From assembly GCA_016550425.1 (NCBI GenBank), contig JABXGS010000189.1:7962-71961 (forward strand): DNA of 64,000 nt, written 5' to 3'. Shown in pieces: positions 1 through 64,000 of the stretch. Made by a program: the position numbers and the translations under genes. The notes under the pieces are model-generated. The model saw only the letters and a list, made by a program, of their open reading frames with translations. It was not told the origin of the DNA and made no database searches. This stretch comes from an archaeon. GTDB taxonomy: Archaea > Asgardarchaeota > Hermodarchaeia > Hermodarchaeales > Hermodarchaeaceae. The first letter of the stretch is position 1, and each line of letters starts with the position of its first letter.

Positions 1-9
1 GAATCCATG

Positions 10-3000
10 TCATGGGTTTCCCTCCAGAACTTCCCTAAGATAGGGGGCTGTTGGTGTATTGGTTGTAGCGATGGCTTCAGGGGTTCCTGTGGCGATGATT
101 TGACCTCCATTAGGACCTCCTACTGGGCCAAGCTCAATTAGCCAATCGCATGATGCGAGGATGTAGGGGTGATGTTCTACCACAATCACCGTGTGTCCGC
201 TATCAACTAATTTTTGGAGCACTGTGATAAGTTGTGCAATATCTTCCATGTGGAGTCCCACAGAGGGTTCGTCTAAAATATAGAGCGTAGGTTTCTTTGT
301 CTTTTTGAGAAGCTCTTTGGCGATTTTCAATCGTTGGACTTCTCCACCGGACAAGGTGTAACTGCGTTGATTCCATACAAGATATCCTAATCCTACTTCC
401 CGAGTTATTTCAAGGGGCTCTGCTAGGCGTGGTTCATCCTTAAAGAGTTCAGAAACTTCGTTTAAGGTCATCTGGTTGAGTTCAGGCAATGTTACACCAT
501 TAACCCGGACTTCCCATGTTTCAGGGCGATACCCGCTTCCTTTACAGGTTTCACATTCAATCAACTCGTTGGGGAGAAAACCCATATCGATTCGAAGAAC
601 CCCACGTCCCTTACAAGCTGAACACGGTTTCGTTAATTCTTTTTTCTCTAATCCCAAGGCTTCTGCATCATCACTTTCAACAAAAAGCTTGTACATAGGT
701 GAGAGAAGATTCAAATAACTCGCGGGGCTTTTTATTCCTCTTCGTGACTGGTCTACCATCAAGGTCCGGTGCGGATTGCCAGATATTGTATCATATTCTC
801 CAGGTTCGAGGGGTTCTCGAGCAAAGGACGAAGAATGCAATTGCTTGATTAGAGCACGACCAATAGTATCGATTAGTAGGGTGCTTTTCCCCGATCCAGA
901 TACTCCACAGACGCCTGTAAAGGTTCTGAGGGGAAATCGTACTTCTTCTCCTTGCAGGTTGTTTTCACGTGCACCGGTAACAACCATCCATGATTTTGGT
1001 GGGCGTCGATTCTGGGAGTCCATCCAGGCTAGCAGTCCACGCTGCTTACAAGGCTTGTTACCTCTCTTGGTCTGTAACCATTTGCCGGTTAGTGTTTTTG
1101 CCGTGATAAGTTCTGCAGGCGTGCCTTCAGCGACAACCTTTCCTCCGAAGGCACCTGCCTTTGGTCCTAAATCAATAATGTGGTCTGCTGCCCGAATTAG
1201 TTGGAGGTCATGTTCAACCATGATGACGGTGTTGCCCTGATTACATATTTCATGTAACGCTTCAAGGAGTGCTTCTAATTCTGAAGGGTGCATTCCTCTT
1301 GATGGTTCATCAATGAGAATTGTCAAGGATGTTAATCCACTACCTAATAGACTTGCGAGCTGAATCCGTTGCGCTTCTCCGGCTGATAATGTGCCGATGG
1401 GACGATTCAAATGAAGGTAGCCGATGCCAACTTGACGTAAAAATCGTAACCGACGACGAATGAGCTCTATACTGGTCTCAACCAACGGGATATCAGCAGG
1501 AGGTGCTGGTATTTGGCTGATGAGGGTCTCCAATTCGGCCAGTGGCATCTCACTCATTTCGTAGATATTCTTATTCTGCAACGTCACAGTGAGAAATTCA
1601 GGACGAAGACCTGCTCCTTGACATTCGGGGCAAATGACTTCTTTAGTGTAGGTTCCATGGACATCCCAATTATAGATCCAGCTTTCCTTTTGATAGAATC
1701 CCTTCCACGTCCACTTGGTCTGTCGTTGCTTTCCTTTCAGCTTGCCCGTGGATTTACTAGTATAGGTAAATTTGTAGGTTTTCCCATCGCCATAGAAAAA
1801 GACTTCTTGGGCTTTTTTCGACATTTTATTCCAGGGGGTTTTGAACGGATCAAAGCCGTAGCCTTTACCCAACTCGGGAATAATCGGCTGGTCTTTACAC
1901 AAGTAGGTTTTTGGCCAGTATCCTGGCGACCACATTGCCCCTGCACATAATGGTTTATCGGGGTTCACAATGAGCTTTTCAGGTTGGGGCAGTCGTAGAA
2001 TACCTAATCCGTTACATTTCTTACACGAACTCAGCCAATGCGAAGAGGAAAAATATTGAGGCTTTGCGATGGGGGCGGTATTAGCACAGTTGGGGCAGAC
2101 CCATTGGTCTTCACGTTGCATTTGAGCCTCACATTTCAAACAAGTTCGCTGACCTAGCGCCGCCAGAACGTTTGCTAAATGGAAACTGAGCTCGGTCAGT
2201 GTTCCCACGATATTCCGGCGAGTAAATTGAGGGATATGGCTCCAAAGGTGCGCCCGGTGTGTCGCTACTGTCAATGTTACGCCCAAACCCTTAATCGAAT
2301 CCACTACCGCCTCGGGTCCCTCTCGGATGCCCTGGCGTTCAAACATCGACAGAGTCTCTAAATAGCGACGCCGTGCCTCGGTCTGCAAAACATCTTGCAC
2401 TAAGCTAGATTTCCCTGAACCCGACACACCCGTAACCACAGTTAAGGTGCCCTTTGGAATATCGACATCGATACCTTTCAAGTTATTAGCTCGAGCATTA
2501 CGCACTGCAATTACTGAGGTTGTTGGCGACATTATCTTGGTCGCTTTTCGTGGTTGCACCGCTTCTTCATTTTTTAATGCTCGGCCAGTGAGGGAATGCT
2601 TGTTCTCTAATAGGTTGGTTGGAGGTCCCTCATACAGGACCATTCCACCTCGTGGTCCCGCACCTGGACCAAGATCGATTACCCAATCTGCTGCACGAAT
2701 CAAATCGGTATTATGCTCCACAACAACGATGGTTGCTCCATGGCGTACCAATCGATCCAGTACGATAAGTAATCCATCAAGATCTTGGGGATGAAGTCCC
2801 GTTGATGGTTCATCCAACACGATAAGCTGGTTGTTCAATCGGTTTCGACCCAAGAACTTGGTCAGTTTGACTCGTTGCGCCTCTCCACCTGACAGGGTTG
2901 GTGACGGTTGTCCCAATTCCAAATAGCCTAATCCTACATCATTGAGCGCATCGAGAATCCGTTGCGCGGATTCACGTTTTGTTGAAGAGAGATGACGAGG

Positions 3001-4941
3001 TGAAGTGAGTTTTTCTCCCACTTCACTAATCGGCAGCTTGTAGAAATCTGCGATTGATAGTTGTTCACCATCAAATTCCACTTGCTTCGAGAGAACTTCT
3101 GGGTTAAACCGTTGTCCTTCACATTCTTCACAAGGAATCCAAATGGATGGGAGGTATTGCATTTTCACCTCTGTGGCCCCGATTCCCTTACAAGCAGAAC
3201 AAGCGCCTTCGGGGCGATTAAAGGAGAAATGGGATTTTGTTAATCCTGTGGCTTCCGCAAAGAGGTCACGGATAATATCTGCTAACTTAGTATATGTCGC
3301 TGGATTAGACCGTGGATTCCGACCGATAGGGCTTTGATCCACCAAGATTGGTTTAATCCAGGGTCCCTCAATGGCATTACAGCCAATTGGTTTCTTCTGT
3401 GAAAGTGAAGGGACTAAAACATGTTCAACGAAGGTACTTTTGCCTGAACCTGAGACACCAGAAATAACGGTTAATCTGCCAAGAGGAATTTTCGCATCAA
3501 GGTGCTTTAGGTTGTGTTGATACGCTTTCTTTACCCAAATAAATTCAGCAGGTGCAGGACGTGGCTTGGGTGTCATTACCCTCCTCTGGAGGCTGAAGTA
3601 TTGGCCAGTCGCAGTATCTGCAAGCCATAAATTCGCAGGAGAGCCTGTGAAAACAATTTTGCCTCCTTCTTTACCTGCACCTGGGCCCAAATCAATGGCA
3701 TGATTCGCGGCCGCAGCTGCTACCCGTTCATGTTCTACAAAAATCACAGGTCCTGGCAATTCTCGAAAGGCGGGAAGAAGACGAGCAATGTCTGCTGGAT
3801 GCTGACCAATCGTCGGTTCATCTAACACATGGAGGATGTCTTCCAATCGGCTGGCTAAGGATATGGAAAGTCTCACTCGTTGAGATTCTCCTCGGGAAAG
3901 CGTGGGTGATGCTCGATTCAACAATAGATACCCTAGTCCTACACGTTTCAAGGCGTCTAGCCGACGTTGAATCTCGGAGTGCAATCGCTTTGCGGTCGAG
4001 GGAAGGGTAACTTGCTTGAATAATGCACTACTCTCCTCCACAGAGAGCTCCAAGAGCTCAGGTAAACGGAATCCTTCCCAACGTACCGAAGCTGCTTGGG
4101 GATGCATTCCTGTATTGTCACAGCGTGTACATCCTTTCCCTTTGCAGTAGGGACAGGGTTGATTGAAATGTGTTGGACGTAACTCTCGAAAACCCGCACC
4201 ACAGACACTGCAAATCTGGGTTGTAGCTAATGTGGTGCTAGATTCGGGATTTTGAGTACAGAGGGCTCCAGCCCCTAAAGCGGTTGCCTGTTGGGCTAGC
4301 TTTCTGATTTGATTTGTCGATGACGAGCTATCAATCAGCCCTATTCTGAGCTCAATCGAGTGTGGTTCGCTTGGGGACAAGGTGGCTCCTTCCCATTCCT
4401 TCCCATCGACAATAATCTGTGAGTTGTCAAATTCTTGGCTAAGTGTTGATAGTAAGGTTTGATGGCTACCTTTTACTTTCCGGAGGAGGGGGGCAAATAA
4501 TTGATGCGGTGCCTGTTTAGCAAGAGAAGCTAATCGTTCAACAAGGTCATCATCGGTGAATCTACTTAGGGGCTCATTACATTGGAGGCAATAGCGAACA
4601 CCGTAGTTGGCGAAAAGTAATCGGAAAAAGGGGTGTAGCCCCGAGGCAGTAGCAAGTGTGGATCTTGGGTTTCGATTTAGCAAGTTTTGCCCGACGGCTA
4701 TTGTGGGGCCTAAACCTGTTATCGTTTCAACATTTGCTGGGGCTAACCGTTGACCGCCCCGACCGTACAAGAAGATTTCTAAAAAGCGTCGATTCGCTTC
4801 ATGGTATAAGGTATCAAAGACGAGTGATGTCTTTCCAGACCCAGAAACACCAGTAACTACGGTAAGACCATCACCTAACTGAACATCAATATTTTTGAGA
4901 TTATGTTCCCTTGCGCCTTTGATATGAATGTCCATGGGCAT
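10..4941 (-). CDS. Tandem UvrA-like protein with four ABC ATPase modules
   Basis: This 1643-residue protein is built like two UvrA proteins fused head to tail; UvrA itself is about 940 residues with two ABC modules. Four Walker A loops (GVSGSGK at about 31, 495, 838 and 1346), four UvrA-type signatures (LSRGESQR 349, LSGGEAQR 683, LSAGEAQR 1185, LSGGEVQR 1530) and four Walker B motifs with DEP are all intact. UvrA-type zinc-finger cysteines follow each module (about 243-274, 581-607, 934-976 with 1104-1107, 1440-1466). A Trp/Lys/Tyr-rich insertion lies at about 1003-1100. UvrA recognises damaged DNA as a dimer; related class III UvrA proteins are linked to drug resistance. A single chain here could form an intramolecular dimer (inference). 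The gene ends in TGA and no uvrB or uvrC is nearby. The next in-frame ATG is two codons downstream. Family call sure; role in repair or resistance unknown. Confidence 0.93.
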   Translation of the reverse strand: MPMDIHIKGAREHNLKNIDVQLGDGLTVVTGVSGSGKTSLVFDTLYHEANRRFLEIFLYGRGGQRLAPANVETITGLGPTIAVGQNLLNRNPRSTLATASGLHPFFRLLFANYGVRYCLQCNEPLSRFTDDDLVERLASLAKQAPHQLFAPLLRKVKGSHQTLLSTLSQEFDNSQIIVDGKEWEGATLSPSEPHSIELRIGLIDSSSSTNQIRKLAQQATALGAGALCTQNPESSTTLATTQICSVCGAGFRELRPTHFNQPCPYCKGKGCTRCDNTGMHPQAASVRWEGFRLPELLELSVEESSALFKQVTLPSTAKRLHSEIQRRLDALKRVGLGYLLLNRASPTLSRGESQRVRLSISLASRLEDILHVLDEPTIGQHPADIARLLPAFRELPGPVIFVEHERVAAAAANHAIDLGPGAGKEGGKIVFTGSPANLWLADTATGQYFSLQRRVMTPKPRPAPAEFIWVKKAYQHNLKHLDAKIPLGRLTVISGVSGSGKSTFVEHVLVPSLSQKKPIGCNAIEGPWIKPILVDQSPIGRNPRSNPATYTKLADIIRDLFAEATGLTKSHFSFNRPEGACSACKGIGATEVKMQYLPSIWIPCEECEGQRFNPEVLSKQVEFDGEQLSIADFYKLPISEVGEKLTSPRHLSSTKRESAQRILDALNDVGLGYLELGQPSPTLSGGEAQRVKLTKFLGRNRLNNQLIVLDEPSTGLHPQDLDGLLIVLDRLVRHGATIVVVEHNTDLIRAADWVIDLGPGAGPRGGMVLYEGPPTNLLENKHSLTGRALKNEEAVQPRKATKIMSPTTSVIAVRNARANNLKGIDVDIPKGTLTVVTGVSGSGKSSLVQDVLQTEARRRYLETLSMFERQGIREGPEAVVDSIKGLGVTLTVATHRAHLWSHIPQFTRRNIVGTLTELSFHLANVLAALGQRTCLKCEAQMQREDQWVCPNCANTAPIAKPQYFSSSHWLSSCKKCNGLGILRLPQPEKLIVNPDKPLCAGAMWSPGYWPKTYLCKDQPIIPELGKGYGFDPFKTPWNKMSKKAQEVFFYGDGKTYKFTYTSKSTGKLKGKQRQTKWTWKGFYQKESWIYNWDVHGTYTKEVICPECQGAGLRPEFLTVTLQNKNIYEMSEMPLAELETLISQIPAPPADIPLVETSIELIRRRLRFLRQVGIGYLHLNRPIGTLSAGEAQRIQLASLLGSGLTSLTILIDEPSRGMHPSELEALLEALHEICNQGNTVIMVEHDLQLIRAADHIIDLGPKAGAFGGKVVAEGTPAELITAKTLTGKWLQTKRGNKPCKQRGLLAWMDSQNRRPPKSWMVVTGARENNLQGEEVRFPLRTFTGVCGVSGSGKSTLLIDTIGRALIKQLHSSSFAREPLEPGEYDTISGNPHRTLMVDQSRRGIKSPASYLNLLSPMYKLFVESDDAEALGLEKKELTKPCSACKGRGVLRIDMGFLPNELIECETCKGSGYRPETWEVRVNGVTLPELNQMTLNEVSELFKDEPRLAEPLEITREVGLGYLVWNQRSYTLSGGEVQRLKIAKELLKKTKKPTLYILDEPSVGLHMEDIAQLITVLQKLVDSGHTVIVVEHHPYILASCDWLIELGPVGGPNGGQIIATGTPEAIATTNTPTAPYLREVLEGNP

Positions 4942-4985
4942 TCCCTTATCCTGCGGCTATGACAATTGCTCAGTTTCGAAGTGAC

Positions 4986-5012
4986 ATAATAATTACATTA
5001 AACGTATAAACC
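4986..5012. promoter_or_regulatory. AT-rich promoter region between divergent genes
   Basis: The block around 5003-5010 (CGTATAAA on the plus strand, a TTTATACG reading on the minus strand) is the best TATA candidate in the 151-base gap between the UvrA-like gene and the SLOG-like gene. Spacing would allow a leader of about 40 to 60 bases in either direction. Which strand uses it cannot be told from sequence alone. Confidence 0.35.
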
Positions 5013-5092
5013 TAGAGAGACCTTACAAAAAGTAATCGCCAAAAGTATCCAACTCCAAATTAATATCCAACACTCTGAGTGGAAGGAAATAC

Positions 5093-5593
5093 ATGGCTTC
5101 ATCTGGAAACTCTGAAATTAAGAAATTATTACTCATGGGCAGTAAAGCCTACGAAAACCGGAAATTACCGAATGAAATAACCCAACGCATCGACTCGGCA
5201 ATACATCAAGGAATGATTATCATCGTGGGAGAAGCGCAAGGGGCCCCACGACTATACCAAGATTACCTCCATGAACAGGGCTATGACAATGTGGTTGTGG
5301 GTCACGCACGGAGCCTGCGATATAACGCTGGAAACTGGACCGCTATTCAATACGGGGATAACCTCAAAGAACGGGAAAAGAACATGATTGCGGATTGTGA
5401 TGAAGCCATTGTAATCTGGATGAACAAGAGTGGTGTTATCGCTCAGAATCTCGAACGGCTTAAAGTTTTAGGGAAACCCACCTTTCTCTATGAATGTTAT
5501 AGCCACACGCCAGAAGTTCATGTAGGTCCGTTAGATCCCAACCGTGTCTATGATCAACATCTTTACTGGAAATTTTCAAAACAGAACTCTTAG
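5093..5593 (+). CDS. SLOG-superfamily (YpsA/DprA-like) ligand-binding protein
   Basis: A 166-residue Rossmann-like protein. An N-terminal strand leads into GSKAY (16-20). It continues with IIIVGEAQGAP (42-52), which matches the glycine-rich VGGARGAD loop of SLOG/DUF2493 proteins, and with REKNMIADCDEAIVIW (about 94-109) and GKPTFLYE near the C-terminus, the usual order in this superfamily. SLOG domains bind nucleotide-derived ligands and occur in DprA, LOG phosphoribohydrolases and in sensor proteins of conflict systems. The GAD aspartate is replaced by Pro here, so ligand chemistry may differ. The start has a good ribosome site (GGAAGGA at 5081-5087). No effector domain is fused and no obvious partner gene is adjacent. 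Superfamily call fairly sure, function unknown. Confidence 0.6.
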   Translation: MASSGNSEIKKLLLMGSKAYENRKLPNEITQRIDSAIHQGMIIIVGEAQGAPRLYQDYLHEQGYDNVVVGHARSLRYNAGNWTAIQYGDNLKEREKNMIADCDEAIVIWMNKSGVIAQNLERLKVLGKPTFLYECYSHTPEVHVGPLDPNRVYDQHLYWKFSKQNS

Positions 5594-5717
5594 ACTCAAT
5601 TAGATTGATTCAGCTCCTCCTTCTCGTTAAGAGAAACTTAGCCAAAATGCGAATGAGTTACGGCTGAGTCTATACTTTAAATAAGAACTTCGTGACGACG
5701 CTTTTGGGGATATCATT

Positions 5718-6164
5718 ATGTCTGAACATCTCTATATTCCAGTTGACCAACTCGATCCTGGATTCCAACAACTTGTTCCAGAAGGGGCAACCATTCTCTA
5801 CACAACTCGTGCAGAAGTCTTGAAACGAGGTATGGGTGCCCACAAAAAATCTGGCTACGTAGTCGTCACTGACCAAGGCATTGCATTCCATGCTGCAAAA
5901 ACCGGTCTCTTTGATGTATCCTTTGTTTCCATGGCTGCTGGTGCACTCGCAGGGTTCATCCCTTGGGCGAATATCGACAAATTCGGTAATTACAAGGACA
6001 AAATCCAAGTCAAACACACCCTACCCGACAATCCAAAGAAGAAGCTAGAATGGTTCTTCAAATGCGAACGATGCAAAGATCACGGCGAAGAGAAGAAAGA
6101 CTTCGAGGGCCGCAAGAAGGGCTTCGGTCCTTTCGTTGAAAGTCTCTACAAACAGAACAAATAA
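5718..6164 (+). CDS. PH-like domain protein of unknown function
   Basis: A 148-residue soluble protein. Residues about 20-90 read like the prokaryotic PH/GRAM fold: EGATILYTTRAEV, then GYVVVTDQGIAFHA, a small-residue loop (MAAGALAG) and IPWANIDKF, the usual strand-strand-'W..I' ending of that fold. The tail is Lys-rich with a CERC pair and no second cysteine pair, so metal binding is doubtful. It stands alone, followed by a stem-loop terminator, and converges on the DUF3788 gene. A second protein with a similar N-terminal domain and added zinc ribbons lies at 43370-44218. The fold assignment is by pattern only. Confidence 0.5.
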   Translation: MSEHLYIPVDQLDPGFQQLVPEGATILYTTRAEVLKRGMGAHKKSGYVVVTDQGIAFHAAKTGLFDVSFVSMAAGALAGFIPWANIDKFGNYKDKIQVKHTLPDNPKKKLEWFFKCERCKDHGEEKKDFEGRKKGFGPFVESLYKQNK

Positions 6165-6177
6165 CCACATTCACTCT

Positions 6178-6216
6178 AGAAGGAGGACGCAATCTTCCTT
6201 CTCTTATCTATTTTTT
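6178..6216. terminator. Stem-loop terminator between convergent genes
   Basis: A 7-bp inverted repeat (AGAAGGA at 6178-6184, TCCTTCT at 6196-6202) is followed by a T-rich run at about 6209-6216. It lies directly after the PH-like gene and before the end of the oppositely oriented DUF3788 gene, so it could end transcripts from both sides. Confidence 0.5.
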
Positions 6217-6259
6217 ATATGTTTATTGTGAGCCATTTTCATTAGAAGCATTTTCTCTA

Positions 6260-6703
6260 CTACTTGGGCTTCCGTTTAATCGCAAGAAGCTGCTTCAAAT
6301 CCTCAAACAGTGACGAATCGGATACACGTATCCACAACCACTTCCCATCATGCAACTTCTCTGTGTTCTTGAACACCTTTAAAATGGAAGGCTGGAACTC
6401 GGATTGACTGGTCAAGAATTTATCAATCTCTTTTTTTCCATATACAATTAAGAAACTGAAACTCTGTTTTTCGGGAAACAGGGACACAATTGTTCGTTTA
6501 CTCTTCCGATACCGAACAAGCCACCCGTATTTGTCTCCATAGTACAAGATTTCTTTTTTGAGCTCATAATTTGTGTCGAGATACTCAACAAGTTGGTTCC
6601 ATGCCTTTATCGCTTCAGAATCTGCAATGAAGGATGTAATATCTGATTCCGTTGGTTTTTGTGTTCTATTGAACATTCGTTTTTGAGACTCGTTTTCTGT
6701 CAT
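6260..6703 (-). CDS. DUF3788 family protein
   Basis: A 147-residue soluble protein with the DUF3788 pattern: AWNQLVEYL in the first third, then a Lys/Tyr-rich segment ending in YGDKYGWLVRYRKSKRT, followed by a VSLFPEKQSFSFLIVYGKKE strand pair and a C-terminal WLWIRVSDSS strand and helix. The family has no established biochemical function. The gene is monocistronic, divergent from the methyltransferase gene at 6857 and convergent with the PH-like gene. Family call moderately sure. Confidence 0.65.
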   Translation of the reverse strand: MTENESQKRMFNRTQKPTESDITSFIADSEAIKAWNQLVEYLDTNYELKKEILYYGDKYGWLVRYRKSKRTIVSLFPEKQSFSFLIVYGKKEIDKFLTSQSEFQPSILKVFKNTEKLHDGKWLWIRVSDSSLFEDLKQLLAIKRKPK

Positions 6704-6781
6704 AAATTTCCCTTAACACTTCTGAGTATGGGTATATTGTGGTAACTCACTTTTCACCAGATATTAAAACACACATGGTTG

Positions 6782-6795
6782 GTGAATATAAATCG
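6782..6795 (+). promoter_or_regulatory. TATA box of the methyltransferase-BtrH unit
   Basis: GTGAATATAAATCG fits an archaeal TATA box. A start of transcription about 25 bases on would leave a leader of about 40 bases before the ATG at 6857, room for the AGGTGAG ribosome site at 6847-6853. Confidence 0.5.
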
Positions 6796-6856
6796 CCTAT
6801 CATTTGGCTTAAGTAATAGGTTAGGCACCATTCCTATAATTGCTGAAGGTGAGTGA

Positions 6857-7597
6857 ATGCCTGATAACGTTCATGAAACACCAGATCTCTTTGGCTTGCT
6901 TCTCAAACGGCAACTCGAATGCACAGAACCAATGTATCATTCCATCGAACGGAACGATGGGTATATCGACTGCGCGAATACGCAGAGGTATTTTAGGGAA
7001 TGGAAAGACTGGTCAACAAACGAGCAGACTATTCTTGAACACGCTAAATCACCGGTCCTTGATATCGGCTGTGGTGCAGGTCGCCACGCGCTTTATCTCC
7101 AAAACCAAGGATTAGATGTCGTTGGATTAGACTTCTCCGAAGGCGCCGTTTACGTGTGTAAAAAGCGTGGATTGAAAAGAATTATTCTAGGATCTGCATG
7201 CGACTTACCTCCATTTAAGCAGCCGTTTAGCACTTTTTTGTTGCTTTTCAACAATTTCGGTATTTGTGGTGATCCCGCCAATACCATCACGTTACTTCAA
7301 AATCTATATCGCATTGGTACACCCACTGCTCGAATACTCTTGTCCTATGCCGATGTATCAAGTACAACCAATCCTTTCCACCTTGCCTTTCATAAGCGCA
7401 ATCTCGCTGAAGGACGCCGCAAAGGGCAAATTACCATTCGCTTCCGATACCAAGGATACATCGGATCTTGGTTCACCATCTGGCTTCCAACCTATCAGGA
7501 ATTTCAAGAAACTGTGCAAGAAACGGGTTGGAAAATTCAAATAGACCTTGAAGAAGAGGGGCTCCACCACGTCATGCTTACCAAATCGAAATCTTAA
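6857..7597 (+). CDS. Class I SAM-dependent methyltransferase
   Basis: A 246-residue protein. Motif I is VLDIGCGAGRHALYL (67-81), followed by the acidic ribose-binding residue in VVGLDFS (88-94) and a motif II/III region around LGSACDLPPF (111-120). These mark an S-adenosylmethionine-dependent methyltransferase of the Rossmann class; the substrate cannot be read from sequence. The N-terminus (MYHSIERNDGYID) is typical of small-molecule methyltransferases. The gene has a ribosome site, and the next gene, a BtrH-like protein, begins 25 bases after its stop with its own site, so both are probably one transcript and may act on the same molecule (inference). Confidence 0.85.
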   Translation: MPDNVHETPDLFGLLLKRQLECTEPMYHSIERNDGYIDCANTQRYFREWKDWSTNEQTILEHAKSPVLDIGCGAGRHALYLQNQGLDVVGLDFSEGAVYVCKKRGLKRIILGSACDLPPFKQPFSTFLLLFNNFGICGDPANTITLLQNLYRIGTPTARILLSYADVSSTTNPFHLAFHKRNLAEGRRKGQITIRFRYQGYIGSWFTIWLPTYQEFQETVQETGWKIQIDLEEEGLHHVMLTKSKS

Positions 7598-7622
7598 CTA
7601 ACTGAAAAGGAGAAACCTGAGA

Positions 7623-8957
7623 ATGGTGGTTATCGAAGAATATTCTCATTTTGGAGCAACAGAAAAAGTAGCCGGTGCTCTACGTAATATCCTAGACCAC
7701 TACGGTGTTGTTGCTCCCCATAACGGAGAGGCATATACTGAAGCCCTGCTTATGGGAATTGGAGGAGGGTTAGGTGCCGAATATGCTACCTGGGCGTTCA
7801 AAGGAATAGACCCTTCCCGTCCACGAAAAAGCAAACTATATCTCCGGTTTCATCATAACAAGAACTACATCGAGAAAAAAGAAGAGGCATACTTACAAAA
7901 ACTCGCTAAACGAATTAATGCACCATTGACGGTTCACGAGACGACGAATCGTGAACGTGCTGCCAACTTTCTCTCGGAATCAGTCCAAGCAGGAAAACCC
8001 GCACTGGTCCAGTTATCCATATGGCAGGGACTCCACTCGCGCAAAGCTGTATATGACCGTTACCACGATAATCCAGACTTTTTCCCTCCACTCCTATACG
8101 ACGAATTCGTCTCGTTTCTCCCTTACTATTCACTTCCCTACCCATGGATTTCAGGACACCTTGCTACCGTATATGGAATCGAGATAGACAAAGAACGCGT
8201 ACATATATCGGACTTTAGCAACCAACCTCTCACCATCAGCACTCAACAACTAATCGAATCTCGGAATATCATCAAAGGTTGGAAAAACGCAGCATACACC
8301 ATTGAACCCCCCATTACAAAACCAAATTTAGAAAAAGCCATACGCTCTGGAATCAAAGATTGTGTAGATAGTTTACTTCATGAACGAACTGTCGTCTCTG
8401 GTGCTCACATTCGCACTGAAGCCTGGCAAGCCATGGCAAACAACATCGGTGACTTCAAAAGCAAACGCGGATGGCTCACTCTTTTCAATCAACCCTGGCA
8501 ACTTTTCGATACCCTCACACGCCTCCATGCACAAATCGCCTTCCACAATAGCGATGGCGGTGCTCTCCGTTCCTCCTACGCAGATTTTCTCGAAGAGGCC
8601 AGCGAAATCCTAACGAAACCAGCAATCAAACCTGTTGCCCACCAATTCTCAGATATCGGCATCATGTGGGACGAAATTGGCACAACAGCCCTCAACGACG
8701 ATATTCCCGAACTCATTCAAGTCAGGCAAGCTGCTCTTAATTGGCATCATACTTTCAAAGCCTATGGAAGCGCACAATCTAACTCTCTCAACACGCTCAG
8801 CAAGAAAATCCAAAACATTCGAATGGCATTCAGCCAAGAAATCCCACTCACCGATCGTGAGCTTCAAACACTTCTTGAAGAATTGAGCGTGCGCTTCCAT
8901 GAAGTCTACGAAGCAGAAAAAACTGCACTTCAAGCATTAGTCACAGCAATGAAGTAA
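7623..8957 (+). CDS. BtrH_N/DUF4872 domain protein
   Basis: A 444-residue soluble protein. The N-terminal third has the BtrH_N pattern: a histidine followed by an Ala-rich helix ending DHYGV (about 9-29), then the Gly-rich LLMGIGGGLGAEYA (42-55), and about residue 180 the strand SGHLATVYGIEID with DFSNQP after it. The C-terminal part is helical and fits DUF4872. BtrH is the acyl-transferring enzyme of butirosin biosynthesis; archaeal relatives have no assigned role. In typical members the first histidine is followed by cysteine; here the pair reads HF, so the nucleophile usually assumed may be missing. AGGAGA at 7609-7614 supports the start. Likely co-transcribed with the methyltransferase upstream. 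Confidence 0.75.
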   Translation: MVVIEEYSHFGATEKVAGALRNILDHYGVVAPHNGEAYTEALLMGIGGGLGAEYATWAFKGIDPSRPRKSKLYLRFHHNKNYIEKKEEAYLQKLAKRINAPLTVHETTNRERAANFLSESVQAGKPALVQLSIWQGLHSRKAVYDRYHDNPDFFPPLLYDEFVSFLPYYSLPYPWISGHLATVYGIEIDKERVHISDFSNQPLTISTQQLIESRNIIKGWKNAAYTIEPPITKPNLEKAIRSGIKDCVDSLLHERTVVSGAHIRTEAWQAMANNIGDFKSKRGWLTLFNQPWQLFDTLTRLHAQIAFHNSDGGALRSSYADFLEEASEILTKPAIKPVAHQFSDIGIMWDEIGTTALNDDIPELIQVRQAALNWHHTFKAYGSAQSNSLNTLSKKIQNIRMAFSQEIPLTDRELQTLLEELSVRFHEVYEAEKTALQALVTAMK

Positions 8958-9068
8958 AGTCATCAAATAAGAAAATAGCAAAGCGTTAACCGCAAGCAGG
9001 ATTTTTTTAGAACTTCCTTCATCCATTCAACTTTGAGTCTAACAGATTTACTGAGAAAAGTGTTGACC

Positions 9069-9104
9069 CCCTGATTTCAAGGGGCATCCCCTATGCAATC
9101 AGGG
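9069..9104. terminator. Nested stem-loop between convergent genes
   Basis: CCCTGATT (9069-9076) and AATCAGGG (9097-9104) form a perfect 8-bp stem that encloses a second hairpin, GGGG-CAT-CCCC (9081-9091). It lies between the ends of the BtrH-like gene and the convergent acetyltransferase gene. It lacks a long T-run but could end or stabilise transcripts from either side. Confidence 0.5.
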
Positions 9105-9126
9105 AGTCTAATATCGAAAAAAACAG

Positions 9127-9672
9127 TTACATCACTAGACACCGAAAGAGCGGTTGCATCCCACCCCCAGACACCACCCCATTCATCTCTTTCTGGTATA
9201 TGCGTAACTTAAAACCTGCATGGGGTTCTTCCTGTTCACCTACCTTCCGATAACCTAGTTTTTCGTAAAAGTGATGATTCCGCGTGTGCCACTCTGGGGT
9301 ATCAAGCACCCATCGCTTTGCAGGAAACGTCCGGTGCACATAATTCATTACAAAGGAACCAATCCCTTGATTCTGAAATTCAGGATCCAGAAAGATCGTT
9401 CCAAGCACATTCGAACCCTTTTGCGGATAATTCTCAAAGATGAGGAATGCACCAATTATTCTTTCTCCGTATAAAATCTTCCAACATCTTCCCTTTTGCA
9501 TCCACAGTGTAAAGAATCGACCGTCATTATAGCCATCAGGACCACCTTCCGGTTTTCCTTGAAATCGTCGTGAATCATCATCAAAGCTGCGAGTCATTAC
9601 ATCCGTCATAACCGGAATATCTGCTTTTGTCGCTTCGGCAAAATTAAGCTGCTGTAAATAGATTTTTTCCAT
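9127..9672 (-). CDS. GNAT family N-acetyltransferase
   Basis: A 181-residue protein with the GNAT acetyl-CoA fold. The motif A strand and P-loop read LGTIFLDPEFQNQGIGSFV (about 111-129), where QNQGIG is the Q/R-x-x-G-x-G pyrophosphate loop. It is followed by the motif B segment ending HHFYEKLGYRKVGE (about 148-161), the usual C-terminal 'FYEKLGF' strand. The acceptor is unknown. A strong ribosome site (GGGGAGG on the minus strand, about 9682-9688) fixes the start at 9672. It follows the GyrI-like gene by 48 bases and may be the last gene of the leftward unit starting at 11130. The last 15 residues are unremarkable. Confidence 0.85.
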   Translation of the reverse strand: MEKIYLQQLNFAEATKADIPVMTDVMTRSFDDDSRRFQGKPEGGPDGYNDGRFFTLWMQKGRCWKILYGERIIGAFLIFENYPQKGSNVLGTIFLDPEFQNQGIGSFVMNYVHRTFPAKRWVLDTPEWHTRNHHFYEKLGYRKVGEQEEPHAGFKLRIYQKEMNGVVSGGGMQPLFRCLVM

Positions 9673-9720
9673 TTTACTACCACCTCCCCTGCAACGCCAG
9701 TAAATGTCATCTAGGGTGCT

Positions 9721-10209
9721 TTACTTTGTTATAGGATAATATAGATCCAATACGAGGTCTGCACCTGCATCTGGATCATGTGGTTTCTCGAGCCCTGGAT
9801 GGCCCCTATATTTGTACCCGTGCTCTTTTGCCCATTCATCTAAGCGCCACCAAGATTCTAGGACACCATGTTCTTTGAAGAATTCAGAGTCTAATTCTTC
9901 TTTCAACGCACATGTTGTGACAGCATACTCGCCGCCCTCCACCTCTTTTACTTCAACCACATTATCGGATTCGATGTCATCACCCACACGAATCCAGAAC
10001 ATGTAACCATATTCGCGTTTCCCAGGTTGAGGGGGCGGTTCATTAAACCCGAAGACAGGGTGCTGTTCTAAATCGCCCAACAATCCCTTCTTTTCCGCCC
10101 AAGCACGGAGCTTCGCCCAGGCTTCAAGTTCGGGCGTTTCACTAATCACAACAACACTTGCTACCCGCATCGGCGCAAGCTTGACAATTCGAACATCTTT
10201 TTTGTTCAT
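9721..10209 (-). CDS. GyrI-like small-molecule-binding domain protein
   Basis: A 162-residue stand-alone GyrI-like (AraC effector-binding) domain: MRVASVVVISETPE near the N-terminus, AWAEKKGLLGDL, HPVFGFNEPPPQPG and YGYMFWIRV in the middle, and LVLDLYYPI at the end. GyrI-like domains bind small hydrophobic or cationic ligands in regulators such as BmrR and Rob, and some have hydrolase activity. It is clearly a paralog of the C-terminal domain of the next gene (10237-11130), sharing these motifs in order, so the pair arose by local duplication. Gap to that gene is 27 bases; both are probably on one transcript. A ligand reservoir, accessory sensor or enzyme are all possible. Confidence 0.7.
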   Translation of the reverse strand: MNKKDVRIVKLAPMRVASVVVISETPELEAWAKLRAWAEKKGLLGDLEQHPVFGFNEPPPQPGKREYGYMFWIRVGDDIESDNVVEVKEVEGGEYAVTTCALKEELDSEFFKEHGVLESWWRLDEWAKEHGYKYRGHPGLEKPHDPDAGADLVLDLYYPITK

Positions 10210-10236
10210 TTCCTTTACATTCCTTTCATACAGTTA

Positions 10237-11130
10237 TTACGAAGGTTTCTGAATCTCTTTGATTGGTTGATACAAGTCCAGGACCATTTCTTTGAATGTG
10301 GCATTCGGATCATGTGCTTTCTCAAGAATTTGACGGGATTCATCCATCTCGTATTTTTCACTGAGAATCACCCAGTCCACGAGTTTTTTCCACGATTCCA
10401 GAAATCCATGTTCTTTCCCAAAGTCGGATTGCATGTCCTCCCAGATATTACAGGTCGTGACAGCGAATAACCCGCCATCATAATCCTTGGCTTCGATGTC
10501 TCCTTCACCCTTGAAGTGCGCCCCTATCCGAATCCAGAACTCATACCCATACTCCTTTTGCCCAGGAGAGGGATTTGGATTATTGAATCCGAACACTGGG
10601 TGCTTATTCAAATCATCCAACAACCCTTGAGGCTCAGCCCATGCTCGCATCTTCTCCCAGGCATCATTTTCAGGGGATTCACTAAACGCCCTGACGCTCG
10701 CGATGCGCATGGGTTCGAGCTCCACTACTTGTACAAACAAATCTTCGATCTCCTTTTCCTTGCGTTCTGCATAGATTTTCTCAATATACCGTTTCGTCCT
10801 CGTCGACTTCAGCCCCGCATATCGATTCGAATCGAGATATGTGGAACTTATCGCGGTCAGAAACGCATGCCCGTCAGGAGTAATTTCATAGCGTCCCCGT
10901 CCCTTCTGTTTGATAATCTCCATCTTAGCAAGTAATCCGAGATGATGAGATAACGCGGTTTTGCCTAGTTTTGTAAGCTCCTTAAGTTCGCTGAATATCC
11001 GCGGACGAATTAATAATGCTGAAAGAATGCGTAACCGTTTTGTGTTTCCAAGTGCTGCTAGGACATCAGCAAGGTCTTCAGCGAGTTTTCCGGTTACGTT
11101 CCAGGCTGTTTCAGTATCCGTATTGTTCAT
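10237..11130 (-). CDS. ArsR-type regulator fused to GyrI-like ligand-binding domain
   Basis: 297 residues. Residues about 10-110 form a winged helix of the ArsR type (LADVLAALGNTKRLRILSAL, then LTKLGKTALSHHLGLLAK as recognition helix, then the wing KGRGRYEITPDG). The C-terminal 160 residues are a GyrI-like effector domain (MRIASVRAFSESPE, HPVFGFNNP, YGYEFWIRIG, MVLDLYQPI). This gives a one-component regulator that senses a small molecule. A longer frame exists upstream (to 11196), but the TATA box at 11169-11178 lies inside that extension, so ATG at 11130 is chosen, giving a leader of about 13 bases. It heads a leftward unit with its own stand-alone paralog and an acetyltransferase. Confidence 0.8.
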   Translation of the reverse strand: MNNTDTETAWNVTGKLAEDLADVLAALGNTKRLRILSALLIRPRIFSELKELTKLGKTALSHHLGLLAKMEIIKQKGRGRYEITPDGHAFLTAISSTYLDSNRYAGLKSTRTKRYIEKIYAERKEKEIEDLFVQVVELEPMRIASVRAFSESPENDAWEKMRAWAEPQGLLDDLNKHPVFGFNNPNPSPGQKEYGYEFWIRIGAHFKGEGDIEAKDYDGGLFAVTTCNIWEDMQSDFGKEHGFLESWKKLVDWVILSEKYEMDESRQILEKAHDPNATFKEMVLDLYQPIKEIQKPS

Positions 11131-11168
11131 GAGAAAATCCCGGCGAGACTTCGTTGTGTCGGTTTCAC

Positions 11169-11178
11169 TTTTATATGT
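11169..11178 (-). promoter_or_regulatory. TATA box of the ArsR/GyrI-like unit
   Basis: CATATAAAAG on the minus strand, preceded by GAAA. The predicted transcription start is near 11145, about 15 bases before the ATG at 11130. This box decides the start codon of the regulator gene. Confidence 0.65.
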
Positions 11179-11331
11179 TTCGATAAAATTGAACATTAGA
11201 CCTAATTCTACTGAACATTATGTGTAAAGAACAGCAGAAATCCAGGACTCTAATGCAGTTGATGATTTCAATATCAAGCATTCTTACATCGACAAGTTTG
11301 ATAAACATAAATTGCTAATCAGCTTCAAAGA

Positions 11332-11844
11332 TTACAAGGAAATTCGAAACACATACATTGTCTCCATTCTTCCTTCAAACCCAGGTTGTTCTAAACAACA
11401 GCCTTCTTCATATCCACGGCTTCGACAAGTTGCAAGGGCTGCAGGGTGATACGCATAGTATGCGATTTCCGTATGCTGTTTACCTCGCATGAAGTCTTCA
11501 AAGAAAACAAAGAATTGTTTGCCATATCCATTGCCCCGATGCTCTTTTTTCAGCCATACTTCATGAAGTTCCACGAGTTCTCTTTTTCCCTTGAAGAGCA
11601 GACGTAACAAGGCTTTATCCTCTTCATCTCGTGGATCGCCTTCTCGGTGTTCATCAGTGGATGCTTCATGCCAGAGCGCATGGCCCACAATCCGATTATT
11701 CTCTCGCCAAATGATTAGGTGCTCCGGGTCTTGCTCAATAATCTTAATTTCGAGGTCGGTCAGTTTCATATTGAGGGATTCATAATATTGTCTGAAGTCG
11801 TTAATCTTGCAGCCAAGTGTGAATCTCAGTGATAGAGATGCCAT
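11332..11844 (-). CDS. GNAT family N-acetyltransferase
   Basis: A 170-residue GNAT protein. The acetyl-CoA loop is HRGNGYGKQF (about 121-130), preceded by the beta-4 strand ELHEVWLKKE, and followed by TEIAYYAYHPAALATCRSRGYEEG, the C-terminal motif with Ala/Cys in place of the usual Tyr. The acceptor is unknown. The start at 11844 is backed by a strong GGAGGA ribosome site (about 11852-11857 on the minus strand); an internal Met26 is less likely. It follows the iron-sulfur flavoprotein gene by 31 bases and is probably the last gene of the leftward unit beginning at 12892. Confidence 0.85.
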   Translation of the reverse strand: MASLSLRFTLGCKINDFRQYYESLNMKLTDLEIKIIEQDPEHLIIWRENNRIVGHALWHEASTDEHREGDPRDEEDKALLRLLFKGKRELVELHEVWLKKEHRGNGYGKQFFVFFEDFMRGKQHTEIAYYAYHPAALATCRSRGYEEGCCLEQPGFEGRMETMYVFRISL

Positions 11845-11875
11845 CAGAGCATCCTCCAGTGGTCCCTAAGCTATG

Positions 11876-12421
11876 TCAGGACTTCTTAGCTGTTTCTATA
11901 CCCATCCTGTGCGCTTTGTCCATCAACTGCTGTTCATTGCGTACCGCATCACGTTGGTCTGAACCTGGCGCAAGAATCGTTCCCAGATGATCCATGTTTA
12001 GGTATTGAAACACATCTTCAAAAATCGCCACAGTGTGTCTAGCATAGGCCTCTGATCCTCCTCCCATCGGGATGGCCAAAATAACCTTCTTTCCTCGGAA
12101 GATTGTCCGTGCTATACTGACCCATCGATCTAAGAAAATCTTGAATTGTCCAGAGGGACCCCACCAATAGATAGGTGTACCCAATACCCAAACGTTGCTC
12201 TCTTGCATCTTTGTAGCCAACACGTTCATGTCGTCGTCTTGAATACATTTGTGGGTTTTCGAACACGCAAAACATCCCTTGCATGGTCGAAGGTCAAGCT
12301 CATCTAGTACCACTTTCTCAATGCGCGCTCCCTCTGTTTTCGCTCCCTCTAATATTGCATCAACCAGTGTCTCTGTGTTCCCACCACGTCGTGGACTTCC
12401 AACTATACCTAGTACATGCAT
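11876..12421 (-). CDS. Iron-sulfur flavoprotein / NADPH-dependent FMN reductase
   Basis: 181 residues with a flavodoxin-like fold. The FMN phosphate loop is GSPRRGGNTE (8-17). A compact cysteine motif, C-x2-C-x2-C-x5-C within PCKGCFACSKTHKC (about 46-59), matches the [4Fe-4S] site of archaeal iron-sulfur flavoproteins (Isf), and GTPIYWWGPSGQFKIFLDR (about 82-100) is the conserved flavin-contact segment. Isf proteins are homodimeric or tetrameric electron carriers that reduce oxygen, peroxide or quinones in anaerobes. The gene begins three bases after the stop of the ATC-hydrolase-like gene, so the two are translationally coupled and probably functionally linked. Confidence 0.88.
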   Translation of the reverse strand: MHVLGIVGSPRRGGNTETLVDAILEGAKTEGARIEKVVLDELDLRPCKGCFACSKTHKCIQDDDMNVLATKMQESNVWVLGTPIYWWGPSGQFKIFLDRWVSIARTIFRGKKVILAIPMGGGSEAYARHTVAIFEDVFQYLNMDHLGTILAPGSDQRDAVRNEQQLMDKAHRMGIETAKKS

Positions 12422-12424
12422 TGC

Positions 12425-12892
12425 TCATTCCTCTTCAAAAATGTAAGAACAGTGAGGGTCACCATCTAGAATTGTGGTGACTCGTTTCACACGGATTTTA
12501 GGATTGTACGCCTTGATCTTCGCAAAATCAACTTCACAATATAGCTTCCCAATTTCTTGCTCAGCTCGTGCAATCCAGGGTTCAGCATAGGAACAGTAGG
12601 TCACGCCTTCCTCGTTGCTTTCCCATCCGAGTGCTGGTAATGACTGAAATTTGAAGAAGTTCTCCATGGTCAAATCGAGACCCTGAGCTAATACTTTCTC
12701 ACGAATCTCCTTACCATTTTCCGTCCCATAACTATGCACAGCCTTAAGGATTAGTTCCTTGCCTTTTTGGTGTCCTAGTTCATTGACGAGGGTGTTAGCA
12801 AAATGATAATAGAGGCGGCCGAAGAGGTTTCCCATTCGGCGAACCTGGTGTCTGCAATCCTCTTTTGAATGCATTTCAGACATTGTGTTCAT
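12425..12892 (-). CDS. L-2-amino-thiazoline-4-carboxylic acid hydrolase-like protein
   Basis: 155 residues matching the ATC hydrolase-like family: a helical first half (FGRLYYHFANTLVNELG, GKELILKAVHSYG), then VTYCSYAEPW and a C-terminal strand pair ending ILDGDPHCSYIFEEE, with conserved Cys and His of the family. The characterised Pseudomonas enzyme opens a thiazoline ring during cysteine synthesis, but most members are small cysteine-containing proteins of unknown role in anaerobes, often beside redox proteins, as here (Isf follows after 3 bases). ATG at 12892 or 12883 could be the start. A TATA-like ATATAAAG lies on the minus strand near 12984. Confidence 0.7.
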   Translation of the reverse strand: MNTMSEMHSKEDCRHQVRRMGNLFGRLYYHFANTLVNELGHQKGKELILKAVHSYGTENGKEIREKVLAQGLDLTMENFFKFQSLPALGWESNEEGVTYCSYAEPWIARAEQEIGKLYCEVDFAKIKAYNPKIRVKRVTTILDGDPHCSYIFEEE

Positions 12893-13201
12893 CCCTATAA
12901 CCGAGATTTAAGCAAGTGGGCTTTTTGCTGTGTAGGGTCTATGTGAGGTTGGGGTGATAAAATACTTCTTCCAAACGGAAAGCTTTATATCATAGAACAA
13001 GAGCGTATTCTCACTAATTGAGAAAAATAGGTCGTTCGGTGAACTCACTTCAACAGATTTGAACCATCGAATCGACACAGGGGAAAGACAAACATCCATT
13101 GACAAGTCACAACAGGTGACCTCACATGGTGAGTCTTCCTTTAATATACTCAACCAAATAGCTTCTCACCACACACAAAAACGCGAAAGTAGTGGAAAAG
13201 A
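12893..13201. promoter_or_regulatory. Divergent intergenic region with promoters and short inverted repeats
   Basis: A 309-base gap between divergent genes, with no convincing gene. On the plus strand TTTAATATACTC (about 13139-13150) is a TATA box fitting the MFS gene at 13202, with a leader near 30 bases. Just upstream two inverted repeats sit back to back: GTCAC-N5-GTGAC (13106-13120) and CTCAC-N3-GTGAG (13121-13133). They are placed where an archaeal activator or repressor would act. On the minus strand ATATAAAG near 12984 may serve the leftward unit. Confidence 0.45.
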
Positions 13202-14773
13202 ATGAGCCGTTTCCAACGAATGCTGGGATTCACTGAGCCATCACCCACCGCAACAAGGCTAGCCCTCATTGTTATGACGCTCGGTTCCACTTGGTCCGTT
13301 GCCTTCCAACTTTCCACCACATTCTGGATGATCTCCATTGCCACGGTACTTGGTGGTGGCGACTACCTTCTTGGAATGGCGATGGTCGGCATTCTCGTAA
13401 TCATCCGTATCGTGGTGCAAGTCCTCTTGGATTATCCAACAGGTGGTATCGGTGATTGGATTGGACAACGTTGGATTATTGCATCCGCTCTTATCTGCTA
13501 TGCGATAGCCTTCTGGCTCACAGCATATGCCGTATCAATCATTGTTGTACCATTCTTTGTCTTTGTCATTATCTATGCGCTCATGGGTCTTGGCGCCTCA
13601 CAGGAAAGTGGCGCGATGGCGGCCTGGTTCGATAACAACTACCGGGTTGCGATGCCAAACGACAAAGATCGGAAACAGTACGGTGTTTTCTGGTCCCGCG
13701 CAGGGATGCTATTCCAGCTCATCTCTACCATTGTCCTCATCCCAGGTAGTATTCTTGCCTTCATTCTCGGGCGTAGCTGGGTCTTTCAAGTCCAAGCGGT
13801 TATTTTCGTTGTACTCGCCGCGATGGCGCTTATCCTCATCCGCGATCTTCCAGGGGCACGGAGGACAGAAGGAGATCGAACTGGCTTCCGTGAATACGGT
13901 CGCCTTCTCAAAGATGGCATCCGCTTTATGGGCTCTTCAAAGTTTGTCACTTTCACTATGGTAGGCGAAATGATGATGTGGGCCATCGGAATCGTCTGGT
14001 GGGAGATTCTGCTTTTTCCATTATATTTCGGCTATCTCTTGAGTGATGTTGCCGTGTCTGCATTCCGAACCTCCATGTTTGCGCCTATGGTAATTGGACA
14101 GGAACGAAGTGGTGTTGTGTCTCAGCGGTTTGATCCAGTAAAGTGGATTCCCCGACTCCGCATCATCCAGTTTGGCGGCATAGCCTTCTTCATGGGTCTA
14201 GTCGCCATTACCGCGATCTTTCCATTGCCTGGACCTGCTGCTCAGTTTATCACCTTGTTTATTCCATTCACAGCTGTGCCATTCATGATATTACCCATCC
14301 TATCGATCCTCCCCGTTGCATTAATTTGGGTGCTATTCGTGGGTACCGATTTTCTTGGTCGGATGACTGAGGTATTAAACGGACGGGTCATGCTCGATGT
14401 GTTCCCGAATCGGATTCGGAATTGCATGTATAGTCTTCGACCAACAATCGCGTTTCTTCTCTCGATTCCCTTGATATTCGTTATCAGCCAACTTCTACCC
14501 ATCTTTGGCTTTCCGCTAGTCTTCGGTATCGCTTCTGCTGTAGCCTTGACTGGAGCACTGCTTATTCGTAAAGGGTTTTCTTACCCAATTCCTAAAGATG
14601 AATCCATCGAAGAAATACTCGGTGAAGTATCAGATGAAATACCGGAAGTTCCTGAAGCTGGTATTCCTGATCTTCCTATTCCTGCTGAAGTTCCTGCCCA
14701 AGCTCGAAAGGAACCAGATGAACACCTAATAATGGCAGACGCTATCCATAAGCCTGAAGATGTTGGCGGTTAG
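13202..14773 (+). CDS. MFS-type membrane transporter
   Basis: A 523-residue polytopic protein with about 12 predicted membrane helices. The loop after helix 2 reads DYPTGGIGDWIGQRW (about 80-94), a variant of MFS motif A (G-x3-D-x-x-G-R-R/K), and a related basic loop occurs at mid-protein (FLGRMTEVLNGRVMLD). A longer cytoplasmic stretch links the two halves. The C-terminal tail (about 470-523) is soluble, acidic and Pro-rich with repeated PEVPEAG/PIPAEV-like units. The substrate is unknown. ATG at 13202 follows the only TATA box in the gap. Possible operator repeats lie upstream. Monocistronic. Confidence 0.75.
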   Translation: MSRFQRMLGFTEPSPTATRLALIVMTLGSTWSVAFQLSTTFWMISIATVLGGGDYLLGMAMVGILVIIRIVVQVLLDYPTGGIGDWIGQRWIIASALICYAIAFWLTAYAVSIIVVPFFVFVIIYALMGLGASQESGAMAAWFDNNYRVAMPNDKDRKQYGVFWSRAGMLFQLISTIVLIPGSILAFILGRSWVFQVQAVIFVVLAAMALILIRDLPGARRTEGDRTGFREYGRLLKDGIRFMGSSKFVTFTMVGEMMMWAIGIVWWEILLFPLYFGYLLSDVAVSAFRTSMFAPMVIGQERSGVVSQRFDPVKWIPRLRIIQFGGIAFFMGLVAITAIFPLPGPAAQFITLFIPFTAVPFMILPILSILPVALIWVLFVGTDFLGRMTEVLNGRVMLDVFPNRIRNCMYSLRPTIAFLLSIPLIFVISQLLPIFGFPLVFGIASAVALTGALLIRKGFSYPIPKDESIEEILGEVSDEIPEVPEAGIPDLPIPAEVPAQARKEPDEHLIMADAIHKPEDVGG

Positions 14774-14847
14774 ACCTGTTATTCTGCTACTAGAGTCAGA
14801 TTCGCGATTTGGATGAAATAATTAGCTCATTTTCAGTTTATCAACAA

Positions 14848-15372
14848 TTACTCATTCCGAGTACTATCTGGGCTCCAAGGGGTTCGACGAGGAATCCATC
14901 GTGGAACATTGGTCTTATATTCACAATATACATCACCGAAGCGTCGTTCAAGGTCGGGTTCTTCCCATCGGACAAACCAGATATGATTCGTCATCCAAAA
15001 CAAGACAAACCACAGAAAGATGAGAGTAGATCCAACAAAAATTGCTTCTCCAAGTACAGTGAGAAGCACTCCAATTATCATTGGATTTCGTACATATCGA
15101 TAAAGTCCTACTGCCACAAACCGTTGGGTAGGCGCCCATGGGGAAAGAGTACCTTTTCCCACTTGGACAAAAACGCGGTTGGTTTTGTACAGAACATATA
15201 CCCCAAATCCTATGAAGATGATCCCAACAATGAAGGTCCAAAACGTGATGGGGTAGATAAACAGCCACGGAATTCCAATCCATACGGAAAATACGAGCAA
15301 AAGAAATGGAACACCAAGGATGACAGTGACTGGAAGAAGCAAGATGGCTAATAAGTGCCCTTTCAACGACAT
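14848..15372 (-). CDS. Membrane methyltransferase of the ICMT/phospholipid methyltransferase family
   Basis: 174 residues with four or five membrane helices. The C-terminal half has the ICMT/PEMT signature: GLYRYVRNPMIIGVLL, then a helix pair and EEPDLERRFGDVYCEYKTNVPRWIPR, where the Arg-His/Asn-Pro and Glu-x-x-Leu...Y motifs bind S-adenosylmethionine at the membrane face. Family members methylate isoprenylcysteine, phospholipids or other lipophilic substrates. A longer TTG-started frame to 15405 is possible, but a TATA box (TTTTAAATCT, 15406-15415) sits directly upstream and favours ATG at 15372. Two relatives occur at 27790 and 28478. Confidence 0.75.
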   Translation of the reverse strand: MSLKGHLLAILLLPVTVILGVPFLLLVFSVWIGIPWLFIYPITFWTFIVGIIFIGFGVYVLYKTNRVFVQVGKGTLSPWAPTQRFVAVGLYRYVRNPMIIGVLLTVLGEAIFVGSTLIFLWFVLFWMTNHIWFVRWEEPDLERRFGDVYCEYKTNVPRWIPRRTPWSPDSTRNE

Positions 15373-15448
15373 AGAGGATTCGTCCGATCTGTTCTTGTCT
15401 TTCAAGATTTAAAAGAATTCGAATACCAATACTCTTCAAGGGATGATA

Positions 15449-15964
15449 ATGTCAAAACTTAACAAGACCAACTTCAAAAGCCCATTCGCTTTTGGTTTAG
15501 CTCGCCAATTTCAGGCAATGTGGACGATGACCCGACAGGCCATCGAGGTAATTCCAGATGCGGATTGGACCCAAGGTGTTGAAACTGATCCCGAATGGTT
15601 CTATTCACTGCGGGTCTATCATATCATTGAAACTGCTGAATTCTATGCCCGTGATACACATGAAGGGTTTCAATGGGGAGCTCGCCTTGGCGAATTGAAT
15701 TGGTGGGATAAAATTTCGCATAAAGAAGCAGCTGAAAAAGTCGTTAAAGGTGATATGCTTGTTTACCTGGATGATATTGAACATTACATTGAAAGTTATC
15801 TCAAAGGCGTTTCCGATGAAAAGCTGCTAAAAACGGATGGATTTCACTGGTTTTCTTCGATTCTGGAAAAATTACAATATCTGCTGCGACATAATACTTT
15901 TCATTTGGGCGAATTGACTATGGAGCTCCGCGCTTTGGGCAATGAGAGGATTAAATGGGAGTGA
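15449..15964 (+). CDS. DinB-like four-helix-bundle protein
   Basis: 171 residues with the DinB/YfiT pattern: a long first helix ending in a Trp-rich turn, YHIIETAEFY with the first metal-ligand His, and near the C-terminus LLRHNTFHLGELTMELR carrying the two further ligands (H-x3-H). DinB-like proteins bind a divalent metal and include thiol transferases using bacillithiol, mycothiol or glutathione, but most are uncharacterised. ATG at 15449 has GGGAT just upstream; an alternative ATG is two codons earlier (15443). It is the first of three rightward genes; the enoyl-CoA isomerase gene starts 20 bases after its stop. Confidence 0.75.
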   Translation: MSKLNKTNFKSPFAFGLARQFQAMWTMTRQAIEVIPDADWTQGVETDPEWFYSLRVYHIIETAEFYARDTHEGFQWGARLGELNWWDKISHKEAAEKVVKGDMLVYLDDIEHYIESYLKGVSDEKLLKTDGFHWFSSILEKLQYLLRHNTFHLGELTMELRALGNERIKWE

Positions 15965-15984
15965 TTTCAGAGGGAAGAAACACC

Positions 15985-16803
15985 ATGAGTCTTCAAAAAC
16001 AAGAAGACGAGCACATCCTCGTGCTTACACTAAACCGTCCAGATCGGGCGAATAGTTTGGATCCTCCGACCATTGTAGCGCTCCGCCAGGCTTTCCTCGA
16101 AGCACAATCAAAACCAACGATTAAGGCAATCATCTTGACGGGTGCAGGTACTCGTGATTTCACAACAGGAATCGATATCACTGCAGCTGCCCCCTTAGGG
16201 ACCCAGGCTATTGTCAACATCGCGAACACGGCTGGTGACATTGCCACCCTAATGTTCTATGGCAAACCGACAGTAATCGCCATTAATGGACGCGCTATGG
16301 GAATGGGCGGTCTTTTTGCAGCCGCAGCGGACTATCGCCTTATCCATGAAAAAGCATTCATCCGAATGCCAGAAATTAACATCCCCGTATTTCCTGGCGG
16401 AACTGCCATGGCCATCTTTACCCGAGTCTGTGGTCCCTCTTGGACAAAACGCATCTTCATGCTGGCTGAACCCCTCTCAGCGGAAGAGAGTTTCCAAGCA
16501 AATCTTGTCGATGAGATTATCACTGAACACACTATGATAAATACACGAGCAAAGGAAATCGCCAAGATATTTGCTACAAAAAATACTGCGGTGATAAAGG
16601 GAATTAAATTGGCTGCATCCAATGCGCTAGATTTGACCTATTCTGAAGTATTAGAACTGGAATCTCATTTAACGGATTTTTATGATTGGAAATCAGAAGA
16701 TCAAGCCATTAAAAAGATTGCAAAACAATTCAACATCGACTATCAATTGAAGGGAAATCCTGATCAGTTGTTAGAAGATTATCAAAATGCACTGGGAAAA
16801 TAA
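15985..16803 (+). CDS. Enoyl-CoA hydratase/isomerase family protein
   Basis: 272 residues with the crotonase fold. LNRPDRANSLD (near 20) is the first acyl-CoA-binding turn, GAGTRDFTTGIDI (about 50-62) forms the oxyanion segment, and GRAMGMGGLFAAAADYRLIHE (100-120 region) the second oxyanion hole. The hydratase Glu normally in the GGG-x-E-L segment is replaced by Leu/Phe, while the second Glu (RMPEINIPVFPGG) is present. One acidic residue plus the 'DYR' signature points to a delta3,delta2-enoyl-CoA isomerase-like reaction more than hydration (inference). ATG at 15985 follows GAGGGA; an earlier ATG at 15955 overlaps the DinB gene. The acyl-CoA ligase gene follows after 66 bases. Confidence 0.82.
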   Translation: MSLQKQEDEHILVLTLNRPDRANSLDPPTIVALRQAFLEAQSKPTIKAIILTGAGTRDFTTGIDITAAAPLGTQAIVNIANTAGDIATLMFYGKPTVIAINGRAMGMGGLFAAAADYRLIHEKAFIRMPEINIPVFPGGTAMAIFTRVCGPSWTKRIFMLAEPLSAEESFQANLVDEIITEHTMINTRAKEIAKIFATKNTAVIKGIKLAASNALDLTYSEVLELESHLTDFYDWKSEDQAIKKIAKQFNIDYQLKGNPDQLLEDYQNALGK

Positions 16804-16869
16804 GGTATTTAGCATCTCTTCACTCCATAAGGAACTATTCCCCATTTTGTGGTTGATAGGTGAGAGAAA

Positions 16870-18579
16870 TTGCACGACTCTGTAAAAGATGAAGAAGCTC
16901 AACAACGGTATAAGACGTTGCTTCCCCGACTCTTTGATTATGTTGACAAATATGCGGCGGAGAAAGGCGATGCCTGGGCACTAATTGAATATGATACTGG
17001 CAAAGAAGTGAACTGGACCGAATTCATGATGTCCTCCAAGGCACTTGCTGCCAAACTTCTCGATATCGGATTCAAAAAAGGTGATATCGTTGCCACATCT
17101 CTTCCATTACTGAAAGAACACATCTACCTGATGTATGCCTGTTACCGAATTGGAGTGATCTTTGCGCCACTGGATTTACGCCTGAAAGCCCAAGAGATTA
17201 TCCGCAACTTCGATAAAATCCATCCCAAGGCCTATTTCTTCTTGGGGAAAACCGAACGTATTGATTTTCGACCAATAGTCGCAGAAGTGATGAAGAAGCA
17301 TAAAAAGACCACCAACTTCTGGGTACAATTCCAACAAGAAGAAAACCTGATTATGGATGGGGCTGTTAGCATCGGGGGCTTCACCAAGGATGTCACCGAG
17401 ATTTTCATGAAATCTTTTTCCTCAGGAGTCGTCGAGAAGGCCCAAGAAGCCGTTGAAACACATGATCCCTGCCTCATCATCTTCACCACCGGTTCGACAG
17501 GGTATCCCAAAGCCGCAGCCCTCAACCATGAGAATATCCTAGTTCAAAACATCGGTTTAACCGTGGGCTTTGACATGCTACCTGAAGATGTGATGTGTGT
17601 CAATCTTCCACCAAGTCATGTGGGCTGTGTCACAGAACAATTAGCAACCACTATCTACCAAGGCGGGACATCTATCATCCTCCACGTTTTTGACGCAGAA
17701 AAGACCCTCGATGCGGTACAAAAATACAAAGTCACAGTTCTCGGGCAAATCCCTGCACTTTATGCTATGCAATGGCGGCTCCCCAATTACCAAGACTATG
17801 ATCTATCTAGCCTGAAATTCGCGATATATGCTGGACAAGCGGTGACTAAACCTTTCTTAGAACAACTCGCCACAATGGCCCCGCGAATCGGCTCGGGGTT
17901 TGGATTAACCGAAAGTGCGGGCTTCATCACCTATACAAACCCTGATGCTTCCGTTGATGACATTGTTGCAAGCGTTGGTTATCATCTGCCTATCAGTCCA
18001 ATCTCAATCCGTGACCCGATGACGGCCAATGGCAAAGCTGGAAATGAAAAACCAGCAGGTGAAGTGGGTGAGATTACGTTTTCTGGTCCACAAGTGTTCC
18101 TCGGTTATTATGGGGATGAAGAAAGCACTAAAAAAACCGTATCCAGCGATGGCTTCTGCTACACTGGTGATTTAGGCTCTTATGATGATCAAGGTCTCCA
18201 TTTTGCGGGACGTTCCAAGTTTCTCATTAAACCGAAGGGCTACAATGTCTTTCCCACCGAAGTCGAGGACCAAATTGAGCGAGCGATGAAGGGCAAAGTC
18301 GGAACCGTCGCGGTTGTTGGGGTTCCTCATGATGTGTTCACTGAAGGCGTCATGGCCTTTGTCGAGAAAGCCAAAGGTGTCAAATCTCTATCAATTGAGG
18401 AATTGGAAATTGCAGTGAAAGACATTGCTGCGTATAAACGCCCCAGCCATTTTGAAATCTTAGAATCCGGTGAAATCCCGCTTACGCGTGTTGGAAAAAC
18501 TGATTACATGATTCTCCAGACAAATGGAAAAGAAATTGCTGAAAAACTTCGGAAAGTAGGAAAGTGGGATGCCCCTTAA
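16870..18579 (+). CDS. AMP-dependent acyl-CoA synthetase
   Basis: 569 residues of the ANL adenylate-forming family. The phosphate loop is TTGSTGYPKAA (about 207-217), the adenine-binding A5 motif GSGFGLTESAG (about 346-356), the A7/A8 hinge YTGDLGSYDDQGLHFAGRSK (about 434-453) followed by KPKGYNVFPTEVE, and the catalytic lysine in PLTRVGKTDY near the C-terminus. It activates a carboxylic acid to acyl-AMP and then acyl-CoA. Translation starts at a TTG with GGTGAGAG eight bases upstream; no in-frame ATG lies nearby. With the isomerase and DinB genes upstream it probably feeds a fatty- or unsaturated-acid pathway (inference). Chain-length preference cannot be read. Confidence 0.9.
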   Translation: MHDSVKDEEAQQRYKTLLPRLFDYVDKYAAEKGDAWALIEYDTGKEVNWTEFMMSSKALAAKLLDIGFKKGDIVATSLPLLKEHIYLMYACYRIGVIFAPLDLRLKAQEIIRNFDKIHPKAYFFLGKTERIDFRPIVAEVMKKHKKTTNFWVQFQQEENLIMDGAVSIGGFTKDVTEIFMKSFSSGVVEKAQEAVETHDPCLIIFTTGSTGYPKAAALNHENILVQNIGLTVGFDMLPEDVMCVNLPPSHVGCVTEQLATTIYQGGTSIILHVFDAEKTLDAVQKYKVTVLGQIPALYAMQWRLPNYQDYDLSSLKFAIYAGQAVTKPFLEQLATMAPRIGSGFGLTESAGFITYTNPDASVDDIVASVGYHLPISPISIRDPMTANGKAGNEKPAGEVGEITFSGPQVFLGYYGDEESTKKTVSSDGFCYTGDLGSYDDQGLHFAGRSKFLIKPKGYNVFPTEVEDQIERAMKGKVGTVAVVGVPHDVFTEGVMAFVEKAKGVKSLSIEELEIAVKDIAAYKRPSHFEILESGEIPLTRVGKTDYMILQTNGKEIAEKLRKVGKWDAP

Positions 18580-18606
18580 CTACGTATAGTTCAGGGCTGC
18601 TTCCGG

Positions 18607-18649
18607 TACATATAAATTGACTTTTACATTTCTACGAGGTTTACGGAGG
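18607..18649 (+). promoter_or_regulatory. TATA box and ribosome site of the 18661 methyltransferase
   Basis: TACATATAAATTG (18607-18619) is a clear TATA box, with the predicted transcription start near 18638. A strong GGAGGT (18645-18650) lies 10 bases before the ATG at 18661. This gene therefore has its own promoter and is not simply read through from the ligase gene. Confidence 0.65.
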
Positions 18650-18660
18650 TCGGCAGCTCC

Positions 18661-19467
18661 ATGGATGACTATTACGAAGTAAATAAACGACGATGGAATG
18701 AACTGGTTGCTATTCATGCGAAGTCTGATGAGTATGATCTTAAAGGATTTCTTGCTGGTAACACTAGCTTACACCAAGTAGAACTTGACGCGTTAGGCAA
18801 TTTATCTGGTAAATCCTTACTTCACCTACAATGCCACTTTGGACTCGACACCCTTAGCCTAGCCCGTCTTGGGGCACAAGCAACTGGTGTAGATTTTAGC
18901 GATAAGGCAATTGAATTCGCTCAGGCGCTCGCGCAGCAAGTTGAAGTTGATGCAAATTTCATCTGTAGCAATATCTTTGATCTCACCGACGTGCTAGAAG
19001 GGGAATATGACATTGTCTTCACGAGTTTCGGAGTACTCTGTTGGCTTGCCGACATCAAGACATGGGCCCATATCATCGCTCACTTCTTGAAGCCTGGTGG
19101 TATGTTCTTACTAGTTGAAGGTCATCCGTTCTTTTGGGTTGTTGATAACGATCATCCCGACACGCTCCAAATTAAATATCCCTACTGGCACTCCAAAGAA
19201 CCACTCAGTTATGATGAAGACGGTACCTATGTGGATGTCGACGCGAAATTAACGAATACGAAAGGCTATGAGTGGAACCATACGGTTAGCGATGTTCTCA
19301 ATGCATTAATACAAGCTGGACTTGTTATCACCGAAATCCAAGAATTTCCCCATTTGCCCTGGAAACCTTGCCCTCTTGCAAAGAAAAACCAGCAAGGGGA
19401 ATGGCACCTAGATGGTGATTTGCTACCTCTTAGTTGGAGTGTCAAAGCTGTAAAACCTGAAGCATAA
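18661..19467 (+). CDS. Class I SAM-dependent methyltransferase
   Basis: 268 residues. The SAM-binding motif I is LLHLQCHFGLDTLSLARLG (54-72), a variant where the usual GxGxG is Gln-Cys-His-Phe-Gly, common in this subfamily. Acidic motif II is TGVDFSDKAIEFA, motif IV YDIVFTSFGVLCWL and the post-motif LKPGGMFLLVEGHPF. The C-terminal part forms a Trp-rich substrate lid (YPYWHSKEPLSYDEDGTY, FPHLPWKPCPL). Substrate unknown. It has its own promoter and a strong ribosome site. It converges on the HhH membrane protein gene. Confidence 0.88.
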   Translation: MDDYYEVNKRRWNELVAIHAKSDEYDLKGFLAGNTSLHQVELDALGNLSGKSLLHLQCHFGLDTLSLARLGAQATGVDFSDKAIEFAQALAQQVEVDANFICSNIFDLTDVLEGEYDIVFTSFGVLCWLADIKTWAHIIAHFLKPGGMFLLVEGHPFFWVVDNDHPDTLQIKYPYWHSKEPLSYDEDGTYVDVDAKLTNTKGYEWNHTVSDVLNALIQAGLVITEIQEFPHLPWKPCPLAKKNQQGEWHLDGDLLPLSWSVKAVKPEA

Positions 19468-19542
19468 CAAATTTGTCTGAAAAAAGAATGCAGTGCCTTA
19501 AATCTACATAAAGCCCCGATATATGCCACCATTAACTGATAG

Positions 19543-20253
19543 TCACATCGATTCAGGCAGTTCTTTCTTCGCACTTTCAATCCATTTCTTCACTTTGTCT
19601 TTCGTGATCGTGTAACCTTCTGGGACTTGTACCCGACCGAACTTTTCCGCTGTTGAAACTTTGCTATAAAGCTTGTCCGGGTTAGCGACAGCTAGTCCTT
19701 CAATACTGGTGATATTTGCTCCTAAGACAATGCATTCCGCATCTTCATTGGAAACATCGTCTAACCAGGTCAATCGAGCCATGGCAATCCATTTTTGGGC
19801 AATCCCGAATTTGACATCAGTCAGTCTACCAACGGTTTCAGGTGTTGTCAAAGCAAGATCTTCCACGAATTGAATACCACCCTTCTCCAATTGCTTGGAA
19901 TAGATTTCCCCAATTCCCTCAATGGTACTTACGGGTAATTGTTTCCTTCCTGGTTTGGGCAGCAACACTTCGGGAACGAATTTTTCAGGGCCAAAAACGC
20001 CTTCTTCTGCTTTGGTTTCTTCAGAGGTTGGAACAGCCTTGACTCCTTTCACATCTCGAACCAAATATCTAATTACTATTCCCCCAATGAGTATGAGAGC
20101 CCCCAGTACAATAAGCCCCGATCCAACAATAGACGCGATCAAAGGATTCAAAAGATAGAAGGCAGCAATGCCGACGCAGATCAAAATGATGCCTACTACG
20201 ATGGCAACAATTGCTATTGTGTGATTTCGAAGTGACACAATGTATTCCTCCAT
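19543..20253 (-). CDS. Membrane-anchored helix-hairpin-helix (DUF4332-like) protein
   Basis: 236 residues. Two membrane helices lie close together at the N-terminus (about 11-32 and 37-60), followed by a charged linker. Then come helix-hairpin-helix repeats of the DUF4332 type: STIEGIGEIYSKQLEKGGIQFVEDLALTT, with a second, looser copy at ITSIEGLAVANPDKLYSKV. HhH pairs usually bind DNA or serve as protein-interaction modules; an anchored form could tether DNA or a partner to the membrane (inference). An upstream frame to 20322 exists, but the TATA box at 20271-20282 lies within it and predicts leaderless transcription at ATG 20253. A second HhH protein lies at 21505. Confidence 0.7.
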   Translation of the reverse strand: MEEYIVSLRNHTIAIVAIVVGIILICVGIAAFYLLNPLIASIVGSGLIVLGALILIGGIVIRYLVRDVKGVKAVPTSEETKAEEGVFGPEKFVPEVLLPKPGRKQLPVSTIEGIGEIYSKQLEKGGIQFVEDLALTTPETVGRLTDVKFGIAQKWIAMARLTWLDDVSNEDAECIVLGANITSIEGLAVANPDKLYSKVSTAEKFGRVQVPEGYTITKDKVKKWIESAKKELPESM

Positions 20254-20270
20254 ATTGATTAACCATCGCT

Positions 20271-20282
20271 TCTTTTTATTTT
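20271..20282 (-). promoter_or_regulatory. TATA box for leaderless HhH membrane protein gene
   Basis: AAAATAAAAAGA on the minus strand, about 25 bases before ATG 20253, so transcription should begin at or next to the start codon. It decides between the 236- and 259-residue forms. Confidence 0.5.
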
Positions 20283-20366
20283 CATAGTTAACGCCCCTGC
20301 TTGCTCGCCTTGCTCCTCCCATATCATTTTAAATCTGATTTCTTTAGGTATGCGAAGTGAACAAAG

Positions 20367-21497
20367 GTGTCGCAGTTCGCCCTTTTTCATCCATACTACA
20401 GAAAGATTGGTTTAACCATCCTGGTTCTTTGGCTTCTTGCATTTGGCCTCGGAAGCACTTCATTAATTACAAACACCTCACTTTCTAGAAATTTGACTCC
20501 TCATATTGGTGATTCGTGTACTATCTTCACTATCACACGTGGAAATAAGGTGTTTTTTGGTAATAATGAGGACTACCGATTATGGGGAATTTATCTCTGG
20601 TTTGTCCCCGCTCAAACTATTTGGACACCATCATCGAGCCACTCCACCTATGGGGCGGTTTTTTTTGGGTTTGATAATAATGATGATGATTTGGTGGACG
20701 GATACCCACAAGGTGGAATGAACGACCAGGGACTGTGTATGGATGGCAATGGGCTAAGCATGTATTCATTAAATCCCCATCCTGAACGAGATTCAGTGTA
20801 TTGTTCGCTCATGGCGCAGGTGCTTTGGGAATGTGCAACAGTAGAGGACGTGGTTACCTGGTTTCAGAATCATCAACTTGGAACTCAGATGAACTATCAA
20901 CTACATTATGCTGATGCAACCGGTGATGCTGTTGTAATTAGTGCAGGTCCCAACCAAGAGCTCGCATTTACTCGTATCGGGGCTAATCCTTGTCTGGTAT
21001 CCGCGAATATCAATGTCGCTGATCCCGCCCGTGATGTTTATGACTGCTGGCGCTACAGCACAGCAATAACCATGCTACTTAGCATTTCTTCAGAATCTAC
21101 ACTTACTCCTCATGCTTGTCGCGATATCCTTGATGCGGTACACCAAGACGGAACCTATGCCACCAAATACAGCAATGTATTCGACTGTGTAACCCGGGAC
21201 ATCCATCTGTGGTATGATCGAGACTACACGAATGGCATTACATTGAACCTTGACGCAGAGCTAGCTGCCGTCCAACCCGGAAGCTCCGGATACACTGAAG
21301 CGCTCAGTTTATACCATGCCTTTGCTGATGACGGGAACCTCAGCTATCGAAAACTTCCTATTACTGATTTCTTCAATTCCCAACCCCCACCATTGGCAAT
21401 CTATCTCATTGTAGCCGCAGGAGGCATCATCATAACAAGTGTCATTATTACCTCTGCAGTTCTGCTGTATCGAAGGCGAAAAGCCAAACTCGCCTAA
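20367..21497 (+). CDS. Surface-anchored Ntn-type linear amide hydrolase
   Basis: 376 residues. An N-terminal membrane segment (about 13-34) precedes DSCTIFTITRGNKVFFGNNEDY (49-70), the pattern of choloylglycine hydrolase/acyltransferase Ntn enzymes: a nucleophile Cys (51) followed by G-x3-x-G-N-N-x-D. Cys51 would have to become N-terminal by signal cleavage or self-processing. Central motifs GGMNDQGLCMDGNGL and an Asn-rich segment also fit the family. A C-terminal helix (about 342-366) ends in YRRRKAKLA, the cell-surface anchor seen in other proteins here. The enzyme likely cleaves an amide outside the cell. Start is GTG at 20367; TTTTAAAT at about 20325-20332 is a plausible TATA box. Confidence 0.72.
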   Translation: MSQFALFHPYYRKIGLTILVLWLLAFGLGSTSLITNTSLSRNLTPHIGDSCTIFTITRGNKVFFGNNEDYRLWGIYLWFVPAQTIWTPSSSHSTYGAVFFGFDNNDDDLVDGYPQGGMNDQGLCMDGNGLSMYSLNPHPERDSVYCSLMAQVLWECATVEDVVTWFQNHQLGTQMNYQLHYADATGDAVVISAGPNQELAFTRIGANPCLVSANINVADPARDVYDCWRYSTAITMLLSISSESTLTPHACRDILDAVHQDGTYATKYSNVFDCVTRDIHLWYDRDYTNGITLNLDAELAAVQPGSSGYTEALSLYHAFADDGNLSYRKLPITDFFNSQPPPLAIYLIVAAGGIIITSVIITSAVLLYRRRKAKLA

Positions 21498-21504
21498 CTC
21501 TTAA

Positions 21505-22233
21505 TTAAAACTCAACAACTTTGGGAAGCTCACTGGCAACCTTCACAGAATTTGCTGCCTCCTTCGGAAGTGGAGCAATCCCATCAAACCCGGTTTTCTC
21601 CACAAACTCAATGAGCATCAATCGAAGTGCTTCAGGATCCCATCTTGCCATTTTCTCCAACGTATCAACACCCGCATCATAGTATAACCGCGCACGGATT
21701 GCCTTAACCCCTGGGATACGCGCTAAATCCGATAACTTCACCAATTCCAAAATAGCCTCTTCCGGAACCCCCAGCTCTGCTGTCAATTCATGTCGTTGCG
21801 CCGGAGTAGCACCACGTTTCCGCATCTGTTCGACATCACGAATTCCTGCCTCCTCAAGCTTTGAAACACAGTCAAGATTAACTCCCTTGAAATCACGTAA
21901 CTGAAAGGCTTTCCGGGTTTTGGCCGTTCGTTCCTCACGCAATTCAGATGCGTAGCGCGTCATTAGGCGATTTCCTAAAAACCGGTAGTAATACCGAATT
22001 CCCCACAATTGCCTATTAGTTGGAGTATTCTCTTCTTTTTCAAACCAGTCAAGATACCTCTCCAAATCCTCGGGCGTCGTCTGGTTAATATTCTTGCCGT
22101 CCGCATATTTCTGAAGATAGGCTTCATACCTACGGACAATTTTAACCACACCATCAACAGTATGCGGCTTTCTTCCGCCCTGTTTCAAAAACTTCCGGAA
22201 CGCGTCTTCTTTCAATCCCAACTCACCAACCAT
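21505..22233 (-). CDS. Integrase-type SAM-like arm fused to DUF4332-like HhH region
   Basis: 242 residues. Residues about 8-100 resemble the core-binding (SAM-like) domain of tyrosine recombinases: KPHTVDGVVKIVRRYEAYLQKY, then TTPEDLERYLDWFEKEE and RQLWGIRYYYRFLG. No recombinase catalytic domain follows. Instead residues about 115-225 are helix-hairpin-helix segments (VSKLEEAGIRDVEQMRKRG, LARIPGVKAIRARLYYDAGVDTLEKMA) like DUF4332. This suggests a DNA-binding, non-catalytic protein. An extra GTG-started codon exists at 22236, but ATG 22233 lies about 25 bases after the TATA box at 22255-22265, fitting leaderless expression. Divergent from the surface propeller gene. Confidence 0.65.
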   Translation of the reverse strand: MVGELGLKEDAFRKFLKQGGRKPHTVDGVVKIVRRYEAYLQKYADGKNINQTTPEDLERYLDWFEKEENTPTNRQLWGIRYYYRFLGNRLMTRYASELREERTAKTRKAFQLRDFKGVNLDCVSKLEEAGIRDVEQMRKRGATPAQRHELTAELGVPEEAILELVKLSDLARIPGVKAIRARLYYDAGVDTLEKMARWDPEALRLMLIEFVEKTGFDGIAPLPKEAANSVKVASELPKVVEF

Positions 22234-22254
22234 CACAAATTATCTGATGTGCGC

Positions 22255-22265
22255 ACTTTTATACG
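22255..22265 (-). promoter_or_regulatory. TATA box for leaderless integrase-arm/HhH gene
   Basis: CGTATAAAAGT on the minus strand. Its spacing of about 25 bases to ATG 22233 predicts a leaderless message. Confidence 0.6.
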
Positions 22266-22349
22266 TTAAGACAGGTTTGAGGACCTGTACAATGGTCCTG
22301 TAAAAAAGCTCTTTGTAATGGGATTTTAGTAGCAATCTTTCAATCCTAT

Positions 22350-22364
22350 GAATATATAATATAC
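22350..22364 (+). promoter_or_regulatory. TATA box of the surface propeller gene
   Basis: GAATATATAATATAC lies in an AT-rich stretch about 40 to 55 bases before ATG 22405. The predicted transcription start is near 22385. AAGGG directly before the ATG may act as a weak ribosome site. Confidence 0.55.
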
Positions 22365-22404
22365 ATAATGTATAATGGACCCTACTCCCTTGGAAGCTTA
22401 AGGG

Positions 22405-24570
22405 ATGGACTTTAAAATGAAAAAAAATCAACTCTCTCTTCTAATACTCTTCATCGTTCTTTTTGCGAGTCAATTTATTACTTACTCGCAAATACCCTCG
22501 AATGAACTCTCAGCGAAATCAGAAACAACACCAATTCACAACCCGTCTATCAACTCACCCCCACTTCCCGGTGCCCTCGATCCCCTCTGGACCAAAACGT
22601 TTGGCGGACCAAATCGGGAAGAAGGTTCCTATGTGATTGAAGTCAGTGGGGGTGGCTACGCGATACTTGGAACCAAGGATATGGGTGCGATTAATCATAG
22701 AGATTTCTGGTTAATCCGCACCGATGCTAATGGAAATGAGCTCTGGAATCAAACCTACGGAGGAACGGGCTGGGACGTCGCTCGTAACCTTGTAGAGGTG
22801 AGCACAGGTGGCTTCGCTCTAATCGGAGTCACGGAAAGTTATGGTGCCGGTGGTGATGATATCTGGCTGGTTCGCGTTGATGCTGCTGGAAATCATCTTT
22901 GGAACACTACTTTTGGTGGATCCGGTGATGATAATTTAGTCTACGCTGTAGTTGAAGCAAGCGCTGGTGGCTTCGCGATTCCTTCGGGAACAGATAGATT
23001 CAGCCCAGGAAACCGTGATGCGTGGTTGATTCGGACAGATTCCTCAGGAAATGAGCTCTGGAATCAAACCTACGGTGGCCCACAAGATGACTGGGCTGAT
23101 TACATGGTGGAAGCTAGTGGTGGGGGATTCACCCTACAATGTACAACGACTAGCTTTGGTGCAGGAGGACAAGATAGCTGGCTCGTCCATACAGATGCTT
23201 CTGGGAACCATCAATGGAATCAAACCTATGGGTGGTCTGGCAATGAGATTTCTACTTCTATTATCGAGGTCAGTGGTGGGGGCTATGCCTTCGCAGCAAT
23301 TACACGCAGTTTTGATTCATATGGTGATACCCTGTTTGTACGAACAGATGCAACAGGCAATCACCTCTGGAATCAGACCTTCGGTGGCACACTTCAAGAC
23401 GTACTTTTTGGTATCGATGAGCTGAGTAATGGCGAATTTGTCTTAGCTGGATGGTCTACTAGTTATGGCGCCCCTGAAAGAGATCTTTGGGTTGTCCGAA
23501 CAGATATTTCTGGTAATCTCTATTGGCACCATACCTACGGTGGTTCACAACAAGACTATGGTCTACTAATACATGAGGTAACTGGTGGCGGGTTTATTGT
23601 TTCAGGTCAAACCGAGAGTTTTGGTGGCGGCCTTGAGGATATCTGGTTGCTTCGTCTGCCAGACCCCGATATTTGGTGGGTTACTGAACCAAGTAACCGA
23701 ATTCAAGAGTTCGGACCCGCTTTTAGCTACGATACCACGGCATCGGCGTTCACTGGCATCGATGAATACTGGTTGAATGACACATCGACTTTCGCGATCG
23801 ACGGAACAGGCTTAATCACCAATAGCACACCCTTAGCTGTGAACATCTATCGGCTGCAATTATGGGCGAATGACACACTCGATAATCGCATCAACGCCAA
23901 TATCACCATCACCATCGAAGCCGCAGCACCACCCGCTTGGGTGCAAACACCAACAGACCAAACCCTTGAATTGGGACAGGATCTGAGCTATAATTTAGAC
24001 GCCACGGATCGCTCCGGACTTGACACCTGGTGGATCAACGATACTACGACTTTTGCCATTGATAACTCTGGTCTTATCACGAACACTATTGCTCTCGCAG
24101 TAGGTGTCTACGGACTCCAAGTATCAGTCAATGACACACTTGGATACATTCAAAGCGCAAGCTTCACTGTTGCAGTAGAAGACACAACGGACCCTGAAAT
24201 CACCACCACACAGACCGAGTGGTATTTTGACTACGGCGTACCAGTTACGGGTGTTATCATCGAAGCTACGGACCTCGACGGCATTGATCACTGGACCCTG
24301 TCGGATACCACCAACTTCAACTTCACCGTCGAATCCTCCACGAGTACGAGTATTAGCATCACTAACATACTCCCGCTCAACCCATCAACAGATTATTCTC
24401 TTGATATCACGGCATTTGATCCTTCAGGGAACTCTGACACATTTTCCATCACCATATCTATCGGACCAGGAGGGATTCCAGGCTTTCCCATAGCGGCTGT
24501 TGCACTCGGACTCCTTCTTAGTACAGGCACAATCATGTTCGTCCGACGACGCAAACGAAGACTCCCTTAA
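22405..24570 (+). CDS. Surface protein: seven-repeat beta-propeller plus Ig-like domains
   Basis: 721 residues. A signal segment (about 8-28) is followed by seven repeats of about 52 residues, each opening with LW-x-x-T-Y/F-G-G (at about 62, 114, 166, 219, 271, 322, 374) and ending with D-x-W-L-V/I-R-T-D-A-x-G-N. Seven such units suggest a seven-bladed beta-propeller. Residues about 425-680 hold two or three cadherin/Ig-like domains with the recurring motif TTFAIDNSGLITN, and a C-terminal helix (about 690-711) ends in RRRKRRLP. The protein is exported and anchored with its bulk outside; binding or adhesion is likely, but no ligand is known. Many N-x-S/T sequons suggest glycosylation. A terminator follows at 24586. 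Confidence 0.8.
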   Translation: MDFKMKKNQLSLLILFIVLFASQFITYSQIPSNELSAKSETTPIHNPSINSPPLPGALDPLWTKTFGGPNREEGSYVIEVSGGGYAILGTKDMGAINHRDFWLIRTDANGNELWNQTYGGTGWDVARNLVEVSTGGFALIGVTESYGAGGDDIWLVRVDAAGNHLWNTTFGGSGDDNLVYAVVEASAGGFAIPSGTDRFSPGNRDAWLIRTDSSGNELWNQTYGGPQDDWADYMVEASGGGFTLQCTTTSFGAGGQDSWLVHTDASGNHQWNQTYGWSGNEISTSIIEVSGGGYAFAAITRSFDSYGDTLFVRTDATGNHLWNQTFGGTLQDVLFGIDELSNGEFVLAGWSTSYGAPERDLWVVRTDISGNLYWHHTYGGSQQDYGLLIHEVTGGGFIVSGQTESFGGGLEDIWLLRLPDPDIWWVTEPSNRIQEFGPAFSYDTTASAFTGIDEYWLNDTSTFAIDGTGLITNSTPLAVNIYRLQLWANDTLDNRINANITITIEAAAPPAWVQTPTDQTLELGQDLSYNLDATDRSGLDTWWINDTTTFAIDNSGLITNTIALAVGVYGLQVSVNDTLGYIQSASFTVAVEDTTDPEITTTQTEWYFDYGVPVTGVIIEATDLDGIDHWTLSDTTNFNFTVESSTSTSISITNILPLNPSTDYSLDITAFDPSGNSDTFSITISIGPGGIPGFPIAAVALGLLLSTGTIMFVRRRKRRLP
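22732..23075 (+). repeat. Exact 29-bp DNA repeat inside propeller blades
   Basis: The stretch at 22732-22760 (blade 2) recurs identically at 23047-23075 (blade 4). The match at the DNA level, in blades otherwise diverged in third positions, suggests recent blade-to-blade gene conversion or duplication. Confidence 0.7.
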
Positions 24571-24585
24571 TTGCTTTACATTTCT

Positions 24586-24622
24586 GCGCGGGGAGTACCC
24601 GCGCCTTTTTCTCTTTTTTACC
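24586..24622 (+). terminator. GC-rich hairpin with T-run
   Basis: GCGCGGG (24586-24592) and CCCGCGC (24598-24604) form a perfect 7-bp stem around a 5-base loop, followed by CTTTTTCTCTTTTTTA. It is placed just after the propeller gene stop and is the clearest terminator in the window. Confidence 0.75.
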
Positions 24623-24648
24623 TTCGACAAGACTAGGTAATTCACAGG

Positions 24649-25059
24649 ATGTTTGGATGTTTGAGGAAATTTTATGGGGCGGGGATACGGGTTAGACTCG
24701 TTGTTTTCTCAACGAACCACTTCCAACTGATACTGAAAGTCGAAGGTTGTCCCAACACAAAAATGACTAATCGTCAGTTTGTGGAGACATTAATTCGGGA
24801 TGTCGCAAGCTTAAGTGAGATGGAGATTCTGCATGGTCCAGTAGTGGTTGAAGGAAAGGAACACAATCCAGGGCTAACAGGATTTGCCATCATTGATTAT
24901 TCCCATATCGCAGTACACACTTTTCCAAATGCCATGGAGTTATTTCTTGATTTGTGGTCTTGTAAATTCTTTGATGTTGAGAAAATCGAGGATTATATCC
25001 AGCAGAGCCTAAATGTTGACACAGCCCAAATTAGAAGTACACGATTAAACTTCGACTAG
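24649..25059 (+). CDS. S-adenosylmethionine decarboxylase (SpeD)-like protein
   Basis: 136 residues, the size of prokaryotic SpeD. The core GFAIIDYSHIAVHTFPNAME (79-98 region) and LDLWSCKFFD match the SpeD segments G-x5-ESHI-x-IHT-x-PE and D-x-F-x-C-G. Ser85 (source of the pyruvoyl group), His90 and Cys105 are all kept at the family spacing (5 and 20 residues). The residue before the processing Ser, nearly always Glu, is Tyr84, so self-cleavage would occur at Tyr-Ser. SpeD makes decarboxylated SAM for spermidine synthesis, but archaeal relatives can act on arginine and others on ornithine. No spermidine synthase is adjacent. The gene lies alone after a terminator. Confidence 0.78.
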   Translation: MFGCLRKFYGAGIRVRLVVFSTNHFQLILKVEGCPNTKMTNRQFVETLIRDVASLSEMEILHGPVVVEGKEHNPGLTGFAIIDYSHIAVHTFPNAMELFLDLWSCKFFDVEKIEDYIQQSLNVDTAQIRSTRLNFD

Positions 25060-25090
25060 ACTTATTACCCTGTTTGCTTGAACATCGAGG

Positions 25091-25522
25091 TTATTGGAAT
25101 CCTTTGAGTAATTGGATATTGTTTTCTAGGTCATCACTTAACATTTGAAGTTGATCACTAAGCTCAGGCAGAAAATCAAGTTTCTCAGCCGCTGTCGTGA
25201 GGTAGTTCTTCATGTTCTCCTCATTCATAAGTAGGACTGACACTAGCTCAGCGACCGTCATATCCGGACTGATTTTCATGTCGATTGAAAAATCTTCACG
25301 ATTGAATCCATGGATTGGCTCCAGAATCATTTCCGTGACAAGTTCACGCCGAAATCGATGCAATCGTTTTGTGCGCTTCGATTGGCGTTTTTGCATAGCG
25401 TGTATTGCTTCAAGGAGTTGCATATTATCAGACGCTTCCATGACTTGATTGTAGATGACTTGAGATTGTTCATTTAGCTTGATTGCAAATGTGATAATCG
25501 CACTGGTTGTCCCCAATTCCAT
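25091..25522 (-). CDS. Helical, ferritin-like protein of unknown function
   Basis: 143 residues, predicted almost entirely helical. The first helix pair (AIKLNEQSQVIYNQVMEAS, then LLEAIHAMQKRQSKRTKRLHRFRREL) resembles the first half of rubrerythrin-like bundles, but the Glu-x2-His metal ligands are not preserved. The second half (MTVAELVSVLLMNEENMKNYL, LSDQLQMLSDDLENNIQLL) could complete a four-helix bundle. The family is not recognised with certainty. It starts 24 bases after the stop of the semialdehyde dehydrogenase gene and is probably co-transcribed with it and the TetR gene. Confidence 0.55.
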   Translation of the reverse strand: MELGTTSAIITFAIKLNEQSQVIYNQVMEASDNMQLLEAIHAMQKRQSKRTKRLHRFRRELVTEMILEPIHGFNREDFSIDMKISPDMTVAELVSVLLMNEENMKNYLTTAAEKLDFLPELSDQLQMLSDDLENNIQLLKGFQ

Positions 25523-25546
25523 GTTCTTCCCTCAGTTTCATTTTTA

Positions 25547-27001
25547 CTAGAACCATCGGGTGATTACGACTTTGTTCTCCGTGAAAAAGTCTATGGCATC
25601 TCGGCCCTGCCCGTGGAGATCGCCAAAGAAGGAATCCTTCATTCCTGAAAATGGAAATGAGGCAATTGGGGCCACAACGCCGATATTGATTCCGATGTTT
25701 CCAGCTCGAACCCGGTATTGGTATTTGCGAGCCCACTTTCCGCTTGAAGTAAATATCGATGACGCGTTTCCGTGGGGATTGCGATGAATGATGTCGATGG
25801 CTTCATCTAAGTCTTTGACATGGATGATCGACATCACGGGTCCAAAGATTTCTTCTTTGGCAATGGTCATATCGGGAGTCACTTTGTCAAAGATCGATGG
25901 ACCAAGAAACAAGCCCTTGGGATAATCAGGTACCTTGACTTTTCGACCATCAAGGATGAGTTTGGCTCCTTCTTTGATTCCCAATTCAATATACTTGAGT
26001 ACGCGATCAAGGCCTGCCTTGGTTGCTAGAGGTCCCATGTGGGTGCCTTCGTCAAGACCGTTGCCTACCACTAAGCGTTTGGCTGCTTCAACGACTGCTT
26101 TTTTGATTGGCTCGTAGATGTCCCCGACGGCAAGTAAGACTGCTCCACTCAAGCACCGCTGACCCGTGTTCCCAAAAAACGAACTCATTAGATTTGGTAC
26201 TGTTCGTTCGATATTAGCATCGGGCATGATTGTAAGGTGATTCTTTGCACCAGCTTGGACTTGGGTGCGTTTTCCATGTTCACCACATTTCTTGTATAAA
26301 AGGCGACCAACCTTGGTCGATCCCACAAAGGACATACCCACCGTATCAGGGCTTTCGATTAAAGTGTTGACTGCGGTCGGTCCTCCAAGCACGAGGTTCA
26401 TGACGCCCTTGGGAAATCCAATTTCGTCAATGAGTTCAAATTGCCTGACTTGGCTAATTGGCTTGAGATCAGAGGGTTTCACAATGTACGTGTTTCCGCA
26501 GGCAACTGCATAAGGCCAAAACCAGCCAGGCACCATTCCAGGAAAATTAAATGGCGCTACGCAGAAAAATACGCCCAAGGGTTGTTTAATCAACATCTCG
26601 TCGATGCCGCTCGAAATATCCTCGAAATTATATCCCATCTGAAGGTGCGGAATAGCCGCCCCCGCTTCGACATTTTCAATAGTCCGACGGAACTCTCCGC
26701 GAGCCTCATCGAGGATTTTACCATGTTCAATAGTAATGGTTCTAGACAAGTCTTCAAAATTCTCTTCTATCGCATCACGAAACTGGAAAAGATAACGGAT
26801 TCGTGTTTGCGCTGGAGTTGATCTCCATCGCCAGAATGCGGCTTTGGCTGCGGCAATGGCTGCTTGGGTTTCTTCAGCAGTGGACATGGGCACCTTCGCG
26901 AGTAACTCACCGGTTACTGGATTGATGACGTCTCGGGTTTCCTTTGATTTGGGTTCCACCCAGCGACCATTAATGTAGTTTTTCAGGATTTCGCCTTTCA
27001 T
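25547..27001 (-). CDS. mmsA: CoA-acylating methylmalonate-semialdehyde dehydrogenase
   Basis: 484 residues of the aldehyde dehydrogenase superfamily with the marks of the CoA-acylating MMSDH branch: CVAPFNFPGMVPGWFWPYA (about 145-163), NAD-site KPSDLKP and FVGSTKVG, and the nucleophile Cys in GNTGQRCLSG (about 273-282). MMSDH turns methylmalonate or malonate semialdehyde plus CoA and NAD+ into propionyl- or acetyl-CoA, in valine, inositol or uracil breakdown. ATG 27001 is preferred over GTG 27004 because GAGAAGGTG lies upstream. It follows a TetR gene by 47 bases and is followed by a helical protein, forming one unit likely under TetR control. Confidence 0.92.
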   Translation of the reverse strand: MKGEILKNYINGRWVEPKSKETRDVINPVTGELLAKVPMSTAEETQAAIAAAKAAFWRWRSTPAQTRIRYLFQFRDAIEENFEDLSRTITIEHGKILDEARGEFRRTIENVEAGAAIPHLQMGYNFEDISSGIDEMLIKQPLGVFFCVAPFNFPGMVPGWFWPYAVACGNTYIVKPSDLKPISQVRQFELIDEIGFPKGVMNLVLGGPTAVNTLIESPDTVGMSFVGSTKVGRLLYKKCGEHGKRTQVQAGAKNHLTIMPDANIERTVPNLMSSFFGNTGQRCLSGAVLLAVGDIYEPIKKAVVEAAKRLVVGNGLDEGTHMGPLATKAGLDRVLKYIELGIKEGAKLILDGRKVKVPDYPKGLFLGPSIFDKVTPDMTIAKEEIFGPVMSIIHVKDLDEAIDIIHRNPHGNASSIFTSSGKWARKYQYRVRAGNIGINIGVVAPIASFPFSGMKDSFFGDLHGQGRDAIDFFTENKVVITRWF

Positions 27002-27048
27002 CACACAGACACCTTCTCTTGTATAATCTAAAGAGAGGGTGACTAAGG

Positions 27049-27699
27049 TTACTTATTATCTTTATACTCTTCTGCAGACTTATCGTTGGCCATGACTCCA
27101 CGGAGCAAAATGTTGGAAATTTCTGACCAGGCTTTTCCGGTTTCGGAGTGCTCCATCCCAAACAACTCATAGCCCTGTAATCCATCTTGTAGCGCAATCA
27201 AGCCTAAGGCTAGATTATTCGTATTCACGTCACGTTGAATTACACCTTTCTCTTTCTGATCATTAAAGAAGGCTGTAAGATAGGCAAGGGCTTCATCATA
27301 CATGGATTGAAGTGAATTCGCAAGTTCTGGATTTCGTGACGCTTCGGACACAATTTCAAACATCAGACTGGCAGGCCAGCCGGGCTCAGAAAAGAAGAGC
27401 GGGGTACTCCAGAGTTTGTCATAGAAGGTGTTAGATGTGATATCTAATAGATTGCCAGAATCCAGTAGTTCTGAAAGCGGGGCTTCTCGGATTTTCCGGA
27501 AAGGAATCTGGACGACTGCTTCAAACAGCTCTTTTTTGCTCTTGAAATATTGATAGAGTGTTCCTTTACTCACGCCCACTTCCTTGGCAATATCTGACAT
27601 CTTCGCTTTATGGTAGCCTTTCTTCGCAAAGATGGTGATTGCTGCTTCGACGATTCGTTTCTTAGCACGTATCTTGTAGTCTTGTAATACGCGTGGCAT
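27049..27699 (-). CDS. TetR family transcriptional regulator
   Basis: 216 residues. The N-terminal helix-turn-helix is classical TetR: RIVEAAITIFAKKGYHKAKMSDIAKEVGVSKGTLYQYFKSKKELF (about 14-58). The C-terminal ligand-binding part is helical with a Trp/Phe-rich middle (DKLWSTPLFFSEPGWPAS), suggesting a hydrophobic or CoA-type ligand. The ATG at 27699 has GGTGAG just upstream; a GTG three codons earlier is possible. It is the first gene of the unit with methylmalonate-semialdehyde dehydrogenase and is divergent from two membrane methyltransferases. The palindrome at 27750-27765 between the two promoters is its likely operator. Confidence 0.9.
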   Translation of the reverse strand: MPRVLQDYKIRAKKRIVEAAITIFAKKGYHKAKMSDIAKEVGVSKGTLYQYFKSKKELFEAVVQIPFRKIREAPLSELLDSGNLLDITSNTFYDKLWSTPLFFSEPGWPASLMFEIVSEASRNPELANSLQSMYDEALAYLTAFFNDQKEKGVIQRDVNTNNLALGLIALQDGLQGYELFGMEHSETGKAWSEISNILLRGVMANDKSAEEYKDNK

Positions 27700-27736
27700 T
27701 GTTCTCACCGAGTATCTGTTTCAAAATGAATTTCTA

Positions 27737-27765
27737 GTATATAAAAGTAACTGACCAGTCAGTCA
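27737..27765. promoter_or_regulatory. TATA box with TetR-type operator
   Basis: The plus-strand TATA box AGTATATAAAAGT (27738-27750 region) is followed at once by ACTGA-CCAG-TCAGT (27750-27763), overlapping TGAC-N6-GTCA (27752-27765). Such TGAC/GTCA palindromes are typical TetR-family operators. The site lies between TATA box and predicted transcription start (about 27771) of the rightward methyltransferase genes and close upstream of the TetR gene, so binding could shut off both directions. Confidence 0.55.
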
Positions 27766-27789
27766 ATAAACTAACCGGAAGGTATAAAG

Positions 27790-28458
27790 ATGCAAGCAAT
27801 GCTCTCAAGCTATCCTGGGGCAATAACCATGAACGGCGACTTCCTATTTCTCATATTCTTCTTAGTCATCTTCATAGTTGGGATGGCTATTCGTGGCTAC
27901 TATGGTCGACGATCCCCTGATTTGGAAAAACCACGAGGTGAACGTGTACGATCCGCCATCGAACATGAAGGGCGTCTCAGTTTCACGTTGCTGATGTTAC
28001 AAATGCTGTTCATGCTTTTCGCAGTCGTTGTCTATATCTTCTTTATGCCTCTCTTCCCTTGGTTAGTGTTTCTCTTACCTGATTGGGTGCGTTGGCTTGG
28101 CGTCATCATCGGATTTATTTCGCTAGTTTTTCTCGGGTGGGTACAAGCATCGTTAGATCGGGGGTTCTCTCCGTCATTAACCATTCAAGAAGAACATCAT
28201 CTTGTCACAGAGGGTCCGTATCAGTGGGTTCGACATCCCATGTATACTGTTCATATCTTCTATTTCCTTTCATGGTTTCTAATTTCTGCGAATATCCTCT
28301 TTTTCTTCGTGTGGCTGTTGATGTTATTCTATATTATTAGTCGTATCCCCAAAGAAGAAGCGATGCTTCTTTCCCAGTTTGGTGACGAATACCGAGATTA
28401 CATGCATCGAACTGGGCGTCTTCTTCCTCCTCTGAGGAAGAAACAGAAGGACAGTTAA
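27790..28458 (+). CDS. Membrane methyltransferase, ICMT/PEMT family
   Basis: 222 residues with five or six membrane helices. The catalytic C-terminal half reads HHLVTEGPYQWVRHPMYTVHIF (about 136-157), with the R-H-P SAM-binding core, and ends with EEAMLLSQFGDEYRDYMHRTGRLLPPL, the family's closing motif with E and Y-x-x-Y. Substrates in this family include isoprenylcysteine, phospholipids and other lipids; no prenylated-protein partner is visible here. GGAAGG lies 8 bases before the ATG. Its promoter carries the probable TetR operator. A second family member follows after 19 bases in the same transcript. Confidence 0.82.
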   Translation: MQAMLSSYPGAITMNGDFLFLIFFLVIFIVGMAIRGYYGRRSPDLEKPRGERVRSAIEHEGRLSFTLLMLQMLFMLFAVVVYIFFMPLFPWLVFLLPDWVRWLGVIIGFISLVFLGWVQASLDRGFSPSLTIQEEHHLVTEGPYQWVRHPMYTVHIFYFLSWFLISANILFFFVWLLMLFYIISRIPKEEAMLLSQFGDEYRDYMHRTGRLLPPLRKKQKDS

Positions 28459-28477
28459 CAAGAGGTGATTTATCTCA

Positions 28478-29215
28478 ATGCAGGCCACGACTTCTGAATC
28501 CCTAAATAGATACGGAATAAGCAGCATAGTTCGCGAATTCGTCATTGTAGGGTTTATTGGGCTACTTCTCTGGGTTTCAGCGGGGTTCCGGCTCTGGCTC
28601 AATGCCTGGATCTATCTCTTTTTCTTGCTCATTTTCTCGGTGGTTTTCATGGTTGCCATGGTAACCAAAAATCCAGGGCTTCTCAACATTCGTGGAGCCC
28701 CACGACGTGCCATGCGAGAAGCCACCATGCACCGTTATGATAAGATCTTCTTAGCGATTTTCACTATCTTACTAGTTCTGATACCTATCTTTGCCGGGCT
28801 CGATTATCAAGGCTTCTTTGACACCTGGGTTGTTCTGCTGTTTGCTGTCCCCTTCTGGTTAGTGCTTATCGGATTTGGGTTGGTCGTAATTGGAGAGATA
28901 CTATTCGGGTGGGCGATGGTTTCAAATCCCTTCTTTCATGGTGTGATGAAAATTCAAAATGAGCGTGATCATCAGGTCATCTCAAAAGGACCCTATCGCT
29001 GGGTCAGGCATCCTGGATACCTCGGTCAAATTTTCTATTATCTGGGTTCACCCTTGCTTCTTAACTCGTGGTGGGCCTTTCTATTAGGGATTATCATGAG
29101 CTTTTCCTTTATTTATCGAACATACAAGGAAGATCAAATGCTTCGAAATGACCTTGATGGATACGGCGAATATGTAGAACACACTTCAAGGCGGCTCTTC
29201 CCTGGTATTTGGTAA
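28478..29215 (+). CDS. Membrane methyltransferase, ICMT/PEMT family (second copy)
   Basis: 245 residues with about six membrane helices. It ends with HQVISKGPYRWVRHPGYLGQI (about 164-184), a helix pair, then KEDQMLRNDLDGYGEYVEHTSRRLFPGIW, the same SAM-binding core and closing motif as its upstream neighbour. The N-terminal halves differ more, so they are probably not a recent duplication and may act on different substrates. AGAGGTGAT lies 9 bases before the ATG. Same transcript as the upstream gene; convergent with the DUF885 gene, 11 bases away. Confidence 0.82.
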   Translation: MQATTSESLNRYGISSIVREFVIVGFIGLLLWVSAGFRLWLNAWIYLFFLLIFSVVFMVAMVTKNPGLLNIRGAPRRAMREATMHRYDKIFLAIFTILLVLIPIFAGLDYQGFFDTWVVLLFAVPFWLVLIGFGLVVIGEILFGWAMVSNPFFHGVMKIQNERDHQVISKGPYRWVRHPGYLGQIFYYLGSPLLLNSWWAFLLGIIMSFSFIYRTYKEDQMLRNDLDGYGEYVEHTSRRLFPGIW

Positions 29216-29226
29216 TCCTCAGTGAA

Positions 29227-30870
29227 TCACGAAGCAAGTTTTTGATCAAATACCTTTCTAAGTAAGGAAACTGGCAGGTTACCATTCGCAGCCACTGTGT
29301 CATGAAAGAACTTGTCGGTATATTGGTCTCCCATTCGTTGTCTGATTTCATCGCGGAGTTGAAGTATTAGATGTTTACCGAGAAGGTAGGATAAGGGGTA
29401 TCCGGGGGTGAGTGTATATCGGCGGACCTCAGCGACAGCGCCTTCTTTGGGCATACCAGTTTCTTTTATGAGCATATTTACAGCTTCGTCGAAGGTCATT
29501 TCGCCTCGGGATAATTGAACGTCTACGATGATTCGTACCGCCCGCCATATTGCTCCAGTAAGTTGGATCATCTTAGCTTCCAAACCGGTCACAAAGCCTT
29601 TTTCCATCATCATTTGTTCACAATAGTGGGCCCAGCCTTCCACCGTTTCAGTTCCAAGGGTTCCAGTCATAGTGCTAAGTAATTGTATTATCGAACTTCG
29701 ATTTGTTGCTGACAGCTGCAGGAAATGGCCGGGGAAAGCCTCGTGAACCGCCACGTTTCGAATGTTTGGATTACTCAATTGCTTTTTTAGATTGGCGACA
29801 TCTTTGGGTCGAGTGACAACGTAAAGTCCAATCCTTGGATCATCAAACCGGGATGGAGGTATCAAGGCTGCAAAGGGAATCAGAGGTGCCATATAGGGGG
29901 GCGTTTCCACAACATACAATTTATCGTCTTCATAGATTGTTGCTAAATCATTCTCACGAATGAATTCCTTTGCTTCCTCCATCGCCGTTCGAGTTGCAAG
30001 CAAGGCCTCATCGAAAGTTTCCGGCGAATCTTCTTCAATCTCTTTCATTATCTCTCCAATACTTTTCTTGGGGTCAATTTGGGCTGCAATATTCTCTCTT
30101 TCTGCTTTGAGTTCTTTTAGGGACTGCATCCCGAATTGTAAAATTTCTTCAGAAGTCATACCAAGGCCACGGAGTGCAATTAACCGCTCAAATCGTTTCT
30201 TTCCCAAAGCCCAGTTGGTAACTGTATTTGGTAGCAAATTTTGAAGCCAATTAATATGCTCTTTGAGTGGTTCTTCTAGTTTTGCTACTACTTCTTCTAA
30301 GCTAGCCTGAAGCTTGTCAGAAATTTGTCCTTTCCCTAACGAAATGAGGAACTGAAAGAGTCCGGGTATTGTCTGGGCAGTTTCCAAGGCAATTTCGGTC
30401 CAGAGTTTTACAGGTTTTGAGTTTTCAAATCGTGTACGAAATTCCTTCAGATTTCGTGGCACCTCTTTAAGCCGGGAGAGCATACCTGTCATCCTCTGCT
30501 CTAAGGGTGCATAATCCTTGGAAATCATCAGAAAGAAGCTCATTCCGATAAGATCAAAACCATCGGGGTTCAGCACATTTTGGCGTTGCTCATGAATAGC
30601 AAATTTTATCGCCTCCAGAAGGCGCTCAAGGATTTCCCAGTCGATTTTATTTGCATTATTCATAGTCTCATAATTGATATTCTCATGCATTCGTTGAACC
30701 ATTTCTTCAAGTAATTTCTCTAATTCTAGATCACTAGATAAATCGCCTTTCGCTAGCTGATGGTCAAATGGATCATGAAGTCCCAAAAAACTTGCAATCT
30801 CTGGAAAGATTTGATAGAACCGCTCTACCATTTCGTTTTTTAATATCTCAAAATCATTATCCGAATTCAT
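29227..30870 (-). CDS. DUF885 family metalloprotease-like protein
   Basis: 547 residues. In the last third HEAFPGHFLQ is followed about 40 residues later by EGWAHYCEQMM, the pair that defines DUF885 (H-E-x-x-P-G-H-x-x-Q and E-G-W-A-x-Y-x-E). The histidines and the distant Glu resemble a gluzincin zinc site, and DUF885 is treated as a putative metallopeptidase of the thermolysin-like clan. No signal peptide, so probably cytoplasmic. The first 300 residues are helical. An upstream GTG/ATG frame to 30942 exists, but a TATA box (30925-30936) falls inside it, and ATG 30870 has TAGGTG upstream. Confidence 0.85.
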   Translation of the reverse strand: MNSDNDFEILKNEMVERFYQIFPEIASFLGLHDPFDHQLAKGDLSSDLELEKLLEEMVQRMHENINYETMNNANKIDWEILERLLEAIKFAIHEQRQNVLNPDGFDLIGMSFFLMISKDYAPLEQRMTGMLSRLKEVPRNLKEFRTRFENSKPVKLWTEIALETAQTIPGLFQFLISLGKGQISDKLQASLEEVVAKLEEPLKEHINWLQNLLPNTVTNWALGKKRFERLIALRGLGMTSEEILQFGMQSLKELKAERENIAAQIDPKKSIGEIMKEIEEDSPETFDEALLATRTAMEEAKEFIRENDLATIYEDDKLYVVETPPYMAPLIPFAALIPPSRFDDPRIGLYVVTRPKDVANLKKQLSNPNIRNVAVHEAFPGHFLQLSATNRSSIIQLLSTMTGTLGTETVEGWAHYCEQMMMEKGFVTGLEAKMIQLTGAIWRAVRIIVDVQLSRGEMTFDEAVNMLIKETGMPKEGAVAEVRRYTLTPGYPLSYLLGKHLILQLRDEIRQRMGDQYTDKFFHDTVAANGNLPVSLLRKVFDQKLAS

Positions 30871-30924
30871 CTCAACTGCACCTACATTAGAATAGGGTGC
30901 TTCAAGTGTTCTAAATCTGATTAC

Positions 30925-30936
30925 AATATTATAAAC
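30925..30936 (-). promoter_or_regulatory. TATA box of the DUF885 gene
   Basis: GTTTATAATATT on the minus strand. Transcription would begin near 30905, inside the longer reading frame, and supports the shorter start at 30870. Confidence 0.55.
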
Positions 30937-31049
30937 TTGCATACGTTCAAAAGTCTCGTAGGGGAATCAAGAACTTCATTGATGGCTGACACAAATATCG
31001 AAACTTGTGATAATTATGTCTTCATGAATTTAAATAAAGGCAAGTAAAA

Positions 31050-31058
31050 CATATAAAC
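31050..31058 (+). promoter_or_regulatory. TATA box of the MGMT-like gene
   Basis: CATATAAAC with AAAA before it. The predicted transcription start is about 31080, so the nominal upstream start at 31073 is excluded and ATG 31124, preceded by TGGTGA, is used. Confidence 0.6.
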
Positions 31059-31123
31059 ACGTATCTAAGGTAATGGTATTTCTCCTGCTCATATTTGGTA
31101 CTTACCTTTGTTTGGTGACGAAT

Positions 31124-31612
31124 ATGCCCTATAAACGAAAAACGTGGCAAGAAAAACTGGAAGACCCCAAAGGAATGCCCAAAATCGTGCCCTTGGAAGC
31201 CAAATTTCCTTGCCGGCGTCCACTCGAAAAAATGGGAGCGCAAATCGGAGATAGCGTTGTACTCGCACCGCCATCAGACGTGAACACTATCATGAGTGAA
31301 ATCCCAGAAGGGAAACTCATCACGTTGAACCAAATTTGTGAACGCCTTGCCACGAAATATAATGCTCAGTATTGTTGCACACTAACCACTGGGATTTTCA
31401 TTACCATCACTGCAAATGCAGCAGACGAAACTGGTCGTGATTTACCCTATTGGCGAACCATCAAAAACAGCGGTGAATTAAACGCCAAGTTTCCTGGTGG
31501 TCTGAAGAAACATAAAACCCTTCTGGAACAAGAGGGGCATACTATAATTCAACGAGGTCGGAAACATTTACGTTACTTCGTGAAAGACTATGAACAATCC
31601 CTCGTGAAATAG
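31124..31612 (+). CDS. MGMT-family (alkyltransferase-like) winged-helix protein
   Basis: 162 residues of the 'MGMT family protein' group related to the DNA-binding half of O6-alkylguanine-DNA alkyltransferase: IPEGKLITLNQICERLATKY (about 65-84) is the winged-helix start corresponding to 'P-x-G-x-V-x-T-Y-G-x-I-A', then CTLTTGIFITITANAADE, PYWRTIKNSGELNAKFPGG and LLEQEGH. The PCHR active-site Cys motif of real alkyltransferases is missing, so it cannot repair by direct transfer, though it may bind DNA or lesions as alkyltransferase-like proteins do (inference). Convergent with the ArsR-fusion gene. Confidence 0.75.
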   Translation: MPYKRKTWQEKLEDPKGMPKIVPLEAKFPCRRPLEKMGAQIGDSVVLAPPSDVNTIMSEIPEGKLITLNQICERLATKYNAQYCCTLTTGIFITITANAADETGRDLPYWRTIKNSGELNAKFPGGLKKHKTLLEQEGHTIIQRGRKHLRYFVKDYEQSLVK

Positions 31613-31643
31613 TGGCAATCGAATAAGCACGTGAAATTAATGG

Positions 31644-32999
31644 TTATAATACCTCAAGAATTTTCTCTATAACCTTCAAACCCTGGCTTTCCACTTTACG
31701 TGCTTTCTTCAAGTATTGAACTGCCTTCCGGCTTGTATCGTTGCTGCCGATGGGATCCAAAGTCAGTTTATCCTTATCGAACGGATATAACTTGGAAAAT
31801 TCCAGCAGTTGCTCAGCGACATCCCCGTATAATTCGCTAGCTTTTTCCAGAAAGGGTGTTGCTCTTCCATTTAGCCGTTCTTTAGCCTCGAGGAAAAACT
31901 TAGCTGCCATATCACGACATTCCCACCATACAATCGCATTATACGAATTGCCTAGCTGGATGGCTGCTCCCTTTTCAACTGTATCGATCCAGGCGTCAAA
32001 ACCAGCAAGTCCTGCTTGGTATTGAGGGGTGAAGATCCATTCCTTATCGTTAGCTGCATGGCGTAGTGCCCACTGAAGAGCGTTTTTTACCTGGGTGGTA
32101 TCGTCCACCGCTGTTTTACTTCGTTCCACACGATAGACTTCGATGAACATTTTTCCGATATCTTTCCAGGGTTTAGGACCTGCTCCTTCTTCTTGGAAAC
32201 ACCCTTTATAGTAGTAGCCAGTGTTGTCCACGCCATAAATCACATAGAACTCGGCAACGTCTCCAATCTGCCATCCATAACATGGTTGACCTTTGTCAAT
32301 AGCCTTGGTTACCAAATTCCACGCTTCGAGCAATTTCTTGTCAAACTCAGTAGGCGAAATCTGATTGGGCCAAGCTGTTACGCCGCTAAACTTGACACCA
32401 AGATTGCTCGCACCCATAAATACAGGCATAGGTTTCCACGCCGTTGGGCCACTAGGGCAGATATCTTTCTTCGAAATATTGATGATCAGCCCGTGACTGG
32501 TAATTCCATACAACCACGGCTTTGAAACATCAATACCCAAGTATTCTAAACATCCATGCAATGCTCCCAGATGGGATACTGCATAGTCTTTGTAATTCAG
32601 TTCTTGGAGTTTATTCATTCTACGACCCATTCCCGTTCGAGTCTGTATATAGCGTTCCATCATGCGCCGACGACCATTGGAGTGGCGGATCTGTGAATCC
32701 ACATACGATTCGACAATGTTCTGCAGTAACTCCTGTCCATCCTTTGTCGCCAGATAGAGTCCACGCTCCGGTCGCACGATGAGACCGCGGGCAATTAATT
32801 GTTGGAGATGATTTGCCAGTGCGGTTCGACTTATTTGAGTGGCATTTAATAACTCAACAAACGTCTTGGTTTTATCTGCAAGGAGACTAAGAATTTCCAA
32901 GCGTTTGGGGTGTGCGATGGCTTTGAGGGTAGATGCCAAATCATTTTTGGCTTCCTGAATTGTGGCTCGTAGGTCAGCTACCTTAATCGGCGCATCCAT
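31644..32999 (-). CDS. ArsR-type regulator fused to papain-like (C39/BtrH-like) domain
   Basis: 451 residues. Residues about 15-105 are an ArsR winged helix (LASTLKAIAHPKRLEILSLL, ATQISRTALANHLQQLIARGLI). From about 125 a long domain begins with YAVSHLGALHGCLEYLGI, followed by LYGITSHGLIINI, QPCYGWQIGDVAEFYVIYGVD and YYYKGC, resembling the Cys-helix and strand pattern of C39-like and BtrH_N domains. A helical tail follows. A regulator head on an enzyme-like domain suggests a sensor that binds or processes a ligand; catalysis is unproven. ATG 32999 is preferred over TTG 33014 because the TATA box at 33036-33045 places transcription start near 33015. Confidence 0.65.
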   Translation of the reverse strand: MDAPIKVADLRATIQEAKNDLASTLKAIAHPKRLEILSLLADKTKTFVELLNATQISRTALANHLQQLIARGLIVRPERGLYLATKDGQELLQNIVESYVDSQIRHSNGRRRMMERYIQTRTGMGRRMNKLQELNYKDYAVSHLGALHGCLEYLGIDVSKPWLYGITSHGLIINISKKDICPSGPTAWKPMPVFMGASNLGVKFSGVTAWPNQISPTEFDKKLLEAWNLVTKAIDKGQPCYGWQIGDVAEFYVIYGVDNTGYYYKGCFQEEGAGPKPWKDIGKMFIEVYRVERSKTAVDDTTQVKNALQWALRHAANDKEWIFTPQYQAGLAGFDAWIDTVEKGAAIQLGNSYNAIVWWECRDMAAKFFLEAKERLNGRATPFLEKASELYGDVAEQLLEFSKLYPFDKDKLTLDPIGSNDTSRKAVQYLKKARKVESQGLKVIEKILEVL

Positions 33000-33014
33000 C
33001 AAAATCGCCAGCAA

Positions 33015-33055
33015 TTCACGAGAAGTTGTAAGGTAAATATAAGCCTTTTCGTGAA
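33015..33055 (-). promoter_or_regulatory. TATA box bracketed by a 7-bp inverted repeat
   Basis: TTCACGA (33015-33021) and TCGTGAA (33049-33055) are perfect inverted copies, 34 bases centre to centre, close to three helical turns. The TATA box (about 33036-33045, TTATATTTACC on the minus strand) lies between them. Binding of one dimer to both arms, or two dimers, would cover the promoter, so autoregulation by the ArsR-type product is likely (inference). Confidence 0.5.
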
Positions 33056-33080
33056 CAATAAACCTAAATTTTGTGAATAG

Positions 33081-33818
33081 TTATTTGCTTTTTCGTTTCA
33101 CTTCACGGGCAATTCGAAGCTCTCGCAAAAACCGGTAAAGCTCACCAACTTTCCGATAATAAATAGCGACGTAGAATATCCCAAATAGGCTAATGATTAT
33201 CAGGGGAGCCCAAATGCCTGAAGGGTTTAGGATCCAGGTTATCGGGATAAGAAAGATAAGGCTTCCGAAGACCCAGATGATGGGAAAGCCAAAGACCCAT
33301 TTTCGACGGCTTTGGGTGGTCCGCAAATAGCTGGCGTATTCGATTTTCAACCCCAGTTCTCCGGGTGAATAGCGGTAGAAGCCTTCGAAATCTACCCTGG
33401 CAATGAGCCCTCCGATGTATCTTCCCCAGGGATAACTGCCATAAGCCACAAAGACACAAATTATCAAGAGGAGGCCATTCAATACTACGAGAAATATTGG
33501 CACAGGTAATATAATGAACAGAGCAAGAGTTGGTTCGAAATATAAGAGTACCCACAGATACCCAAACATTGCCAACAAGAATACGATAAAAAAGATTGCC
33601 AGGCCTTTCCTTATGGTTAGCACCACTTCTGGTTTGAAGAGGCGGTTTCGGATTTCTGTGGTTCTTACAATAATGTCCTCACTGACTTCGTTGGGGGCTA
33701 ATCGCTTGATTTGGCCCACAGTCCGCCAGAAGGTTCTTCGGATTTGGGGTGTGTCGCCTTCTGTTTCGAGACGCTGCTCAATGGTCTGGAGGCCAGACAA
33801 TATTGTCATGCTACTCAT
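33081..33818 (-). CDS. Membrane protein of unknown function
   Basis: 245 residues. A soluble N-terminal part (1-65) precedes two pairs of membrane helices at about 68-90, 95-122, 172-192 and 197-215. The loop between the pairs contains GSYPWGRYIGGLIARVDFEGFYRYSPGELG. The C-terminus is basic (REVKRKSK). No known family recognised. The start ATG overlaps the last 8 bases of the upstream membrane-protein gene, so the two are translationally coupled and their products may form a complex. Confidence 0.65.
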   Translation of the reverse strand: MSSMTILSGLQTIEQRLETEGDTPQIRRTFWRTVGQIKRLAPNEVSEDIIVRTTEIRNRLFKPEVVLTIRKGLAIFFIVFLLAMFGYLWVLLYFEPTLALFIILPVPIFLVVLNGLLLIICVFVAYGSYPWGRYIGGLIARVDFEGFYRYSPGELGLKIEYASYLRTTQSRRKWVFGFPIIWVFGSLIFLIPITWILNPSGIWAPLIIISLFGIFYVAIYYRKVGELYRFLRELRIAREVKRKSK

Positions 33819-35175
33819 CTCCTACGAGTTTAGAATCTCTCAAATGCTCCGCTGATTCACTGAACTGGTTTGCAGCTTTGGGCTTCTCTGCATCTGATGT
33901 TAGATTAGTGGGGAGTTCATGGTAGCTTTGTTTAAGGCGATAAATCGTATAGCCAATGGGTAAGAGAAAAAACACGATTATGGCAAGGAATGCTGATAAA
34001 GCGGATCCAACCATGCCAAAATATTCAACACCAAAAGCGATGGCAAAATCGGGAATGATCACCCAGAACAATACAAACACAATCGTACCTATCATTAAGG
34101 CGAACAAACCAAAGGGGTTCGGTGATATGTTTTGTTGAAGCTTGGCTGCACCAAGTAATACTAAGGCAAAGGTGAGAATCAATAAGAACATTTGGAACAG
34201 TCCCGAGTTTGCCAGTGGTCGAAAACCGACTTGAGTGATATAAGACCAATTGATGAAATATTGGTTCACTCGTAACCGATAATAGTAGACCAATGCTGGA
34301 TACAATGATCCAAAGCCTGTTAGGGCAATAGCGACACTGGGAAATCGGCGAAACAGCACAATTACTGCAAGAATCATGATGACGGGGGACACCAATAGTA
34401 GATAGTATCGAAATTGCCCGGGAATCAGGTTCAACAACCAAAGGACGAAGTCAGGTAGCGGAACTAAAGGGGGGTTTTCCCCAGGTCTCAAGCCATTGAG
34501 CATGATAGCAAGGATAATCGGATACCATGCGATAATGGCAATAGGAATCAGTATAAGAAGGAGGATGAGCGCAGCCCAGTATTTTCTTGTTGAGGGCTGG
34601 CTTGTTGGAATTCCTGCGTATTCTATGAGCCATTTGGTGCTTTTTACGATGGTATAGCCTAAGAGGATTACTTGCAGAAAGATGATGATGATCCAAGACC
34701 AGGTGAATACGGTGAAGAATAAACCATTGGGGCCAAATATGGCGAACATGAAATTCGGATAATGGATGAATATGGGGGGTAAGAGAAATATGAATACCAA
34801 CGCCCAGCCGATTATCATTAGCGGAGAGCTGGCGTGCCGAAACCAGGATTGAAAAAGAAGATGCTGGCCTTTTTTAGAAATCGCAATCAATGCAAGGAGA
34901 AGAAACCCGACAAAGGCTCCGCAACCTCCAAACACCATCACCCTGACCGAATTGACAACTCCTTGGCTGACTCCTGTCACAGGCTCCCAGGTTATAACGC
35001 GGAGGGGCTGTTGAATGAGGGCTAAAACAATGAAGATGCCTAATGTGATAATAAAGGTGACACTATGGCTCCAATTCTCTCGATTGAAAAACAGGCGTAA
35101 TCCTGCAAAATAGTCTTTCAAAGCCTTCCATGCAGCTGAAGGGAGTTCGCGAAGGCTATCACTGATACTCATCAT
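33811..35175 (-). CDS. Polytopic membrane protein of unknown function
   Basis: 454 residues with about ten predicted membrane helices spread over the whole chain and short loops; the N-terminus (LPSAAWKALKDYFAGLRLFFNRENW) is amphipathic. The C-terminal 40 residues are soluble. No transporter motif, catalytic residue or named family is recognised. The start is ATG 35175 (another ATG at 35172), with CAGGTG upstream; a GTG two codons earlier also fits. The downstream membrane gene overlaps its stop by 8 bases. Lies next to the decayed MFS gene at 35303-35638. Confidence 0.65.
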   Translation of the reverse strand: MMSISDSLRELPSAAWKALKDYFAGLRLFFNRENWSHSVTFIITLGIFIVLALIQQPLRVITWEPVTGVSQGVVNSVRVMVFGGCGAFVGFLLLALIAISKKGQHLLFQSWFRHASSPLMIIGWALVFIFLLPPIFIHYPNFMFAIFGPNGLFFTVFTWSWIIIIFLQVILLGYTIVKSTKWLIEYAGIPTSQPSTRKYWAALILLLILIPIAIIAWYPIILAIMLNGLRPGENPPLVPLPDFVLWLLNLIPGQFRYYLLLVSPVIMILAVIVLFRRFPSVAIALTGFGSLYPALVYYYRLRVNQYFINWSYITQVGFRPLANSGLFQMFLLILTFALVLLGAAKLQQNISPNPFGLFALMIGTIVFVLFWVIIPDFAIAFGVEYFGMVGSALSAFLAIIVFFLLPIGYTIYRLKQSYHELPTNLTSDAEKPKAANQFSESAEHLRDSKLVGDE

Positions 35176-35302
35176 GTACACCTGTATTAATCGTTCACGT
35201 TTTTACTGTGAACACATCGGATGATGATAATGATAAATTTTCACTCCCAAAGATTTCTGGTCTGAAATCTGTAACATATTTAGACACCATCCTTACAGGT
35301 AT

Positions 35303-35638
35303 TCAAAAATTATACGTAGTGAGATTATATACGGGTATGGTAAGCCATCCAATGAGGCCAAAGGCTGCCGCTAGGAAGATATATGGTTTTCTGCGGTCTC
35401 AGCTCTGGAGTGGAACATTGTCTGAGAGGATACCAAAGATGATTCTCAGATACCAGGGGAGGAGAATCACTGCTTGCCTAACAATGCTCCAGAAGGTATT
35501 AACTCCGAGGAAACGTAGGTACTCTGGGAGAAATACCAGTGCGCTAAAGACGGCGCCTTGAGCCGCATAGAAAAGTCCAATATACCAAAGGTTCCGATCG
35601 TGTCATACGGCTTCATAATCTGGTTCTTTGAAGGACAT
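35303..35638 (-). pseudogene. Remnant of an MFS/BT1-like transporter gene
   Basis: Reading leftward from ATG 35638, one frame runs 112 codons with stops at 35605, 35401 and 35305, all TGA. Between the first two it reads HDRNLWYIGLFYAAQGAVF and LLPWYLRIIFGILSDNVP, and directly after the second DRRKPYIFLAAAFGLIGWL. This is the helix-loop-helix with MFS motif A (G-x-L-S-D-x3...D-R-R-K-P) seen in folate-biopterin-type carriers of over 400 residues. The rest of the protein is gone. A TATA box (GATTATTTAAGC, about 35665-35676) still sits upstream. TGA is an ordinary stop elsewhere in this window, so this is a broken gene, not recoding. Confidence 0.75.
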
Positions 35639-35761
35639 ATCCTGCACTTTTCACCATAAGATGCTTAAATAATCCAAAGTTCATTCGATTACTTCAAGGT
35701 GAAAAAAAGAGAAGAAGGGGGCGTTAGTTAAGGGAACGCCCCTGATTTATGGAGTGCTGGC

Positions 35762-38008
35762 TTAGCTACGTGTGAAAGCCCGACGTTTCCAAATTAGATA
35801 ACCTACGAAAAGTCCAATCACAAGCATGATAACTGAAACAGCAATGAAAGCTGCAATTATGGGAAGGGAGATTGGAGTTTGTGCAGGTCCAATAATGAAA
35901 TCGACCACGCCATCACCAACGATGGCAAAGGTAACTCGTCCCGTATAACGAGCGGTAAAAGTTCCTTGATATGTCATACTAAATGGTAATGAAGGGCTGA
36001 CGCCGATAAGGATGTTGTAAAAGGTCCCAATGATGAATGGACTTTCTCCAACAATATTTATGAAGTATCCGTATGCAACCAAACCGGCGGGGTTCAGTTC
36101 CATACTAAGAAGGTATGTGGTACCAGCAAGAACATCGAAAGTGTAGGTGGTAAATTCCTCGGGGTCAAGGTTCGCTGTAGCAACGGTGCCTAATGGGTAG
36201 GGTATTGGGGCTGTGATGGTAAGGCTTACATTAGCCTCAGTCATGTCACCGCCGACTATTCCGGGGCCTTGAACCTGTAGATAGTTGATGACATCACGTA
36301 CCGAGACATACTTCAACATGGCAGTATCGTTGGTGTTCTCGGAATAACCGGTTCCACTTGCAGGATCTCCATAGCCGAGTGGTGGTCCTATGAAGCTCAT
36401 GAACTGCCAATCTCGGAATGCTTCGGTTTGAGGATAGTCGTAGACTGCCACAGTACCTGTAGCTGTATATTCTGTAGCAAGGGCACTAACTGAATAGATC
36501 CCTCCACTGACTTGTGGTAGAGCGAAGCAATGGTAGAAAGGACCAATCGTACTGTTAAAATCAACAGTGTACACAGTTTCCGTTAATTCAGGGAAGGGTG
36601 TGATATCAACATTTGCAGTAATGTTGAATGTTTGACTGTGAGGATCACTGATTGCGTTCGCTTGTACGTACATGTAGAAGGTAGTGAATCGACTCGAAGC
36701 TCCTGGTCCGAAGGGTGGAACTGCCCCTGTGATAGATCCATTGGTGTAAGTTGCATATGTTGCATATGCAAAATAGTACTCTGTATACATGTTATAGAGA
36801 ACTCCGGGTGCTGGATAGCCCATGCTCTCACCAGAAACATAGCCATGTTCGAGGGTATCATGGAGTGTATAATTAACACTCGGATCTTCGTAAATCTCAT
36901 AGTACGGTCCGCAATAGCCACCATCCCATGCATCATAGGTTGAAACTGACCAATTGATTCCAGATGGATTGGAGAAGTAGGCGTCAAAGTAATGTCCTTC
37001 AGGAATGGTCACTGAAATAAAGGCATCAAGGACATTTGGAGTTGTATTAAATTGAAGTGGCAATGGTACACCAGGAATCAAAGGCGTGGTGGGTACGGGA
37101 TTCACATTCATGGTGAATGTGGTTAACGAATCGTTTAGAATTTCAAATTCGTCGCTAAGCGCTAGAACATAATACACGCCTCCGACCAAGACTTCTTCGT
37201 TCTTATACGGTCCCCAAATATCGCTACTTTCATTGGCTCCTGTTGGGACATCATAAACAGGATCCCAATATTGGTAGGGCATATATTCTCCGTAATTGAG
37301 GTCGATGAGCATTACGCCATCTAATGGATGATAGGTAGCATCGCCACCCCATCCAGCCGTTGTACTCCAGTTAAGGCTTCCATACGCTGTGAAATTATAG
37401 AAGTTATTTTCTGGCAGATGTAATCGGAATCCTTGCCAGGTGTGATCCGTTGTCCATTCAAGGGTTGTATTTTGGCCCATTGGCATTGCATCAGGTAATG
37501 CGCCAAACAGCAAAAGCTGTTCGACTGTAAGGTTCCCTGTGACTTGGTCTCCGGTAGAATAGCTTGTTAATGCGAAATCAATTCGAATGTAACCTTGGCG
37601 TAAACAGAGAAGGTCCATGTCAAAAGAACCGGTGTCATTTTCGTGTCGGTTATTGAAATCATATGAATTGAAGTTATCTAGTGTCTGGAAGTATGTGCCC
37701 GCAATGGGGAACCACATATTCTGGGTCTGATACCAATCAGTGTCGATATCCACCCCTCCAGGGGTTGCGTTAACAACGAAGTAAGAGATGTTAAATCGGT
37801 AAATTCCAGGTTCAATTATCTGAACTTCGAAGCTCTCTTGAGGTTCGGTGTCATTGATGACAACTGTTGTTATGCCGTTAATTGGAGCTGGAACTGCAGC
37901 CACTGAAGGTGATGTTGGTTGTTCTTGTACAAGCTGTGGGGGAATCCCGAATTGAAATACTAGTAGACTAATTATTAAGAGACTGATTTTCCAAATATTT
38001 CGGTTCAT
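35762..38008 (-). CDS. Large secreted surface protein of unknown function
   Basis: 748 residues. A signal segment lies at the N-terminus (NIWKISLLIISLLVFQFG), and a C-terminal helix (about 715-740) ends in IWKRRAFTRS, so the chain is exported and anchored. The body is beta-rich, poor in Lys and Cys, and rich in Asn, Tyr, Thr and Gly with many N-x-S/T sequons, as in archaeal S-layer-like proteins. Two related segments of the kind 'fn(I/A)SYFVV... YNFTAYGSLNWS... FDAYFSNPSGINWS' suggest repeated jelly-roll or bacterial pre-peptidase-like domains. No enzyme motif seen. ATG 38008 is preferred over GTG 38023; a TATA box lies near 38071-38080. Confidence 0.75.
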   Translation of the reverse strand: MNRNIWKISLLIISLLVFQFGIPPQLVQEQPTSPSVAAVPAPINGITTVVINDTEPQESFEVQIIEPGIYRFNISYFVVNATPGGVDIDTDWYQTQNMWFPIAGTYFQTLDNFNSYDFNNRHENDTGSFDMDLLCLRQGYIRIDFALTSYSTGDQVTGNLTVEQLLLFGALPDAMPMGQNTTLEWTTDHTWQGFRLHLPENNFYNFTAYGSLNWSTTAGWGGDATYHPLDGVMLIDLNYGEYMPYQYWDPVYDVPTGANESSDIWGPYKNEEVLVGGVYYVLALSDEFEILNDSLTTFTMNVNPVPTTPLIPGVPLPLQFNTTPNVLDAFISVTIPEGHYFDAYFSNPSGINWSVSTYDAWDGGYCGPYYEIYEDPSVNYTLHDTLEHGYVSGESMGYPAPGVLYNMYTEYYFAYATYATYTNGSITGAVPPFGPGASSRFTTFYMYVQANAISDPHSQTFNITANVDITPFPELTETVYTVDFNSTIGPFYHCFALPQVSGGIYSVSALATEYTATGTVAVYDYPQTEAFRDWQFMSFIGPPLGYGDPASGTGYSENTNDTAMLKYVSVRDVINYLQVQGPGIVGGDMTEANVSLTITAPIPYPLGTVATANLDPEEFTTYTFDVLAGTTYLLSMELNPAGLVAYGYFINIVGESPFIIGTFYNILIGVSPSLPFSMTYQGTFTARYTGRVTFAIVGDGVVDFIIGPAQTPISLPIIAAFIAVSVIMLVIGLFVGYLIWKRRAFTRS

Positions 38009-38171
38009 CTTTTCAAATCTCACTATAGTTCGATTTTTCTAAAGCTGTAGTTTGACGATTCCCGCTGGAAGATATAAATCGCCAACTGCTTACCGCTGAT
38101 TAAAGCAAACGCTATAAAAAAGATATCGGGTTAAAACACCTGGATCTGAATTCATTGAATTCTCCAAGATG

Positions 38172-38548
38172 GCCTTTAACTAGTCTGGATTGAATTCTAT
38201 CCTGGTGTTTGCTGATACAGGATTCCCAGGTATGGTGACGTTTCACTATGACCAAGGAACAGTGTTTCTGTCAAGTCCACATGCTGAATATGAGGAGCGC
38301 TGTGGTCGTGGTGAGCTGTCACAGACCAATTTGATCCATAACCGCTATATGAGAAGCTCACTGATTCAGATTCGGAATGGAATCTACTTTGTAAGGTTTC
38401 TCGCTAGCTTGTTGATGCATCACCTAATTATCAACTTGGATTAGGTGTGGTCACATTAATTCTTAATGGCGGTGTCGTCGAAGTAATCATAGTGGTTGGC
38501 GTCTTTATTCTTCGCCATCGCAAATGTGCTTTTTATTCCGAATTCTAA
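38172..38548 (+). pseudogene. Decayed tandem copy of the surface amidotransferase-like gene
   Basis: The translation matches the C-terminal third of the next gene (38604-39560) across two frames. First frame: FN-stop-SGLNSILVFADTGFPGM, then VTFHYDQGTVFLSSPHAEYEE, against FNWSARLSILPIMFYANSE... LSSPHPEFEE. After a frameshift near 38350 the second frame reads TDSDSEWNLLCKVSR-stop-LVDASP and a hydrophobic tail ending HRKCAFYSEF, against TDSEWNLLQKISCWLIDASP. Two Trp codons have become TAG (38181 and about 38391). The N-terminal two-thirds is absent. This is a broken copy left by tandem duplication. Confidence 0.85.
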
Positions 38549-38603
38549 AAGTATTTACAGGGAAAAAACAGGTCTTAACTCCTCTTTACCAAGGTGAGAA
38601 TCA

Positions 38604-39560
38604 ATGAATTCCTCTCATCTAACTCAGTGGAATTGGCTGGGTCTCTCTCTTTTTATCAGTCTTTTAAGTTGTTTAATGATATTTGCTCCAACCGTTGAGC
38701 TTGATGCTACGATTGTTCAAACAAGGTCAGACTTGGTTAATGTACGAGTTGCAATCATAGGATTTCACGGGCGTCAAAGTAATAATAATGGCAGCGCTAT
38801 AGCTCTGCAATACATGTATGAGTGGATGAATGCCTCGGTAGAAGTAATTGATGGACTGGATGTTCAAAACGGGAAATTGTTCCAATTCGATCTTGTTATC
38901 TTTCCTGCAGCTAATCCCAATGCGTATTATCGAGAGCTCACCCCTCTAGGTATAGAGCGGATTCGGCACTTTGTAGCTTTAGGTGGATCAATCTTGAGTA
39001 TTTGTCGTGGAACCGAGTTTGTTGTAAATAATTTAAGGTTAGCGGATGTGTCGTTGCATCTTTGTGGCGCTCAAGGCGTTGTGTGCTATGATGAACATCA
39101 CCATGATGGTGTAAGCGAGAAATATCTCTCGGAACTGATAGTAAATCACGAATCCACAGGACCACAACTTTACGCCGAACCAGATTCCTATTGGTTATTT
39201 GCAATTGGTTCTTCTTATTTCAATTGGAGTGCTAGATTAAGTATACTCCCAATTATGTTCTATGCAAACAGTGAGTTACCAGCTATGATCGCCCTCCGTT
39301 ATGGTGCAGGTACGGCATTCCTATCTAGCCCCCATCCTGAATTTGAAGAGGGCGATGATCGGGATGGAGTAACGAATTATGATTATCTAAATGATACTGA
39401 TTCCGAGTGGAATCTACTGCAAAAAATATCCTGTTGGCTTATCGACGCATCACCAGCTGCACCCGTGGAGCCTTGTATTTGGACTTTCACCGGTATCAGT
39501 GTAGCTGTGCTCTTTACGACGATTTATCTTCTCTTTCGAAGGCGAAGACAGAAACAGTGA
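38604..39560 (+). CDS. Surface-anchored class I amidotransferase-like (BPL_N) protein
   Basis: 318 residues. A signal segment (about 12-33) is followed by a class I glutamine-amidotransferase-like domain of the biotin-protein-ligase N-terminal type: VRVAIIGFHG at the first strand, FDLVIFPAANP, then the nucleophile-elbow GGSILSICRGTEF (Cys about 136), and LSSPHPEFEEGDD (His-x-Glu near 250), giving a complete Cys-His-Glu set. A C-terminal helix ends in LLFRRRRQKQ. The domain therefore sits outside the cell, unusual for this fold. The BPL_N function is unknown; hydrolase or ligand binding are possible. AAGGTGAG lies 6 bases before the ATG. A decayed duplicate is just upstream. Confidence 0.75.
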   Translation: MNSSHLTQWNWLGLSLFISLLSCLMIFAPTVELDATIVQTRSDLVNVRVAIIGFHGRQSNNNGSAIALQYMYEWMNASVEVIDGLDVQNGKLFQFDLVIFPAANPNAYYRELTPLGIERIRHFVALGGSILSICRGTEFVVNNLRLADVSLHLCGAQGVVCYDEHHHDGVSEKYLSELIVNHESTGPQLYAEPDSYWLFAIGSSYFNWSARLSILPIMFYANSELPAMIALRYGAGTAFLSSPHPEFEEGDDRDGVTNYDYLNDTDSEWNLLQKISCWLIDASPAAPVEPCIWTFTGISVAVLFTTIYLLFRRRRQKQ

Positions 39561-40470
39561 TTTATTATCAATATTTTAGTCTGTTTTTCGGATACACTTG
39601 TCAAGCAGGATTGCCTAAATATAACTGAATCCACGACCTATCTCTGCGATGTCCCTTTGTTAAAACAAATGGAGAAAACGGAGCAGCTTTTCTATTGATT
39701 GCAGCAGTTTAGAAGGAGAATATTATAAGCTCGCTTTCTGTAACGATTGTCCCTTGAATCCGTTGCGAGCTTGTCAGGACAACCGACGTGTTTAGAGGAA
39801 GTAACAACTAATTAGCATCTCGTTGAAGCTAGAAATAGTAGAAATAGTGTAATTGTGACAGTTTTGGGGCTTATTATGCAAGATTTTGTACAAAATTAAC
39901 GTTTATCATCTTATCTGGAATAGGGCATTATGACACTTTCGAGTCAGTAAATTGGCATACACCAGAAGTTTGACAAAGGGGTAAATATTTTCCTAAGCTG
40001 CCTGCAGGCACACCGTGTGGGTATCTATATTTTTTAATCAAGAACAAATAGACTTTCTCTAATACGAGTGAATGTGATAATATCCTCCTATTTGAGCAGC
40101 TTCATCCAACATCCCTACTCTATTTTCGAAGCAAACCACTACTGTAAAGAATTCAATAATGCCATCTAAAATGGTTCCATCTTTAAGGCTCGGCTCGATT
40201 TGAATTGAACATGGCTGGTTGAAGTCATGTAAACTTGATACACCATTTGTTTAATGTAAATTATGACTGGTCTCTGGTATGAGCCGTTCAAGTGTTGTTA
40301 AAAAAGCATGAGTTAAGCTTATTTTATCCCGGCTTCGAGGAAGATAGAAGATTGTGCTGGGACATGGTAAAATACAATTATTTCTAGACTCACATGAAAT
40401 AGGCTATCTAATCATGAATCCCGTTGAGTTTATGATAATTCCAATGTGAGAGAAATTATTGTTAATCAAA
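39561..40470. other. Gene desert with decayed coding traces
   Basis: About 900 bases without an open frame of note, AT-rich, with frequent stops in all frames. One short stretch at 39720-39793 reads KLAFCNDCPLNPLRACQDNRRV on the plus strand, a zinc-finger-like C-x2-C-x8-C trace that ends at a TAG. No promoter, tRNA or repeat stands out. It probably represents eroded genes, continuous with the remnant that follows. Confidence 0.5.
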
Positions 40471-40473
40471 TAA

Positions 40474-40710
40474 GTCTTCGATTACTTTCACCGAACTAAA
40501 AGGCGAGGTAGGCATGGGATTTATAGAAAGCCGAATTATACTAATCTCTTGGTTCGAAAGAACAACAAACTACATTTTTCCGCAGATGTAACTTTTGACC
40601 AACTTGAATCACTGAAGCCAATAGAACTTATTGAAGCCTTTAGGGAGAGAGTATTCACTTTATACATTAATCCCGTTTTGCAATTATCTGATAGATGGCA
40701 AGCATTATCA
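40474..40710 (+). pseudogene. Remnant of an unidentified, possibly transposon-related gene
   Basis: After a TAA at 40471 the plus strand stays open and reads VFDYFHRTKRRGRHGIYRKP, then YTNLLVRKNNKLHFSADVTF, DQLESLKPIELIEAFRERV and FTLYINPVLQLSDRWQAL. Composition and helix pattern look like real protein. No start codon with a promoter is present, and the frame runs into the 3' end of the oppositely oriented protease gene, so it is cut at both ends. A transposase-associated origin is only a guess from the basic, mobile-element-like style and its setting in a gene desert. Confidence 0.45.
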
Positions 40711-42321
40711 TGTTCCCCAATATTTCCAGAGTGGATCCGTACGTGTTGCCCAATGAACACCACAGTACCAGGGCTCTAAAACCATATTGTGTGGAGATGC
40801 CTCCGCCATACAACAGGCCCAATTGGCGCAGTAATATTCCCCACCATATACATCAAGTTCTATAATACCAAGAGTGTGTCCAAACTCGTGCATAAGTGTG
40901 GTTCTTCGTTTCTCTTCAGTGTCTAAATATTCATCAGCGAGAAAAGCACAATCAGTATCATCTGGGTGGATATAGCCATAATAACCTGGAGGCCCATAAT
41001 GACCGAAGACCACATAACGCCAGTTTTCGCTGTCATTGATATGATCAAAGAAAGTTGGGATATAGGTGTTCAGGAAAGTGTCTGGTTCAACCATCTCTTC
41101 ATGAGGGTTACCTGTACTGTTAATTTGGAAGTCAACACGTTCATAGCCATGAACCTTATAATACGCCTCCACATATTCAACGACTGACGCAGGTGGTTCA
41201 TGCCCTGTACATCCATTTCCTGCCTTCATCCAATCCACTTCAACAAAGACCGATTCATAGTGTATGGCACAGAGATTAACCCGCCAGCCATATTCACAAT
41301 AACTGCCACTGCGTATCTGAAGTTTGAGTTCATGCATCGTTGGATCACCAATAGGATCTCCAGGGTCTGGAGGATTAGCATAATCACCTATGTTGAACTC
41401 AAATTGATGACTGCCTGAAACAACTCTTTCGGAAACCACAGTATTGCCATCGAGATAAATGCTCAAAAACCGAGTATAACGGTCATTTATTCGTTGGATA
41501 TCTAGGTTGAGAATAGTATCATCTCCACACTCGACCCAGTACTGGAGCGTGGACCGATATATCTTTGGGAAGTACTCTCCCTCAACATTTCCAGCACGAC
41601 CGCCAGATAGTGTATATGGCCAGAAGTAAACAAGTTTCCACCCATGATTTTTATATCCTCCATAGTAAATTTCAAGTTCAATGCGATGGGAACCAAGGGT
41701 CGTGTAAAATAGGACATGTCCATTGAATCCACTTGAACCAATCACAGACGAATGGACAAGCACCCCATCACAACGAACATAAAAATAACGTGAGTAGCTA
41801 TCCTGGTCTTGCTCAATTACAATATCTAGTCGTTGATTGCCAGTCCATCCAAAAGCACACTGGAAATAGAGTATGCTGTGAGACTGTTTGGGAAACCAGT
41901 GACCCTCAAAGTTGGGGAACTTTGGTAGCGCTGGATTCCAGCGATCAGCAGGTTGACCTGACGTGCCTCCATGGTCACCAAGAAGTGCTAGCTCATCGAC
42001 TCCTTCAGTGGAGTTATTGTCAATGGAGAGAGGATGGCAATTTTTCGAATGGAGACTCTCATTTATGGGTGGCAGTAGCCCTGTTGCATTGACAAAGCTG
42101 CTAGAAGAAGTGTTTGATACCCAATTACTGGATTCCCATCGATCCCACCAATATTGCTCTTGTTCTACAATTTCTGAAGAGTGCTTATCAGGTTTAGAGT
42201 AAAAATGACTAGATTCTTTTGGAGTCTCTATGTTCAAGTCAGCACCGTAAGCAAGGTTTGGTCTAGTAAAACCAAAAACCAGCGAAAGTCCTAAAACTAA
42301 GACGATTACGATTGCATACAA
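40708..42321 (-). CDS. Secreted metzincin-like metalloprotease with two jelly-roll-like repeats
   Basis: 537 residues. An N-terminal signal helix (AIVIVLVLGLSLVFGF) is followed by two related beta-rich repeats of about 110 residues: GHWFPKQSHSILYFQCAFG... RYFYVRCDGVLVHSSV and GEYFPKIYRSTLQYWVECG... RFLSIYLDGNTVVSERV. The C-terminal part holds TLMHEFGHTLGIIELD, a metzincin-type HExxHxxGxx site whose third-ligand position is Glu, not His or Asp. A Cys-rich segment with CCMAEA, a possible Met-turn, follows. No C-terminal anchor, so probably released. Start is TTG 42321; no ATG in frame fits, since a stop lies just upstream. Confidence 0.72.
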   Translation of the reverse strand: MYAIVIVLVLGLSLVFGFTRPNLAYGADLNIETPKESSHFYSKPDKHSSEIVEQEQYWWDRWESSNWVSNTSSSSFVNATGLLPPINESLHSKNCHPLSIDNNSTEGVDELALLGDHGGTSGQPADRWNPALPKFPNFEGHWFPKQSHSILYFQCAFGWTGNQRLDIVIEQDQDSYSRYFYVRCDGVLVHSSVIGSSGFNGHVLFYTTLGSHRIELEIYYGGYKNHGWKLVYFWPYTLSGGRAGNVEGEYFPKIYRSTLQYWVECGDDTILNLDIQRINDRYTRFLSIYLDGNTVVSERVVSGSHQFEFNIGDYANPPDPGDPIGDPTMHELKLQIRSGSYCEYGWRVNLCAIHYESVFVEVDWMKAGNGCTGHEPPASVVEYVEAYYKVHGYERVDFQINSTGNPHEEMVEPDTFLNTYIPTFFDHINDSENWRYVVFGHYGPPGYYGYIHPDDTDCAFLADEYLDTEEKRRTTLMHEFGHTLGIIELDVYGGEYYCANWACCMAEASPHNMVLEPWYCGVHWATRTDPLWKYWGT

Positions 42322-42420
42322 CTTTTCATTTCAAACCATCCCATACGTGGAAATAGTGGATTCGAACAAAGATTTGTCTTGACTATTCCACGTTCTATCC
42401 TTTGCAGCTATATGATATAA

Positions 42421-42436
42421 GCATTTCAAGAAATGC
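42421..42436. repeat. 16-bp palindrome upstream of the protease gene
   Basis: GCATTTC-AA-GAAATGC is a near-perfect palindrome next to a TATA-like CTTATATCA on the minus strand (about 42413-42422). It lies about 100 bases before the protease start, a possible operator. Confidence 0.35.
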
Positions 42437-42544
42437 CTAAAATGAGATTCGATCCTATAAATTTGCTGGAACTATTGTGGTATAGTGGACACAAATCGAC
42501 TAGTCGTTGGCATCAGCTAGGTGTGCAGTTAAACAATTACCTTT

Positions 42545-43096
42545 TCATTTGCTGACTTGAAGACGCCAGCCCACCAATGTCAGCATCCTCTGATGTTGGG
42601 TTTCCCACCGCCCATAGAGAAGATAGGTAAGTAGGAATCCTGGAAGCCCCAGCCCCACAAGGAGTAACAGGAAATAAGGCAGGATAATGACCATGTATCC
42701 ATCCACCATGGGATACCACATTACTCGGATTATCCCTCCGATGACAATAGCTAGCAGGAGGCTGTTATTCCCTGCGGTGGTCGTCCCGATATGCCGCAAT
42801 TGAGCCCGCGTCATAAAGACCTGAAGGAGAATGACAAGACTCGTGCAGACAGCGACGAAGAACCAACCGTAACCTATCCGAAAGGCGCGAAAGAACTCTA
42901 CGGCCACCAGAACCTCAGGAGGAGGCCCATACACTGGAAGATACTGTATTGCAAGGAACCATGTACGACCCACAAGGGCTCCCAACGCCATCCAAATGGT
43001 CAGGGTCACCACGATTGAGCGATTCCGCGCTTTATCTAACCACGTTATGTCAGCCTTTTGACTCCTGTTACTCTGCAAAAACCATACCTCAGCCAA
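42545..43096 (-). CDS. Small membrane protein of unknown function
   Basis: 183 residues with four predicted membrane helices at about 28-52, 74-94, 110-125 and 134-160. The N-terminal 25 residues are polar and basic (QSNRSQKADITWLDKARNR) and the C-terminus is soluble (WETQHQRMLTLVGWRLQVSK). No known family recognised. The only start candidates are TTG 43096 or a late ATG at residue 36 inside the first helix, so the TTG is used with reserve. Monocistronic, 224 bases before the protease gene. Confidence 0.5.
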   Translation of the reverse strand: MAEVWFLQSNRSQKADITWLDKARNRSIVVTLTIWMALGALVGRTWFLAIQYLPVYGPPPEVLVAVEFFRAFRIGYGWFFVAVCTSLVILLQVFMTRAQLRHIGTTTAGNNSLLLAIVIGGIIRVMWYPMVDGYMVIILPYFLLLLVGLGLPGFLLTYLLYGRWETQHQRMLTLVGWRLQVSK

Positions 43097-43262
43097 GTCT
43101 TTTCAATGGGTTCTTTTAAGACTTTCTAAACCTAGAAGAGTATCATGTTGGGGTTACCTTAGCGAATAAAAATGCTCAGTCTCTGTGGATAGTTCACAAC
43201 AAGTCATACCCACTCCACCAAGACAAATAAATTTGCTTTCCAGATTTAATATCGACTCCTTC

Positions 43263-43304
43263 GATTCCATGCGACTGGAATCGTCATCTTAGGATGCGTA
43301 TTCC
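43263..43304. other. Overlapping short hairpins in an intergenic gap
   Basis: GATTCCA-N6-TGGAATC (43263-43282) overlaps a second fold, GGAAT with inner CATC pairing GATG and outer ATTCC (43277-43304). The region lies just after the PH/zinc-ribbon gene (read leftward), so a terminator or 3' end structure is the simplest reading. Confidence 0.4.
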
Positions 43305-43369
43305 AAGTCTAGATGGCATATCGAAAATCAATTCACCATCTGGAGAATCTACTTGTATGGGTCGGTTGC

Positions 43370-44218
43370 TTATCTGATTTTGTTTCCACATTTTGGGCAG
43401 AAGCTGCCTTGGAACATAAAAAGGGGATAGTCTGTATCACACTTGGAACAATGAACAATGAGTGGTTTTCCACATTGGTTACATCGTTCACTAATTGGTA
43501 CCGTGTTTTTGCAATGTGGACATTGAACTTGAGGTATGGCTGGCATTCCACCGGGCATCATGGTTGGTCCAGCAACTGGAGTAGAAGGTGTAGAGGGACC
43601 TGAAGCTCCACTCTTAACTGGGGCTGCACAATGGGGGCAGTGGGTTTCCGCAGAAGGTACATGGGTTCCACAGAAGGGGCATTTGTTCTTGGTTTTCGCG
43701 GCTTCAATTTGAGCTTCTATGACCGCGAACATTTGGGGCTTTTTTCCTTCAAATTCGATATCTTCTCCGCTGGTCAAAGTGATGACTAGTTTCTTCTGTG
43801 GGCTGTCGATGTTATCAATAACCATCAGCGGAATTGCTAAAGACTCCGCATCTCCCCCTTGTCCTCTGGCAACCATATCGTTACTGGATAGGGAGTCAAT
43901 CACAATTGCCGTAGCGGTAGCGTGTGTTGCATGTCGAATCCCTCGACTAAGCGCTCGACCTGCAAACCCTCCATGGCGACGAGCAGCATCGGCTGCAACG
44001 GATCCCGCTACACCGACTGCAAGCGCTTTGGCAAAGCCACCAAATAATCCTCCGCCTTTCTTTTTCTCGACCTTATACCACACCAGACGGACATCAGAGA
44101 CTGTAAGACGGCCATTGTTCCCCTCAAATTTCACCTCATCAATAGCTGTGGCGATATTCTCATATCCCAGAGGGACGAGTTGACCGTTCTGGACGGATAC
44201 GTTGAGAAATTCTGTCAT
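43370..44218 (-). CDS. PH-like domain protein with three zinc ribbons
   Basis: 282 residues. Residues 1-165 look like a prokaryotic PH/GRAM-type domain interrupted by a Gly/Ala-rich insertion (GGGLFGGFAKALAVGVAGSVAADAA in outline, about 55-85): FEGNNGRLTVSDVRLVWYKV at the start and SPQKKLVITLTSGEDIEFEGK at the end. Three zinc ribbons follow: CPFC/CPHC, CPHC/CNQC and CSKC/CPKC, linked by a Pro-rich stretch. Such PH-plus-ribbon proteins may sit at membranes and bind partners (inference); no enzyme motif. The small-residue insertion may contact the membrane. GGGAG/GAGGT precede the ATG. The PH-like gene at 5718 is similar in style but lacks ribbons. Confidence 0.65.
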   Translation of the reverse strand: MTEFLNVSVQNGQLVPLGYENIATAIDEVKFEGNNGRLTVSDVRLVWYKVEKKKGGGLFGGFAKALAVGVAGSVAADAARRHGGFAGRALSRGIRHATHATATAIVIDSLSSNDMVARGQGGDAESLAIPLMVIDNIDSPQKKLVITLTSGEDIEFEGKKPQMFAVIEAQIEAAKTKNKCPFCGTHVPSAETHCPHCAAPVKSGASGPSTPSTPVAGPTMMPGGMPAIPQVQCPHCKNTVPISERCNQCGKPLIVHCSKCDTDYPLFMFQGSFCPKCGNKIR

Positions 44219-44315
44219 ACCTCAACTCCCGTTTTTCCTGCCTAAAACTTTTGTACCTATCCTGAAATTATCCCGAAATTTCCCAGATACCGCAACGATG
44301 ACCTACTCTTGGGAT

Positions 44316-45635
44316 TCAAGTATCTGGTGTCTCTGTGCCTTGGTCAACTGACATCTGATTTGTTTCTGCTATTGTTTCCTCGACTACGAGGTGTTCTTCA
44401 ACTCGGGGGAGACCTGTGAAGATCCAAGCTATCAGCAACACACCGATTAGGGTTGAACCAAAAACCAAGAAGATAAGAGGAATCGAGAATAGCTGGGCAA
44501 GGAAACCTGCTACAAGAAATGAGAATGGTGCTGTAAATTGAGCAACTGTTTGTCGAACCGAAAATACTCGACCAATCTTTTCGGGGGGAACAAGTTTTTG
44601 CCAGATGGTCTGACTTGAGACGTTAGAGATGGGGAGAGTAAATCCCATGAGGATGATGCCCAACGCGGCAATCCAAAATACGCCTGGTGGGTTAAAGGCG
44701 AGTATGATTGTACCCAGGGCACCAATAAAGATTCCAATAAACACTCCAATAATATTTCGCTTGAATCCACCCCATACCATCATCACCGCTGATGCCACCA
44801 TCATACTACCACTCTGTAACGACATCAACGCAGCGAGATAAATCACTGCCAAAGTGAGATCACCTAGTGCAAGGAAATTAGAGCTAAAGAGAGGTAATAA
44901 GATGAAGATTGGTGGAAGTAAGAAATTCGTTATGGCAAAAACACTAAGCAAAGTAAGTAGCCCTGAGTGATTTCGGATGAAGGTTAGACCCTCTGCTAAT
45001 TCTTTTCTAAATGAAGGTTTCTCAAGCGATGTTTTCAGACGAACTGCAGGAATGGTTACTAGGAGGGTGGGAACGATGGCGATAAGATATGTGCCAATGT
45101 CGATGAACAGTATGCGAGACATTTCTCCCAGAAAGATGAGAAATACAAGAGCTCCGATGCCGGGGCCAATGGTTTGTATAAATGCAGTCGCGAATAGGTT
45201 CAAGCTATTCATCCGAGTAAGGTGTTTGTGCGGTACCATGATGGGAATAATTGCTTGGATCGCCATCGCATGAAATGCTCCCACCAATCCTCCAATTAAC
45301 TGGATGATGAGCACATGGATGATATTAGCGATTCCAGAAAAGAACAGGAGAACTAAGATGAAACTCAATAAAGCAAGAAGGCTATCCGCAATGACAATGA
45401 CCTTCTTACGAGACCACCGGTCGACGAGAACCCCAGCAACAGGGGTAATTAAGATGAAACTTCCAAAGGCAAAAAATGCGGATAATCCAAGAAAAAATGC
45501 GCTTCCGGTTTGGATGGTAATCCACCAGGTTAAGCTGAAATTAACAATATTAGTACCCGCTAGCGAGGCGAGTTGTCCCCCCCAGAATAGAAGGTAGTTT
45601 CGAAAGGTGCTCTGATCAGGCTTCGTTGGTTTCAT
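44316..45635 (-). CDS. MFS-type exporter (EntS/MFS_3-like)
   Basis: 439 residues with about 12 membrane helices. It opens with NYLLFWGGQLASLAGTNIVNF, the typical first helix of MFS_3 drug/siderophore exporters, and motif A is GVLVDRWSRKKVIVIAD (about 66-82). The second half repeats the start with SNVSSQTIWQKLVPPEKIGRVFSVRQ, the conserved loop of this group. The C-terminal tail is acidic (VEEHLVVEETIAETNQ). The substrate is probably a drug-like or amphiphilic compound. Its promoter contains a 7-bp inverted repeat at the predicted transcription start, suggesting repression by an unseen regulator. Confidence 0.85.
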   Translation of the reverse strand: MKPTKPDQSTFRNYLLFWGGQLASLAGTNIVNFSLTWWITIQTGSAFFLGLSAFFAFGSFILITPVAGVLVDRWSRKKVIVIADSLLALLSFILVLLFFSGIANIIHVLIIQLIGGLVGAFHAMAIQAIIPIMVPHKHLTRMNSLNLFATAFIQTIGPGIGALVFLIFLGEMSRILFIDIGTYLIAIVPTLLVTIPAVRLKTSLEKPSFRKELAEGLTFIRNHSGLLTLLSVFAITNFLLPPIFILLPLFSSNFLALGDLTLAVIYLAALMSLQSGSMMVASAVMMVWGGFKRNIIGVFIGIFIGALGTIILAFNPPGVFWIAALGIILMGFTLPISNVSSQTIWQKLVPPEKIGRVFSVRQTVAQFTAPFSFLVAGFLAQLFSIPLIFLVFGSTLIGVLLIAWIFTGLPRVEEHLVVEETIAETNQMSVDQGTETPDT

Positions 45636-45680
45636 CTGGCTTCATGTCCTTGTTGTTGAGTGAATCAATCCGCTAGGTTA

Positions 45681-45722
45681 ATTCTCATTTTTTGAGAATA
45701 CACTCTTAGAATATGATAAAAG
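45681..45722 (-). promoter_or_regulatory. TATA box and inverted-repeat operator of the MFS exporter
   Basis: ATTCTCA-TTTTT-TGAGAAT (45681-45699) is a perfect 7-bp inverted repeat with a 5-base spacer. The TATA box (CTTTTATCAT on the minus strand, about 45712-45722) places transcription start close to 45690, inside the repeat, where a bound dimer would block initiation. Confidence 0.5.
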
Positions 45723-45884
45723 CTTTTGCGTTATCACCGAAATTCAAGGAAATATTATTGTATAATCACCTTCTGGACCCGGTTGTGAACCGTCAAATAG
45801 GACTTGCCATAAACGGACCATAGTATCGCCGGGTCCATATGAGCGGTTTGGTTACTTGACCATATGATTATGCAAATGCTTTGG

Positions 45885-46652
45885 CTAAGTTGGTAAGAAG
45901 TTCGTAGCTTGCCAGTAGGCAAGGTTCATGATTTGACACATTGTACATTGTGGACCGTAGGTTTGAAGCCATTCGATATTAGCTCCTTCAACGTAGTGAA
46001 TAGGTACGAAGTATCGGGGTTGGATTATATCGAGTGCATCCACTACTTCTTCGTTGGCCATTGTCTGACATCCAGGACCTAAGGGAAGTAAGGCCACATC
46101 GATAGTGCCAGTAAGCTCGCTATATTCGGGGATGTTCTTTGAATCGCCAGCATGGAAGAAGATGACACCACCAATTTCGATGATATAACTCGTCCAGTTA
46201 CTTTCTCTTGGGTGGCTTGCTTCTCCACCACCCACATCAAAGGTGTACATAAAGAACGCAGTAATACTGACCGGCCCATACTGGAGCTCATCCCGTGGAG
46301 ACACACCTACTCCATCATGTACGGCTATTTCTGTTGTCATAGTTTCTGGGAAGACATTGACAGTGCTATCTTTTTGAATCAAGTTAATGGATGCAATCTC
46401 ATAATGATCACCGTGTGGATGAGTGATAAGAACAACATCGGCAGGTAAATTCTCATAACCATCGGGCAGACTGATAGGGTCAACATATATTCGGTAACCC
46501 TCTGCCTCAATCATTACGCCTGCATTCTCTAACAATGTGAAATGAACACCAGCAGGGTTCAATAGCGAGAACCCGATAATTGGTACTGCTATCGCCATAG
46601 ATGCAATAACCACAATTGCAGTGATGATCTTTGCATTCTTCGATAATGGCAT
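45885..46652 (-). CDS. Membrane-anchored metallo-beta-lactamase-fold hydrolase (UlaG-like)
   Basis: 255 residues. An N-terminal helix (about 9-30) probably anchors the protein with the enzyme outside the cell. The domain starts FTLLENAGVMIEAEGYRIYVDPI, has the zinc motif THPHGDHYE (H-x-H-x-D-H), then IIEIGGVIFFHAGDS with the bridging Asp and the final His in YFVPIHYVEG. UlaG-like enzymes cleave lactones, phosphodiesters or other small molecules. A GTG-started form to 46688 is excluded because the TATA box (46676-46684) lies inside it; ATG 46652 would be almost leaderless. A cytosolic paralog is at 56085. Confidence 0.83.
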   Translation of the reverse strand: MPLSKNAKIITAIVVIASMAIAVPIIGFSLLNPAGVHFTLLENAGVMIEAEGYRIYVDPISLPDGYENLPADVVLITHPHGDHYEIASINLIQKDSTVNVFPETMTTEIAVHDGVGVSPRDELQYGPVSITAFFMYTFDVGGGEASHPRESNWTSYIIEIGGVIFFHAGDSKNIPEYSELTGTIDVALLPLGPGCQTMANEEVVDALDIIQPRYFVPIHYVEGANIEWLQTYGPQCTMCQIMNLAYWQATNFLPT

Positions 46653-46675
46653 ATTTGTGGCTAGTTCAGATGTCC

Positions 46676-46684
46676 AATATATTT
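46676..46684 (-). promoter_or_regulatory. TATA box of the anchored hydrolase gene
   Basis: AAATATATT on the minus strand, about 25 bases before ATG 46652, supporting the 255-residue form. Confidence 0.5.
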
Positions 46685-46790
46685 CCACGGAACCCGGTAA
46701 GTTCAGAAATTCGCATCTGAGATTGAATTTAGCGAGCAGATGTGAACCTTATGGTTCGGGATTACAGCTTACTTTTCTTTAATCGAATCG

Positions 46791-47687
46791 TTAAGGTAGA
46801 AGAGGTAGTATCATCAGAACGATAATGATACAGCATATTATGATACCGAGGATGCATGCGATCACGGCATTTCGTATTTTCTTATTCCATCTTCGTGTTT
46901 GGTAAATGCTTACTCCGAAAAGAACTAGAAACGATAGTGGTAAAGCCATTGCAAGACAAGGGATGACTATCAACCATCCAAAGAAATACATCAACCCTCG
47001 AGCTCCCAGGAACCAGATACCAACAACAATACCAGCGAGAATTTGGGGAAGTCCATGCGATATGGTCCGGTCTCTCTTAATCTGCTGTCGTATTGGTTCA
47101 ACATCCTGACGGTAGACGCGGAATCGTAAATACGCTTGAAGAACACGGACCAATCGGATTTCTTTCTTTGCACCAGCTAGATAGATATTCGTGTAAAAAC
47201 AAAGATTTGTTTTCGTTTTCTGTTGATCGTGTTCGATGATGAGATCAACAACATCAAGTCCCTTGACATCGAAAGTGATTCGCCTGATGGAAGGCCATGG
47301 AATATTATGGTTATCCCCAAAGACTCGTGGAAGTGATATCCCATCAATTGACACAACCATATACTTTCTCCGGAGAAAAAAAGACATTACAGCGAGAAAA
47401 ATCCCCAAAAGTAGGAAAGATGCTGCAACTAAATCAACGACTATCCAGGAAAATATGGAACCATAAATCCAGAGATTGGCAAATGCGATGATTCCCCAAC
47501 TAAAGAACATTCCAACACTACCGAGGGCAGTAAGTATCCAACTTGCCCAGGGGAAAAAATGTGCCTCATAGCCTTGGATTCGACTGACCATCGCCATCTC
47601 ATCATCGTAGGGTTTGATGATTTTACGATCGAGTCGAAATCGTTCATATGCATATTCTAAATCCCTAAGCCCCATACGAAACCACAT
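46791..47687 (-). CDS. Membrane protein with PH-like internal domain
   Basis: 298 residues. Two membrane helices at about 48-72 and 80-105 are followed by a soluble domain beginning RRKYMVVSIDGISLPRVFGDNHNIPWPSIRRITFDV, the strand pattern of bacterial PH (bPH) domains ending 'I-x-W-x-x-I', then a basic linker and three further helices (about 210-298). This layout recalls bPH2/YdbS-like membrane proteins of unknown role. A GAGGAG ribosome site precedes ATG 47687. Divergent from the AlkD-like gene. Confidence 0.6.
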   Translation of the reverse strand: MWFRMGLRDLEYAYERFRLDRKIIKPYDDEMAMVSRIQGYEAHFFPWASWILTALGSVGMFFSWGIIAFANLWIYGSIFSWIVVDLVAASFLLLGIFLAVMSFFLRRKYMVVSIDGISLPRVFGDNHNIPWPSIRRITFDVKGLDVVDLIIEHDQQKTKTNLCFYTNIYLAGAKKEIRLVRVLQAYLRFRVYRQDVEPIRQQIKRDRTISHGLPQILAGIVVGIWFLGARGLMYFFGWLIVIPCLAMALPLSFLVLFGVSIYQTRRWNKKIRNAVIACILGIIICCIIIVLMILPLLP

Positions 47688-47699
47688 TCCATACTCCTC

Positions 47700-47712
47700 G
47701 TTATAAATAAAA
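47700..47712 (+). promoter_or_regulatory. TATA box of the AlkD-like gene
   Basis: GTTATAAATAAAA lies about 60 bases before ATG 47765, with the predicted transcription start near 47735. It is too close to the divergent start at 47687 to serve that gene. Confidence 0.5.
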
Positions 47713-47764
47713 GGTGGCGGTTGGTGGGTGAACGGGATAACTTACATTAGGAAGGTGCTAATAC

Positions 47765-48574
47765 ATGGCAACGCCTGAAGGTATAGTTGCGAAAACAAGA
47801 CGAGCATTAATCGAAATTAGCAAGTCTACACACCGATATCCTGAAGTCATTTCACAAGCCATGAAACTGGATTGGTATGAGGACTTCTCATCCGGCTATA
47901 AAGGCCTTTATTACTTCATCCCCGTCTCTCTTTCTTCTGATTATAGTCGACGAGTACGGGTCGCTGCTCTTGATGTCCCGACGGTTCGAAAGGTAAGCGC
48001 TTCTCTCTTTCAAGAACTGAAAGCGGATGGGATTCAAGACATTACTACCATACTCTCGCTGTGTAATGCCCTATTAGAAAAGTGGAGTTGGGAATATCGA
48101 ACCATAGCCTTCGACTGGTCCTATCGGCTCCGAAACCAGTTCGAACCCCAGCATTTTCCACTCTTTGAGAAGTGGACGAAACTCTATCTGTCGACTTGGG
48201 GTGGAGTCGATGATTTTTGCACTCACACACTAGGCTATTTCTTCTATGCATTCCCAGAATTTGCATCGAAGGTGAAAAGCTGGGCTAGTTCAGATAATCC
48301 ATGGATTCTTCGAGCTGCAGCAGTTTCGTTAATCTATGGATTACGACGTGGGGTGCACTCCAAGTATATTTTCGATGTCGCCGAAGCTATGCTACTTGAC
48401 CCACGCAAGTATGTACAAAACGGGTACGGATGGATGCTCAAAGAAGCCACCAAACATTTTCAAAATCACGTATTCGAATACGTGATGGAAAAGAAGGATG
48501 AGATGCCTCGACGAGCCCTCCGCTATGCCATTGAAAAAATGCCTCCCGCTCTTAAAACCCAAGTAATGGCCTAA
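47765..48574 (+). CDS. AlkD-like DNA alkylation repair protein
   Basis: 269 residues, entirely helical, with the HEAT-like repeat pattern of AlkC/AlkD DNA glycosylases: LCNALLEKWSWEYRTIAFDWSYRL, KWTKLYLSTWGGVDDFCTHTLGYFFY with the conserved W-x4-D-D acidic pair, and NPWILRAAAVSLIYGLRRG (the 'n-x-W-x-R-R/A-A-x-V-S' segment). AlkD removes N3- and N7-alkyl purines without base flipping. The first Arg of that segment is present but the second is Ala, so activity is not assured. Monocistronic with its own TATA box; followed by a DUF3795 gene. Confidence 0.8.
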   Translation: MATPEGIVAKTRRALIEISKSTHRYPEVISQAMKLDWYEDFSSGYKGLYYFIPVSLSSDYSRRVRVAALDVPTVRKVSASLFQELKADGIQDITTILSLCNALLEKWSWEYRTIAFDWSYRLRNQFEPQHFPLFEKWTKLYLSTWGGVDDFCTHTLGYFFYAFPEFASKVKSWASSDNPWILRAAAVSLIYGLRRGVHSKYIFDVAEAMLLDPRKYVQNGYGWMLKEATKHFQNHVFEYVMEKKDEMPRRALRYAIEKMPPALKTQVMA

Positions 48575-48640
48575 TGCTGATAGTGTCCTATATCGTTAGG
48601 CTCTTAACGGGGCTATAGACATTATTTCATTGTGGTTCAC

Positions 48641-49087
48641 ATGACTGAGATGCATGGTTATTGTGGGTATCGATGCCACCTTTGTGCAGCAAGATCTCCG
48701 GCCAAAGAAACTCGTCAACAGCTTGTTGATGGGTGGCGGAAATATTTCGGGCATCAAAATTATACAGCTGAGAATGTTCAATGCGATGGTTGTAAAGCTG
48801 ATGGGAAACTTGCAGACAAAGAATGTAAAGCACGACCCTGCGCAATAGAGCGGGGCGTTGAGTTTTGCATGACTTGCGATGATTTTCCTTGTGATAAGGT
48901 GAAGCATTTGATGGGTAGTCGAAATGGGATGCTTCTCCATTGTCTTCCCCCAACCTATGAAGTCACCGAAGATGAATACAATCTGTGTATGACCCAATTC
49001 AATTCGATGCCGTTCATCATCAAAACTCTTATCGAACATGGCAAAGTGCCCTCATGGTGGAAAAATTCAGCGAAATCAGAAGAATAG
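48641..49087 (+). CDS. DUF3795 Cys-rich protein
   Basis: 148 residues. Near the N-terminus HGYCGYRCHLCAARSPA gives C-x3-C-x2-C, then CDGCKADGKLADKECKARPCAIERGVEFCMTCDDFPCDKV adds seven more cysteines in the order seen in DUF3795 proteins. It probably binds zinc or an iron-sulfur cluster; the function is unknown. The C-terminal tail is helical (FIIKTLIEHGKVPSWWKN). The ATG at 48641 is used, though GTG 48632 is in frame. Such proteins are common in anaerobic archaea and bacteria. Confidence 0.8.
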   Translation: MTEMHGYCGYRCHLCAARSPAKETRQQLVDGWRKYFGHQNYTAENVQCDGCKADGKLADKECKARPCAIERGVEFCMTCDDFPCDKVKHLMGSRNGMLLHCLPPTYEVTEDEYNLCMTQFNSMPFIIKTLIEHGKVPSWWKNSAKSEE

Positions 49088-49291
49088 GTGCCTTGTTACT
49101 GATTTCGGATAATAGCTCTCCAATGGTTAAGATGCTTGTAGGGATATTGGCATCATCGACTAGTAGCTCTTATTGCGCTTGTAGATCTCCTTGTTCTTCC
49201 ATTCTCAATTTAGGCACAGGCATTGATACGAGAGCCGTGAGTTTCTGTAAACAAGTGGTAAAGAATCTAAGTCAATAGCTTCGTTGTTTCT

Positions 49292-49570
49292 TTATGCCCC
49301 ACCTTTTCCGTTGGGGAGCATGGCTCCTGCGATTAATGCGAGGATGCCAGGAACTAAGCCCGTGAATAGTATTCCAAGGATTCCGGTGACAATCATTCCT
49401 GTCTTATGTTCGTAGGGCTCCTGTCGCCATTGCAGCCAGAGGGCACCGAAAACGATTCCAATAATCGCTAGGGGGATTGTCAATACCCCGAAGATTAAGA
49501 GAACGCCAAATATGAGTTGAAGTATTCCTGCAATTAAGAGAAGTGTTGAAACAGTTTCAATATCTGTCAT
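49292..49570 (-). CDS. Small three-helix membrane protein
   Basis: 92 residues with three membrane helices at about 7-29, 31-46 and 57-83 and a short charged loop (QWRQEPYEHKTG). The helices are Gly/Leu/Ile-rich with repeated LIAGILQLIFGVLLIFG-type runs, as in DUF4064/YccF-like membrane proteins, but no family is firmly recognised. ATG 49570; monocistronic, convergent with the region after the DUF3795 gene. Confidence 0.6.
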   Translation of the reverse strand: MTDIETVSTLLLIAGILQLIFGVLLIFGVLTIPLAIIGIVFGALWLQWRQEPYEHKTGMIVTGILGILFTGLVPGILALIAGAMLPNGKGGA

Positions 49571-49730
49571 AATAGATCCACTTCATGTTAGATGTGCTGT
49601 CTTCGAATTTAGAATATAAAACCCTTCGTATCAGCTAGCAGGTTGCATCTTTAATCTAATTGGCAGATAAGAAACATTTTGTGTTCCGATCTCATCATAG
49701 ATTGTTTAGGTTTTTCTTCTTAAAACAGAT

Positions 49731-50972
49731 TTATTCCGCTAGCTTATCTAGCTCCGCAATTATATCGCGTAACGTGGTACAAGAACCTGTGCGGATAATT
49801 GCTCGAATCTCATTAGCAATCGTTGAAGTGAGTGCAAGCTGTTCTTCTAATACGCCTTCTTGGTCAAGTTTTGTGAGGTCCTTAACACCTTTCTCAATAC
49901 GAATAGCAGCATCATAGTACGGCTGCCAGATCCTTCTTTGGTTTCCGAGGACCATCGACTTATAGAAGACGATATCAAGAAGTCGGTTTAATACCCTGGT
50001 ATTAATTGGGGGTTCATCAGGTATTGGATGTCGCAGGGAGCGGTCGGAAATTCCTTGCTGTTGACAAATTCTTCGTCCTTGAATCATTACATTGACGGGA
50101 AGCAGTTCGGTAATGGGGTATCCATATGTGTGATTGTTCGCATAGATCTGCTGTAAAAGATCATATGCCTTAGGGACCTGCCGCCGGACAACATTGAAGA
50201 AATAGTCCTTCTGACGGCCAGGTTTGAGAGTCATCCCAGAGAATAGGATGAATTCTGCTTCCGCTGTTTTCGCCTCTCTTGCAAGGCTTTGCATATTCTC
50301 TTCTGTGTCGCCAATAACGGGAATACACGGGTATGCAAAGACGCCACCAAATAATCCTGCCTTTCGAATCTGTTTTAGAGCAGCAAATCGTTCCCACGTC
50401 GCTGAAGATTTTGGCTCAAAAATCGCTTTCATTTCCTCATCATGTAACGTGATGCTAAAACATACACTGACAAAAGCCTGTTTGTGCATCTCCTTCAATA
50501 AATCTAAGTCTCGCAACACCATTTCGGATTTCGTTAGGATAAAGACCGGCATCTGAAAATCATAGAGTGTTTCAAGGACTTGACGTGTAATTCGGTGTTC
50601 TTCTTCGGCTTGTTGGTAGGCATCCGAAACCCCACCAGAAACTCCAATGATAATTTTGTTTGGTCCCTGATCCATTATTTTCGTTGCGTCATGGTTATCT
50701 ACAAATCGTAGAAGGGTATCCGATTTCATTTTACTTTGGGACTGAAACTTGGCTCTTTCTAATTCCCTTCGAAGAATTTGGGGAGCATTTTCTTTGATTC
50801 GAATATGGGTGTAAAAATTCTCGATGCGATAGTATTGACAGTTGCCATCACAGTAAACGCAGCCATGTTCGCAGCCTCGGTAAGAGTTCATGGAGCGATT
50901 GCTGTGAAACCAAGCATCTCCATAACGGGGCTTGGAAAGTAGGGATTTTGCCTGGATTAGTTCATATCGCAT
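49731..50972 (-). CDS. Radical SAM protein (SplB/Rv2578c-like)
   Basis: 413 residues. The radical SAM cluster motif is YRGCEHGCVYCDGNC (about 32-46), C-x3-C-x2-C. It is followed by strands KIIIGVSGGVSDAYQQAEEE and RQVLETLYDFQMPVFILTKS, VSVCFSITLHDEE and FGGVFAYPCIPVIGDTEENM, as in the SPL-like/Rv2578c group. The enzyme uses a [4Fe-4S] cluster to split SAM into a 5'-deoxyadenosyl radical. Members of this group are mostly uncharacterised; true SplB repairs spore photoproduct, which is not expected here. No SPASM cluster at the C-terminus. Monocistronic. Confidence 0.88.
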   Translation of the reverse strand: MRYELIQAKSLLSKPRYGDAWFHSNRSMNSYRGCEHGCVYCDGNCQYYRIENFYTHIRIKENAPQILRRELERAKFQSQSKMKSDTLLRFVDNHDATKIMDQGPNKIIIGVSGGVSDAYQQAEEEHRITRQVLETLYDFQMPVFILTKSEMVLRDLDLLKEMHKQAFVSVCFSITLHDEEMKAIFEPKSSATWERFAALKQIRKAGLFGGVFAYPCIPVIGDTEENMQSLAREAKTAEAEFILFSGMTLKPGRQKDYFFNVVRRQVPKAYDLLQQIYANNHTYGYPITELLPVNVMIQGRRICQQQGISDRSLRHPIPDEPPINTRVLNRLLDIVFYKSMVLGNQRRIWQPYYDAAIRIEKGVKDLTKLDQEGVLEEQLALTSTIANEIRAIIRTGSCTTLRDIIAELDKLAE

Positions 50973-51088
50973 AGCAATATCACATTTCGATTGCCTGTTG
51001 CTCAGGTATGGGGTTCTTAGTCTTGAATCTTTTTCAGACTCTTTTCTGACCTATGTGTCTTTCTTTTTGAAGATAGTTCTGGGTGTGT

Positions 51089-51457
51089 CTAGGTGTGGCG
51101 AAGCCCATTGATTTGCTGGATAATCTGAAAGATGAATACACCAAAGGTCCCGCTGTTGCGAATTCGTTTCTTCATATAGTCGCGGAGAACATGTTTATCC
51201 ATGCCTACGTCACATTGGCTGAGGACTACAACTTCTGTGAGTAGATCTAGCAGAAGGCGTTGCTCTCGACGACTAATAGCCGGTCCAAGTTTATCCAGAA
51301 CGTGGAAGGCATCAGAGAACTCCATGGGCCCAAGACTCGAAAGCTCTGTCAAAGCTTCTAGAGTCTGTCCGGATAAATAGTCCTTCCCGATTTCGAGAAG
51401 GCGATCACTTATTTTTTCGTCCTTAATGATGGATTTCTTAGTTTTCCCTATTGACAT
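51089..51457 (-). CDS. Small helical protein paired with a regulator
   Basis: 122 residues, helical, with a basic N-terminus (GKTKKSIIKDEK) and segments DRLLEIGKDYLSGQTLEALTEL and EQRLLLDLLTEVVVLSQCDVG. No family recognised. The start is 6 bases after the stop of the upstream regulator gene, so the two are almost certainly co-transcribed and coupled; a co-regulator or ligand-binding partner is one possibility. Confidence 0.6.
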   Translation of the reverse strand: MSIGKTKKSIIKDEKISDRLLEIGKDYLSGQTLEALTELSSLGPMEFSDAFHVLDKLGPAISRREQRLLLDLLTEVVVLSQCDVGMDKHVLRDYMKKRIRNSGTFGVFIFQIIQQINGLRHT

Positions 51458-51463
51458 CCTTCA

Positions 51464-52144
51464 TTACTCCTTTCTTTCCTCGACGAAAACACGAAGCTGA
51501 TTCTGGCCTGAATCCTGTTCTGTCTCGATTCGAACCTCAATTTCCTCAACTATTCGTTTCAGACGTTTCCAGAACTCTTGCTGAAAATAATGTGCTTGCT
51601 CCTCGGGAAGGGCGTGCAACGCAAGGCGAAACACATCGTTGCGAACCAAAATTACAAACTGGTCATCCGCAGGTTCGAGGGATGCATAGAATCCAAAAGT
51701 GTCCAGGGCCTGGGCAACATTGGAAAGCTGGTCTAATAGACTTCCACTAGGTGGCTTGGGGAGAATTTGGTGCCATAGGTTGGTTATCATCTGTCTAATG
51801 AGTGAGTTGCTGGTTTTGACATTGAGTGAACGGATAATTGCGTGTATAAGGGCTGAGAAGAGTTGAGCTGTTTGGTTTGGAAAAAGACTGTGAGCGAGTA
51901 GTGTTAGTGAATAGAGGCGTTTGGGGCGGCCACGTTTCGCTTGTTCGTGACGCGAGGAAACGAGTCCAGCAATTTCTAAGACATCTAGATGCCCTCGGAT
52001 GGCACTGATGTTGATTCCGAGTTGCTCGGCTAAAAAGACCGCATTGGCATCTTGTACTAGCAAGCACTCAAGGATTGCCCGACGTGTACCACTAATCACT
52101 GGGGAGAGCTTGCTGGTTGACGTCAAAACGCTGAACCTTAGCAT
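51464..52144 (-). CDS. Winged-helix (ArsR/SufR-like) transcriptional regulator
   Basis: 226 residues. Residues about 16-75 are a winged helix: SGTRRAILECLLVQDANAVFLAEQLGINISAIRGHLDVLEIAGLVSSR in outline, then the wing KRGRPKRLYSLT. This matches DeoR/ArsR-type regulators of the SufR-like group; the C-terminal part is helical with no Cys cluster, so not an iron-sulfur sensor. GGAG directly precedes ATG 52144, and a TATA box (TTTAAATA) lies about 25 bases upstream, near 52167-52176. Followed by a small helical protein gene, 6 bases on. Confidence 0.75.
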   Translation of the reverse strand: MLRFSVLTSTSKLSPVISGTRRAILECLLVQDANAVFLAEQLGINISAIRGHLDVLEIAGLVSSRHEQAKRGRPKRLYSLTLLAHSLFPNQTAQLFSALIHAIIRSLNVKTSNSLIRQMITNLWHQILPKPPSGSLLDQLSNVAQALDTFGFYASLEPADDQFVILVRNDVFRLALHALPEEQAHYFQQEFWKRLKRIVEEIEVRIETEQDSGQNQLRVFVEERKE

Positions 52145-52291
52145 CTCCTGTTAGCTCTTTTCTTATTTAAATCATTATATGTAATATTTAGTGACTATAA
52201 TATGCCATTAAAACCGGCTCTACATCAACCAGGGGGAAAGCGCCATATACAGAGACTCAGCTCTAAGGCGCCTTATCGGATATTTATAGAA

Positions 52292-53563
52292 CTATTCATA
52301 GCGCAAAGCCTTCACAGGATCAAGTTTCGCAGCTTTGCGTGCTGGGTAAAGCGCGAAGATAACACTAACAAGGATGGCAAATCCTACGGCGATGAAAATG
52401 GTTTCAATCGGTAAAACGGGGACGAGAGTAAAATTAGCGCTTCCGCTGAATCCGCTGAATCCGCCAAATCCTCCTCCACCTCCGCCTCCGAAATCTCCAA
52501 AGCCTCCGCTGAAGAGGGCGGGGAGCATCAATCCCATTCCATAGGCAAGCAGGAACCCCATCACAATTCCTACAATACCTCCGATGATTCCGAGCAGGAC
52601 TGCTTCGGAGAGGAACTGGCTTAGGATAGTTCGATCTTTGGCTCCGAGAGCTTTCATGATTCCGATTTCACGGGTTCGCTCCATAACTGACACAAGCATG
52701 ATGTTGAGAATTGAAATGCCAGCGACGAGTAAGGCAATAGATGCAATGGCCAGGAGAAAGATTTCCATAATGTCAAATATGCTTAACACGGTATTAATAA
52801 TTGAACTTGGCACAAAAATGAGTACCTCATCATCAAAAGCGTCACTAATCTCATCAGCAACAGCGTCAGCTAGCGAAGGATCGGCAATGCGAACATGAAT
52901 ACTATCAATATTCTGTGTATCGAAAATCGTTTGATAAGTGTCTAAGGGAAGGAAGACGTTGCGATCGAAAGGAAGCATACCAAGAAACCCAACTTCCTCT
53001 AGAATTCCGCTTACAGTTAGAGAATAGTTGACGTAGGGGGAGCTAAAACCAAGTCGAACTTCCACTATGATGGTGTCTCCTGCGATGGCAATGGGATCAT
53101 CTAAATAACCAATCACGCAGGTTTCATTTTCTCCAGGATCTGGGTAATCACCACTAGAAAATGTCAAATGTGAACCGTATACTGCTTCAAGATCAGTGAA
53201 ATTCAGACCAACAATCCGAGTACCTAGTGTGCCACCTGTTTCATTATACACGGTTGTGCTGGATTGTGAAAAAGGTAAGGTGGCCTCAACACCGGTAATA
53301 TTTTGGATGTTATTAGTATCATTGATGGTAAATGTAGTGAATCCGCCGCTTCCAAAAATGCCACCTGGTAACACGGTGAGAATATCCATGGATAATCCTT
53401 CGGTGAGCTGGGTGGTCACTTGGGCTTCAAAGCCGCCACCGAGGGCCGAAATTGAAACCACAGCCATGATACCCACAACAATACCTAAGGTTGTAAGGAT
53501 GGTTCGGGTTTTTCGACGCCGCATGTTCGTAAATGATAACCCTAGAATGTTTCGAAATTTCAT
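52292..53563 (-). CDS. MacB/FtsX-type ABC transporter permease
   Basis: 423 residues with the MacB layout: a first membrane helix with RRRKTRTILTTLGIVVGIMAVVSISAL (about 14-40), a long extracellular domain (about 45-270), and three C-terminal helices starting at LLAIASIALLVAGISILNIMLVSVMERTREIGIMKALGAK. A Gly-rich loop of about 25 residues (GGFGDFGGGGGGGFGGFSG and so on) lies between the third and fourth helices. Such permeases move lipoproteins, peptides or drugs by mechanotransmission. Its ATG overlaps the stop of the ATPase gene by four bases (ATGA-type), so the two are coupled. Confidence 0.9.
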   Translation of the reverse strand: MKFRNILGLSFTNMRRRKTRTILTTLGIVVGIMAVVSISALGGGFEAQVTTQLTEGLSMDILTVLPGGIFGSGGFTTFTINDTNNIQNITGVEATLPFSQSSTTVYNETGGTLGTRIVGLNFTDLEAVYGSHLTFSSGDYPDPGENETCVIGYLDDPIAIAGDTIIVEVRLGFSSPYVNYSLTVSGILEEVGFLGMLPFDRNVFLPLDTYQTIFDTQNIDSIHVRIADPSLADAVADEISDAFDDEVLIFVPSSIINTVLSIFDIMEIFLLAIASIALLVAGISILNIMLVSVMERTREIGIMKALGAKDRTILSQFLSEAVLLGIIGGIVGIVMGFLLAYGMGLMLPALFSGGFGDFGGGGGGGFGGFSGFSGSANFTLVPVLPIETIFIAVGFAILVSVIFALYPARKAAKLDPVKALRYE

Positions 53564-54336
53564 TGAATCACCTCCAGTCCTCCACCTGCACGTTCAGCAA
53601 TGAATTCGCCATCTCTCATTTCGATGACGCGATCTGCCACGGTTGTTAATCGTGTGTCATGACCTACCACGATGAAAGTAAGCCCTTGGGTCTTGTTTAG
53701 CTGACGAAGCAGAGAGATAATCTCGGCTCCCGTTTTGGTGTCCAGGTTTCCAGTGGGTTCATCTGCTAAGATAATCCGAGGATTATTTGAGAGGGCACGA
53801 GCAATAGCCACACGCTGCTGTTCACCACCACTTAATTCTGAAGGAACATGGCCTCGGCGTTCCCCAAGCCCGACGCGTGTAAGTAATTCCTGGACTCGTC
53901 GGTGTGCATTAGCCGATGGGACATCCGCAAACTTAAGGGGTAATTCGATATTCCCTTGGGCAGTGAGTTGGGGCATTAAATTAAAAAATTGGAAAATAAA
54001 GCCTACGCGTCTTAGTCGCACGTCTGCCAGTTGATTATGGTCTAGAGTGGAGAGATCAAGCCCCTCAACAAAGACTTGACCGGAAGTTGGCTTGTCTAAT
54101 GCCCCTAATAAATGGAGGAGCGTAGATTTTCCGCTACCTGAAACTCCTAAAATTACCAAGAATTCGCCGGGGAGTACCTGAAGATTCACGTTTTTTACGG
54201 CGTTAACAGCAACAGGTCCCATCTCATAGGTTTTACAAAGATCTGTTGCTTCGATGATGTATCGGGAGGTGTGTGATTCGTAATCGAAAAGGGGGACTAT
54301 TGCATCATCGGGTTGTGTTGATTGAGGTTCAGTCAT
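53560..54336 (-). CDS. MacB/LolD-type ABC transporter ATPase
   Basis: 258 residues. Walker A is [11 protein letters not shown] (about 62-72), the signature [15 protein letters not shown] (about 162-176), Walker [13 protein letters not shown] (about 183-194) and the H-loop VVGHD. This is the MacB/LolD branch that drives FtsX-like permeases, fitting the coupled permease downstream. The ATG at 54336 has AGGTGAG upstream; the GTG at 54345 is less likely. Divergent from a PadR regulator across a shared promoter region, which suggests PadR control of export. Confidence 0.92.
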
Positions 54337-54407
54337 GGATCTCACCTATTGGGCGTGGTATGGATGAATCATGCTAATTGTGTCTTTAATTGACATGAAA
54401 TTAACAA

Positions 54408-54418
54408 ACACATATAAG
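54408..54418. promoter_or_regulatory. Shared TATA region of the PadR and ABC genes
   Basis: CACATATAAGC on the plus strand (AGCTTATATGTG on the minus strand). To the right it predicts a transcript starting at about ATG 54441, so the PadR message is probably leaderless. To the left it may serve the ABC operon with a leader of about 50 bases. Confidence 0.5.
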
Positions 54419-54440
54419 CTTTCGTAATTCATTATTGGAT

Positions 54441-54914
54441 ATGGCATTTGCGCCATTCTTTCAACGTCCAAAGGGCGTACTCCTACGCATTTCAATCCTT
54501 CGAATGCTCAGTGACGAACCGATGCATGGGTACCAGCTAATGAAACAGATTGAAGAACAAACAGGAGGTGCCTGGATTCCCTCCCACTCACTCCTGTATA
54601 ACACCCTGAGTAAGCTAGAAGAAGAACACTATGTGTTTAGTAAGAAGGATTTCAAAGGGGAAGTGGAGCGAACTATCTACTCTATAACCAAATCAGGCAA
54701 GAGCTATCTCAAGAAACAAGTGCAGCATATGGTGCAAATGATTTCTCAAATGATGCAGACTGTCTCTGATCGTCCCTTTCAACAGATGCCGCGTATGTTG
54801 TTATCACAGTTGGAACCTGACGAGCGCAAGCGCTTTTTACTCCAGATCAAAGACAACCTAAGGGCAACGCTCTTGGAAGTAGAGAAAGACTTAGCTGACC
54901 TTGAATCCAAGTGA
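54441..54914 (+). CDS. PadR family transcriptional regulator
   Basis: 157 residues. The PadR winged helix reads ISILRMLSDEPMHGYQLMKQIEE (about 15-37), with the hallmark H-G-Y, then SHSLLYNTLSKLEEEHYV and the wing VERTIYSITKSGKSYLKK. The C-terminal helix is a Met/Gln-rich dimerisation arm (MVQMISQMMQTVSD) followed by DERKRFLLQIKDNLRATLLEVEKDL. PadR proteins usually repress the nearby transporter until a ligand binds; the divergent MacB-like operon fits. A TTG-started form to 54435 is possible, but ATG 54441 fits the TATA spacing. Confidence 0.9.
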   Translation: MAFAPFFQRPKGVLLRISILRMLSDEPMHGYQLMKQIEEQTGGAWIPSHSLLYNTLSKLEEEHYVFSKKDFKGEVERTIYSITKSGKSYLKKQVQHMVQMISQMMQTVSDRPFQQMPRMLLSQLEPDERKRFLLQIKDNLRATLLEVEKDLADLESK

Positions 54915-55005
54915 AATCAGGCATTTCAATTTTTTTTGGATATCAAGATGAACCTTACCATAATAGTGGATAATTAACTAGATTTCCAATGCAAACAATC
55001 AGGCA

Positions 55006-55200
55006 CTATAAATCTTCAAATGGTGAACTACTGAGAGGTTCACGTGGAAATAAAACAGGGAGCCAAGGAAGAATGGCAAGCCCTCCTAATACAAGAAAGA
55101 TGAGCAAAAGTGTGATAATCTTCTCATACGGTTGCAGGGCAGATGCAAAGAAAATCAACCAGATAACTGCGACTACAGGGAACATGGCTAGAAAGATCAA
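55006..55200 (-). CDS. Small two-helix membrane protein
   Basis: 64 residues: two membrane helices (about 2-21 and 28-48) separated by QPYEK and a soluble tail (FPREPLSSSPFEDL). No family recognised. Start uncertain: the frame opens at TTG 55200, with ATG 55185 five codons later; AATAAAAAC near 55234-55242 may be its TATA box. The opposite-strand frame here is polar and basic and looks like a shadow. Confidence 0.45.
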   Translation of the reverse strand: MIFLAMFPVVAVIWLIFFASALQPYEKIITLLLIFLVLGGLAILPWLPVLFPREPLSSSPFEDL

Positions 55201-55333
55201 ACTTGCATAAAGTCTTGATTTCCGACTGATCTGTTTTTATTCCTTCTCTTCCGTCTTAGTATCGCTCGTCGCAATCACTGTAATTAATTATGTCATCACC
55301 GATGGCGAGTCATTGATGGTTTTTTCGGAAAAG

Positions 55334-55921
55334 CTAGAATTTAATCTCAACGGCTTCCAGTGAACACGTAGTGAAGAATTGTTTCCCTGTGTGTTGACAG
55401 GGACGAAACTTTGTGATGTCCCAGGTTTTTGAGAAATAACCTTCAATGACGTGGGCGGCCATTATCTCTCCAACGATGAGGTCATGGTCACCGGCTTCGA
55501 AGGTTTTCCATACTTTGCACTCTAAATGGGCGACACATTCTTCGATGAGGGGAGCTTTCACCATTTTGGCTTTTCGAGCAGTGAGAGGAAGTTCAGCGAA
55601 TTTATCAATATTTTTCCCACTCATGCGTCCAGCACGAATGACTTTTTCTGCCATATCAAATGTGGGAATGTTAACGACGAATTCACCAGTTTCTTGGATA
55701 ATTTTGTAGGAGAATCGCTCCTTTCGGATACTCATGGTTATTAGAGGTGGATTTACGCTGGTGGGAATAATCCAAGCAATCGTCAACACATTGTTTTGCC
55801 CATCATTAGTTTTCGATGAGACCAATGCTGCATTATACGGGTGAAGCATATACAGGGATTGATTCAATGGAACCGTAACTTTCTCAGGCCCTTCAGACAT
55901 TTCAGAACAACATCCATTCAT
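55334..55921 (-). CDS. Flavin reductase-like (flavoredoxin) protein
   Basis: 195 residues. The flavin-reductase-like split-barrel pattern is clear: LHPYNAALVSSKTNDGQNNVLTIAWIIPTSVNPPLITMSI (about 27-66, given in outline), RKERFSYKIIQETGEFVVNIPT and AHLECKVWKTFEAGDHDLIVGEI, as in flavoredoxin and NADH:FMN oxidoreductases. It binds FMN and passes electrons to or from other proteins. The tail has two Cys (FRPCQHTGKQFFTTCSLE). No partner gene is adjacent. ATG 55921 is the only good start. Confidence 0.88.
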   Translation of the reverse strand: MNGCCSEMSEGPEKVTVPLNQSLYMLHPYNAALVSSKTNDGQNNVLTIAWIIPTSVNPPLITMSIRKERFSYKIIQETGEFVVNIPTFDMAEKVIRAGRMSGKNIDKFAELPLTARKAKMVKAPLIEECVAHLECKVWKTFEAGDHDLIVGEIMAAHVIEGYFSKTWDITKFRPCQHTGKQFFTTCSLEAVEIKF

Positions 55922-56084
55922 ATTCGAAGCAGGCTATTTTTCAGAGCTTCGATGGTCTTCAATGAGTTGACTTTCGACATAAAAAGACATACCACTTACT
56001 AGAGCTTCGAAGCTCTGCAACGGTCATTTGATTTAGTGAGGATTTTAATAGCAATAGCACTCCTCTAGCAGTAGAGTGGTTCAA

Positions 56085-56732
56085 ATGACGGTTACCATCA
56101 AATGGCTAGCACACGCTAGCTTTCAAATTAAAGCGGATACAAAAATCATCTATATCGATCTTGAGCAAGGGGCTAATCCTAAGGAGCCCGCTGACATCAT
56201 CCTTTCCACTCATTCTCACTACGATCACTGTGATCCAGAGAAGATCAAAAGTGTACGTAAAGACGATACCCTTGTCATCGCACCAGCTGATTGTAGGGCT
56301 AAAATTGGGGGCGAAGTCCATTCCCTGAAACCAGGCGAAGAGCATGCGGTTGGCGATATCCATATTCGTGCAGTTGAGGCATACAACCTAACTCGGTTTC
56401 GCTCACCTGGGCAACCCTATCATCCCAAAGGGTTGGGTGTCGGTTATGTAATTAGGGCTGGTGGCAAAAGTATCTATCATGCTGGTGACACAGATTTCAT
56501 TCCTGAAATGAAAGAGCTTGGTTCCATTGACGTTGCTCTTCTACCTGCTGGCGACACATATACCATGGACAATAAGGAAGCTGCAGATGCAGCGTTGGCA
56601 ATCAAGCCCAAGGTCGCCATTGCCATGCATCTCTGGAATAAAGGCGACTCTGCATTCAGAAAGCATATTGAAGACAGCTCGAATATTCGTGTAGTTACTT
56701 TAGAAAAAGATGGCGAATTCGCACTCGATTAG
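56085..56732 (+). CDS. Metallo-beta-lactamase-fold hydrolase (UlaG-like), cytosolic
   Basis: 215 residues. WLAHASFQIKADTKIIYIDLE opens the fold, the zinc motif is STHSHYDHCDP (H-x-H-x-D-H), then KSIYHAGDTDFIPEMKEL and the final His in AIAMHLWNKGDS. It is closest in style to UlaG-like proteins of about 220 residues found in many archaea. Unlike its relative at 45885 it has no membrane anchor. The ATG at 56085 is used over GTG 56076. Substrate unknown. Monocistronic. Confidence 0.87.
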   Translation: MTVTIKWLAHASFQIKADTKIIYIDLEQGANPKEPADIILSTHSHYDHCDPEKIKSVRKDDTLVIAPADCRAKIGGEVHSLKPGEEHAVGDIHIRAVEAYNLTRFRSPGQPYHPKGLGVGYVIRAGGKSIYHAGDTDFIPEMKELGSIDVALLPAGDTYTMDNKEAADAALAIKPKVAIAMHLWNKGDSAFRKHIEDSSNIRVVTLEKDGEFALD

Positions 56733-56800
56733 CCCAAATCGTGTAAATAGATTGATTCCGTCTTTCAGTGAGTACTTGAGAGAAATATTTTTAATCTAGC

Positions 56801-56992
56801 CTAGGTTAACCCGATATCGAGGCATATCTGGTGGAATTGTTCAAACTGGATAATTAGCCCTTTTTGCCATGTGGATAGTGAGATTGGCGTTTCTTTTGTC
56901 AGTAGTCCCTTTGGGGTGATTCCAAGATGCCTGAGAAAGGAAAGTTTGCAGCGGTCAAATGCGACAGGGCTAGTCCAAATAAGATTAGATAG
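56801..56992 (-). pseudogene. Short orphan coding remnant without a start
   Basis: Reading leftward from a TGA at 56995, 63 codons stay open to a TAG at 56803-56801: LSNLIWTSPVAFDRCKLSFL, RHLGITPKGLLTKETPISL, STWQKGLIIQFEQFHQICL, DIGLT. Composition looks protein-like, but there is no ATG, GTG or TTG near the open end. It is likely the tail of a lost gene, or by chance. It fills the 331-base gap before the ABC exporter; on the plus strand that gap also holds a TATA-like TTTTTATATTA near 57012-57022. Confidence 0.35.
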
Positions 56993-57063
56993 TCATTAAA
57001 TCTTATAGAAATATTTTTATATTAATCTCTGTTATTCCGCATTAAATTACAGGAGGCGTAGCC

Positions 57064-58113
57064 ATGCCCCCAAATCAGGAACCAATTGCAGAAATTAACA
57101 ATGTAGTACGGATCTATACCAAACCCTTCCATCGTCCACGCAAAGGTGCTGCACGACGATTTATCGGCTTTCTTAAACGTGAAAAGCAAAAGATCCGAGC
57201 ACTCGATGATGTCAGTTTTGCCATTCACCCTGGTGAATGCGTTGCACTCCTTGGACCGAATGGGGCAGGCAAATCTACTACGGTCAAATTGCTTAGCGGC
57301 ATCCTACACCCGACTTCAGGACAGGTGCGCCTTTTTGGCATGGATCCCTACCACAATCGCATCGCTTGTGCCATGCGGTATGGAGTCGTCTTTGGCCAGC
57401 GAACGCTGCTTTGGACACATGTTCCGGTGCTCGAGAGCTTGAAACTCTATCAGAAGATGTACAATGTCCCGAAACCCATCTTCGATGAACGCCTAAAGGA
57501 GTTCACCGAGATTCTGGATATCGAGCAACACCTTCATAATGCTCCTCGACGCCTTTCATTAGGCGAGCGGATGCGGTGCGAAATCATCGCTGCGTTACTC
57601 CACCAACCAGAGGTGATTTTCCTCGACGAACCCACTGTCGGGCTCGATGTCGTGGCTAAAAAACGGATCCGTGACTTCATTCGACGGGTTAACCGTGAAG
57701 AGAATGTCACCGTTCTACTTTGCAGCCACAGTATGCGAGATGTCGAGGAACTCTCGGACCGCATCATACTTATCTCTCGAGGCAACATTAGGTTTGATGG
57801 ACCCAAAAAACAGCTTAAACGTCAATGGAGTAATGAACGCAAGGTTCGAATTCTTTACAAGAAAGCCAAAGCCAGAAATTGGCAACGGCAACTGAACGAG
57901 CTGCCCGGTGTTATCAATTTGGAAGTCAACAATGGGCAAGTGGAATTTCGCATCAATCAAGATCAGCTGCTAGTTTCTGACTTTCTCCAAAATGCAATGA
58001 CCCTTTTAGCAGTCGATGATATTCAAGTGACTGAGCCCAATCTGGAAGACATCATACGAGAAATCTTTGGCGAGGAAGAACGAGCCTCGAACAAATCCCC
58101 GGAGGTCGTTTAG
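57064..58113 (+). CDS. ABC-2 type exporter ATPase (COG4586-like)
   Basis: 349 residues. Walker A GPNGAGKSTTV (about 65-75), signature RLSLGERMRCEI (LSLGE rather than LSGGQ, usual in this group), Walker B VIFLDEPTVGLD (about 186-197), H-loop CSHSMRD. The N-terminal 40 residues (VVRIYTKPFHRPRKGAARRFIGFLKREK) and the C-terminal 100-residue extension are typical of COG4586 ATPases. Strong AGGAGG lies 10 bases before the ATG. The first of a three-gene operon with two six-helix permeases; substrates of this exporter type are unknown, with drug or viologen export shown for some bacterial members. Confidence 0.9.
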   Translation: MPPNQEPIAEINNVVRIYTKPFHRPRKGAARRFIGFLKREKQKIRALDDVSFAIHPGECVALLGPNGAGKSTTVKLLSGILHPTSGQVRLFGMDPYHNRIACAMRYGVVFGQRTLLWTHVPVLESLKLYQKMYNVPKPIFDERLKEFTEILDIEQHLHNAPRRLSLGERMRCEIIAALLHQPEVIFLDEPTVGLDVVAKKRIRDFIRRVNREENVTVLLCSHSMRDVEELSDRIILISRGNIRFDGPKKQLKRQWSNERKVRILYKKAKARNWQRQLNELPGVINLEVNNGQVEFRINQDQLLVSDFLQNAMTLLAVDDIQVTEPNLEDIIREIFGEEERASNKSPEVV

Positions 58114-58944
58114 ATGGGAACTAAAGATGTCCTTCGTCAATTACGACTCCTACCCGACTATATTCGATTATCCTTTCTTCGAGTAGCTGAAAACAAAATT
58201 CAGATTTTCGGGGCCTTCTTCAGCACATCCGTAAACCTAGCGATGTATGTGCTTTTTTGGGGCGTCATCACCTATCAAATCCCCATTCTCACTGGATATG
58301 GCTGGGTTGTCTGGGGGCAAGGTGAACTCACATTTCTCATTGGAATGACCGAAGTCGCTTGGGGATTTGGGGCCTTTTTCTGGATGGGAATTTGGGAAAC
58401 ACACTGGTATATCACCGAAATCGGAATCGAAACATTTCAAATTCGTCCCGCTGGCTCAATTTACCAAATTCTGGCTACCTCCTTTTGGGCTGGAGGATTG
58501 GTCCAGGTTGGGGTTGGTGGGGTGATGTTAGCATTATCGGTGCTAGCCTTTGGATTAGTGGTAACTCCGTTTAGTATTGTGTTCGGAGTAATCGCCTTAC
58601 TGCTGGGACAGGCTGCTTTGTATCTATTGTGGGCCTGTCTGTGTTGTCTGGCGTTCTGGATTGGGAGAAATGAAGGGCTATTGGAAATTTCTGATGCGCT
58701 AGAGTATAACTTCGCAAGGATGCCCATTGATGTAATGCCTGTAGGAGTGCAGTACTTTTTGCTCTTTGTTTTTCCTGTTATCTTCATCTCCACTGTACCC
58801 ACAATGATAATGCTGAATCTGCTTCCATTGGGTCCTGCACTAATCTATCTAGGAATTGCGGGAGTGCTTGTGATTCTGTGGTTGCTAGTTCTTCGTGTGG
58901 TATGGAGTCGGGGACTCAGACGTTACCAACCTGTAGGAGGGTAG
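58114..58944 (+). CDS. ABC-2 permease (COG4587-like)
   Basis: 276 residues with about six membrane helices. The N-terminal cytoplasmic segment (RQLRLLPDYIRLSFLRVAENKIQIF) is the usual start of this permease group. Its ATG directly follows the stop of the ATPase gene without a gap. It forms the heterodimeric channel with the next gene product. The C-terminus is basic (VWSRGLRRYQPVGG), as in its partner. Confidence 0.85.
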   Translation: MGTKDVLRQLRLLPDYIRLSFLRVAENKIQIFGAFFSTSVNLAMYVLFWGVITYQIPILTGYGWVVWGQGELTFLIGMTEVAWGFGAFFWMGIWETHWYITEIGIETFQIRPAGSIYQILATSFWAGGLVQVGVGGVMLALSVLAFGLVVTPFSIVFGVIALLLGQAALYLLWACLCCLAFWIGRNEGLLEISDALEYNFARMPIDVMPVGVQYFLLFVFPVIFISTVPTMIMLNLLPLGPALIYLGIAGVLVILWLLVLRVVWSRGLRRYQPVGG

Positions 58945-58949
58945 ATACA

Positions 58950-59774
58950 ATGGCTGATCGAAAACGAATGGAAAGCTATATTGCGGTGGCCCGGATTTCC
59001 TTCCGAAATTCCCGGCAGTACACCGTAGATTTCCTGACCGGCTTTGCATTCTTTCCTACTCAACTCATTGCCTTATCGATAGTCTACTGGATTGTTTATC
59101 TCCAATCCTGGCTTCTCAATGGTACCAACGTAATAGGTGGCTTCAACTATCCCGAACTCATCAGCTATTTATTTATAGCCCTGATTATTGCCCGTGCCCT
59201 GCCAAGGTGGCGGTTAAGTGTGCAAATCGAGCAAGATATTGATCGCGGTCCCTTAGTCTCATATCTCTCTAAACCCATTGATTACTCAGGCTTTCGCTTC
59301 TTCAGCGAACTTCCTCGTTCCATTCTCTACCTAATCTTCGGAAGTATCACCTATCTGATTGCTATGCTTTTCATCCCCCTACCGTTTCCAACACTAACGA
59401 ACTTAATACTCTTCATTCCCTTCTTCATCATCGCCTATTTGGTTGCCTTCCTCTTGGTATTTACCATGTCATTGGGAACCTTCTGGGTTAACCGCCAATG
59501 GTGGCTTCGCAACCTCCTCAGTCTACTCATGATCATCGCGGGTGGCGGACTTATCCCTCTAAGCTTCTTTCCTCCGATTATACAAACAGTATTTAGCCTC
59601 TTACCCTTTCAATACTGTTACTACATTCCAGCCATTATCCTTCAGGGATATTATCTCCCCGAACAACTACTTCCTATCGCGTTGCTAAGCGTTATCTGGC
59701 TCTTGATTCTTTGGATATTAGCCCGTATCATATGGGGTCTTGGTCGACGAAGGTATGAAGGACCTGGTGGTTAG
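58950..59774 (+). CDS. ABC-2 permease (COG3694-like)
   Basis: 274 residues with about six membrane helices; it starts MADRKRMESYIAVARISFRN, as usual for this group, and ends RIIWGLGRRRYEGPGG, matching the end of its partner. A GGAGGG site (58936-58941) lies 9 bases before ATG 58950, making the longer frame from 58878 unlikely. With the two upstream genes it completes an ATPase-permease-permease exporter. Confidence 0.87.
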   Translation: MADRKRMESYIAVARISFRNSRQYTVDFLTGFAFFPTQLIALSIVYWIVYLQSWLLNGTNVIGGFNYPELISYLFIALIIARALPRWRLSVQIEQDIDRGPLVSYLSKPIDYSGFRFFSELPRSILYLIFGSITYLIAMLFIPLPFPTLTNLILFIPFFIIAYLVAFLLVFTMSLGTFWVNRQWWLRNLLSLLMIIAGGGLIPLSFFPPIIQTVFSLLPFQYCYYIPAIILQGYYLPEQLLPIALLSVIWLLILWILARIIWGLGRRRYEGPGG

Positions 59775-59994
59775 CTACTCTAAGTATAGTTGAAGTAGTG
59801 ACACTCGACCTCAGCATTTACTCCTGTAACTTTAGCTGAAGGTTGAACATTGGGGAAAGGCGAAAATTAGAATAGATATCCCCCAAAAACCCAAGATCAC
59901 TAATTTGCTATTAGTGCCAAATTTGGGACATTTACCTGTTGCTACGCAAGATGAGTGATTTAAATACAAAGCCCAATCACTCAATTCGATAACT

Positions 59995-60753
59995 ATGCCA
60001 ACACTCACCATAGAGAACAAACAGCTTAATTATCATATCCAAGGAACTGGTGTTCCTCTCGTAATGATTCATGGCTCGTTATGTCGTCATCGATTATGGG
60101 ATGAACAACTTACCTTAACCAATCATGCCCAACTGATTCGATTGGATTTACCTGGTCATGGTGAGTCTGAACCCCTAGAAGGAGCAATTACAATTGAGAG
60201 ATTCGCCCGCATCGTGGCACAACTAATACAGAAGTTAGGGCTAAAAACGGTAGTGCCTGTTGGGCATTCTTTAGGTGGGGCTGTCGCTCTTCAACTCGCC
60301 TTAGACTATTCAAGTCTTCTGAAAGGCTTGATCCTGATTGGAACAGGTGCGAAACTGGGGGTGCTGCCTGCCATACTAGAGGGATTACGCACTGATTTTT
60401 CGCGTGGCGTTGAGTTGTCAATAGGACAACTGGGCTTTGCAGAAGGTGCAGCTCCCAACTTGATTGAATTTGCGAAAACTGAATGTCTTCGTTGTGATTC
60501 TACGATTGGGTATCAGGACTTTGTTGCCTGCAATGCGTTTGATATGCGTAATCGGATTCATGAGGTAGCACTTCCAACCTTGGTGGTAGTGGGTGATGAA
60601 GATCAATTAACTCCCGTTAAATGGGCTGCATACTTAGCTGACAAAATCACTAACGCACAATTGAAGATTATTCCACAGGCTGGTCATTTCGTGATGCTTG
60701 AACGCCCGGATGAGGTCAATCAGGCAATCATAGACTATCTGCAACAAGTGTAG
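59995..60753 (+). CDS. Alpha/beta hydrolase
   Basis: 252 residues of the alpha/beta hydrolase fold. The oxyanion loop is MIHGSLC (about 23-29), the nucleophile elbow GHSLGG (Ser about 92), the acid Asp in VVGDEDQLTP (about 200) and the base His in AGHFVMLERP (about 226). The set is complete. Substrate unknown (esterase, lactonase or C-C hydrolase). GATTTAAATACA (59957-59968) is a TATA box about 30 bases before the ATG, so the message is almost leaderless. No signal peptide. Confidence 0.9.
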   Translation: MPTLTIENKQLNYHIQGTGVPLVMIHGSLCRHRLWDEQLTLTNHAQLIRLDLPGHGESEPLEGAITIERFARIVAQLIQKLGLKTVVPVGHSLGGAVALQLALDYSSLLKGLILIGTGAKLGVLPAILEGLRTDFSRGVELSIGQLGFAEGAAPNLIEFAKTECLRCDSTIGYQDFVACNAFDMRNRIHEVALPTLVVVGDEDQLTPVKWAAYLADKITNAQLKIIPQAGHFVMLERPDEVNQAIIDYLQQV

Positions 60754-60834
60754 TCTAAATGTATCTGAATTTTTGGCATTTGAGCAATGCCGTAATGGGA
60801 AACCACATAAACGTATGTTCTCATACCCAGCTTG

Positions 60835-60950
60835 CTTCTCTAACGGGCGGAGACGCTTGAGAAGTTTGGAAGGATGGTCGCATTGGCGGGATCACATGCC
60901 ACCCAGCTGTTGGCGATTCTTCTCGTCTCCGCCTCCCGCCATTTTACTTT
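60835..60950 (+). ncRNA. GC-rich structured RNA candidate
   Basis: A GC-rich island (about 60844-60940) lies in an AT-rich gap. Its ends form a strong stem: GGCGGAGAC (60846-60854) pairs with GTCTCCGCC (60925-60933), then after a 4-base bulge GAGAAG (60859-60864) pairs with CTTCTC (60919-60924), TCGC (60878-60881) with GCGA (60913-60916), and TGGC (60884-60887) with GCCA (60898-60901). A TATA-like CACATAAACG (about 60804-60813) lies upstream and T-rich sequence after 60940. It has no open frame and does not fit tRNA, SRP RNA or H/ACA patterns. A terminator-like or unclassified small RNA; strand is inferred from the promoter. Confidence 0.45.
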
Positions 60951-61010
60951 GACTACACGTTTTTTATTGTTATAGACAAGAATACTCACTTGTTTGAGGA
61001 AATGTAACCC

Positions 61011-61835
61011 ATGCCCGAATTACCTGATATAGTCGTGCTTGCAGAAAGTATGAAAGATGCCCTAATTCACAAAACAATTCTGGCAACAACGGTTCATCAA
61101 CCGAAGGTATTGAATAAAGGAGTTACTACATTTCGTAAAGCCCTCAGAAACCGAACCTTTCAGGATTTTCATCAACGAGGTAAATGGATTATTTGCGATT
61201 TTCATAATGATTCACATCTTGCCTTCAATTTAGGGATGGGAGGTGAATTACGAATTTATTGGCCACCCTTAATACCCGATCCCAAACGTGAACGTGTGAT
61301 TTTTTCTTTTCCAGATGGGAGTCAACTGTGGGTCCACTATTGGTGGTTTGGTCACGTTCATCAACTCAATCCGGGTGAACTTCAAAAACATCAGCAAATC
61401 GGTACCTTAGGAATCGAACCATTGAGTCAAGAATTCACGGAAGAAAAACTGGCTTCAATGCTTGAGAAGAAACGGGGTCGAATTAAAAGCTACTTACTCG
61501 ATCAACGGTTCATTGCAGGGATAGGAAATGTTTATGTACAGGATATTTTGTGGCATGCACGGCTCCATCCAAATCGGAAAACCAATACTCTTCAAACACA
61601 GGATATCGCAAAATTACACTATGCTATCCAGCATGTACTCCGGAAGGGTATTCGATATGGGCCTGGACCTGGTGAGCAAGATATTTGGGGGAACCGGGGA
61701 CAATGGGGCAAACAGCCAAGATGGCCACAAATTGCTTACAAAACTGGTAAACCATGTCCTATCTGTCAAACGCCAATTGAAGAACTTCGAGTGGGAAGTA
61801 CTACCAGTTACATCTGTTCACAATGTCAAGTTTAA
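61011..61835 (+). CDS. Fpg/Nei family DNA glycosylase
   Basis: 274 residues. Catalytic N-terminal Pro2 and Glu3 are present (MPELPD), the conserved Lys is in RGKWIICDF (about 57), the helix-two-turn-helix in KSYLLDQRFIAGIGNVYVQDILW (about 161-183) and the C-terminal zinc finger in CPICQTPIEELRVGSTTSYICSQC in outline (C-x2-C-x16-C-x2-C). It cuts oxidised bases from DNA by beta/delta-elimination. The usual Glu after LP is Asp (LPDIV rather than LPEVE), a mild change. Archaeal Fpg/Nei genes are uncommon, so the gene may have come by transfer (inference). ATG 61011 has GAGGA upstream. Confidence 0.93.
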   Translation: MPELPDIVVLAESMKDALIHKTILATTVHQPKVLNKGVTTFRKALRNRTFQDFHQRGKWIICDFHNDSHLAFNLGMGGELRIYWPPLIPDPKRERVIFSFPDGSQLWVHYWWFGHVHQLNPGELQKHQQIGTLGIEPLSQEFTEEKLASMLEKKRGRIKSYLLDQRFIAGIGNVYVQDILWHARLHPNRKTNTLQTQDIAKLHYAIQHVLRKGIRYGPGPGEQDIWGNRGQWGKQPRWPQIAYKTGKPCPICQTPIEELRVGSTTSYICSQCQV

Positions 61836-61900
61836 CAACCGGTCAATCTATTAATGAATACAATCGTGGTAGAATCTTAGAATTTGTTGTGGTATTCTCG

Positions 61901-62353
61901 ATGACACGTAAAGCAATTCAAGATCAATGGCCTGAGTGGAATTCTGTATGTTGGGGGTGTGGGCGGAATAATGAGCATGGTCTCCAATTGAAAAGTTACT
62001 GGGACGGAAATGAGACGATTGCACACTGGAAGCCTAAGCCCTATCATCTGGCATTTCCCGGAGTATTATGTGGAGGTATCATCGCTTCCTTGATTGATTG
62101 CCATGCCACGAATACCGCAAATTCAGCTGCTTACAAAGCAAAAGGCTACGAAATTAGTTCAGAACCCCCCAAAGGTTATGTTACAGGTTCACTTTTCATA
62201 AAGTATCTGAAACCAACTCCAGTAAATAATATGGTCACCCTTCGTGCTAAAGTGAAATCAATCCAAGGACGCAAAATCACAGTTACCTGTTCGCTCTATT
62301 CCGATGACGTCGAATGTGCTCAAGGTGAAGTGGTGGCTGTCGAAGTAGATTAA
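61901..62353 (+). CDS. Hotdog-fold thioesterase (PaaI-like)
   Basis: 150 residues. After VCWGCGRNNEHGLQLK (about 16-31), the Cys-x2-Cys/Gly-rich lead seen in PaaI-like hotdog proteins, comes HLAFPGVLCGGIIASLIDCHATNTA (about 53-77), the hotdog helix with the catalytic Asp/His position, then GYVTGSLFIKYLKPTP and a final strand KITVTCSLYSDDVECAQGEVVAVEV. These enzymes hydrolyse acyl-CoA thioesters. ATG 61901 gives the family's length; an upstream ATG (61823) overlaps the glycosylase gene and is less likely. Confidence 0.82.
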   Translation: MTRKAIQDQWPEWNSVCWGCGRNNEHGLQLKSYWDGNETIAHWKPKPYHLAFPGVLCGGIIASLIDCHATNTANSAAYKAKGYEISSEPPKGYVTGSLFIKYLKPTPVNNMVTLRAKVKSIQGRKITVTCSLYSDDVECAQGEVVAVEVD

Positions 62354-62451
62354 ACCTTTCGATAATAGATTATGCTGTAGCATCATTTTGGAATGAGATT
62401 TACAAAGGTTAATGAGGGAATTAATCGCCAACATTACGCGGTGACATTTTC

Positions 62452-63219
62452 TTGAAAAAACGAATTCAGCCACATATACGGTTAGGCGAAGGCGATGTAG
62501 CTGATGTCGTATTCATTGCAGGCAACCCTGACAGAGTACCAAAAATCGCCGCGAAAATGAAAGACGCCAAAGAAATCGGTAACTATCGTGGTTTAGTATC
62601 CTATCAGGCATATACACCCAAAGGAGTTGAAGTGACAGTCGCTACTTCTGGCATGGGCACCCCATCAACACATATTGTGATCGAAGAATTGGCCAACTTA
62701 GGTGCAAAGATCTTTATCCGGATTGGGTCGTGCGGCGGGGTTAATCCAGAGATAAAAACTGGAGATGTTGTGGTCGCAACAGGTGCGGTTCGTGACGAAC
62801 TAACCGGGACCAATTATGCTCCTTTGGAATATCCTGCTGTAGCGACAGCAGAAATCTATTCATCCCTACTAACTGCTATTTGGGAACTGCTACCTGCAGA
62901 TCGTATTCACGCAGGAATTGTCTGGTCAACCGATATCTACTATAACCATCGAGGTGCACACATACTCGATCAATGGACTCGAGCCAATGTTCAGTGCGTC
63001 GAAATGGAATCCTCACTTCTCTTTGTCTTTGCTCAGACTCGTGGATTACAGGCCGGATCCATTTTAGCCTGTGATGGTAACCTTCATGGGGATCAAAAGG
63101 GTGAACAAAAGGATGAAACAGAACAGAGTGGTGAGCAAAATCCCTTACTGAATGAAGCGATCTCGAAAGAAATAGAGGCAGCTATCAAAGCGGTTGATGA
63201 GTTATACGCATCAGATTAG
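62452..63219 (+). CDS. Nucleoside phosphorylase (PNP/UDP family)
   Basis: 255 residues of the PNP_UDP_1 family. Phosphate site IAGNPDRVP (about 23-31), conserved GMGTPSTHIVIEEL (about 67-80) and RIGSCGGVNPEIKTGDVVVATGAVRDE (about 89-115, in outline), and the base/ribose site VEMESSLLF (near 183). It splits purine nucleosides or uridine with phosphate to the base and ribose 1-phosphate. The start is TTG 62452; no in-frame ATG is nearby. Part of nucleoside salvage. The insertion KGEQKDETEQSGEQN near the C-terminus is charged and disordered. Confidence 0.92.
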   Translation: MKKRIQPHIRLGEGDVADVVFIAGNPDRVPKIAAKMKDAKEIGNYRGLVSYQAYTPKGVEVTVATSGMGTPSTHIVIEELANLGAKIFIRIGSCGGVNPEIKTGDVVVATGAVRDELTGTNYAPLEYPAVATAEIYSSLLTAIWELLPADRIHAGIVWSTDIYYNHRGAHILDQWTRANVQCVEMESSLLFVFAQTRGLQAGSILACDGNLHGDQKGEQKDETEQSGEQNPLLNEAISKEIEAAIKAVDELYASD

Positions 63220-63377
63220 GTAGTTTGATACCCTCAAGGGATACTGATAAGAAGCTTAATTGAGGATATAACTTGTTAAGGGATAACCTCCAACTATCTC
63301 CAAAATCCTTCCCTCCAAACGGTCAATCATACCCTTCCCAATGACCGTTAAGGCTCATCAAAAAGGCGATTGATTCG

Positions 63378-63587
63378 ATGGCTAGATGTCTCCTCGGAAG
63401 GCACGATTATGTGCCCATGTACGCTAGACTCAACAATGATCCAGAGGGACCCATCGAAGGTGTTATGGAGGTATGTCGGAGATGCGGTGCCCAGAGGCCT
63501 CTTCAGGGTCTGCTACGGAAGGGTGCAAAATTATTTAACGAGAAAGGACAATGGTTAACGACCGTTGAAAAAGCCGCAGTTATCTAA
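63378..63587 (+). CDS. Small Cys-containing DUF1660-like protein
   Basis: 69 residues: GRHDYVPMYARLNNDPEGPIEG (about 7-28, outlined), then VCRRCGAQRP (32-41) with a C-x2-C pair. Such small proteins are like DUF1660 members; a fourth ligand set may include Cys4 and His9, so a zinc knuckle is possible. Function unknown. ATG 63378 follows a possible weak ribosome site. Not strongly supported beyond its protein-like pattern and the tight gap to neighbours. Confidence 0.5.
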   Translation: MARCLLGRHDYVPMYARLNNDPEGPIEGVMEVCRRCGAQRPLQGLLRKGAKLFNEKGQWLTTVEKAAVI

Positions 63588-63723
63588 TTCCTTTTACCAA
63601 TTGGGGCAGGTTTCACATCTCTTTAAGCTACACTAACGTTGAATAGGCGTGTAGCAACTCGTAAAGATTTATTTACCCTCGTAAGAGAACACCGCCTACC
63701 AAATATTCCTGGTGATCTGTAAT

Positions 63724-63900
63724 ATGGGTGTTACTTGTCATGATATGAGAAAAGGGCAAATATATGCCTGCGACGGTTGTGGTTTGGAACTGCAAGTCGT
63801 CACTGAATGCGAAGAATGTGGAACTCCTGAAGATGCATGCGGGTGTGAAGCTCACTGTACCTTCGAGTGCTGTGGAAAACCCCTGGCACTGAAAAAATAA
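63724..63900 (+). CDS. Small Cys-rich metal-binding protein
   Basis: 58 residues from ATG 63724 (GTG 63712 and ATG 63745 are also in frame). It has ten cysteines: CH near the N-terminus, YACDGCG, CEECG, CGCEAHC and FECCG. The spacing suggests two metal sites, a zinc ribbon or desulfoferrodoxin/rubredoxin-like knuckle. GQIYACDGCGLELQVV is the ribbon start familiar from small archaeal zinc proteins. Function unknown. GGTGAT 8 bases before 63724 supports that start. A TATA-like GATTTATTTA lies near 63666. Confidence 0.55.
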   Translation: MGVTCHDMRKGQIYACDGCGLELQVVTECEECGTPEDACGCEAHCTFECCGKPLALKK

Positions 63901-63926
63901 TTTATTTTTCACATTTTCGAGGGATT

Positions 63927-64000
63927 TCAGGGTTTGATATAAGCCCATCCCTCTGCCTGTTTCTTTACTAATTCACCTACGCCTGAGGCGACAAACCCCA
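63927..64000 (-). CDS. C-terminus of a gene running off the right edge
   Basis: The minus strand, entering from 64000, reads GFVASGVGELVKKQAEGWAYIKP and stops at a TGA (63927-63929). The composition looks like genuine coding sequence. The rest lies outside the window; the protein cannot be named. Confidence 0.5.
   Translation of the reverse strand, partial: GFVASGVGELVKKQAEGWAYIKP

Follow-up and report, generated by a model that had tools for sequence, protein, structure and literature searches.

Tandem UvrA-like proteins whose two halves appear to have lost complementary accessory domains

Two types of ATP site are distinguished in UvrA: the proximal site, formed by ATP-binding domain I and signature II, and the distal site, formed by ATP-binding domain II and signature I (PMC6486640). 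In addition, two accessory domains of the Escherichia coli protein were delimited by deletions, the UvrB-binding domain (residues 131-248) and the insertion domain (residues 290-400); UvrA without 131-248 had no detectable repair, and UvrA without 290-400 showed weaker damage discrimination (PMC3025350). Both UvrA2B2 and UvrA2B1 have been proposed as the stoichiometry of the bacterial damage sensor, and it is debated how one strand comes to be marked by a symmetric dimer (PMC7835731). Class I UvrAs, such as that of E. coli, carry both accessory domains in one protomer, and class II UvrAs, such as UvrA2 from D. radiodurans and Ecm16, have the insertion domain without the UvrB-binding domain. 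Tandem UvrAs are represented by the NCBIfam model NF001885/PRK00635 (1809 positions), which we take to describe chlamydial UvrA with two UvrA units per chain, as the model length would fit. Other tandems include a megaplasmid protein from Mycetohabitans endofungorum (L055, 1975 aa), annotated simply as uvrA, and an ORF from Cupriavidus metallidurans (L010, 1982 codons, start uncertain) that has no feature in the gene table. Two more, L016:5977-11496 (1840 aa, with the same ORF positions in L017) and L018:6061-11943 (1961 aa), stand on IMG/VR contigs that are filed as viral and may be host DNA.

What we describe here is a tandem encoded in a stretch of archaeal DNA of 64,000 nucleotides, analysed in full and referred to as the window:

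10..4941, minus strand: tandem UvrA-like gene, a single uninterrupted ORF with an ATG start, 1643 aa, matching TIGR00630; its listed homologues are all tandem
2530..4941, minus strand: N half, residues 1-804, a UvrA without the insertion domain
13..2529, minus strand: C half, residues 805-1643, a UvrA without the UvrB-binding domain, from PDB sequence alignments

The protein scores 1370.9 bits against the NCBIfam UvrA model TIGR00630 (cut-off 729.8), over five matched stretches. Its two UvrA-like halves hold four Walker A and four Walker B motifs, the latter reading DEP, which bears out the claim of an earlier note on this DNA that one chain carries four ABC modules. Sequence identity is 38% between the halves and, against E. 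coli UvrA, 39.6% for N and 37.8% for C; when each half was searched alone against the PDB, UvrA structures ranked first for both. The AlphaFold2 model of the C half (pLDDT 82.5, pTM 0.79) had only UvrA-type structures among its top 26 matches, and that of the N half aligned over 779 of its 804 residues to 3uwx_A, the UvrA of a UvrA-UvrB complex, and over 644 to 2vf7_A, D. radiodurans UvrA2.

The homologue set comprises the best 120 of 7999 scored database proteins, the window's own included, and every family count given below refers to these 120 listed members, not to all 7999. Each of the 120 is a tandem with four Walker A motifs; the length is 1617-1689 aa in 119 cases and 1537 aa in one, and the window protein is 59-77% identical to the other 119. 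The joint is short, with 325-357 residues between the second and third Walker A motifs across the listed members. Fourteen bear taxon names, namely Promethearchaeota (2), Bathyarchaeota (4), Acidobacteria (1), Desulfatiglandales (1) and Chloroflexota with its subgroups (6, entered under Chloroflexota, Anaerolineae, Anaerolineales, Dehalococcoidia and Dehalococcoidales), although individual names may be wrong since the sources are mostly metagenome bins. The closest named relatives among the listed matches are the two from Promethearchaeota (77% and 76% identity), which makes an Asgard or related archaeon the probable source of the DNA. Further taxa met in searches with the separate halves include Hodar-, Hermodar-, Thor- and Odinarchaeota as well as Chitinispirillia.

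A search of genome contigs with the full protein gave one weak match, in Paenibacillus, and the tandem was found in none of 61 sampled Bacillota genomes (E <= 1e-100), five of which matched over the length of one half in frames of 941-1026 aa. Among plasmids 742 records matched and among phages 40, all below 60% identity, and the family with complementary loss was absent from the 20 and the 10 matches listed, respectively; what these searches listed, a second plasmid search included, were single UvrAs and Burkholderiaceae tandems. Scanning viral contigs with 14 family members gave 39 loci, with tandems in three (L016, L017 and L018). One single UvrA, on the Klebsiella grimontii plasmid pNY3A (L012:426-4289, 1288 aa, annotated at 468-4292), has its first Walker A motif only at residue 364 and so a long N-terminal extension.

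The distribution of accessory domains is what sets this family apart. The features concerned are the following:

4213..4578, minus strand: N-half UvrB-binding domain, residues about 122-243, flanked by the CxxC pairs of zinc module 1 (PF17760)
4120..4155, minus strand: collapsed zinc module 2 of the N half, C263-x2-C-x4-C-x2-C274, insertion domain gone, cysteines kept
3121..3201, minus strand: N-half zinc module 3, C581-C607, cysteines in 120/120 listed members
2086..2142, minus strand: collapsed zinc module 1 of the C half, C934-x2-C-x11-C-x2-C952, UvrB-binding domain gone, cysteines kept
1633..2013, minus strand: C-half insertion (DNA-binding) domain, residues 977-1103, flanked by the CxxC pairs of zinc module 2 (PF17755)
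544..624, minus strand: C-half zinc module 3, C1440-C1466, cysteines in 120/120 listed members

The 240 half-sequences were aligned with 51 reference rows, made up of 43 single UvrAs and eight halves of four other tandems; L017, which duplicates L016, and three partial ORFs were left out. In all 120 listed members, the N half has 110-116 residues in the UvrB-binding columns and none in the insertion-domain columns, and the C half has 1-7 and 107-113, respectively. Consequently, each half is without one of the two domains that class I combines in one protomer, neither half is complete in any listed member, and the full domain set exists only in the whole chain. Both losses fall within a zinc module, between its paired CxxC motifs, and the 11 cysteine columns of E. 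coli UvrA that we took as zinc ligands hold Cys in both halves of all listed members. Pfam agrees when the halves are scanned apart: PF17760 (UvrA_inter) matches the N half only, at 24.0 bits (cut-off 23.3; 22.4 and just below it in the whole-protein scan), and PF17755 (UvrA_DNA-bind) the C half only, at 29.7 bits (cut-off 23.2; 30.2 in the whole-protein scan). Among the 43 single UvrAs, 19 have both domains, 23 have the insertion domain without the UvrB-binding domain, one (L031) is intermediate, and none shows the N-half layout. Because of these counts, the C half can be said to have class II content and the N half, which is the opposite, to be unlike the singles examined.

That the halves differ in their insertions and may be specialised, as the earlier note proposed, is therefore strongly supported, both by the complementary loss in every listed member, with the two Pfam domains confined to one half each, and by the separate clades described below. 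Its idea that one chain equals a UvrA dimer seems plausible, although the domain count is only half that of a dimer, with one of each domain and not two. As for novelty, tandems as such were already known from NF001885/PRK00635 and from Mycetohabitans, and what stands is that the window protein falls below the cut-off of the curated family and divides the parts between its halves. The complementary loss thus appears to be the new point, and no description of it was found in the titles and abstracts of the openly licensed (CC) PMC literature searched.

The same note had taken all nucleotide-binding motifs to be intact, which holds for the Walker motifs and for signatures 2 and 4, and fails for signatures 1 and 3:

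4828..4851, minus strand: Walker A 1, GVSGSGKT, residues 31-38
3886..3900, minus strand: signature 1, altered, LSRGE, residues 348-352; Arg in 120/120 listed members
3436..3459, minus strand: Walker A 2, GVSGSGKS, residues 495-502
2881..2895, minus strand: signature 2, LSGGE, residues 683-687; Gly at position 3 in 119/120 listed members
2407..2430, minus strand: Walker A 3, GVSGSGKS, residues 838-845
1375..1389, minus strand: signature 3, altered, LSAGE, residues 1185-1189; Ala in 118/120 listed members, Val in one, Thr in one
883..906, minus strand: Walker A 4, GVSGSGKS, residues 1346-1353
340..354, minus strand: signature 4, LSGGE, residues 1530-1534; Gly at position 3 in 113/120 listed members

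The Walker A lysine is present in 120/120 listed members at all four sites, and the Walker B Asp-Glu in all 120 at three sites; the fourth site has it in 119/120, with a gap in the remaining row. Four Glu-His pairs of the H-loop type are invariant in 14 aligned members. Since the ABC-I signatures read LSRGE in the N half and LSAGE in the C half, both distal ATP sites are altered, and the LSGGE expected at every signature of a UvrA is missing from signature I of either half. The 14 class I references, which were chosen by hand among the 19 singles that carry both domains (L012, L022, L023, L025 and L043 were left out), all have Gly at this third position. The residues that tell the site types apart are otherwise kept: the distal-site Arg before signature I, a marker according to PMC6486640, in both halves of all 120 listed members, and the proximal-site Gln before signature II in 119/120 (N) and 120/120 (C). 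From the changed residue we infer that hydrolysis may be slowed or abolished at the two distal sites.

The descent of the halves was followed in a tree of 64 rows and 708 columns that excluded both accessory domains. It contained 24 halves from 12 of the 120 listed members, eight halves of other tandems, and 32 of the 43 singles, from which L031 and near-copies at 85% had been removed. The N halves form one clade and the C halves another, each with 100/100 support and a similar inner order, on long stems of 1.73 and 1.58 changes per column. The tree of both halves that had been suggested is clear on these two clades, but their placement among UvrAs, including relative to class II and the other tandems, is weakly supported (38/85) and subject to long branches. 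Distances among N halves and among C halves correlate over all 120 listed members (r 0.934, with none of 999 permutations as high), and the simplest reading would be one fusion before the family spread, followed by joint descent of the halves. In AU tests, grouping the halves with their counterparts in L010, L055 and L016 was not rejected (p 0.137 for the N and 0.348 for the C halves), and joining both halves of the tandem family in one clade gave p 0.477; a single fusion event shared with the other tandems is neither supported nor rejected. The idea that the halves also exist as separate natural genes was dropped, as fragment ends and starts are spread along the whole protein, ten of the N-starting fragments ending at 750-799 and ten also at 950-999. 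Two pairs of entries, P0127/P0263 and P0237/P0258, combine an N-half-like and a C-half-like sequence whose longest contigs are equal in length, as if a gene had been split into two ORFs.

Most of the arginines that bind DNA and, as aligned here, of the residues that contact UvrB are replaced. Of the published UvrB-surface pair R216/E222, both charges are retained in only 5/120 listed N halves, against 14/14 class I references; the alignment register is uncertain here because the same predicted helix has, two columns off, an Arg kept in 119/120 listed members (R213 in the window). Over E. coli residues 121-253, the N halves share the consensus at 19 of 42 class I-conserved columns, one of which is a gap column. 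In E. coli UvrA, the joint change of four arginines (712, 722, 724 and 730) abolished repair; at these positions the listed N halves keep one basic residue in 106/120 and two in 14/120, and the listed C halves keep none in 98/120, one in 20 and two in 2, whereas 12/14 class I references keep all four. R176 and R206, which we had presumed to be UvrB-contact residues, are given no weight because no paper was found to support them. The N half retains the canonical DQSPIGRNPRSNPATYT segment, and in the C half of all 120 listed members the DQSPIGR segment has a deletion of PIG. This deletion was considered as a mark of lost UvrB contact and rejected, because ten of ten class II references without the UvrB-binding domain retain the Pro and Gly of PIG, which are altered in most of seven shorter class II ones.

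A tblastn search of the 64 kb with the E. coli proteins as queries found neither uvrB nor uvrC, in line with the earlier remark that they are not adjacent, although a very diverged copy could escape; UvrB gave only a 24-residue match (E 0.49) and UvrC nothing at E <= 1. ARAGORN found no tRNA in the window, and Rfam no family at gathering score. The ten nearest ORFs of at least 120 aa after the tandem gene, overlapping ones skipped, encode two proteins without a Pfam match, a DUF3788 protein, a methyltransferase, a BtrH_N/DUF4872 protein, two GNAT acetyltransferases, two Cass2/GyrI-like proteins (one with an ArsR-type domain) and an FMN reductase, with no pointer to a repair operon. The two Cass2/GyrI-like ligand-binding domains lie in adjoining genes (9721-11196, minus strand), the second fused to an ArsR-type helix-turn-helix, and the BtrH_N and DUF4872 protein (7623-8957, plus strand), which resembles butirosin biosynthesis protein H, adjoins the methyltransferase at 6857-7597. 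Further away, 25547-27004 (minus strand) encodes a methylmalonate-semialdehyde dehydrogenase (512.8 bits, subfamily cut-off 448.5). All matches of the window's regulators to the archaeal models DUF7347, HVO_A0261_N and MsvR were below cut-off and say little about the source. A role in defence was considered with PADLOC, in which 50 families matched (best mad3 and mad8), and rejected, since these look like generic ABC/AAA matches.

The reading that we favour, with a probability of about one half, is that the tandem gene encodes a single-chain, obligately asymmetric UvrA pseudo-heterodimer. The two UvrA halves, joined end to end, would fold against each other; the N half, which keeps the UvrB-binding domain and the DQSPIGRNPRSNPATYT segment, would be the partner-docking half, and the C half, with its conserved insertion domain, the DNA-reading one. 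The chain would clamp distorted DNA through its one insertion domain and the shared groove, ATP would mainly be bound at the distal sites and hydrolysed at the proximal ones, and at most one UvrB would dock, on a fixed side. The tandem would in this way resemble the UvrA2-UvrB1 state that occurs in ordinary nucleotide excision repair, except that its asymmetry would be a fixed property of the polypeptide. In favour of this reading we count the complementary domains, the agreement of Pfam and PDB, the longer alignment of the N-half model to 3uwx_A than to 2vf7_A, the zinc cysteines, the site-type residues, the joint descent of the halves and the separable effects of the two E. coli UvrA domain deletions (PMC3025350); against it, the mostly lost charges of R216/E222, the mostly replaced arginines 712/722/724/730, the PF17760 score under cut-off in the whole-protein scan and the limited match at class I-conserved columns. 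The tandem may still load UvrB.

A different role, which we regard as possible though less probable, would be that of a UvrB-independent, adduct-removing UvrA relative like the class II Ecm16, whose insertion domain would bind drug or adduct DNA and which would use ATP to strip the ligand; the UvrB-binding domain of the N half would then be a structural leftover or a dock for another partner. Mean pairwise identity of the insertion domain (columns 284-404) is 0.648 in the C halves, unusually constrained against 0.347 in the 14 class I references, and that of the UvrB-binding domain is 0.443, lower than in any other N-half region measured. For ATP-binding domain I, the values are similar, at 0.787 and 0.753 in the halves and 0.81 in class I. 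With the insertion domain conserved and the UvrB-binding domain not, this pattern also suits an Ecm16-like role as outlined in PMC10192343, where the resistance of E. coli K12 to echinomycin is reported, and the rarely kept UvrB-contact charges and the replaced DNA-binding arginines point the same way. However, the value of 0.443 is about the class I level (0.464), the UvrB-binding domain is complete in 120/120 listed members and confidently modelled in the N half of the window protein, and zinc module 1, reported as lost in Ecm16, is kept in both halves.

It is unlikely that the protein is an ordinary UvrA of nucleotide excision repair, merely doubled and redundant, with two tandem chains pairing as usual. 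Tandems with one or two complete halves do exist (L010, L055, L016 and L018), and the AU tests leave room for a grouping with three of them, but no listed member has a complete half, the other tandems keep LSGGE at signature I in six of six halves inspected, and long stems lead to both half-clades. An assembly or annotation artefact, in which two neighbouring genes were wrongly joined, is hardly credible: some database entries stop or begin near the joint, and the two pairs mentioned above look matched, but the best 120 homologues are all full tandems from several source collections, fragment ends are scattered along the length, with the bins 750-799 and 950-999 tying, and the missed stop or misassembly that the earlier note considered is very unlikely because 119 other database entries share the layout.

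A chain with exactly one UvrB-binding and one insertion domain, the pattern of every listed member, is a natural experiment on which parts are needed once and which twice. It also shows how complementary loss can turn the homodimer of an ABC protein into a heterodimer within one chain, here with the same signature position changed at both distal sites. Only tentatively, and with considerable doubt, would we extend this to a widespread archaeal and bacterial family in which the UvrA dimer became an obligate single-chain heterodimer, one half only docking UvrB and the other only reading DNA. UvrB would then be loaded 1:1 and always on the same side of the lesion, which would naturally answer the questions of UvrA2B1 or UvrA2B2 and of strand choice.

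Compared with the systems described to date, the window protein shares with NF001885/PRK00635 the presence of two UvrA units in one chain, in the form of four Walker A motifs and two halves, but lies outside this curated family by its cut-off, scoring 910.4 bits against 3054; the relative P0108 (822.9) and L010, L016 and L018 (1073-1296) are also below it. The Burkholderiaceae (L010, L055) and IMG/VR (L016, L018) tandems are likewise single chains with four Walker A motifs. However, their N halves retain both domains (UvrB-binding 115-124 and insertion 100-121 residues), and their C halves, unlike that of the window protein, retain the UvrB-binding domain (116-131 residues), with an insertion domain that is shortened to 31-34 residues in L010, L055 and L016 and kept in L018 (101). 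Their signature I is LSGGE in the six halves inspected (L010, L016 and L018), whereas it is altered in the window. Class II UvrAs have the same domain content as the C half, which in the window is fused to an N half bearing the UvrB-binding domain; the Cys of zinc module 1 remain in both window halves and not, as reported, in Ecm16, and the C halves of the family lack the PIG whose Pro and Gly are kept in ten of ten class II references, though altered in most of the seven shorter ones. Finally, class I UvrA (E. coli, TIGR00630) has the same ABC layout, three zinc modules as in each half and the same proximal and distal site residues, whereas the window protein consists of two fused halves, each without one accessory domain, with altered ABC-I signatures and a mostly replaced patch of DNA-binding arginines.
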